A program made the translations under genes and the position numbers. This document shows, in pieces, positions 1-37,356 of a stretch of DNA of 37,356 nucleotides. Source of the stretch: an uncultured Actinomycetes bacterium. GTDB taxonomy: Bacteria > Actinomycetota > Rubrobacteria > Rubrobacterales > Rubrobacteraceae. The notes under the pieces were generated by a model. It was not told the DNA's origin and did no database searches. It worked only from the letters and a program-made list of their open reading frames with translations. Numbering within the stretch: the stretch's first letter is position 1; the number at the start of each line of letters is the position of its first letter. The DNA is taken from positions 1-37,356 of the forward strand of contig CALMWA010000341.1 of assembly GCA_937873125.1 (NCBI GenBank). Reading direction: 5' to 3'.

Positions 1-261
1 GGAAGCGCCCTTCGGGACGAGCCAGGAGTCGCCGGGCTCCAGCAGGACCTTCTGCCCCTCCAGATGTAGTTCGGCGCGGCCGTCTATGACGTAACCAACC
101 GTCTCGTAATCGCGGCTGGCTTCTGGCTTGGGATCTCCGGGCTCCTGCCCGTCCCACATCCGCATCGAGACCGACTTGCCGTCCGCGAGATACTTCTGCC
201 CCATTCCGCCCTTCGGCGAAGTCTTCGAGCTAACCTTCTTTACGGTCTTGTCTTCGGTCAC
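1..261 (-). CDS. Cupin-domain protein, 3' part cut by window edge
   Basis: Minus-strand reading from GTG at 261: VTEDKTVKKVSSKTSPKGGMGQKYLADGKSVSMRMWDG...VGYVIDGRAELHLEGQKVLLEPGDSWLVPKGAS; typical cupin beta-barrel motif; open to window edge. Confidence 0.75.
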   Translation of the reverse strand, partial: MTEDKTVKKVSSKTSPKGGMGQKYLADGKSVSMRMWDGQEPGDPKPEASRDYETVGYVIDGRAELHLEGQKVLLEPGDSWLVPKGAS

Positions 262-337
262 GAGTTTCTCCTGACAGTCTTTTTCGGTCGCAAGAGCACT
301 TACCCTTGCCTCACTGGATCTACTCTTGGACCTTAGT

Positions 338-1255
338 TTAGAAGAGATACTGCCACAAAGCCTCGAATGCCCTATAAAGTCCCGCAAGCCCTTCGAACAG
401 CTGCGCCGTGGCACGCGCAAAGATCACAGACAAAATCAGCCAGTACGCGATGTAGAGCGCGACGAAGACGCGGTCGAGCCGAAAGAGTTTTTTCAATCTG
501 CCCGGTTCTTCCGGCGGCAACCCCGGCTTCGCGGCGGGTCCTACGCCCAGGTGCTTTTCGAGAAAATAGGAGATCGAGCGTACCCTCTGGGGCGCGTTGC
601 GGACCGGACCGCTCGCTATGATCCGTCTCAATGACCCGACATCCGTCACCTCGACACCATCAACGACGCTGTAGCAACGGAGATTGGCCCGGCTGAAGCA
701 CAGGATGGGATTGACAAAGGTTTGAAAACTCCGAGCTTCTAGTATGAGCCGGCTCACGTCCTTAGCCTCTCCCTTGACCTGCTTGATCGGGTCCTTCCCA
801 ATAAGCGACCTGCCGTTCTTGAGGAGCTTGCCGGCTTCGCAAGTTATCTCTCCAGTCCATCCTTTGGTCTCTATGGCGAAGACTCCTTGCGGGCCAACTA
901 CAAAGTGATCTACGTTCCCTCGGTCCTCTGGCAACCAGTCGTGAAAAACATGGAAACCGTCTTTGTGGAGCTTCTCCAACTCCCGGCCCACTTCTCTCTC
1001 CGCCCTCGCTCCTACACCCCACCGCGCATCCGCCACGTCGATCTTCTTGTGCAACCACCGCAGGGACAGCAAGAAAGCAGCGAGCAAGACGAACCAATAC
1101 CATAGACTCACCTTCTCTTGGCCGGAGAGCGCGAACCACAACACCGGGAACACCAAAGCCACTACCAAGAATAACAATAAGTACGGTATCGCGGCCCGGT
1201 GGAACACTCGCCACGTAGAAGCTCCGGCTTTGCTGCGTTTTGCCATGGTAGTCAT
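338..1255 (-). CDS. NERD (nuclease-related) domain protein with predicted N-terminal membrane helices
   Basis: FHDWLPEDRGNVDHFVVGPQGVFAIETKGWTGEI... matches the NERD core; two hydrophobic segments near the N-terminus and one near the C-terminus. Confidence 0.85.
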   Translation of the reverse strand: MTTMAKRSKAGASTWRVFHRAAIPYLLLFLVVALVFPVLWFALSGQEKVSLWYWFVLLAAFLLSLRWLHKKIDVADARWGVGARAEREVGRELEKLHKDGFHVFHDWLPEDRGNVDHFVVGPQGVFAIETKGWTGEITCEAGKLLKNGRSLIGKDPIKQVKGEAKDVSRLILEARSFQTFVNPILCFSRANLRCYSVVDGVEVTDVGSLRRIIASGPVRNAPQRVRSISYFLEKHLGVGPAAKPGLPPEEPGRLKKLFRLDRVFVALYIAYWLILSVIFARATAQLFEGLAGLYRAFEALWQYLF

Positions 1256-1343
1256 GAGGCGGTTATCGACCGCGGAGGCGGCTCGCTTTAGCGCCTTACC
1301 GACAACCCTTGTTTCGGCGCGGGAACTACTACTCGCCGTCGTA

Positions 1344-1943
1344 CTACAGGTTGTCGGCGGGGAGATCGAAGATAGTCTCTACTTTCGTGTAGTTCCCGGC
1401 GAGGCGTCCGAGTGGCTGCAATCCATTAACGTCGATGCGGCCGTTCCGGTACAGCTCATCCCGGACGTGGAAGCGGACCATGCACCCTATTACGAGGTGG
1501 TCGCTGCCGAGCGGGAGTATGCGGTCGAGCACGCATTCCATGCTGACGCCTGCCTCCCCCACTCGCGGCGCTTTGACGACCTCGCAGGGAGCGGGCGTGA
1601 GACCGGCCTTCTCGAACTCGTCGGCCTCGGGCGGGTAGCTCTTGGACGACTCGTGCATAGTGTTGGAGAGCGGCAGAGACACGATGTTGATGACGAACTC
1701 TCCGGTATCCTCGACGTTGTCGAGGGTATCCTTCGTAGGCTGTTCATCAGAGGTGCGCGGGCCGACACTTATGCAGAGCATCGGCGGATTGCGGGAGGCG
1801 ACGGTAAAGAAACTGAAGGGTGCGAGGTTGCGGACGCCTTCCAGGCTTACGGTAGAAGTCCAGGCTATGGGGCGGGGTACGACGGAGCCTATCAAGAGTT
1901 TGTAGACGCTTTTTGGGTCGAGATCCAGGGGATCTATTATCAT
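1344..1943 (-). CDS. Flavin reductase family protein (FMN-binding split barrel)
   Basis: KLLIGSVVPRPIAWTSTVSLEGVRNLAPFSFFTVASRNPPMLCISVG is typical of flavoredoxin/flavin reductase-like proteins. Confidence 0.88.
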   Translation of the reverse strand: MIIDPLDLDPKSVYKLLIGSVVPRPIAWTSTVSLEGVRNLAPFSFFTVASRNPPMLCISVGPRTSDEQPTKDTLDNVEDTGEFVINIVSLPLSNTMHESSKSYPPEADEFEKAGLTPAPCEVVKAPRVGEAGVSMECVLDRILPLGSDHLVIGCMVRFHVRDELYRNGRIDVNGLQPLGRLAGNYTKVETIFDLPADNL

Positions 1944-1946
1944 CGG

Positions 1947-2369
1947 CTACTTTGCCGGGAGACACTCTGGACAGAGGCCGCCGAGTAGCACGCTCTTCCG
2001 CTCGACCACGAAATCTTGTTTGCCGGAGATCTTTAATCCCTCGACGCCCTCGACGTGTACGTCGTAGAGCCGGTCGCAACGGCGACAGCGGAAGTGGTGG
2101 TGCGTGGGGTCGGGGTTCGGGTCGTAGAGGACAGCGCCCCGGCTCTCGATCATCCGCAGGAGCCCCCGGTCTACGAGCGCCGCGAGCGTGTTGTACACCG
2201 TGGCTCGTGACAGCTCCGGCAACTCGTCGCGGGCGCGTCCGAACACTTCGTCGGCGGTGAGGTGTTCGTTGCCGGCCGCCTCGAAGGCGGACCACACGGC
2301 GCGACGTTGCGGTGTGATCCTCAGCCCCGCTTTCCTCAACGTCTCCAAATACGCTTTCCTCTCACACAA
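1947..2369 (-). CDS. Fur/PerR-family transcriptional regulator
   Basis: LRKAGLRITPQRRAVWSAFEAAGNEHLTADEVFGRARDELPELSRATVYNTLAALVDRGLL plus HHHFRCRRCDRLYDV and CPECL metal sites. Confidence 0.93.
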   Translation of the reverse strand: MCERKAYLETLRKAGLRITPQRRAVWSAFEAAGNEHLTADEVFGRARDELPELSRATVYNTLAALVDRGLLRMIESRGAVLYDPNPDPTHHHFRCRRCDRLYDVHVEGVEGLKISGKQDFVVERKSVLLGGLCPECLPAK

Positions 2370-2548
2370 TATCGCACAACCCTAGCGCGACAGTCTACTT
2401 ACTTTTAATACGCGGTTCATTCTGGATCGGATTTTGTTTGCCGGATATCTCATGAGAGATGTCTCCAGGCCGCGAATGGAGAACCGGCGCAAGGATGACC
2501 TCCCCAACGCCGATTCTCTAGCCCAATCGTGTTTAGTGGTCCGCCAGT

Positions 2549-3427
2549 CTAGAGTCTCTGGGCGATCTCCTCGATGTCCTCGGCGCTCACGTTCGGGGCG
2601 TACAGCGGCGGGACCGGGTTGAGGTCCGGCACCTCGCCGCCCTCGGGCGGGCCGTCCTGCACCTCGCGATCGCTACCGTCGATGGCCGAGATGCCGTTCC
2701 AGATCTCGCCGATCTGGCGGTAGTCCTCGGGGCTGAAGCGGTACAGGATGCGGTGGAAGCCCTTGTCCATGTACTTCCTCGCATCCGGGAACTTGTCGTT
2801 GTCCACCTCCGGAACCGGCAGAAGCTTGGTTATATCCACACCCGAGAGGTCGGAGAGCGCCTTGGCGTAGGCTTCCTGATGCACTCCTCCGCGCACGATG
2901 AGGTAGCCGATCATCTCGCGCGCCACCGGATTCTGGGTGCTCTCGTAGACCCGTATCTTGCCCATGCGAGCACCGGACTCCAAGAAGAAGTTGTGCAAGA
3001 GGTCGAGCTTGAGGTTGCCGGAGTTGAAAACGTTCTCACCCGTCCAGGCCTTTCCCGCGGCGCCTCCGGGTATGGTACCGAGCCCGAAGTTGAGGAAGTG
3101 GTCCGGGTTGCCGGTCATGCCGCTGAAGTTGAGCGGCGGCGTAACGCCGTTAGTGCTCGCCTCGGTCTGATCGAGGAGCAGGTTGATGGTGTTGGCGACG
3201 AGCTCGACGTGGCCCATCTCCTCGGCGGCGATGTTGGCGACGAGATCGTAGTACGGACGAATCTTGCTCTTACCCCGCATGTTGAACGACTGATATGTGT
3301 AGTTCATCAGCGTGGACATCTCGCCGAACTTACCACCCATGAGCTCCTGAACAACGCCGGCGGATTCCGGGTCCGCCTCCGTGGGCCTCGGCAACTCTAT
3401 CTGCAATTTATCTATCCGCAGAAACAT
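2549..3427 (-). CDS. Manganese-containing catalase
   Basis: MFLRIDKLQIELPRPTEADPESAGVVQELMGGKFGEMSTLMNYTYQSFNMRG...AAEEMGHVELVANTINLLL: Mn catalase family signature. Confidence 0.95.
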   Translation of the reverse strand: MFLRIDKLQIELPRPTEADPESAGVVQELMGGKFGEMSTLMNYTYQSFNMRGKSKIRPYYDLVANIAAEEMGHVELVANTINLLLDQTEASTNGVTPPLNFSGMTGNPDHFLNFGLGTIPGGAAGKAWTGENVFNSGNLKLDLLHNFFLESGARMGKIRVYESTQNPVAREMIGYLIVRGGVHQEAYAKALSDLSGVDITKLLPVPEVDNDKFPDARKYMDKGFHRILYRFSPEDYRQIGEIWNGISAIDGSDREVQDGPPEGGEVPDLNPVPPLYAPNVSAEDIEEIAQRL

Positions 3428-3539
3428 GTTCCTCCTGTTCTGGATACCGCTTCTCGCTCATCTCATACGCCATCCGCACCGCTCTATCGAAACCCTTCGG
3501 ATACCTCCTCTACGACGCCAGCAGTTGAGGTGTATCCTA

Positions 3540-3556
3540 TTTAGACTTTATCTAAA
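3540..3556. promoter_or_regulatory. Perfect palindrome TTTAGA-CTTTA-TCTAAA, candidate PerR/Fur-type operator upstream of Mn catalase
   Basis: 6+5+6 perfect inverted repeat in an A/T-rich promoter region, 113 bp upstream of the catalase start; a Fur/PerR gene lies downstream of the catalase. Confidence 0.55.
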
Positions 3557-3621
3557 CAAGTATTTATTCTAATGTAGGTTGGACTGGAACCTGTGTCTCT
3601 GGAGAGACAGATCAAAAGCAG

Positions 3622-3653
3622 GAGGGCCGCCTTGAAAATCCCAGACGGCCCTC
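3622..3653 (-). terminator. Intrinsic terminator-like hairpin downstream of pckA
   Basis: On the minus strand GAGGGCCG...CGGCCCTC (8-bp stem) followed by CTGCTTTT, just after the pckA stop at 3686. Confidence 0.6.
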
Positions 3654-3685
3654 GGTGTTGTTATGAGTTAAAAACCGGGTTGGTG

Positions 3686-5284
<1,599 letters not shown>

Positions 5285-5496
5285 GCATTTCCCTTTCACC
5301 CTGTACAACCCGACCATCCTGGGCCGCAAGGCGCACGCCGGTTCATGCCGACGCAGCGGCGCCGTTCGCCACCAGGATTCTAACAAACGGTCACCGGGGT
5401 CGCCGGGGTCACCGGGAACCCGAAGCGAAACGGCTCCCCTCAAAAGCCGCCCGGCGGCCCGGAATTCGGGCCTCAATAGAAGACAAATACCTGCGG

Positions 5497-5967
5497 CTAC
5501 ACAACGGCGAGCGACGCGACCGCCAGGCTGACCACGATATCCGCCTGCGAGACCCGCAAGGAGAGCCTCTGAAGCTTCCGGCGGCGCTCAGCCCGTGCGC
5601 GGGCCTCGTCCTCACTTCCGGCTCGGCGCTCGGCCTCGGCGAGCCCGGCGAGCCTCCGTCCGAAGTAGGCCCCGTGGACAACTACCAGACCAAGCAGTAT
5701 CGCCAACAACAAGCACTCCACGTATAGGGCGGTCCCGAAGCCCGTCAAGAGTCCGTCCAACACGGCGAAGATAACGAGCAGGGCCAGGTTGATGCCGCCC
5801 ACCCTGGCGTACTGCTTCCCGATCTTGGCGCGCACCGATACGCGCTCGTGTTCCTTCCACTTCATGGCGCGCAGCGCGGGTGAGACCACGGCCGTCGTGA
5901 AGACAACGCCGCCCAGCCAGACCCCGGCCAGTACGGCGTGCATGGTATCCACGATTACGCTCAACAT
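5497..5967 (-). CDS. Small multi-pass membrane protein (DUF4149/CopD-like)
   Basis: MLSVIVDTMHAVLAGVWLGGVVFTTAVVSPALRAMKW... followed by several hydrophobic helices. Confidence 0.7.
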   Translation of the reverse strand: MLSVIVDTMHAVLAGVWLGGVVFTTAVVSPALRAMKWKEHERVSVRAKIGKQYARVGGINLALLVIFAVLDGLLTGFGTALYVECLLLAILLGLVVVHGAYFGRRLAGLAEAERRAGSEDEARARAERRRKLQRLSLRVSQADIVVSLAVASLAVV

Positions 5968-5996
5968 CTACGACTCCCAGCTATTTCGGGGTTCGC

Positions 5997-7133
5997 TTAC
6001 CAGCGCCAAGGACCCCAGGAGCGGCCGGCCACCTGCAGCAGCTCGATATCCGTGGTGGCGGATAGATCCATGAGACCCGGACTCTCCTTCGCCGGATCGA
6101 AGGCCAGAAGCGACACCTCGCCCATCCTGGCTACCGTACCCTGGATCGCCACCCCCGCCAACTTCTGCTCGATCTCCACGAGCGTCGGGACGAGGCGCGC
6201 ACCCTGGACGAGCGCCCGGCCGGGCCTCGGAGTTGGCCCCAGGGAATCCACCGGGAAGAACCTCTGCTCCCAGATGCGTTGGGCCTCTGGAGGGGAGAGA
6301 AGGCGTCCCTGATGGGAATCGATTGCGCTCCGCAGCGAGGGCTCGACCCCGGCGGACCGACTCTCCGGGTAGGCGCCGAAGAGTATGTGCTCCCCTTCGA
6401 GACTCCGGGCGCGGGCCATGGAGGCGTTCAGGAAGCCCAGGTGCCAGAGCGGCACCCCGCCGCGATAGAGGTCCAAGACAGCACCGGCCAAATTCTCGGC
6501 ACTCCGGAAGGCCGCTCCGACTGGTACGTCCTCGTCTGCCCGCCGGATTGCGAGCCGCGCACTCACCAGGAAACCCATACCGCCCCTGGAACCCACGAAA
6601 TACCTCAAATCCTCGCCCTCGATAAGATCCCGCTCTCCCCCCGCCAGCACCGCTTCGACCGAGAGGACGTTCTGCAGCAACCACCCGTACTCGTAAGAGC
6701 CAACCCCCAGCCCGTTCTCGGCCAGCCAGCCGCCGACGGTGGACCGGGGCGCGCTCGTGGGGTAGACTGTCGGTCCCAGGCCTCTGGACCGCAGGTGGTT
6801 TTCGAGCGTCAGCCAGTTGACCCCCGGTTCGGCCTCCACCCATTCCTCCCCCACTTCCGGCAGCCGTATCCCGCGCATCGCGTCGAAACGCACCAGCAGG
6901 GTTCGCACGGCCCGGCCCGGATAGAGGGCTGTACCGGCGCCCCGAGCCATCAGCGGAATGCGATATTGGGCGCCAAGCCTTGTCAGCAACCGGACTTCCT
7001 CGACGTTCTCCGGGAACACGGAGGCGAATGGCACCTCGGCATCCGGTTCCGCTTCGCCGGACGCATGCCTCATGAAGCGCGCTCCGAAGGTCTCTTCGAT
7101 GATTCTCAGGGCTTCCTCGGAGATGTCGTTCAT
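5997..7133 (-). CDS. FAD-binding oxidoreductase (PCMH-type FAD domain, glycolate oxidase subunit-like)
   Basis: PFASVFPENVEEVRLLTRLGAQYRIPLMARGAGTALYPGRAV... and PTSAPRSTVGGWLAENGLGVGSYEYGWLLQNVLSVEAVLAGG. Confidence 0.88.
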   Translation of the reverse strand: MNDISEEALRIIEETFGARFMRHASGEAEPDAEVPFASVFPENVEEVRLLTRLGAQYRIPLMARGAGTALYPGRAVRTLLVRFDAMRGIRLPEVGEEWVEAEPGVNWLTLENHLRSRGLGPTVYPTSAPRSTVGGWLAENGLGVGSYEYGWLLQNVLSVEAVLAGGERDLIEGEDLRYFVGSRGGMGFLVSARLAIRRADEDVPVGAAFRSAENLAGAVLDLYRGGVPLWHLGFLNASMARARSLEGEHILFGAYPESRSAGVEPSLRSAIDSHQGRLLSPPEAQRIWEQRFFPVDSLGPTPRPGRALVQGARLVPTLVEIEQKLAGVAIQGTVARMGEVSLLAFDPAKESPGLMDLSATTDIELLQVAGRSWGPWRW

Positions 7134-7145
7134 TAACAGGCCTTT

Positions 7146-7360
7146 CTACTTACTTGTAGCACCGGTCCACGGTTTATTGTCCTTTGCACCATTGGTACGC
7201 TTTAGCCCCGGTTGAACCAGGCAAACATCGTGGAAGCTCTCGTCAGAGCACTTCGCCGCTTTCGACGCAAGCGAAACGACAGCCAGCGTGAAGACCACGC
7301 CCCCAGCCAAGTACCGGCAAGGATCACGTGCATGGTGTGCAGGATCACGTTCACCGTCAA
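7146..7360 (-). pseudogene. Frameshifted, truncated remnant related to the DUF4149-like gene at 5497-5967
   Basis: Minus strand: LTVNVILHTMHVILAGTWLG (frame 1) + GVVFTLAVVSLASKAAK (shifted frame) aligns to MLSVIVDTMHAVLAGVWLGGVVFTTAVVSPALRAMKW; the shift lies in a run of five C's on the + strand near 7300. Confidence 0.75.
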
Positions 7361-8034
7361 GCCCCCGCACGGTACGTTGGCAACTCGCCCGCCGCGCCGG
7401 CCGGACCGACGAGCGCTTCCCGAACGGCCGCTACGCAGCGTCCAGCGTTCGTGGGGTGCATGCCGCCGGTCACGACCTCGGCCGCGCTCACACCCTCGGG
7501 GGCGAACTCCCGGCTCACGGCCGCGAGGAAGGCGCGCGAGAAGGCGAGGCCCGCCCCGTAGAGGGGGTCCCGGCGCTCCGCGCTCGTGTCGCTCACGAGG
7601 ATCACACGCCCGCCGCCCCCGTCGCGCATGGCCGGAAGGGCCGCCCCGACGCTGTACATAAAGCCCCTGACGTTCACGTCCACGGAACGCTCGCAGGCGT
7701 CCGGGTCGAGGTCCGCCACCGGCGGGGCGGAGGCGTGGGCCATGAATAACAGCGCGTCCAGGCCGCCGAACGCCTCGACGGCGGCCTCCGCGAGGTGCAC
7801 GGAGTGGTGTCGCTTGGCGAGGTGGACCCCGACGACCACGGCCCGCCCGCCCGAGCTCTGAACCTCCGCCTCCAGCGCCTCCAGCTTCTCCCGGCTGCGG
7901 CCTCCGAGCACCAGGTTCGCGCCCTCGCCGGCGAGCATCCTCACGGTCTCGGTCCCGCACGGGCTCGACGCGCCGAGGACAACCACGGTCTTGCCAGCGA
8001 GGTTGCCTGCCGGTTTCGCCGCAGCGGCGCTCAA
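7357..8034 (-). CDS. SDR-family oxidoreductase
   Basis: NLAGKTVVVLGASSPCGTETVRMLAGEGANLVLGGRSREKLEALEAEV...; likely TTG start overlaps the upstream ACAD stop (TTGA). The longer 7357-8523 ORF is an overlap artefact. Confidence 0.8.
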   Translation of the reverse strand: MSAAAAKPAGNLAGKTVVVLGASSPCGTETVRMLAGEGANLVLGGRSREKLEALEAEVQSSGGRAVVVGVHLAKRHHSVHLAEAAVEAFGGLDALLFMAHASAPPVADLDPDACERSVDVNVRGFMYSVGAALPAMRDGGGGRVILVSDTSAERRDPLYGAGLAFSRAFLAAVSREFAPEGVSAAEVVTGGMHPTNAGRCVAAVREALVGPAGAAGELPTYRAGA

Positions 8035-9992
8035 ACGGATGACCCGGTCTGCGAGCGGCGTTCTTTTCTTTTCGGAGCGTGGGAGAGCGGAACCATCGCC
8101 CCTTCCGGCGCATCCAGGCCTATAATGCCTTCCTCCAACCACGCATGGTATCCGGTCAGGACTCTGCGGGAGACCTCGTAGACGCGGCGGTCGTCGTTGC
8201 GGGAAAGGGCGGCGAACAGGGCGTTCACCCGGCGGCGCGAGAGGCGGCAGAAGAGATCCGCCATCTCGACCGGCCCCTCGTCGCCGGGGTCCCGGCGCAG
8301 CAGCCACCGAGCACGCGAGCATGCGGCGCTCATCGCGAACAGCTCGGCCCCGATGTCCACGATGCGGAAGAGGACGGCCTGCTTCTTCTCCCGCTTCCCA
8401 CCGTAGCGCACCATCGCGTGGAAGGTGGTGCGGGCGAGTTTGCGCGAGCTTCGCTCGACGAAGCGCAGGTGGCGTGCCAGCACGTCGAACTCCTCGTAGC
8501 GGGGCGCCTTCGGGGCGGCCCATTGGCGCGGGTACCAGCTGGCGTAGTGCGAGGCGATCTCCGGGAAGGCCGAGAGTTTGTTCCGGGCGGACAGGTCCGT
8601 ATCGATCAGGGCTCCCGCGACCCGCAGGTGCTCGTCCACGGCTTCACGAGCGATGAAGAGGCGCATGATCTCGCTGGACCCCTCGAAGATGGTGTTGATG
8701 CGGAGGTCTCGCATCACGCGCTCCAGGGGCACCGGCAACTCTCCGCGCCGTTTCAGCGATCCGGCTGTCTCGTAGCCCCTGCCGCCCCGGATCTGCATGG
8801 TCTCGTCGGCCACCCGCCAGGCGGCCTCGGTGTTCCAGAGCTTCGCCAGCGCCGCCTCGATCCTGATGTCCACCTCGCCGGAGTCGGCCATCAGGGCCGT
8901 GAGGTCCGCCACCGCCTCCATCGCGAACGTATTCGCGGCTATCCCGGCGAGCTTCTGCGCTATCGCTTCGTGCTCCCCGATGGGCACGCCCCACTGCCGC
9001 CGCTCGTTCGCCCACCGGCGCGCGACGCCCAGACACCACTTCGCGCTCGCGACGGTAGCGGCGGGGATGGTGAGACGCCCAGTGTTCAGGGTGGTGAGGG
9101 CCAGCTTCAGCCCCAACCCCTCGCCCCACAAGACGTTCTCCTTCGGGACGCGCACGTCCGTGAACCGGAGGACGCCGTTCTCGATCCCGCGCAGCCCCAT
9201 GAACTCCGAGCGGTGCGCAACCTCGAAGCCCGGCGTATCCGCCTCGACCACGAACGCCGTGATCCCGTGTCGGCCCTCCCTGGAAGGAGTGCGGGCCATC
9301 ACGACCAGAAGCTCCGCGATAGGACCGTTCGTACACCACAGCTTCTCGCCGTTGATATGGTACGCTTCACCGTCCTCGGTCGGTGTGGCGGTGGTCTTCA
9401 TCCGGGCCGGGTCGGAGCCCACCTCGGGCTCGGTCAGGGCGAAGGCGCTGACGGCGCCGCGGGCGACGCGCGGGAGCCACCTGCGCTTCTGTTCCTCGGT
9501 CCCGAAGAGCTTCACGGGCTGGGGTACGCCTATGGACTGGTGCGCCGAGAGCAGGGTAACGAGCGCCGCCGAGGACGAGGAGACGAGCCCCATCGCCCGG
9601 TTGTAACTGAACTGGGAGAGGCCCAGTCCGCCGTACTCCTCGGGGATCTTGATCCCGAACGCCCCGAGCTCCGCCAGCCCCTCGATGACCTCCTCCGGCA
9701 CCTTGCCGGAGCGGTCTATCTCCTCCGCGTCCACCCTCCCGCGTAGGAAGGTCTCCAGCTTCGACATGAAATCCGCGGCGCGGCGTTGCTCGTCGGGGTC
9801 GGGGTCGGGGTGAGGGTGGATCAGGGCGGGCCGGAACCGTCCCAGAAACAACTCTTTCCCAAAGCTCGGATGCTCCCAACGCTTCTCGCTCACGGCCTCG
9901 GCGACCTCCCGCGCCTCTCGACCGGCGGCCCGGTTACCGTTCTCTCTGACCACAGGAATCGCCTCCTTGCACAGTCCCGCGGAGCGCCCCAC
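8031..9992 (-). CDS. Acyl-CoA dehydrogenase with extended C-terminal domain
   Basis: AFALTEPEVGSDPARMKTTAT...GEKLWCTNGPIAELLVVMART...IRGGRGYETAGSLKRRGELPVPLERVMRDLRINTIFEGSSEIMRLFIAREAVDEHL; exact N-terminus uncertain. Confidence 0.94.
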   Translation of the reverse strand: MGRSAGLCKEAIPVVRENGNRAAGREAREVAEAVSEKRWEHPSFGKELFLGRFRPALIHPHPDPDPDEQRRAADFMSKLETFLRGRVDAEEIDRSGKVPEEVIEGLAELGAFGIKIPEEYGGLGLSQFSYNRAMGLVSSSSAALVTLLSAHQSIGVPQPVKLFGTEEQKRRWLPRVARGAVSAFALTEPEVGSDPARMKTTATPTEDGEAYHINGEKLWCTNGPIAELLVVMARTPSREGRHGITAFVVEADTPGFEVAHRSEFMGLRGIENGVLRFTDVRVPKENVLWGEGLGLKLALTTLNTGRLTIPAATVASAKWCLGVARRWANERRQWGVPIGEHEAIAQKLAGIAANTFAMEAVADLTALMADSGEVDIRIEAALAKLWNTEAAWRVADETMQIRGGRGYETAGSLKRRGELPVPLERVMRDLRINTIFEGSSEIMRLFIAREAVDEHLRVAGALIDTDLSARNKLSAFPEIASHYASWYPRQWAAPKAPRYEEFDVLARHLRFVERSSRKLARTTFHAMVRYGGKREKKQAVLFRIVDIGAELFAMSAACSRARWLLRRDPGDEGPVEMADLFCRLSRRRVNALFAALSRNDDRRVYEVSRRVLTGYHAWLEEGIIGLDAPEGAMVPLSHAPKRKERRSQTGSSV

Positions 9993-10006
9993 GGCGCTCC
10001 CACACT

Positions 10007-10573
10007 CTACGTTCCATCCCCTACCGATACCGTGAAAACCGCATCCAGCCTCCTACCTTCTCGGAGAACGCGCGCCGCCGGGGGCGCCAGCCAGGCCGGT
10101 CTCCCATTCGCCGAGCTTCCCGCCGAGAAACCCCCAAAGACGTTCAAGAGGAGCAGGGCGAGGCTCGCGAGCAGAGCGCCGCCCGCGAACCCGAGCGTCA
10201 CGGAGGGGAAGGGTATCCCCCCTTCGACAAGGAATATGCCGGCGGTAGCCACGGCGATTGCCGAAACCACCGCCACGGCGACCACGACGAAGAGGAAGCC
10301 GAGGATCGCCACCATCACGCCGTGCAGCCCGCCGTTGAAGTTGGCCCTCTTTCCGGCCACGTAGCCGCCGGCGAAGTGGGCCAGGAAACCGGAGACCAGC
10401 GAGATCGCCACGACCGCGGTCGTGAAATTCTCGGTGCTCAGGGCCTCCCCGCCGAACAGCAGGACATGGGCGGCCTCGAAAACGAGGTTGACAGCGACGC
10501 CCGTTACGATGGCGACAACCCAGCCCAGGATCACGGCCCTCCTGTTCAGCCTTTCGGAAAGGTTGCGGAACAC
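10007..10573 (-). CDS. Small membrane protein of unknown function, distal to narI
   Basis: Four hydrophobic segments; GTG start preceded by GAGGAGGTGAGC; starts 12 bp after the narI stop, suggesting co-transcription. Confidence 0.75.
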   Translation of the reverse strand: MFRNLSERLNRRAVILGWVVAIVTGVAVNLVFEAAHVLLFGGEALSTENFTTAVVAISLVSGFLAHFAGGYVAGKRANFNGGLHGVMVAILGFLFVVVAVAVVSAIAVATAGIFLVEGGIPFPSVTLGFAGGALLASLALLLLNVFGGFSAGSSANGRPAWLAPPAARVLREGRRLDAVFTVSVGDGT

Positions 10574-10585
10574 GCGCTCACCTCC

Positions 10586-11365
10586 TCACTCGCCGCGCCG
10601 GCTCTGCTCGACGGCGGGGGGCCGCTTGTTCGCCTTCTGCGTCCTCTCACGGTCCAGCGAGGCCCGCGGGTTGGAGCTGCGGTACTGGACGTGGCTGCGG
10701 CGCAGGTAGCCGAGCGGGACGCTGAAGACGTGGACCAGGCTGGAGAACGGCCACAGGGCGAAAAGTACGAACGCCGAGAGGGTGTGGAGCTGGAAGATCA
10801 AGGGCACCTCCAGCATCAGCTCCGGGTTTGGGGAGAAGTAGAACAGGCTGCGGAACCAGGGCGCTATGTTCTCCCGGTACTCGAACTCCGCCGGCAGGTC
10901 GTACTGGTTGACGTAGATCCGGTACCCGACCGTCGCGGCCATGCCGAGCACTATGACGAGCAGCAAGAGCGCGTCGGTCGCGAAGCGCATCCAGTCGGTA
11001 TTCCGGCGGATGCGCGGGATGAACCAGCGCCGGAGGTTGAGGAGCAGGATGCCGATGAGGGCGACGGCCCCGACGGCGGCGCCAACCCACAGCGAGAGTA
11101 TGTGGTAGTTGTAGTCCGAGACGCCCAGGGAGCGGTAGACCCCGATGGGGACGAGCAGGCCCATCACGTGTCCGCCGAAGACGAACAGGAAGCCCCAGTG
11201 GAAGAGCAGCACGCCCCACATAAGGAGCCTACGCTCCAGGATCTGGCTGGACTTCGGCGTCCACCCGTACTGATCGTAGGCGTAGCGGTAGACATGCCCG
11301 AGCACGAAGGTAACGAGGGCGAGGTAAGGAAATATCACCCACAAGAATTGATACCAGAGGTTCAA
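10586..11365 (-). CDS. narI: Respiratory nitrate reductase gamma subunit
   Basis: MNLWYQFLWVIFPYLALVTFVLGHVYRYAYDQYGWTPKSSQILERRLLMWGVLLFHWGFLFVFGGHVMGLLVP; position after narGHJ. Confidence 0.96.
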   Translation of the reverse strand: MNLWYQFLWVIFPYLALVTFVLGHVYRYAYDQYGWTPKSSQILERRLLMWGVLLFHWGFLFVFGGHVMGLLVPIGVYRSLGVSDYNYHILSLWVGAAVGAVALIGILLLNLRRWFIPRIRRNTDWMRFATDALLLLVIVLGMAATVGYRIYVNQYDLPAEFEYRENIAPWFRSLFYFSPNPELMLEVPLIFQLHTLSAFVLFALWPFSSLVHVFSVPLGYLRRSHVQYRSSNPRASLDRERTQKANKRPPAVEQSRRGE

Positions 11366-12030
11366 CGCTTCCTCCCGTGGAACACGACGTTGCTGACGGG
11401 GGCCACATTGCTCAAAGAGCCTTCGTTGTCGAAAGGACTACCCGCCGGAGCGTCTGCCGTGTAGGGCTCCAGGCCGACGCTCTCCTGCGGCGGTCCCTGC
11501 ACGATGAGCTTCCGCATCTCCGCCACGGTCGCCTCGTCAATCGCCGGTAGGAAGAAGATCAGGGCTTCCACGAGGTGCGCGTGGGGGCTCCGGTCGTGCA
11601 GTAGGGAGCGCCGGATGACCTCTATGGCCGCCCGGTTCCCGGTGAGCATGGGAAGGCCCGCCTCCGGGACCTCGGAGGCGAACTCCAGGAGAAGCGGGAG
11701 GTAGTCGGGTAGCTCGGTGGTGTCGAGGGGGTAGTCGGCGCGGGAGTAGGCGGCCTTCATGTCCGCGAGGACCTGCCCGCGCGCCCGCGAGTCCCCGTGG
11801 CGATAGTAGCTCAGATAAAGGCAGCCGCGGCGCTTGAAATCGAAGCCCTCGGCGTAGGCGGCCTGCAATCGGGTCGCGGGCTCGTTCTGCCAGTAGTCCA
11901 GGAAGGCGAGCACGGCGTCCTTCGCGGGCGAGGACGGAAGTTCGTGGGCGGCTTCGGCCACCGCGTCCCGGTGCTCAATGATCTCGTCGTCCGGGTAGCA
12001 GAGCAGGATGGAGAGGAGCTTGAAGATCAC
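11362..12030 (-). CDS. narJ: Nitrate reductase molybdenum cofactor assembly chaperone
   Basis: MIFKLLSILLCYPDDEIIEHRDAVAEAAHELPSSPAKDAVLAFLDYW...YLSYYRHGDSRARGQVLADMKAAYSRADY; overlaps narI and narH. Confidence 0.95.
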   Translation of the reverse strand: MIFKLLSILLCYPDDEIIEHRDAVAEAAHELPSSPAKDAVLAFLDYWQNEPATRLQAAYAEGFDFKRRGCLYLSYYRHGDSRARGQVLADMKAAYSRADYPLDTTELPDYLPLLLEFASEVPEAGLPMLTGNRAAIEVIRRSLLHDRSPHAHLVEALIFFLPAIDEATVAEMRKLIVQGPPQESVGLEPYTADAPAGSPFDNEGSLSNVAPVSNVVFHGRKR

Positions 12031-13748
12031 GCGCCCGCCCCCTCCGACCCCCGCCCCTTGAGGTGGAACGCTGCGAAGTCCTTTTTGCTCTTGAAGAGCT
12101 GGACGTTGGGGGCCGCCACCTTGCCGCCGAGGTCGCGCGCCTTCTTCTCCAGCTCGCCCTTCATTTCGTAGAAGGCGCTGTTGCGGTTCCCGTTCGGGGT
12201 TGCGGCGGAGGAGGCGCAGCTTCCGGGGCCGCCCGCGAAGTCGAGGCTGCAGGAGTAGGCGTCGTTGCGGTGTGTGACGTCGGAGGCGGAGGCCGGCGCT
12301 CCGGCGAAGTCCAGGCCGGCCGTGCCGCGTTGCTCGTAGAGCTCGTGCACGATCTCTTTGTGGGCCAGCGGTATGACGTAGCGGTCCTCGTACTTCGCGA
12401 TGGCGAGCAGACGGTACATGTCCTCGATCTCGCCCGGCTCCATCCCGACGGCGGCGGCCACCTCCTCGTCGCCCATCCCGGAGAGGTTCTTCTCGCGCAT
12501 GTAGCCGCGCATCGCGGCGAGGCGCTTGAGGACGCGCCGGATCACTTCCCCGTCGCCGGCGGAGAGGAGGTTGGCGAGGTACTGGATCGGTATCCTGAGC
12601 TCGTCTATGGCCGGGAATACGTCGTCGGGGTTGGCCTCGGCCCCGTCGCCCTCAACGAACCCCATCACCGGCGAGAGCGGCGGCACGTACCAGACCATCG
12701 GGAGCGTGCGGTATTCGGGATGCAAGGGCAGCGCGATGCCCCACTCGATGGCGAGGCGGTAGATCGGGGAGCGCTGGGCGAAAGAGATCCAATCGTCCGG
12801 GATGCCGTCGAACCGCGCCTGCTCCACGACCGCCGAATCGTTGGGGTCGAGGAACACCCTGCGCTGCGCCTCCAGCAGATCCTTCTCGTCCGGGACGGAG
12901 GCGGCGGCCTCCACGGCGTCGGCATCGTACAGCACGAGCCCGATGTAGCGGAGCCTCCCTACGCAGGTCTCGGAGCAGATGGTCGGCTGCCCGGTCTCGA
13001 TGCGCGGGTAGCAAAGCGTACACTTCTCCGCTTTGCCGGAGTCCCAGTTGAAGTAGACCTTCTTGTACGGGCAGCCGGAGACGCAGTAGCGCCAGCCCCG
13101 GCACTGCTCCTGGTCCACGAGCACGATCCCGTCCTCCTCGCGCTTGTACATCGCCCCCGAGGGACACGAGGCCACGCAAGACGGGTTCAGGCAGTGCTCG
13201 CAGATGCGCGGCAGGTACATCATGAACACCTTTTCGTACTCGAAGCGCACCGACTCCTCCAGCTCGCCCCGGATGTTCGGGTCTAGGTGACCGGTCTCGG
13301 GGGCGCCGGCGAGGTCGTCGTCCCAGTTGGGTCCCCACTGCAGATCAATGGGCTCGCCGGAGAGCTGCGAGATCGGCTGCGCGACCGGCTGGTGCTCGCT
13401 CAGTTTGGCGTTCGTGAGGGTCTCGTAGTCGTAGGTCCAGGGCTCGTAAAAGTCGTCTATGGAGGGGAGGTCAGGGTTGAAGAAGATGTTGGCTAGCTTG
13501 CGCAGCTTGCCGCCGGCCTTCAGCTCCAGCTTGCCGTTCTTGCCCAGGGTCCAGCCGCCCTTCCAGCGTTCCTGGTCCTCGTACATCTTAGGGTAGCCGA
13601 CGCCGGGCTTGGTCTCGACGTTGTTCCACCACTGGTACTCGGCGCCCTCGCGGCTGGTCCAGACGTTCTTGCAGGTGACGGAGCAGGTGTGGCACCCGAT
13701 GCACTTGTCCAGGTTCATCACCATCGCCACCTGTGCCTTTATGCGCAC
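12027..13748 (-). CDS. narH: Respiratory nitrate reductase beta subunit
   Basis: MRIKAQVAMVMNLDKCIGCHTCSVTCKNVWTSREGAEYQWWNNVETKPGVGYPK plus CEHCLNPSCVASCPSGAMYKREEDGIVLVDQEQCRGWRYCVSGCPYKKVYFNW. Confidence 0.97.
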   Translation of the reverse strand: MRIKAQVAMVMNLDKCIGCHTCSVTCKNVWTSREGAEYQWWNNVETKPGVGYPKMYEDQERWKGGWTLGKNGKLELKAGGKLRKLANIFFNPDLPSIDDFYEPWTYDYETLTNAKLSEHQPVAQPISQLSGEPIDLQWGPNWDDDLAGAPETGHLDPNIRGELEESVRFEYEKVFMMYLPRICEHCLNPSCVASCPSGAMYKREEDGIVLVDQEQCRGWRYCVSGCPYKKVYFNWDSGKAEKCTLCYPRIETGQPTICSETCVGRLRYIGLVLYDADAVEAAASVPDEKDLLEAQRRVFLDPNDSAVVEQARFDGIPDDWISFAQRSPIYRLAIEWGIALPLHPEYRTLPMVWYVPPLSPVMGFVEGDGAEANPDDVFPAIDELRIPIQYLANLLSAGDGEVIRRVLKRLAAMRGYMREKNLSGMGDEEVAAAVGMEPGEIEDMYRLLAIAKYEDRYVIPLAHKEIVHELYEQRGTAGLDFAGAPASASDVTHRNDAYSCSLDFAGGPGSCASSAATPNGNRNSAFYEMKGELEKKARDLGGKVAAPNVQLFKSKKDFAAFHLKGRGSEGAGA

Positions 13749-16700
13749 TAGTAGACCACCTCGCTCTCGCGCTTGCGGATCACCGTCAGCTCGTCGCGTT
13801 GGGAGCCGGTCGGGCCGTAGTAGTTAAAGCCGTAGGAGAACTGGGCGTAGCCCCCGATCATGTGTGTTGGCTTCACGTAGATCTTGGTCAAAGAGTTCTC
13901 CGTGCCGCCGCGCGTGCCCGAGACCTCGGATATGGGCGTGTTCAAGTGCCTATCCTGGGAGTGGTACATGATGGTGGTCCCCTCCGGGATGCGGTGGGAG
14001 ACGACGGCGCGCGCGGCGACGACGCCGTTGCGGTTGTACGCCTCGATCCAGTCGTTGTCCTTCACGCCCATCTTGGCGGCGTCTATGTCGCTGATCCACA
14101 TCGTCGGCCCGCCCCTAAAAAGCGTGAGCATGGTCAGGTTGTCCTGAAACTCGGAGTGGATGGACCACTTGGAGTGGGGCGTGAGGTACTTGAGGACGAC
14201 CTCGGCCTTGCCGTTGCCCTCGCGGATGTCGCCGGTGTGCTTCGCCATCCGCATCGGCGGACGGTAGGCGGGCAGCCCCTCGCCGTACTCCAGCATCCAC
14301 TCGTGGTCCACGTAGAACTGCTGTCGTCCCGTGAGCGTGCGCCACGGAATGGAGCGGTCAACGTTGATCGTGAACGGCGAGTAGCGTCGCGTGCGGCTCT
14401 CGGTACCGGACCACTCGGGCGAGACGATCACCTTGCGAGGCTGGCTCACTATGTCGGCGAAGGTTATAAGCTCTTCGCCCCGCTCCTCGGCCAGGTCGGC
14501 GAGCGGCATTCCGGTGCGCTTCTCCATCTGCTTGAAGCCCTCGACCGAGAGCCGGCCGTTGGTCGTCCCGGAGAGCGCCAGGATCGCCTCGCAGACCTGC
14601 ACCGCCCGCTTGAGCTCCGGCCTGCCCGCGCCCACGCCGTGGCGCACCGTCCCGTTGCGCCCCTTGAGGTACTCGACCTCCTGGTGGGGCTTCCACATGT
14701 TGCCCTTCGCCGTGATGCCGACGTTCTCCACCGCCGGCCCGAGGGCCTGCATCTTCTCGGCGACAGCGCCGTAGTCGCGCTCGATCACGACGAGCTTCGG
14801 CATCGTCTTGCCAGGGATGGGCTCGCACTCGCCCTTTTTCCAGTCCAGCACCTGGCCCGAGGGCTGGGCGAGGTCGTCGGGCGTGTCGTGCATGAGCGGT
14901 ACCGCCATGATGTCCTTGCGGACGCCGAGGTGCGTCTTCGCCAGTTTGGAGAAGACTTCGGCGACGTAGTTGAAGATGTCCCAGTCGCTCTTCGCCTCCC
15001 ACGGCGGCGTGATCGCCGGGTTGAACGGGTGGATGAACGGGTGCATGTCCGTACTGGAGATGTCGTGCTTCTCGTACCACGTCGCCGTCGGCAGCACGAT
15101 GTCCGAATAGAGCGACGACCCGTTCTTGCGGAAGTCTATCGTCGTGAGGAGGTCCAGCTTGCCCTCCGGCGCCTCGCGCCACGTCACCTCTTCCGGGCGC
15201 ATGTGTTCGGGCGTCTCGTCGGCGCGTATCGCCGCGTCCGGGACGCCGAGCAGGTGCTTGAGGAAGAACTCGTGGCCCTTACTCGAAGACCCGAGCAGGT
15301 TGCAGCGCCACAGGATCAGTACGCGCGGAAAGTTCTCCGGGGCGTCGGGGTCCTCGGCGGCGAAGCGGAGACGGCCCTCCTTCAGCTCGCGCACGACGTA
15401 CTCCTGCACGCTTATGCCCTCTCGCTCGGCCTCCTCAGTTATCTCCAGCGGGTTGCGGTTGAAGGCCGGAGAGGACGGCAGCCAGCCGAGGCGGGCGGAC
15501 ATCGCGAGACAGTCGGCCATATGTTTGCCGGCGAGCTTGCCCTTGCCCAGAGGGCTCGCGAACTCGTCGGCCTTGAAGGTATCGTAGCGCCACTGGCTGC
15601 TCGCCAGGTACCAGAGGGCGGTTCCGGCCATGTGGCGGGTGGGCCTCGCCCAGTCGAAGGCGAAGGCTATGGTGGTCCAGCCGGTTATCGGGCGCACCTT
15701 CTCCTGGCCGACGTAGTGAGCCCAGCCGCCGCCGTTCCTGCCCTGGCAGCCGCACAGGAGGACCAGGACGAGCATGGAGCGGTAGATCTCATCGGAATGG
15801 TACCAGTGGTTGGTGCCGGCGCCCATGATGATCATAGAACGCCCCCCGCTCCTCTCGGCATTCCTTGCGAACTCGCGGGCTATGCGCGTGCAGCGCCCGG
15901 CGTCCACGCCGGTGATCTCCTGCTGCCAGGCCGGCGTGTACGGCTCCGGGTCGTCGTAGCCGGTTGGGAACTCACCCGGCAGCGCGCCGCGATGTATCCC
16001 GTACTGCGCCAGCATCAGATCGTAGACCGTGGTGACCAGGTGCCCGCCGACGCGTCTCGCGGGCACGCCCCGGCGCATCACGGTCCCGCCCTCGTCCGTG
16101 TCGCCGGCGTCGAAGCGCGGCAGGTCCACCTGCACGAGCTCGTCGTGGTTGTCCAGCAGCGTCAGCAGCGGGTCTACTTCGCCCAGATCCAGGTTCCATC
16201 GGCCCATGCCTTCCTCGCCGTACTTGAAACCCATCGAGCCGTTCGGGACTGTGGGCTCGTTCGTATTCGAGTCAACAAAGACGGTCTTCCACTCCGCGTT
16301 CTCCGACGCTTCACCTCCCTCGCCGAGGTCGGAGGCGTGCAGGAAGCGGTCGGAGACGTAGACGCCATCGCGTTCCCTGAGCGTCACGAGCATGGGGAGA
16401 TCGGTGTACTTCCTCGCGTACTCCTGGAAGTACGGGACCTGCCGCTCGACGTAGAACTCCTTGAGGATGACGTGACCCATCGCCATGGCGAGCGCGCCGT
16501 CGGTGCCGGGCTGAACGGGTAGCCAGTGGTCGGCGAACTTGGTGTGGTCGGAGTAGTCCGGGCTCACGACGACGGTCTTCTGACCCTTGTAGCGAGCCTC
16601 GGTCATGAAGTGGGCGTCGGGGGCGCGGGTGATGGGGACGTTGGAGCCCCACATCATCAAGTAGCTCGCGTTCCACCAGTCGCCGGACTCGGGCACGTCG

Positions 16701-17416
16701 GTCTGGTCGCCCCATATTTGCGGGGACGACGGCGGGAGGTCGGCGTACCAGTCGTAGAAGCTCGGGATGGTGCCGCCGATGAGCGACATGAACCGCGAGC
16801 CGCCGGCGTAGGAGGCCATGCTCATCGCGGGGATCGGGGAGAAGCCGATGATACGGTCCGGTCCGTACTTCTTCGTGGTGTAGACGTGGGCCGCGGACAT
16901 GATCTCCGCGACCTCCGGCCACGAGGCGCGCACGAGCCCGCCCTTGCCCCTGACGGCCTTGTACCTCCGCGCCTTCTCTGGGTCCTCGACGATGGAGGCC
17001 CAGGCGTCCACCGGGTCGCCAGTCCGGGCCTTCGCCTCGCGGTACATCTCGACGAGGACGCCGCGCACGTAGGGGTATTTTATGCGGATCGGAGAGTACG
17101 TATACCAGCTAAAGGATGCACCGCGCGGGCATCCGCGGGGCTCGTACTCGGGGGAGTCGGGGCCGTTGGAGGGGTAGTCGGTCTGCTGGGACTCCCAGGT
17201 GATGATGCCGTCCTTGACGTAGACCTTCCAGGAGCACGAGCCGGTGCAGTTCACGCCGTGGGTGGAGCGCACGATCTTGTCGTGCTGCCACCTCTGGCGG
17301 TACGCGTACTCCCACTCCCTATCCCGCGCGTTTAGCTCGGAGTGTCCGCCGGCGCGTTTCTCGCCGCGGCGGAAGTACTGCAGGTTCCTGAGCAGCGGGT
17401 TGGTGGTCTTCGCCAC
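13748..17416 (-). CDS. narG: Respiratory nitrate reductase alpha subunit
   Basis: 1222 aa; HDKIVRSTHGVNCTGSCSWKVYVKDGIITWESQQTDYPSNGPDSPEYEPRGCPRGASFSWYTYSPIRIKYPYVRG; GTG start overlaps the narK TAG stop. Confidence 0.98.
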   Translation of the reverse strand: MAKTTNPLLRNLQYFRRGEKRAGGHSELNARDREWEYAYRQRWQHDKIVRSTHGVNCTGSCSWKVYVKDGIITWESQQTDYPSNGPDSPEYEPRGCPRGASFSWYTYSPIRIKYPYVRGVLVEMYREAKARTGDPVDAWASIVEDPEKARRYKAVRGKGGLVRASWPEVAEIMSAAHVYTTKKYGPDRIIGFSPIPAMSMASYAGGSRFMSLIGGTIPSFYDWYADLPPSSPQIWGDQTDVPESGDWWNASYLMMWGSNVPITRAPDAHFMTEARYKGQKTVVVSPDYSDHTKFADHWLPVQPGTDGALAMAMGHVILKEFYVERQVPYFQEYARKYTDLPMLVTLRERDGVYVSDRFLHASDLGEGGEASENAEWKTVFVDSNTNEPTVPNGSMGFKYGEEGMGRWNLDLGEVDPLLTLLDNHDELVQVDLPRFDAGDTDEGGTVMRRGVPARRVGGHLVTTVYDLMLAQYGIHRGALPGEFPTGYDDPEPYTPAWQQEITGVDAGRCTRIAREFARNAERSGGRSMIIMGAGTNHWYHSDEIYRSMLVLVLLCGCQGRNGGGWAHYVGQEKVRPITGWTTIAFAFDWARPTRHMAGTALWYLASSQWRYDTFKADEFASPLGKGKLAGKHMADCLAMSARLGWLPSSPAFNRNPLEITEEAEREGISVQEYVVRELKEGRLRFAAEDPDAPENFPRVLILWRCNLLGSSSKGHEFFLKHLLGVPDAAIRADETPEHMRPEEVTWREAPEGKLDLLTTIDFRKNGSSLYSDIVLPTATWYEKHDISSTDMHPFIHPFNPAITPPWEAKSDWDIFNYVAEVFSKLAKTHLGVRKDIMAVPLMHDTPDDLAQPSGQVLDWKKGECEPIPGKTMPKLVVIERDYGAVAEKMQALGPAVENVGITAKGNMWKPHQEVEYLKGRNGTVRHGVGAGRPELKRAVQVCEAILALSGTTNGRLSVEGFKQMEKRTGMPLADLAEERGEELITFADIVSQPRKVIVSPEWSGTESRTRRYSPFTINVDRSIPWRTLTGRQQFYVDHEWMLEYGEGLPAYRPPMRMAKHTGDIREGNGKAEVVLKYLTPHSKWSIHSEFQDNLTMLTLFRGGPTMWISDIDAAKMGVKDNDWIEAYNRNGVVAARAVVSHRIPEGTTIMYHSQDRHLNTPISEVSGTRGGTENSLTKIYVKPTHMIGGYAQFSYGFNYYGPTGSQRDELTVIRKRESEVVY

Positions 17417-18630
17417 TACCTCACCCTCCCTTCGGTGGCCGTGTCCGCACCCGACGGACGTTTACGGACGAACAGCGCGTTTACCAGCAAACACCCGACG
17501 GCGAAGACCGCCAGGAAAATGAAACCCAGCGTGTAAGCGCCGGTCGCGTCCCGCACGACGCCCAGGACCAGCGGCGGGAAGAAACCGCCGAGGCCGCCCG
17601 CTGCCCCAACCACGCCCGTCACCGCGCCGGTCTTGGCCGGGTAGTACTCGGCGACCAGCTTGAAGACCGCCCCGTTGCCGAGCCCGAAAAGGACGGCGCT
17701 CGTTAGCGCCCCGATGGTGAACAGGAATATTCCGGGCTCGAAGCTGAGGATGAGGGCCATTACCGGGAGCAGGGCGAAGGAGATCATGAGCGTCCGCGAG
17801 CCGCCGATCTTGTCGGCGAGCCAGCCCCCCACCGGCCTCGAAAGCGTCGCCAGCACCACGAACCCGGCGGCCCGCATCCCCGCCCCCGTCTGGGTGAACC
17901 CGAAGAGGTCAACGAGCAGCTTGGGCAGGTAGATGCCCATAGCCACGAAACCGCCGAAAGTCAGGAAGTAGAACAGGCTGAGGACCCAGGGCATTACTTC
18001 TTCCCGGAACAGCACGAGCCCCGCCGTGACGGAGGGCCGCGGCCCCGTGCTCGGCGCGTCGCGCCCGAGGGTCCAGAAGACCGCCGCCATCGCTATAAGG
18101 GGGATGATGAAGACCCAGAACGCCCACTGCCAGCCATAGAAGGCGGCGATGGCCGGGGCGCTGTAGGCGGCGACGGCGGTCCCGATGTTGCCCATGCCGT
18201 AGACGCCGAGAGCGAGCCCCTGCATATGAGGAGGGAACCACTTGTTTACGAAGGGAACCCCGACGGCGAACGAGGCGCCGGCCAGTCCGATCAAAAAGCC
18301 CCAGAAAAGGAGCCCGGCGAAGGAGCCGCCCAGAAGCCCGATGAACAAGACCGGCACGGTAACGACCAGCATCAAGCCGGTAAAGACCACCCGGCCACCG
18401 AAGCGGTCGGTGATCAGGCCGAGCGGGATGCGGAACAACGAGCCCAGGATCACCGGCGTCGCGATAACCACGCTTATCTGCGTGTTGGATAGCTTGTAAA
18501 GCTCCTGGAACTGCGGCGCCAGCGGCGCCACGAGGCCCCACACAGAGAAACACAGGGCGAAACCCAACGTCGCCAATACCAGCGCCCTGTACGCCCCCGG
18601 TTGCGGACCGGCGGTCCTGGCCGTGCTCAT
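17416..18630 (-). CDS. narK: MFS nitrate/nitrite transporter
   Basis: 12-TM MFS protein; FALCFSVWGLVAPLAPQFQELYKLSNTQISVVIATPVILGSLFRIPLGLITDRFGGRVVF; first gene of the nar operon. Confidence 0.95.
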   Translation of the reverse strand: MSTARTAGPQPGAYRALVLATLGFALCFSVWGLVAPLAPQFQELYKLSNTQISVVIATPVILGSLFRIPLGLITDRFGGRVVFTGLMLVVTVPVLFIGLLGGSFAGLLFWGFLIGLAGASFAVGVPFVNKWFPPHMQGLALGVYGMGNIGTAVAAYSAPAIAAFYGWQWAFWVFIIPLIAMAAVFWTLGRDAPSTGPRPSVTAGLVLFREEVMPWVLSLFYFLTFGGFVAMGIYLPKLLVDLFGFTQTGAGMRAAGFVVLATLSRPVGGWLADKIGGSRTLMISFALLPVMALILSFEPGIFLFTIGALTSAVLFGLGNGAVFKLVAEYYPAKTGAVTGVVGAAGGLGGFFPPLVLGVVRDATGAYTLGFIFLAVFAVGCLLVNALFVRKRPSGADTATEGRVR

Positions 18631-18782
18631 ATCAGATCCCTCCTCTCCGGCCGGGAACTACGCATACCCCTGGAGCACCGTGTTCCCACCGTCATGGTTA
18701 CAACTGCATCAAAGCTGCTCGTGCGCCGGCCGCCAGACACGCTCCGACTCTACCGGCGGAGCGAGGGTCCAGCCTGAACAGT

Positions 18783-18814
18783 TTTGATCACTTCGTTGGT
18801 AAGCATTGATCAAA
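18783..18814. promoter_or_regulatory. Inverted repeat TTTGATCA-N16-TGATCAAA upstream of narK
   Basis: 8-nt arms at 18783-18790 and 18807-18814, about 150 bp upstream of narK; arm centres about two helical turns apart. Confidence 0.4.
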
Positions 18815-18861
18815 TCCCCGCGGTGTGGGAGGCTACTCAACGTCCGGCCTCCTTGCTCTTC

Positions 18862-19281
18862 CTATAGCCCATGCAGAGTGATTCGACCGGGATGGGCGCA
18901 TCCGGCTGGGGCTTCGGGAATCAGCGAGATGCCGCGATGGAAGCGTCCGGCCTCGGAGTGGGGCCAGGGGTCCATGGCGCGGGAAATCTCACGCCCCTCA
19001 TGGGAGTCGGTGCAGTCGGGTTTGGAGGGGCAGTGGTTGCAGACCTGTGGTCGTCCCCGGTAGCGGACGAGCCGCCGCTCGTGGTCCGTCTTCATACGCG
19101 TGAGGAGTTGGTCCTCCGGACAGATCCAGGCGTCGTAAGAGGGATGGTAGGTGAACCCGGCGGTCCGGTACCGCTCCGAGCGGACGTGCGACTGACGCGC
19201 CACGAAGTCCAACGCCAGGGCGACGCCCAGCAGGAAGACCGCGTAACCCACCGCGAGCAAGACTTCCGGGTGGATGCTCAC
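18862..19281 (-). CDS. Small Cys-rich single-TM protein of unknown function, 2 bp downstream of norB
   Basis: GTG at 19281: VSIHPEVLLAVGYAVFLLGVALALDFVARQSHVRSERYRTAGFTYHPSYDAWICPEDQLLTRMKTDHERRLVRYRGRPQVCNHCPSKPDCTDSHEGREISRAMDPWPHSEAGRFHRG...; lies in the C-terminal part of the 433-aa ORF frame. Confidence 0.72.
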   Translation of the reverse strand: MSIHPEVLLAVGYAVFLLGVALALDFVARQSHVRSERYRTAGFTYHPSYDAWICPEDQLLTRMKTDHERRLVRYRGRPQVCNHCPSKPDCTDSHEGREISRAMDPWPHSEAGRFHRGISLIPEAPAGCAHPGRITLHGL

Positions 19282-19283
19282 GG

Positions 19284-21577
19284 CTACCGTTCCCGCCGGC
19301 CGGTCGTCTCCGCCGGCTCGGTGATCTCGGTGAACAGGATGTCTTCCGGCTCTTCGAGCGTTACCCTCGGGACGGTGTAGCGCACGCCGAGGTAGCAGAG
19401 GTACAGGAGCGGCAGCACGCCCCCCACGATAAACAGCACGTCGCCCGGCAGACGCAGCCACTCCAGCAGAGCCACCGTATCCCCCGTCAGGAACTGGAGT
19501 GAGCGGGCCTCGAAGTAGCCCGTGTTGACGGACTCGTAGAGCTGCAAGAGCCCCAGCGGGAAGAGCGTGGCGAAGACCATCCACGCCAGCCCGATGTTTA
19601 GCGACCAGAAGCTCACCTTCGCCGCCCGCTCCGACCACCGCTCCTCGGGGATGAGGTAGCGCAGGCAGAACAGGGCGAAGCCGGCGGCGAGCATCCCGTA
19701 GACGCCCATCATCGCGCCGTGGGCGTACGCCGTGGTGAGGGTGGTCCCGATCTCGTAGTAGGACACTATCGGCAAATTGATGAGGAACCCGAGGATGCCG
19801 GCCCCCAGGAAGTTCCAGAAGCCGACCGCCACCAGGAACATCACCGCCCAGCGGTGCGGGAACGGCGTGCGCGAGCCGGACTCCTGGTGCGCCCCGAGCT
19901 GCAGGAAGCTCCACGCCTCGAACGTGAGGAAGGTGAGCGGGATGACCTCCGCGGCGGAGAAGAAGGAGCCAAGCGCCATCGCCGAAGCCGGCGTCCCGGA
20001 GAAGTAGAGGTGGTGCAGCGTGCCGACCACGCCGCCGACCGAGTAGAGCACGATATCCAGGAAGATCACCGTGAGCGCTATCCTCTCGGAGACGACGCCG
20101 AGCAGCACGAAGATGTAGGCGACCATGACGGTCGTGAACAACTCCAGGAAGTCCTCGACCCACAGGTGGACGACCATGAAGCGCCAGTAGTCGGCGACGG
20201 GAAAGGAGGAGTCGGGCCGGGCGAGCAGGCCGACGGCGTAGAACGCCGGTATCGCGAGCGCCGCCAGGAAGAACATCCAGGGCATGTTGCCGACGGACTC
20301 CCTCCTGAGCCGCACCCGCATCACCCGGAAGAGCATGGCGACCCAGATAAAGAGACCGGCGGAGAGAAGTATCTGCCAGAAACGTCCGAGGTCCAGGTAC
20401 TCGTAGCCCTGGTTACCGAACCAAGCCCACAGGCTGCCCATCCAGCCGTGGATGCCGGCGAACTCTCCGGCCATGCTACCGAAAACGACGAGGGCGAGCG
20501 CGCCGAGCAGACCGTAGGCGAGCCAGTGCTGGTTGCGGGGCTCGCGGCCGGCGATCATGGAGGCCAGGAAGATCCCCGCCGCCAGAAACGACGTGGAGAC
20601 CCACAGGATGGAGAGCTGAACGTGCCACGTCCGCACGATGTTGAACGGCAAGAACTGCGCCAGGTCGAAGCCGAAGAAGCTGGCTATCTCCGCCCGGTAG
20701 TGCTGCGAGGCGGCTCCCACCAGCGTCTGGATCAGGAACAAAGCCGCCATCACCAGGAAGAACCACGCGCACGTCCGCTGGGCCGGCGTGAGCGCCACGT
20801 CGCCGGGGGTGCGAAACGTAAGACGCCGCTGATCCCGCCCCTGCCAGCCTAGGAAGCTCCACCGTCCCACCGCCCCGAAGAGTAACCCCAGTCCACCGAG
20901 CAAAGCGATCAGGGAGACGACGCTCCACACTACCGTGTTGGCCGACGGCGCGTTCCCGACGAGCGGCTCGGAGGGCCAGTCGTTGGTGTAGGAGTAGTTC
21001 AATCCCGGCCGTTCGGCCGCCGCCGCCCACGCTGACCAGCTAAAGAAAGCGGTGAGTTGCTTGATCTCCCGCGGGTCCGTGATCGCCTCCGGCCGCAACC
21101 CGTACTTCGTGGTGGGCTCGGAGAAGAACTTCCCGTAGTATCCGCGCACGTCCTCGAAGGCAGCCGCCTGAGCCCCGGTGAACGTCAAGTCCCCACTCTC
21201 CAAGTCCGACTCGGTGCGCCCGCGAGCCCGGTCGGACTTCCCTCCCCCATAGCTCTTCTCTTCAGGACGGAGGTGGCGGAGCGCCGCAGGTAATCCGCAG
21301 TATAGTCCGGCCCCAGGTAGCCGCCGTGCCCGAAGACGGAACCGTATTGCATGAGCCCGTTCTTCAGGAATACTTTCTGACCCGCCCGAACGTCCTCGCC
21401 GGCGTAGACGACCTTCCCATCCGTCCCGCCGACGCGATCCGGGATGGGAGGCTGCCCGGTGTAGGTCTTGTAACCCATCAACCCGAGAATAAAGAACCCG
21501 AAGATGAAGGTCAGCACGACGGCCTGCAACCAACCTCTGGAGATAAGCAACCCTCGCCGACCCGTTCCTACCGCCAT
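19284..21577 (-). pseudogene. norB: Quinol-dependent nitric oxide reductase (qNor), split by an apparent frameshift near 21260
   Basis: N-terminal part in ORF 21185-21577 (GTGRRGLLISRGWLQAVVLTFIFGFFILGLMGYKTYTGQPPIPDRV...GKVVYAGEDVRAGQKVFLKNGLMQYGSVFGHGGYLGPDYTADYLRRS); remainder in another frame to 19284 (ESGDLTFTGAQAAAFEDVRGYYGKFF...YLDLGRFWQILLSAGLFIWV...VVHLWVEDFLELFTTVMVAYIF). Confidence 0.88.
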
Positions 21578-21625
21578 CTTTTACCTCCTGACGATTCCGG
21601 CGAGGCAACAAGCCTCCACTCAACG

Positions 21626-21642
21626 ATTACTATTTCAGTAAT
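21626..21642. promoter_or_regulatory. Palindrome ATTACT-ATTTC-AGTAAT upstream of norB, candidate Rrf2/NsrR-like operator
   Basis: Perfect 6+5+6 inverted repeat 49 bp upstream of the norB start; near-copy at 22245-22261. Confidence 0.65.
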
Positions 21643-21700
21643 ATAACTTTAGGCACCAGTATCGCGCAAGGTCTCGGGGCTATGAGATGATGATGGAGTG

Positions 21701-22165
21701 TTAGGTTCCGGGGAAAGTCTCGCCGGAGGGATTCTGGATAAGAAACTCTTGGAGGGTCTGGGCGCCGAGGTATTCGAGGATGGCGCTCTGGCCCTCTTCC
21801 CAGGCCTCGTGCAGGGCGCAGGGCGCTCCTTCGCCGCAGGCGCGGTTCTGCATGATGCAGCGCGTGACGCCGAACGGTCCCTCGGCCGCCTCCACGGCGT
21901 CGCGGAGGGTTATCTCGTTGGCGGGGCGAGCCAACCGGGAGCCTCCCGCGCGGCCTTGCTCGCTCTCCACGAGACCGGCGTGAGTGAGACGGGCGAGGAT
22001 GCGGGCGAGCAGACGCCGCGGTATGTGAGCCTCGGCCGAGATCATACCTGCCGTAACCCGCTCCTCCGCCCAGGCAAGATAGAGCAAAGCCCTCAAGGCA
22101 TACCGCCCCTCGCTGCTCAACTCCAACCGCAAACCGCCCGCCTCTCCACGGAAACGCTCAACCAC
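21701..22165 (-). CDS. Rrf2-family transcriptional regulator (NsrR/IscR-like, putative Fe-S)
   Basis: LELSSEGRYALRALLYLAWAEERVTAGMISAEAHIPRRLLARILARLTHAGLVESEQGRAGGSRLARPANEITLRDAVEAAEGP plus CIMQNRACGEGAPC, the three-Cys cluster of Fe-S Rrf2 proteins. Confidence 0.93.
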   Translation of the reverse strand: MVERFRGEAGGLRLELSSEGRYALRALLYLAWAEERVTAGMISAEAHIPRRLLARILARLTHAGLVESEQGRAGGSRLARPANEITLRDAVEAAEGPFGVTRCIMQNRACGEGAPCALHEAWEEGQSAILEYLGAQTLQEFLIQNPSGETFPGT

Positions 22166-22244
22166 CCCATAGACCCGCCAAAGCCCCCATAAGATACACG
22201 CTAACCCGAAACGCCGTGCCCGGACCTTCCCCGCAAGACATTTG

Positions 22245-22261
22245 ATTACTATATTTGTAAT
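22245..22261. promoter_or_regulatory. Palindrome ATTAC-TATATTT-GTAAT between rrf2 and the divergent cupin, second candidate operator
   Basis: 17 bp, same length and ends as 21626-21642 (ATTACTATTTCAGTAAT vs ATTACTATATTTGTAAT); lies in the only A/T-rich island of the divergent intergenic region. Confidence 0.65.
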
Positions 22262-22304
22262 ATTATATCGGTAGTCGCCATGTAAATCGGAGAAGGAGGC
22301 GGAA

Positions 22305-22700
22305 GTGAGTATGCGACCTCATCCCGGGACCGAGCGCGAGATGCGGGGACCGTTGCAGAGCTTTGATCTGGGCGCGGAGGTCTCGCGGCTGCGCGGCGAG
22401 AAGGAATGGCGGCTGGGTGGCCGTAACGCCATCACGCTGCGCAAGGGGAGCGGTTTGAGCGTGGTGTTGCTGGTGATGAAGGCCGGGGACCGGCTTGAAG
22501 AGCATGCCGCGCCCGGTCCGATCTCGCTCAGCGTCCACGAGGGCCGCATCAGGTTCTCGGCAGCCGGGGAGACCGTCGAAGCCGGAACCGGCACGGTGCT
22601 GACGTGCGACGCCGGGGTTCGTCACTCTGTGGAGGCCCTCGGTGACACGGTTTGTCTCCTGAACGTGGCAGCGGGGAATGTAGCGCGGGATCCCGGCTGA
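22305..22700 (+). CDS. Cupin-domain protein
   Basis: Preceded by AAGGAGG; SGLSVVLLVMKAGDRLEEHAAPGPISLSVHEGRIRFSAAGETVEAGTGTVLTCDAGVRHSVEAL: cupin motifs. GTG 22305 or ATG 22311 start. Confidence 0.82.
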   Translation: MSMRPHPGTEREMRGPLQSFDLGAEVSRLRGEKEWRLGGRNAITLRKGSGLSVVLLVMKAGDRLEEHAAPGPISLSVHEGRIRFSAAGETVEAGTGTVLTCDAGVRHSVEALGDTVCLLNVAAGNVARDPG

Positions 22701-22713
22701 GCCGGAAAAACTC

Positions 22714-23046
22714 GTGGACCTCGTCGAGAAGGCGACACGCGCCGGTGGCCGGCACGGCGTCGTCTGGACACTGGAGGGGAGCGGCGACCTGAACGCGAAC
22801 CTGGTGCGATTCGGCTCCGGACGAGGCGTCGGGGAACACATGAACGACGAAGTCGAAGTCGTCTTCGTTGGGGTATCGGGGTCGGGGATCGTAATGGTGG
22901 ATGGCGAGGAGCACGCTCTCTCGGCGGGGAAGCTCGTGTTCGCACCTCGGGGCGTCCGGCGCTCGACCCTCGGCGTCTCAGAGGACTTCTCCTACCTAAC
23001 CGTTCACCGCCGGCGGGGACCGCTAGGCATCAGCCCGAGTCCGTGA
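22714..23046 (+). CDS. Cupin-domain protein, second of tandem pair
   Basis: GVVWTLEGSGDLNANLVRFGSGRGVGEHMNDEVEVVFVGVSGSGIVMVDGEEHALSAGKLVFAPRGVRRS. Confidence 0.78.
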   Translation: MDLVEKATRAGGRHGVVWTLEGSGDLNANLVRFGSGRGVGEHMNDEVEVVFVGVSGSGIVMVDGEEHALSAGKLVFAPRGVRRSTLGVSEDFSYLTVHRRRGPLGISPSP

Positions 23047-23061
23047 TGTCACGCGCCTGAT

Positions 23062-23371
23062 TCAGATCACTCCTGGCAGATGATGGGTCGCGATGTCTCC
23101 CTCGAAGATCGGGTTGGGGAGACGGATCTCGTCCCACACGAGATTGGCGAACACATTCTGGGAGATATCGGTTACGCTCTGCCCGGTCACCAGGGCGAGC
23201 GTGAACGTCGAGTCCACCAGGGACTTTCCGAACTCCGTCTTCGAAACGTAGTGATGGTCGAAGTGGATCGGGACCGTGTTCTAGTACAGTTCTTCCCAGA
23301 GGATGTTCGTAGACATCCCCCACCTCGAGGTCCTCGAAGACGCGCCCTCACCAGCCTCTTTTCGCCGCCAT
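23062..23371 (-). pseudogene. MaoC-like dehydratase pseudogene (nonsense codon, internal deletion, C-terminal truncation)
   Basis: My minus-strand translation: MAAKRGW*GRVFEDLEVGDVYEHPLGRTVLEHGPDP (frame 1) then HFDHHYVSKTEFGKSLVDSTFTLALVTGQSVTDISQNVFANLVWDEIRLPNPIFEGDIATHHLPGVI* (shifted frame). Good SD (GGAGG) before the ATG. Confidence 0.85.
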
Positions 23372-23537
23372 TCTACGCCTCCTCCGCTTCCGCTCGTTGC
23401 TTGGATCTACTCGCGTCCATCGTGGACCAAGCGCGCCGGAATGCTAACTCTCCCGGAAGATACTTGCCGCTGGCCCGGTATGTGGGTAGATTTCCGATAC
23501 GGGCGAATCGGTCGTCCAAACTCTGGAGGTATGTATC

Positions 23538-24302
23538 TTGACGGGTGGCAGGCTCGAAGGGAAGGTAGCGATAGTGACCGGCGCGGCGTCCGGTATCGGC
23601 CGCGCCTCGGCCGAGAGATTCGCCGCCGAAGGCGCCCGAGTCGTGATCGCGGACCTGGATGAATCCGGCGCGCGGGAAGCCGCGGAAGCCATCGCCGGGG
23701 ACGGAGGCGATGCAACCCACGTCCGGGCGGACGTAACGCGGGCGGACGATACTTATGCGATGGTGTCAGCGGCGGTCGAGCGGTACGGCGGCCTGGACGT
23801 TCTCTTCAACAACGCCGGGCTAGCCACGGCGTCGGTGCCCATCGAGGAGACGACGGAGAGCGTGTGGGACGCGGCGATGGCGGTCAACGTCAAGGGCGTG
23901 TTCCTCTGCTCGCGGGCCGCGGCGCCGGCGCTCAGGCGTGGCGGTGGGTCCATCATCGTTACCTCCTCGATAATGGGTATCCGGGCGCGGCCCGGCTACT
24001 CGGCTTATGCGGCGGCCAAGGCGGCGGTCATCCAGCTCGCGCGCACGCTCGCGCTGGAGATGGCTTCCGACGGCGTGCGGGTGAACTGTCTGGCCCCGGT
24101 AGCCACCGACACCCCGATGCTCGGCACGTTCATCGGGGACCGGGAAGTGGACGAGGGACGCGCGGCATTCGTCTCGTCCATACCGCTGGGACGGCTGGCA
24201 CTGCCGGCGGATGTAGCGGAGGCGGCGCTCTTTCTGGCGTCCGACGAGTCGGCGTTCATCACGGGTACGGTACTTCCGGTGGATGGTGGACGTGGGATCT
24301 AG
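23538..24302 (+). CDS. SDR-family oxidoreductase
   Basis: [39 protein letters not shown]...NNAGLA...[21 protein letters not shown]...; TTG start. Confidence 0.93.
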
Positions 24303-24310
24303 AGGATGAC

Positions 24311-25165
24311 TTGAAACGCGATTCGAGAGAGATCCCGGCCGAGAACGTAACCCGGACGGTGCGCGACCTGTGCATCGAGGCGAACACTCGCCTGCCGGAG
24401 AGCCATCTCGGAGCGCTGCGGCGGGCGCGGGATGACGAGCAATCTCCACTCGGCCGCGAGGTGATAGAGCGCCTGCTGGAGAACGCCGAGGTCGCCCGCG
24501 AGCGATGCATCGCCTTCTGCCAGGACACGGGCTACGCGGTCTTTTTCGTGGAGATGGGGAGTGAAGTCCGCATAATCGGCGGGGAGATCGGGGCGGCGAT
24601 AGACGAGGGCGTCCGCCGGGGCTACGAGGAGGGCTACCTGCGGAAGTCCATCGTGAAGAGCCCCATCGACAGAACCAACACCGGCGACAACACCCCGGCC
24701 ATCGTCTACTACGATCTCGTCCCCGGCTCCCGTATGAAGCTGACGATGCTCGTGAAGGGCGCCGGTTGCGACAACATGAGCGCCCTGAAGATGCTCACCC
24801 CCGCCGAGGGCGTCTCCGCTATGAAGGAGTTCGTCATCGAGACCATCGAGAAGGCCGGCCCGAACGCCAGCCCGCCCCTGACCGTAGGCATCGGCATCGG
24901 CGGCCCGTTCGAGAAGGCGGCGCAACTGGCGAAAAAAGCTCTCACTCGTCCATCCGGCGAGCCGAACCCGGACCCCGATCTTGCGGCGCTGGAGCGCGAC
25001 CTGCTCGACGCCATCAACGCCACCGGCATCGGGCCGGCGGGCTACGGCGGCACGCAGACGGCGCTGGCGGTCCACGTCGAGAGCTTCCCGACACATATCG
25101 CCGCCTTCCCCGTCGCCGTCAACCTCGACTGCCACTCTCACCGCACCGCCGCCGCCGAACTATGA
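24311..25165 (+). CDS. Fe-S fumarate hydratase / L-tartrate dehydratase family, alpha subunit
   Basis: CQDTGYAVFFVEMG...YLRKSIVKSPIDRTNTGDNTPAIVYYDLVPGSRMKLTMLVKGAGCDNMSALKMLTPAEG...; TTG start. Confidence 0.92.
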   Translation: MKRDSREIPAENVTRTVRDLCIEANTRLPESHLGALRRARDDEQSPLGREVIERLLENAEVARERCIAFCQDTGYAVFFVEMGSEVRIIGGEIGAAIDEGVRRGYEEGYLRKSIVKSPIDRTNTGDNTPAIVYYDLVPGSRMKLTMLVKGAGCDNMSALKMLTPAEGVSAMKEFVIETIEKAGPNASPPLTVGIGIGGPFEKAAQLAKKALTRPSGEPNPDPDLAALERDLLDAINATGIGPAGYGGTQTALAVHVESFPTHIAAFPVAVNLDCHSHRTAAAEL

Positions 25166-25740
25166 GCGTGGGGAACCCCGAGCCCGTCTACCTCGAAGCG
25201 CCACTCTCGATGGAAGACATCAAGCCCCTGAAGACCGGCGACGTCGTCCGTCTGAGCGGAATCCTCTACACCGCTCGCGACGCGGCGCACGCCCGGATAA
25301 AGGAGGCAATCGAGAAGGACGCCCCGCTGCCGTTCGACCCGGAGGGGCAGGTCGTGTACTTCACCGGCCCGGCTCCGGCCCGGCCCGGCCACGCTCTCGG
25401 GCCGGCGGGACCGACTACGGCTTCAAGGATGGACCCGTACTCGCCGCTTTTGATTGAACGCGGCCTCAGGGGCATGGTCGGCAAGGGGCTACGCTCCGAT
25501 ACGGTACAGAGGTCCATGCGCGAGCATGGCTGCGTGTACTTCGGGGCTGTCGAAGGGACGGCGGCGCTGTTGGCCGATTGCGTGAAAGAAGCCGAGGTCG
25601 TGGCGTATGAGGATCTCGGCTCGGAGGCGATCCGGCGGCTCGTCGTGCAAGACTTCCCGGTGGTGATCGTCAACGACCTGTACGGCGGCGACCTGTACCG
25701 GGAGGGCCGGGAGCGGTGGCGGCGAGCCGGTAGCGTGTAG
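25162..25740 (+). CDS. Fe-S fumarate hydratase / L-tartrate dehydratase family, beta subunit
   Basis: ATGA overlap with alpha; LEAPLSMEDIKPLKTGDVVRLSGILYTARDAAHARI...GPTTASRMDPYSPLLIERGLRGMVGKG. Confidence 0.92.
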   Translation: MSVGNPEPVYLEAPLSMEDIKPLKTGDVVRLSGILYTARDAAHARIKEAIEKDAPLPFDPEGQVVYFTGPAPARPGHALGPAGPTTASRMDPYSPLLIERGLRGMVGKGLRSDTVQRSMREHGCVYFGAVEGTAALLADCVKEAEVVAYEDLGSEAIRRLVVQDFPVVIVNDLYGGDLYREGRERWRRAGSV

Positions 25741-25746
25741 AGTGCG

Positions 25747-27129
25747 CTACCCCGACTCCTCGATCCTCTTCTCTACCTTCTCGACGTACTGGTCCGGCTT
25801 GGACTTGCGGCGCAGGCCACCCTCGGACATGTAGCGGACTTTGCCGTAGACGGCGCGCTCGGTCCAGCCCCGGTCATGCTGGCCAAAGACCCAGGCTACG
25901 TTAGCGTAGGAGTTTGGGTCGCGGCCGTCGAGGAAGTACTTGTTGTTGAGGTAGAGCGTGGTCTTGTAGGCGTGCTCGGGCGTATTTGACCACTCCAGAA
26001 TCTTCTTCCCCCAGTACATCCGCATGTAGTTGTGCATGTACCCAGTGTGGACCATCTCTTTCATCGCGGCGTTCCAGTACTCGTCGTGGGTCTCGGCGTT
26101 CTCTAACTGCTTTGCCGTGTATGTGTGCTCGCGTTCGTCGTCCTTGTGCTCCTTCAGGGTCTTCTTCGCCCAGTCGGGGAGGCAAGAGTAGGAGTCGTAG
26201 TCGCTCGTGTAGTAGACGAAATTTATCGTGAGCTCGCGGCGTACGATCAACTCCTCGGTGAAGGAGTCTATGTTCTTCTTGCCCGCGCGAGACTCTTTGG
26301 CTTCGAGGGCGAGCCAGATCGAGCTTATGTGTCCGAAGTGGAGGTATTTGCTCATGTGCGAGACGAAGTCCGTCTGCGGCTGGTTGCGGTTGGCGTCGTA
26401 GTCCTTGAGGCTCTTTTCGAGGAACCGGCGGAAAATCTTCTTCGCCTCAGAGTTCCCGCCTTTGTACAGATGGCTCAGACGGGTTACGCTCGTATCCAAG
26501 TCCATCCCGGCAAGTATTTTTCCGATGTCGGAGAGGTCGAGGCCATCCGCGTTCATGTCGAGGGACTGTTTCTCCAGCTTCGTCGGCTTTAGCTCGACCA
26601 GGAAGTCGTCGAGGTACTCGTGGATCTTGGGCCGCAAGGTTCGAGCGGCGTGCTCCTGCTTCCCCGACGCAAGCTCGACAGGCACGACCACGTCACTCTC
26701 CACCTGTATGACAAGGCAACCGGCCTCCTTCGCCACCTTCTCCCGCCAGCGGAGCTGCGGGCGCAAGTAGCCGCGGTCGGTGACGATGAGCGAGGCTCTC
26801 TTGCCGGCTTCCAGCGCCACCTCGTCGGGCGCCCCCTTGCGGACGACGAGCTTTATGCCGCGTTTGCCGAGCGCCTTCTTCACGTCTTGCAATCCCTCCA
26901 GCATGAAGGCGTAGTGGCGGAGGTTCGCCTCGGGGTAGTCGTCGGTGAGTCCGAAGACGACGAGCAGGCGCTGGCCGAGGTCGTTGGCCTGTTGGACGGC
27001 GTATTCGAGCGCGTGGTTGTACTCGGCGCGCTGGGAGGACTGCATCCAGTACAGGACGTACTCGCCGTCCCGGACATCCTCGTCGTTTAGCGGCTGTACA
27101 CGCTCGTCTTGGACCTGCGTCGTTGCCAT
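25747..27129 (-). CDS. Class II deoxyribodipyrimidine photolyase
   Basis: DGEYVLYWMQSSQRAEYNHALEYAVQQANDLGQRLLVVFGLTDDYPEANLRHYAFMLEGL...MRMYWGKKILEWSNTPEHAYKTTLYLNNKYFLDGRDPNSYANVAWVFGQHDRGW. Confidence 0.95.
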   Translation of the reverse strand: MATTQVQDERVQPLNDEDVRDGEYVLYWMQSSQRAEYNHALEYAVQQANDLGQRLLVVFGLTDDYPEANLRHYAFMLEGLQDVKKALGKRGIKLVVRKGAPDEVALEAGKRASLIVTDRGYLRPQLRWREKVAKEAGCLVIQVESDVVVPVELASGKQEHAARTLRPKIHEYLDDFLVELKPTKLEKQSLDMNADGLDLSDIGKILAGMDLDTSVTRLSHLYKGGNSEAKKIFRRFLEKSLKDYDANRNQPQTDFVSHMSKYLHFGHISSIWLALEAKESRAGKKNIDSFTEELIVRRELTINFVYYTSDYDSYSCLPDWAKKTLKEHKDDEREHTYTAKQLENAETHDEYWNAAMKEMVHTGYMHNYMRMYWGKKILEWSNTPEHAYKTTLYLNNKYFLDGRDPNSYANVAWVFGQHDRGWTERAVYGKVRYMSEGGLRRKSKPDQYVEKVEKRIEESG

Positions 27130-27226
27130 GTCCGTGGTCCTCCGAAGTCCTGGTTTACACGAGAAGCATAGGAGGACTGTTCTGTCCTGTATGGGTTAGG
27201 AAACACAGTTAGCCCGCCGGGGCAGG

Positions 27227-29140
27227 TTACTCGGACTCCGGCGGGGCTTTCTCGAAGGTCGCGGCGGACCGGGAGCGCCATTCAAGGAGGTCGTTGCGGC
27301 GCTGTTCTATCTCCGACGGCGGTATCTTCGCGGCGATGTCGTTCTTCTCCAGCGGATCGTTTTCGAGGTCGTAAAATTCCTCGGGCTGCTTGCCGTAGTA
27401 GTAGATGTACTTCCTGTACCCCCGGATGCTCGCCATGCACTGCAGGTCCGGGCGGCAGTTGAAGTACAGTGTGCGGTCTTCGGGGGATTTCAGCGCGGAG
27501 ACGCCAGGATACTCGCCGTTCGTGACTTCGTCATCTAGCAAGTCGAGGATGGTCGGCGGGATGTCCGTGTGGTTCACCGGGGCGTCGGCACCGATACGCT
27601 CGCCGCCCTGCCAGCGCTGCGGGTCGTGGATTATGAGCGGGACCTTCAGCCCTTCCTCGTAGACGACGCCGTCGTGACCCTTTACGCCGTGCTCGCCGAA
27701 AGCCTCGCCGTGATCGCCATAGATCACGAAGATGGTGTTTTCGTACAGGCCGAGCTTCTTGTACTGATCTATGATGTTCCTCACTCAGAAGTCGTCGTAG
27801 CGGACGGCGTTCAGGTAGCGGTTCATCACGTCGTCCTCGTCGAGGTTCTTGCGGCCGTAGCGGGTGGGCGCGAGGTACTCATGGTGCGGTGTGATCCCTA
27901 TATAACTCGCCATAAAGGGCCTATCGCCGTGACTACTCAGCCAGTCGCGGCTCGGTTCGAGCAGGATGTCGTCCTCGTAACCCAGGTATCCGGCGCGTTC
28001 GAACCCTTTCTTGCTCATCTCCTTCAGCCCCACGAACTCCTCGTAGCCGAAGTTCTCGGCGAGCTGCGGCCGGTTCTCGAACGTCTCCGTCGCCGACTGG
28101 AACATGACCGTGTCGTACCCCCGCTCCTTCAAAAGCTCCGGCAGGCATTTCACCGGCACGCCGCCCGGCTCGGCCTCGTGGATGTCCGTGGCGGGGTCCG
28201 GGTAGATACCGCAGTTCAGCGAGGTCAGCGCCTTGGAGGTGTGCGGGGTGGTCGTGTAGGCCCGTTCGACGAGGAGGCTCTGCTTACTCAACTCGTCAAG
28301 GAACAGCGTGGTGGCGAGGTCGGGGTTGTAGGGTGTGGTCGAGCGATCGCGCACACTCTCCAGGTGGATCAGGACGACGTTCCGCTTCTCGGTCTGTGGC
28401 GCCGTCTCTAACTTCACGTCCGTGAGCGGGACCGCGGCGTTGCTCGCCTCCTCGACCGTAAGCTCGTCGGCGCTGGGGGCGGAGATACCCGTTACGAGGA
28501 CATTGGTCAGTGGGCTGAGGGAGAAGGCGCGGTTCGAGTCTTCGGCGCCGGGCAGCAGGGAGAGGGACGCGACGCCCACGGCGATCATGCACAGCCCCAC
28601 CGCCCCGAGCCGGGAAGCTCCTGCCATCCGGCCCGACCTCTGGCGCGTGGCGAAGCGGGTGATGGCCCACGGCCCGAGGATCACGTAGATGACGGCCAGG
28701 ATCAGACCGAGCCACACGTACCACGCGGCCTCGCTGGCGATGATGTCTTTCACCTCTCCGAGCGTGCCGAGATAGAAGGCGATGACACTGTAGTCCAGCG
28801 TAGAGCCCGTACCCTCGAAGTACTAATAGGCGACCGTCGTGATGGTGACGACGAGCAGCGAGATCAGGTGAAAGAGCACAACCGCGGCCTTGCGTAGCAT
28901 CCCCCGGCGGGCGACGGCGAAGACCCCGATCCAGAGTATCCCGTAACCCGCGTTGAAGAGGACGTCCGAGCGCATGAGGCCGAGAAACCCCCAGAGCCCC
29001 GTCGCGTCGTCCTTGAGGGCGATGCTCATGGCCTTTAGGGTCAGGTTGTAGACGGCGAGCGGAACGAGGAGGCTGAGGAGGTAGATCCAATCCCTCCGGC
29101 TCAACAATTCAAGGATAGTCTTCTGGAAAGCGCCAAACAT
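27227..29140 (-). pseudogene. Membrane-anchored sulfatase/LTA-synthase-like protein interrupted by two in-frame stops (TAG at 28823-28825, TGA at 27785-27787)
   Basis: ORFs 28823-29164, 27785-28753 and 27227-27784 are all in one frame: ...TITTVAY*YFEGTGSTLDYSVIAFYLGTLGEVKDII...RNVVLIHLESVRDRSTTPYNPDLATTLFLDELSKQSLLVERAYTTTPHTSKALTSLNCG...YLNAVRYDDF*VRNIIDQYKKLGLYENTIFVIYGDHGEAFGEHG. Confidence 0.88.
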
Positions 29141-29208
29141 GAAGATGGATAATATACACCGCACACCACCCGACCGCCCATCCGGGCGGCGGAACCAGGA
29201 CTTTTGGA

Positions 29209-29226
29209 GCGCCGCCTAGGCGGCGC
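29209..29226 (-). terminator. Perfect 18-nt palindrome GCGCCGCCTAGGCGGCGC directly after the msrB stop
   Basis: Hairpin abuts the msrB stop; second hairpin CCGCCC-ATCC-GGGCGG at 29174-29189. No strong T-tract, so terminator function is tentative. Confidence 0.45.
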
Positions 29227-29643
29227 CTAGTCCGTTCGGGACTCGGGCTCGAAGCGCAGGGCGGCGGAGTTTATGCAGTAGCGAAGGCCCGTTGGGGCGG
29301 GGCCGTCATCGAAGACGTGGCCCTGATGAGCGCCGCAGGTGGCGCAGTGGACCTCCGTGCGGCGCATGAAGAGCACGCGGTCTTCCTCGGTCTCCACGTT
29401 GCTCTCGTCCACCGGCGCCCAGAAACTCGGCCAGCCGGTGCCGGAGTCGTACTTCGTGCCGGAGGCGAAGAGCGGCGTACCGCAGGCCACGCAGAGGTAT
29501 ACGCCCTCTTCCTTGTTGTCGTTGTACTCGCCGGTGAAGGGTCGTTCGGTGCCCTTCATCCGCGTCACGCGGTACTGCTCGGAGGTGAGCTGGTCCTGCC
29601 ACTCTTCTTCGGTCTTCTGGATCTTCTTCGGCGTATCAGTCAT
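29227..29643 (-). CDS. msrB: Peptide-methionine (R)-S-oxide reductase
   Basis: [35 protein letters not shown]...[37 protein letters not shown]. Confidence 0.97.
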
Positions 29644-29729
29644 GCCAAGAATTCTAGCATGCCGCCTCTGGACCCAGAACCGCCGTTGCCCGGCTAGCAA
29701 GTCCGAAACTTATTGGCGGAGGAGCGGGA

Positions 29730-30089
29730 TCAAGTCCGTGGTCTGACGGCACAGCCGGAAGCCGCGTGCGAAGGTTGCTCGATGGCGAAGCTGAATATGA
29801 AGGCGCCCCTCACGTCTTCGCATCCCGCCGAAGGATCGGATGTTTCTACGTTCGTCGTATGAGAGGCTTCGACACGTTCCGGAGGGAATACGGTGCCCGC
29901 GGCGCCCACGGCCATAACCGCTACTACGGAGATGGCGGCGGCCATTGACGCCAGTTGAATTGCGGTGAACCCGCCCCCGCGCACGTGGCCAACAATCTCC
30001 GAGATCGCCACAAACCAGAGGGTGATAACCGTGAGGACGGCCAGGGACCAGAGAACGTACAGGAGAACTACGGTCGCGGAGGAGCCCAT
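29730..30089 (-). CDS. Hypothetical small membrane protein
   Basis: Two hydrophobic segments; no recognisable family; coding status uncertain. Confidence 0.45.
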   Translation of the reverse strand: MGSSATVVLLYVLWSLAVLTVITLWFVAISEIVGHVRGGGFTAIQLASMAAAISVVAVMAVGAAGTVFPPERVEASHTTNVETSDPSAGCEDVRGAFIFSFAIEQPSHAASGCAVRPRT

Positions 30090-30173
30090 GATCCGGTCAG
30101 CTTATCACCCCGGAGCTACAGCCGGTCTCCCGGCTACGGCTCGCAGCGAGACCTCATTATAGTCTGTCCCGGA

Positions 30174-30938
30174 TCACGCATTGTCCCCGGACACTTCCTT
30201 CGTAGCCTCATCCGTATCCTTCTTGGGGACGGCCTCCCGGTAGACTTCGTAAGCCATCTGAAGATGTTCTTTCATGTGCCGTCGGGCCAGCGCCTCATCC
30301 TGGTCCAGGATCGCCTCATAGATCAGGCGGTGCTGATCCTGCGAGACTTGCTTCGCTTCCGGCAGGACATAGCGTTCGGCCAGCGCTTTGATCGTCGTGT
30401 GTATGGAGAGCATGAACAGGCTCAGAAGCCGGTTCCTGGAAGCCTCTGCAATGGTCGTGTGAAAGGTTATGTCCGGGAAGTAAGCGTGAAAGTCTCTATA
30501 CTCATCGCTCTCGATGATGCCCCGCAGCACCGCGAGATCCTGCTCCGTGCGCTTTAGAGCGGCCATCCCCGCCAGCGGAACCTCTATGGCCCCCCGCGCC
30601 GTCCACAACTCCTCCAGCGTAAGCTCTTGCACGTCGAGCAGCAGGGATATGGAATCCATCAGGTAATCCGCCACCCCCGCGCCGTCGAGAGGCTTGACGA
30701 ACGTCCCCCCCGTCGGCCCCGTCGAACTCTCCAGGACGTTCAACGCCTCTAGAACCTTGAGCGCCTCCCGTACCGTCGGCCGGCTGACCCCGAGGCTACG
30801 GGCCAGATCCACCTCCGGCGGTAACCGGTCACCCGGATGCAACTTGCCCGAGGATATCGCCTCGCGAATGTGCGTGATTATCTGTTCGTAGGTCTTCCGA
30901 GGTTTCCGCGCCCCGTCCGAAACCGATCCCTTCGCCAT
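30174..30938 (-). CDS. GntR-family regulator, FadR/FCD subfamily
   Basis: TYEQIITHIREAISSGKLHPGDRLPPEVDLARSLGVSRPTVREALKVLEALNVLESSTGPTGGTFV plus all-helical FCD domain; ATG at 30938 with GGAGGAG SD. Confidence 0.93.
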   Translation of the reverse strand: MAKGSVSDGARKPRKTYEQIITHIREAISSGKLHPGDRLPPEVDLARSLGVSRPTVREALKVLEALNVLESSTGPTGGTFVKPLDGAGVADYLMDSISLLLDVQELTLEELWTARGAIEVPLAGMAALKRTEQDLAVLRGIIESDEYRDFHAYFPDITFHTTIAEASRNRLLSLFMLSIHTTIKALAERYVLPEAKQVSQDQHRLIYEAILDQDEALARRHMKEHLQMAYEVYREAVPKKDTDEATKEVSGDNA

Positions 30939-31009
30939 TGCCGCAACTCCTCCGGGTGATCGAAACACCGATCTACTCACTACATCTATTCTAAAGTACC
31001 GTCCACCCT

Positions 31010-31044
31010 ATTTGTTTGACAAATTTCTACCAGTTGGATATCTT
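31010..31044 (+). promoter_or_regulatory. Promoter (TTGACA-N17-TATCTT) overlapped by FadR-type operator ATTTGT-TTG-ACAAAT
   Basis: Operator 31010-31024 is a perfect palindrome and fits the FadR-subfamily consensus TNGTNNNACNA; -35 at 31016-31021, -10 at 31039-31044. Confidence 0.75.
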
Positions 31045-31143
31045 GCCACTTGAGAGCCATCCGAGGTTGAGGAGAGGCCTCCGGGAGTGGTTCGTTTGGG
31101 TGCTGAACGGGTGGCCGCAAAGGCTTGGGAAAGGAGCATACGG

Positions 31144-32514
31144 ATGGATACGCCGAGCAACCAACAGAGAGGCAACACGGGGGTAGACACCTCACCGATC
31201 ACTACCAGGACGTTAGTGTACTCATCGGTGGTTTGTTTTCTGGCGTGGGTCTTCTCCGTCTACGACTACACATTGTTCGGAGCGCTGCTCCCGGTCATCT
31301 CCGATGAATTTGGTTGGTCGACCTCTTTCGCCACCTTCATCGTGACGCTCATAGCTATAGGGACCATCTTCGTGGCCCTCCTGGTCGGACCGATGCTCGA
31401 CTACCTGGGCCGGAAACCGTCGCTGGTCATCGCCACCGTCGGCGCGGCCATAAGCTCCGGCCTCACGGCGCTGTCTCCTTCGGCGCTCGCTGGAGCTTAT
31501 ATGACGGTCGTGCGAACCTTCTCCGGTCTCGGTTACTCCGAGCAGGCGGTGAACGCGACCTACCTCAATGAGATGTACGGCAACCATCCCCGCCGCGGGT
31601 TCATCTACAGTCTCGTGCAGGGCGGCTGGCCGATCGGGGTGCTCCTCGGGGCGGCGCTGTCGGCGGTGCTGCTGCCGGCCGTCGGCTGGCGAGGCACTTT
31701 CCTGATCGCCACGTTCCCGGCGATCGTGATCGCCGTCCTCGCCATCAAGCTCCGGGAGTCTCCGAAGTTCCAGGCCATGAAGCACGTCCGCAAGCTGGAG
31801 AAGTCCGGGCGGCACGAGGAGGCCGTGGAGTTCGGCCGTCAGTACGACATAGACGTCCACCACACGGAAGAGTCGACCTTCAAGCAGCTCTTCGAGCCCG
31901 ACATCAGGAAGCACACGATCTTCATCAGCCTGGCCATGCTCATGAACTGGATCGGCATCCAGGTATTCGCCGTCCTCGGGACCACCGTGCTCACGGAGGG
32001 CAAAGGCGTGGAGTTCTCCAGTTCGCTGGTCATACTCATAATCTCCAACGCAGCCGCCTACATTGGCTACCTGTGCCACGGTTTCGTGGGAGACCGCATC
32101 GGACGGCGCCTGACCATCGCCGGTGGCTGGATCATATCCGGTCTCGCCTACACGCTGATGTTGTTCGGACCGGACTCGTCCGGCTTCGTGCTGACGATGT
32201 ATACGGTTGGGCTCTTCTTCGTCATCGGCCCCTACGCGGCGCTGCTGTTCTTCATGGGCGAGTCGTTCCCGACCCGTGTGCGCGGTACGGGCTCCTCGTT
32301 CGTCAACGCCATGGGACCGGCGGGCGCGATCGTCGGGTCGGCCCTGTTCAGCCTGTTTACCGGACTGGGACTGGCCGTAACGACAACCGCCTTTCTCTCC
32401 GGCGGAATCGCTATATTCGTATCCGGGGTCCTCATGCTGGGCACCCGCGACGTGAAGGACCCGCACCAGTCCGAGGTGGTGACGGCCGAATCGACGGCCA
32501 GCCGGGTGAGATAG
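31144..32514 (+). CDS. MFS transporter (metabolite:H+ symporter type)
   Basis: SD AAAGGAG before ATG 31144; VFSVYDYTLFGALLPVISDEFGWSTSFATFIVTLIAIGTIFVALLVGPMLDYLGRKPSLVIATVGAAISSGLTAL... Confidence 0.92.
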   Translation: MDTPSNQQRGNTGVDTSPITTRTLVYSSVVCFLAWVFSVYDYTLFGALLPVISDEFGWSTSFATFIVTLIAIGTIFVALLVGPMLDYLGRKPSLVIATVGAAISSGLTALSPSALAGAYMTVVRTFSGLGYSEQAVNATYLNEMYGNHPRRGFIYSLVQGGWPIGVLLGAALSAVLLPAVGWRGTFLIATFPAIVIAVLAIKLRESPKFQAMKHVRKLEKSGRHEEAVEFGRQYDIDVHHTEESTFKQLFEPDIRKHTIFISLAMLMNWIGIQVFAVLGTTVLTEGKGVEFSSSLVILIISNAAAYIGYLCHGFVGDRIGRRLTIAGGWIISGLAYTLMLFGPDSSGFVLTMYTVGLFFVIGPYAALLFFMGESFPTRVRGTGSSFVNAMGPAGAIVGSALFSLFTGLGLAVTTTAFLSGGIAIFVSGVLMLGTRDVKDPHQSEVVTAESTASRVR

Positions 32515-32603
32515 TGGGAGTCTGACGGTAGTACGGATGCAACGAGAGCGGGGCGGGCCGATCATGGTTCGCCCCGTGTTTCGTATGAACGGAGGGAGTG
32601 GAA

Positions 32604-33350
32604 ATGAGTTCTGAGCTTTCGCGGGTCGCTCTCGTCACCGGAGCGGGCAACGGTATCGGCCGGGCCATCGCCGAGAAACTGGCGAAGAACGGAGATCGCG
32701 TCGTGGTCAACGATCTGCGCGGTGAGGCCGCGCAGGAGGTAGTCGACCGGATAGAAGAGTCCGGCGGCCAGGCCACCGCCGCTCCGGGCGACGTCTCGGA
32801 CGCCGAGTCCGTAGAGAAGATCGTAGCGACAGCCCGCGAGGTGTACGGCGCACCCGAGGTGCTGGTGAACAATGCCGGTTTCTTGCAGCAGAAGTTGTTC
32901 GTGGACCTTACCGCAGAGGATTTCGACCGGATGATCGCCGTCCACCTGCGCGGTACCTTCTTATGCACGAGCGTCGTGCTGCCGGAGATGCTCTCGGTGG
33001 GACGCGGCGTCATCGTCAACATCGCCTCGCAGCTCGGCCAGATTGGGGGGATCGAACTCAGCCACTACAGCGCCGCCAAGGCCGGTATTATCGGCCTGAC
33101 GAAGTCCCTGGCACGCGAGATCTCGGACAAGGGCGTGCGGGTCAACGCGGTGGCGCCCGGCCCCATCAACACGGAGTTGGTCCTCGGGCTCTCCGAAGAG
33201 TGGCGCAACAACAAGGCCGCCGAGCTTCCCCTGGGACGCTTCGGAGAGCCGCACGAGGTCGCGGAGACGGTCGCCTTTCTTGCCTCCGACAGGGCAGCCC
33301 TCTACGTCGGCCAGACGCTCGGCCCAAACTCGGGCGACGTGATGCTGTAA
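32604..33350 (+). CDS. SDR-family oxidoreductase
   Basis: LSRVALVTGAGNGIGRAIAEKLAKNGDRVVVNDLRGEAAQEVVDRIE...HYSAAKAGIIGLTKSLAREIS; GGAGGGA SD. Confidence 0.93.
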   Translation: MSSELSRVALVTGAGNGIGRAIAEKLAKNGDRVVVNDLRGEAAQEVVDRIEESGGQATAAPGDVSDAESVEKIVATAREVYGAPEVLVNNAGFLQQKLFVDLTAEDFDRMIAVHLRGTFLCTSVVLPEMLSVGRGVIVNIASQLGQIGGIELSHYSAAKAGIIGLTKSLAREISDKGVRVNAVAPGPINTELVLGLSEEWRNNKAAELPLGRFGEPHEVAETVAFLASDRAALYVGQTLGPNSGDVML

Positions 33351-33390
33351 AGAGGCCTGAACCAACATCGTACAAGGGAGAACAACTCGA

Positions 33391-34158
33391 ATGGACAACC
33401 AACACAAACCGACCGTCCTGATCACCGGCGCCGGTATCGGTATCGGCGCCGCCACGGCTCGAACGTTCGCCGCCGCAGGCTACCGCGTCATCGTAACGGA
33501 CGTGCTCGACGAAGAGGGCCAATCAGTCGCAAGCGGCATAGAATCCCAAGGCGGTGAGGCCGAGTATCACCACCTGGACGTCACGAGCACCGAGCAGTCC
33601 GAGTCCGTGGTGTCGGACGTCCAGGAGCGGTACGGCCCGCTCGACGCCGTCGTCGCCAACGCCGGGATCGCCCACAAGGTTCCCCTCGCGCAGCTCACCG
33701 ACGAGAAGTGGGACCAGACGCACGAAATAGACCTCAAAGGCGTTATGCGAGTGTGCCGGGCGGCGGCTCCGGCCATGAGAGAGGCCGGCAGGGGCAGCAT
33801 GATCGCGGTCTCTTCCATCATGGGCATCGCCTACGGGTGGGACGAACACGTCCAGTACTCGGCGGCGAAGGCGGGCATCGTCGGCCTCGTTCGCGGCCTC
33901 GCCGTGGAGCTGGCGCGTGATGGCATCAAGGTCAACGGGATCGCTCCCGGCTACATAAGGACCGCGCAGGCTCTCTCGGAGGAGCATTCACTCGGACCCG
34001 CGGGGCTGGAGCAGGCCGCTGAATTCATACCGATGGGCCGGGTGGGAGAGCCCGAGGACATTGCGGACGTGATCTTGTTCCTCGCCTCCGACGCCGCCCG
34101 ATACCTGACCGGACAGGTCGTAGTCGTGGATGGTGGGCTGCTTGTGGGCCGTTACTAG
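33391..34158 (+). CDS. SDR-family oxidoreductase
   Basis: KPTVLITGAGIGIGAATARTFAAAGYRVIVTDVLDEEGQ...YSAAKAGIVGLVRGLAVELARDGIKVNGIAPGYI. Confidence 0.93.
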   Translation: MDNQHKPTVLITGAGIGIGAATARTFAAAGYRVIVTDVLDEEGQSVASGIESQGGEAEYHHLDVTSTEQSESVVSDVQERYGPLDAVVANAGIAHKVPLAQLTDEKWDQTHEIDLKGVMRVCRAAAPAMREAGRGSMIAVSSIMGIAYGWDEHVQYSAAKAGIVGLVRGLAVELARDGIKVNGIAPGYIRTAQALSEEHSLGPAGLEQAAEFIPMGRVGEPEDIADVILFLASDAARYLTGQVVVVDGGLLVGRY

Positions 34159-34164
34159 GAGGGA

Positions 34165-34902
34165 TCAGCGCCTCGTCCTTAGGACGTGAGCGCGCATGGG
34201 CTGCTCCAGGGTCATTCGACCGTCTGCGGTAGCTTGTGCGTAGCGCCGGAAGGCTGCCTCGATTTCGGAGCGGCGCTCCTCGACTACCGAAGCGCGCGCA
34301 GGATCAACGGCAGCGATGCGAGCCAGGAACTGGTCCAGATCGGTGAAATGCTCGCGTCGGAGATAGTCGGTGCGCGAGAGTTGCTCGAACGTTTCGTCCT
34401 TAACCATCTCGTCGATGATCTCCTGCGCCGCGGCGCGAATATCCGTCTCGTCCTCCACTATCCGCAACACGGAGAAGAACGAGCCGTTGGCGAGAGGCTC
34501 TACGACAATGATAGATCCCGCGGGATTTATGACGCGCGCTGCCTCTCGCAGAGCCCGAGGCATGGCGAGCTTTGGAACATGGTGGAGGGAGTTGAGGAAG
34601 ACCGCGCCGTCGAAGGAGTGGTTCGCGAACGGCATCGCTTCCGCGCCGGCATTATGAAACGTGCCCGAAGGAACGGCCCGTCGCGCGGCTTCCAAAGCCT
34701 CGCCGTTTGGATCGACTCCGGTAACGCGCGCTCCCTGATCCATCAACGAACGCGCAAGAGTCCCATTGCCGCAGCCAATATCCAGGATCTCCTTTCCAGC
34801 AAGCGATACGAACGCCGTCTTTATGATGGACATGGCATCGGCTTTTGGCAGTGCCTCGTCCTCTCCGTCGGTCCGTTTCACGAAGGCCCCTTCACACGGC
34901 AC
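34165..34902 (-). CDS. Class I SAM-dependent methyltransferase
   Basis: LAGKEILDIGCGNGTLARSLMDQGARVTGVDPNGEALEAARRAVPSGTFHNAGAEAMPFANHSFDGAVFLNSLHHV. Confidence 0.92.
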   Translation of the reverse strand: MPCEGAFVKRTDGEDEALPKADAMSIIKTAFVSLAGKEILDIGCGNGTLARSLMDQGARVTGVDPNGEALEAARRAVPSGTFHNAGAEAMPFANHSFDGAVFLNSLHHVPKLAMPRALREAARVINPAGSIIVVEPLANGSFFSVLRIVEDETDIRAAAQEIIDEMVKDETFEQLSRTDYLRREHFTDLDQFLARIAAVDPARASVVEERRSEIEAAFRRYAQATADGRMTLEQPMRAHVLRTRR

Positions 34903-34945
34903 TTACCCATCTTCCGCCCTTGTGCGCTCTGCATGGCTGGACTAT

Positions 34946-35599
34946 CTATGTCGCCGCACCGGCCTTCCCCTTGACGTTTTCCAGGTAAGACAACGTGTCC
35001 TCCACGGACACAACGTCGGCGTACTTGGCCTGTATGTCGATCAGGTTGGCCTCGTGCGGGCCTTGAGCACGGTCGCCGACGCACTCGCGTGGCACCAGCG
35101 TCGGGTAGCCGTACTGGATCAGGTCTATGGCTGTTGCGCGGATGCAGCCGCTCGTCGTCGCGCCACAGAGGATGACAGTATCCACTCCCTGCGAGACGAG
35201 GATCGAAGGCAAGTTCGTACCGAAGAAGGCCGAGGCGCCTTTCTTGAGGATCACCGTCTCGTCTTCCCGGCGTTTTAGGCGTGGGTCTATCTCGACCCAT
35301 TTACCCCCGATCTGTAACTCCGCCAAAGCGGGGGCCTTCTGGAGCCAGAGGGAGCCGTCCTTGAGGTTGGACTCGAAGCCGATGGTGGTAAAGATAACCG
35401 GAACCTCACCAGCGCGGGCGGTGAAGAGGACGCGCTCAGTCGCCTCGACGACCGCGCTCAGGTCCGCTCCCATCACGCACTCCGGGTCCGTGAAGCCACG
35501 GCTCAGATCCACGACCAGTACGGCCGGCCGTATGCCGGGCGTTACGCTCTGCCCCAGACGGGCGCGCTCGTAGATCTCGCGGGTCGTTTCGTCGCTCAC
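34946..35599 (-). CDS. Isochorismatase-like cysteine hydrolase (N-carbamoylsarcosine/maleamate amidohydrolase type)
   Basis: IRPAVLVVDLSRGFTDPECVMGADL...VILKKGASAFFGTNLPSILVSQGVDTVILCGATTSGCIRATAIDLIQYGYPTLVPRECVGDRA. Confidence 0.88.
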   Translation of the reverse strand: MSDETTREIYERARLGQSVTPGIRPAVLVVDLSRGFTDPECVMGADLSAVVEATERVLFTARAGEVPVIFTTIGFESNLKDGSLWLQKAPALAELQIGGKWVEIDPRLKRREDETVILKKGASAFFGTNLPSILVSQGVDTVILCGATTSGCIRATAIDLIQYGYPTLVPRECVGDRAQGPHEANLIDIQAKYADVVSVEDTLSYLENVKGKAGAAT

Positions 35600-35615
35600 G
35601 TCGCTACGCTCCTCT

Positions 35616-35880
35616 CTACCCCTCATCATCGCTGAGTGTCCGTATGGCGTTCAAGATGACCTCCGCCCCGAGGGCCGCGTCCGCCGGGTCGGCGTCCTCT
35701 TCGGGCGAGTGGCTTATACCGTCCTTGCAGGGGACGAAGACCATCGCACTCGGGACGCGGTCGGCGATACTCATGGTGTCGTGGGCCGCGCCCGAGTGCA
35801 TCGCCATGTACGGCTCCCCGCTAGCCTTAGCAGCGGCCTCCAGAGCGTCCACGACGTGCTCGTCGACGGCGGTCACGCGG
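35616..35880 (-). pseudogene. C-terminal fragment of M20-family amidase/hydantoinase/carbamoylase
   Basis: AVDEHVVDALEAAAKASGEPYMAMHSGAAHDTMSIADRVPSAMVFVPCKDGISHSPEEDADPADAALGAEVILNAIRTL; catalytic N-terminal part absent upstream. Confidence 0.8.
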
Positions 35881-36345
35881 CCTCCCGGGCGATGAGGATG
35901 CTCGCGAGGCGCTGGCGGTGCGCGGCCGGCGTGCCGTAGAGCGAACGGTCGAGGGTGATGCGGCGCAGGAAGAGGTGGAGGTCGTGCTCGAAGGTCACGC
36001 CGATGCCGCCGTGCAGCTGCACGCAGTCGTGCGCGAGCACGGCGCCGTACTCCCCCGTGTAGGCCTTCGCGGCGCTGGTGCGCTCCGGGGCGTCGGGCGC
36101 CCCGGCGGCGACGGCGTCGGCCGCGGCGTCGCTCACGGCGTGACTGGCCTCCACCCACATCTTCATGTCGGCGAAGCGGTGCTTGAGCGCCTGGTACGAC
36201 GCCAGCGGGCGACCGAACGAGTACCGCTCGAGCGCCCACTCGACGGTCATGTCGAAGGCCGACTGCATCGCGCCCGTGGTCTCGGCGCTCGCCAGCACGA
36301 GCGCGAGCTGGAGCTGGTGCCGGTGCAGCCCGTGCGCCCAACGGC
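35873..36345 (-). pseudogene. C-terminal part of an acyl-CoA dehydrogenase, 5' end missing at a junction
   Basis: QLQLALVLASAETTGAMQSAFDMTVEWALERYSFGRPLASYQALKHRFADMKMWVEASHAVSDAAA...CVQLHGGIGVTFEHDLHLFLRRITLDRSLYGTPAAHRQRLA. Confidence 0.82.
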
Positions 36346-36555
36346 GCCCGACGCGGCCAGCGCAACCTTGTCACTAAACCAGTAGCTCGAAAAGCTCATC
36401 GCGATCGAAATCGCCAGGGCTAACGGGAAGATCCACAGCTCCCCAAAGTAATACGACGCAAACCAGCCCATCGCCGCAATCAGTCCGATGAAGAAGCTGA
36501 CGTAGAGCAGGGACTTAGCTCTGTTTCGTGAAACCTGGGTATAGAGCGTGGCCAT
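36345..36555 (-). pseudogene. htpX: N-terminal fragment of HtpX-like M48 membrane protease, 3' end missing at a junction
   Basis: MATLYTQVSRNRAKSLLYVSFFIGLIAAMGWFASYYFGELWIFPLALAISIAMSFSSYWFSDKVALAASGA then switches to acyl-CoA dehydrogenase sequence. Confidence 0.8.
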
Positions 36556-36570
36556 ACCGGCCCATTATAC

Positions 36571-36825
36571 CTAGCGTCCGGCACCGCGGGCGATGTCTCG
36601 CATGGCACGGGCAGCGCCATCGCCCAAGTGGCAATCGAGGGTCTCCCGAAGCCTCACACTCGGATCCGGCCCAAACTTACCCAGTGCTCGGCCAAGGGTA
36701 GTGGCCGCTTCAGCCCCGATTCGATCCACCGGGAACAATACTGGCTCCGGTTTTCCGGTCTCCCAATCTAGCACCGGCGCTTCGCCGGGCGGTAGTATCT
36801 CATGAGTTGGAACGTCGATAGCCAT
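36571..36825 (-). CDS. Hypothetical protein between lemA and htpX
   Basis: 84-aa ORF in the expected lemA-to-htpX direction; no recognised family. Confidence 0.4.
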   Translation of the reverse strand: MAIDVPTHEILPPGEAPVLDWETGKPEPVLFPVDRIGAEAATTLGRALGKFGPDPSVRLRETLDCHLGDGAARAMRDIARGAGR

Positions 36826-36851
36826 AGCAGCCTAGTATCGGCTGCGTTCGA

Positions 36852-37243
36852 CTAGAGATCAACCTTAACGGGCTCCTTCTCAGCCGCTTCATCGGCTTCG
36901 AAAAATTCGCGCTTCTGGAAATGCAGGATCGCGCTATTAATCACGTTAGTCGGGAAGGTTTCGATCTTCGTATTCAGATCACGCACGTTGGCGTTGTAGA
37001 ACCGCCGGGCGGCCATGATCTTGTTCTCGGTATCGGACAGCTCATCCTGCAGCTTCTGGTAGTTCTCGGTCGCCCGCAGATCCGGGTAATTCTCCGCGAC
37101 GGCAAAGACCGATTTCAGGGCATCGGTCAGCATGTTCTCGGCCTTGGCCTGCTGGGCCGGTCCTTCGGCTTTGATCGCGTTAGTCCGGGCCTTGGTGACC
37201 TTCTCGAACAGGTCGCGCTCATGTTTGGCGTAGCCTTTGACCG
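36852..37243 (-). pseudogene. lemA: LemA-family protein, 5' end replaced at a junction near 37243
   Basis: VKGYAKHERDLFEKVTKARTNAIKAEGPAQQAKAENMLTDALKSVFAVAENYPDLRATENYQKLQDELSDTENKIMAARRFYNANVRDLNTKIETFPTNVI; the usual LemA sequence upstream of VKGYAKHE is absent. Confidence 0.88.
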
Positions 37244-37356
37244 GCAAGGCAATTGGTACATCTGCGAGTACAAAGGACAACGAATCACGAAGGTAAACAC
37301 CACAGGAATGATCGTGCCTTTTGCAGGCAGGGAAGGCCATTCAGCAGAACCAGAAG

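Follow-up and report, generated by a model that had tools for sequence, protein, structure and literature searches.

Two AT-rich palindromes that bracket an Rrf2-family regulator gene in the window, the whole 37,356-nucleotide stretch of Rubrobacteraceae DNA analyzed here, are probably the cores of ~25-bp operators of that regulator, a putative Fe-S repressor whose cluster would be attacked by nitric oxide (NO), releasing NO-defence genes. The assignment to an Rrf2-type operator and to a nitrogen-oxide/NO regulon is well supported. Direct observations are the sites themselves, how rare they are genome-wide, how they are conserved and distributed with this Rrf2, and the gene content. The result is a specific operator and regulon, open to falsification, for the response of Rubrobacteraceae to nitrogen-oxide stress.

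Palindromic cores and the extended operator

The first core (21626-21642) is ATTACTATTTCAGTAAT, a perfect 6-N5-6 palindrome with arms ATTACT/AGTAAT, positioned 48 bp upstream of the norB ATG (21577, minus strand). The second core (22245-22261) is ATTACTATATTTGTAAT and has 5-bp arms ATTAC/GTAAT flanking seven A/T bases. Core 2 lies in the divergent rrf2/cupA intergenic region, 43 bp upstream of the cupA start (22305), and overlaps the -10 element of the predicted rrf2 promoter. The first-pass annotation had described both 17-mers and their ATTACT...GTAAT pattern, and we confirmed their positions. A pattern search of the whole 3.74-Mb genome found ATTACTN6GTAAT with 0 mismatches in exactly two places, both in the window. 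The other genomic matches had one mismatch each, mostly with G/C-containing centres, and none was in the norB/rrf2/cupin cluster. The shorter pattern ATTAC-N7-GTAAT was observed twice compared to ~0.4 occurrences per genome expected from base composition, and a reversed-pattern control gave 0.

The 17 bp described originally are only the core, as the operator in relatives spans ~25 bp. The consensus from aligned sites was TAcTATTACtaWWWtaGTAATAgTA, with ~2 bits at positions +/-11 and an A/T-rich, loosely specified centre. Core 2 extended to a 25-mer (22241-22265) had 2 mismatches to TANTATTAC-N7-GTAATANTA. Measured against this 25-mer, the window operators kept the core and mainly one flank, with 3 (core 1) and 2 (core 2) mismatches of 16.

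Conservation was assessed using a motif read from the window alone, and the window itself was excluded. The test set was 48 upstream regions of rrf2, cupA, cupB, cupC, DUF4149, RIC and norB homologs and the control set was 276 regions upstream of other genes at the same loci. ATTAC-N7-GTAAT with at most one mismatch was found in 19/48 regulon-gene regions as compared to 5/276 other regions, giving a p-value (p=1.3e-13) that overstates independence because part of the regions derive from genomes that are close relatives of each other (G026-G028, G014/G015). Allowing two mismatches, matches were found in 30/48 and 11/276 regions respectively. Several of the control-set matches were also in the regulon cluster, for example in the ferredoxin/PF01883 region of G025. 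Two results are less exposed to kinship among genomes than the p-value: the rank of the motif and its occurrence in a Chloroflexia MAG. ATTAC-N7-GTAAT ranked 1 of the 12,288 palindromic patterns (all 5-base half-sites with spacers of 1-12) scored upstream of regulon genes.

The 25-mer with at most 2 mismatches was present in 13 of the 15 family genomes with an rrf2 ortholog or fragment as compared to 1 of the 25 without (p=1e-7). Sites were mostly about 30-60 bp upstream of start codons. Genome G025 carried seven such sites, six of them inside one 31-kb stretch, and Rubrobacter taiwanensis (G016) carried degenerate candidate sites only. A near-identical perfect 25-bp palindrome in G024, TAGTATTACGTCTTACGTAATACTA (C77:1443-1467, L147), was set aside, as it has a G/C-containing centre and precedes a PadR-family-like gene; it is probably the own site of that regulator.

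One rrf2 ortholog was found outside the family, in a Chloroflexia MAG (L078, G398). A perfect 25-bp operator, the sole one in 5.1 Mb, lies between this gene and a divergent cupB ortholog (L078:8560-8584). The cupB ortholog was 43% identical and is followed by an NnrS-like gene (E=2e-5, below the Pfam cut-off). The Chloroflexia Rrf2 joined the Rubrobacteraceae Rrf2 clade with 100/98 support. The contig could conceivably be misbinned, but its sequences stand well apart from those of every family member. The operator copy was either conserved across phyla or transferred. The first-pass annotation had staked its proposal on conservation of the palindromes upstream of norB and rrf2 orthologs, and on this condition it was not refuted, as the site recurs across the family and in the Chloroflexia MAG.

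These data bear on two other explanations for the palindromes. The sites overlap promoter-like sequence and the core has an expected frequency of ~0.4 matches per genome, as would fit AT-rich promoter sequence or chance similarity. However, the rarity of the pattern, its first rank among the palindromes tested, its phylogenetic co-occurrence and the perfect copy in another phylum leave this explanation almost no chance of being correct. Alternatively, the palindrome could belong to a Crp/Fnr-type denitrification regulator of the DNR/NnrR-like kind, and some such regulators have their genes in the cluster: a Crp-family gene is present in the cluster of G014, G015, G025 and G031, and in several of these a site lies at the promoter of that gene. 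Crp homologs were found in 40/40 family genomes, whereas the sites are nearly confined to the rrf2-bearing ones, and a Crp/Fnr binder was rejected on this phylogenetic distribution. In addition, no Crp gene was found in the window's cluster and none was seen beside the Chloroflexia site, and the operator is odd-spaced and ~25 bp long whereas the known boxes of DNR and NnrR have an even spacing (CTTGATnnnnATCAAG and ctTTGcgnnnncgCAAag; PMC1274295). We consider a Crp/Fnr-type owner highly improbable. The preferred reading, in which the operator belongs to the adjacent Rrf2, is used below.

Genes associated with the operator

The gene downstream of core 1 is norB (19284-21577, minus strand), encoding a quinol-type nitric oxide reductase (PF22085 and PF00115, COX1). 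It is read in two frames (21185-21577 and 19284-21260), and the frameshift, at about 21240-21260 and close to a run of C, is either a sequencing error or a recent mutation. In G024 norB is intact and has the same operator upstream (L064:1-17). As norB of this kind was found in 2/40 family genomes, most family members run the regulon without it. Directly downstream on the minus strand is a small Cys-rich gene (18862-19281) with sub-threshold matches only, to a transposase DDE model. This gene is also kept beside norB in G024 (197 aa; L064:2355-2948), and so in both norB-bearing genomes, and is possibly an unrecognised norB partner.

Next in order on the minus strand are a narK-like MFS transporter gene (17416-18630; PF07690, with the NarK family the best match but below cut-off) and the respiratory nitrate reductase genes narGHJI (10586-17416; TIGR01580, TIGR01660, TIGR00684 and TIGR00351 over cut-off). 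A weak, degenerate candidate site with 2 mismatches of 10 (18787-18803) was detected 156 bp before narK. The narK-like gene is a possible regulon member, as is narGHJI via narK, and narGHJI membership may rest on this site or on read-through from norB. With a degenerate site only, narK and narGHJI were not upheld as certain members. The second cluster of G025 has a better site (2 mismatches over the 25-mer) at a distance of 160 bp upstream of narK. No nirK over the family cut-off was found as a local NO source in the 40 family genomes.

On the other side of core 2 are two cupin genes on the plus strand, cupA (22305-22700; PF07883), in which H67, C101, H107 and C117 were invariant in an alignment of 9 orthologs, and cupB downstream of it (22714-23046; PF07883, Cupin_2). 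In G014, G015 and the Chloroflexia MAG it is the cupB ortholog that lies divergently from rrf2. Many relatives have a hemerythrin HHE gene after cupB (L063, L066, L055, L057), and none was seen after the window cupB. The cupins had been noted initially as not being standard NO-detoxification members, a view that has to be revised, as a cupin is already found beside NsrR in Thermus nsrRST (PMC5748679).

The gene most consistently preceded by a site in relatives encodes a DUF4149 membrane protein, with 10/16 genes having a site with at most one mismatch. DUF4149 was found in 14/15 rrf2-bearing genomes as compared to 1/25 others (p=9e-9), and in G036, the only rrf2-ortholog-free genome with DUF4149, no site was found before it. 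The window also encodes a DUF4149 protein (5497-5967, minus strand, PF13664), and no operator was found upstream of this copy. The di-iron Fe-S repair gene RIC/ScdA (TIGR03652 over cut-off) was preceded by exact sites in G014, G015 and G025 and by degenerate sites in G026-G028. RIC was detected in 6 genomes, all rrf2-bearing, and in 0 of those without rrf2; there was no RIC match in the window's own genome. Sites in relatives were also found before cupA, cupC, cupB and norB, and in G025 before two further genes, one Rieske and one ferredoxin-like; the latter is followed in the cluster by a PF01883 Fe-S assembly gene.

Genes for norB, RIC (dnrN) and NnrS are established NO-regulon members (PMC1274295). 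The operator precedes both NO-reductase and RIC genes and is conserved in relatives, as in NsrR-like regulons. The recurrence of the site at orthologs supports the initial suggestion of a regulon connected with the neighbouring Rrf2 gene and including norB and the cupins, which we regard as its predicted members. Co-occurrence and shared operators also tie DUF4149 and two cupin families to the nitrogen-oxide response.

The Rrf2 regulator and its proposed signal

The rrf2 gene (21701-22165, minus strand) encodes a clear Rrf2 superfamily protein (PF02082 E=7e-35, 120.5 bits compared to a cut-off of 30; TIGR00738 103.4 bits compared to 73.3). Its GTG start is uncertain because the conserved part begins at LRLELSS (codon 12). 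A contig search with the single Rrf2 protein as query matched nothing and a profile from a 15-row alignment found eight loci. Orthologs were present in 14/40 family genomes at E < 1e-50, including Rubrobacter taiwanensis and Rubrobacter MAGs, with a fragment in G013, and were 60-82% identical. In 397 Actinomycetota genomes, orthologs scored 240-259 bits and the next best protein 108, and the orthologs therefore form a distinct clade. A plasmid tblastn search with Rrf2 and cupA returned distant matches only, with no Thermus cluster among the matches listed.

The protein carries a C-x6-C-x5-C-x2-H motif (C103, C110, C116, H119). The three-Cys cluster pointed out by the first-pass annotation held up, as C103, C110 and C116 were invariant in 15 orthologs, as expected of Rrf2 Fe-S sensors, and absent from the other family paralogs examined. 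H119, three residues after the last Cys, was also invariant, and HMMER aligned C116/H119 with IscR C104/H107. The Cys3-His ligand set of IscR is present, with a first Cys spacing of x6 as compared to x5 in IscR. The NCBIfam equivalog models scored 54.4 bits for NsrR (cut-off 182) and 79.1 bits for IscR (cut-off 207.55), both below cut-off with IscR closer. In S. coelicolor NsrR, Asp8 is the fourth [4Fe-4S] ligand (PMC5411485). The aligned position in the window protein and its orthologs is an invariant Arg (SSEGRY). From the sub-cut-off scores, the invariant His and the Arg at the Asp8 position we therefore place the regulator, on sequence criteria, in neither NsrR nor IscR: it is NsrR-like in its predicted targets and IscR-like in its ligand pattern. 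The original label of NsrR-like thus applies at best to function, through the targets, and not to the protein family. The regulator is a natural example of NO-type targets combined with a cluster site that resembles IscR and not NsrR.

This ligand pattern also raises the question of what is sensed. An Rrf2 protein could bind these sites and respond to Fe-S/iron status or redox, as IscR and RirA do, and the N-oxide genes would then be in the regulon on account of producing or requiring Fe-S and heme enzymes. The invariant His, the Arg at the Asp8 position, the better IscR match and the G025 site before the ferredoxin-like gene, with PF01883 next, all agree with iron or redox sensing. The gene set, however, consists of norB, RIC, hemerythrin and cupins with nar adjoining, and no isc/suf genes were seen at sites. 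The C-x6-C-x5-C-x2-H motif is also found in the nearest outgroup Rrf2s, which belong to other actinobacterial families, and several of these Rrf2s adjoin nosZ, a nirK-like gene, multicopper oxidases or a molybdopterin oxidoreductase; such nosZ and nirK-like neighbours also argue against an iron or redox signal, which we consider unlikely.

We infer NO as the signal, as well as binding by the window Rrf2, an Fe-S cluster, and repression rather than activation. The Rrf2 dimer with an intact cluster would occupy TAcTATTAC-N7-GTAATAgTA in the promoter, about 40-50 bp ahead of the start codon, and would silence norB (with transcription perhaps continuing towards narK-narGHJI) together with the divergent cupin pair and, in the window, probably rrf2 itself. 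NO produced by nitrate/nitrite respiration or met from outside would attack the Fe-S cluster, the repressor would leave the DNA, and NO reductase and Fe-S protection and repair functions would be made. The position of the sites shortly before start codons, with the rrf2-side site over the predicted -10, is suited to repression. Autoregulation, also proposed initially, is plausible in the window, where rrf2 shares its gap with core 2, and likely in G010, G024 and the Chloroflexia MAG, which have the same arrangement. It appears to be uneven, as rrf2 has no strong site in most relatives, including G014, G015, G016 and G031.

Tentatively, the regulator may represent a separate Rrf2 NO-sensor lineage with IscR-type Cys3-His ligation and its own 25-bp operator, found in Rubrobacteraceae and at least one Chloroflexia lineage and controlling paired cupins, hemerythrin/RIC and a DUF4149 membrane protein. 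The cupins and DUF4149 would then be unrecognised parts of the NO response.

Comparison with known regulators

An Rrf2 beside NO reductase and cupins is already known from Thermus, and NsrR regulons that include norB and RIC are well established. What is new is the operator together with its taxonomic range, the occurrence of an IscR-type ligand pattern in this setting, and the connection to DUF4149 and paired cupins. The literature searched, mostly outside subscription journals, contained no paper on Rubrobacter Rrf2, none joining DUF4149 to nitric oxide, and no nitrogen-oxide stress operator or regulon described for Rubrobacteraceae.

In Thermus thermophilus the nsrRST genes, encoding an Rrf2 regulator, the ScdA_N protein NsrS and the Cupin_2 protein NsrT, lie beside norC, and NsrR activates norC and represses nirS (PMC5748679). 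The likeness is an Rrf2 Fe-S regulator beside NO reductase genes with a cupin, and a palindrome in its own and the nor promoters (PMC5748679). In the window rrf2, cupins and norB are adjacent, but its genome gave no RIC match; RIC and cupins share a site-bearing cluster in G025, G014 and G015. The Thermus operator is CTTGACCNNGGTCATGG and the Thermus cluster has an ScdA_N-only protein (PMC5748679), as compared to the 25-bp AT-rich operator and a regulon with two cupins, DUF4149 and full-length RIC in Rubrobacteraceae.

NsrR regulons of Proteobacteria, Bacillus and Streptomyces share the norB, RIC/ytfE(dnrN) and narK-like targets, and their operator is likewise an odd-spaced inverted repeat around N5 (gATGyAT-N5-ATrCATc as compared to ATTACT-N5-AGTAAT; PMC1274295). 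The half-site sequence differs, there is no Asp at position 8, and the NsrR equivalog score is far below cut-off. The most frequent target of NsrR, hmp, was not seen among the Rubrobacteraceae targets. IscR shares the C-C-C-H ligand order and is the best-scoring NCBIfam equivalog for the window regulator; it differs in having C-x5-C rather than C-x6-C and isc/suf genes rather than N-oxide targets. In its structure with DNA, S. coelicolor NsrR holds a 23-bp operator at both ends through the wings, and no bases are contacted in the central 7 bp (PMC9338935). The Rubrobacteraceae operator shows the same organization, with conserved ends and a loosely specified central 7 bp.
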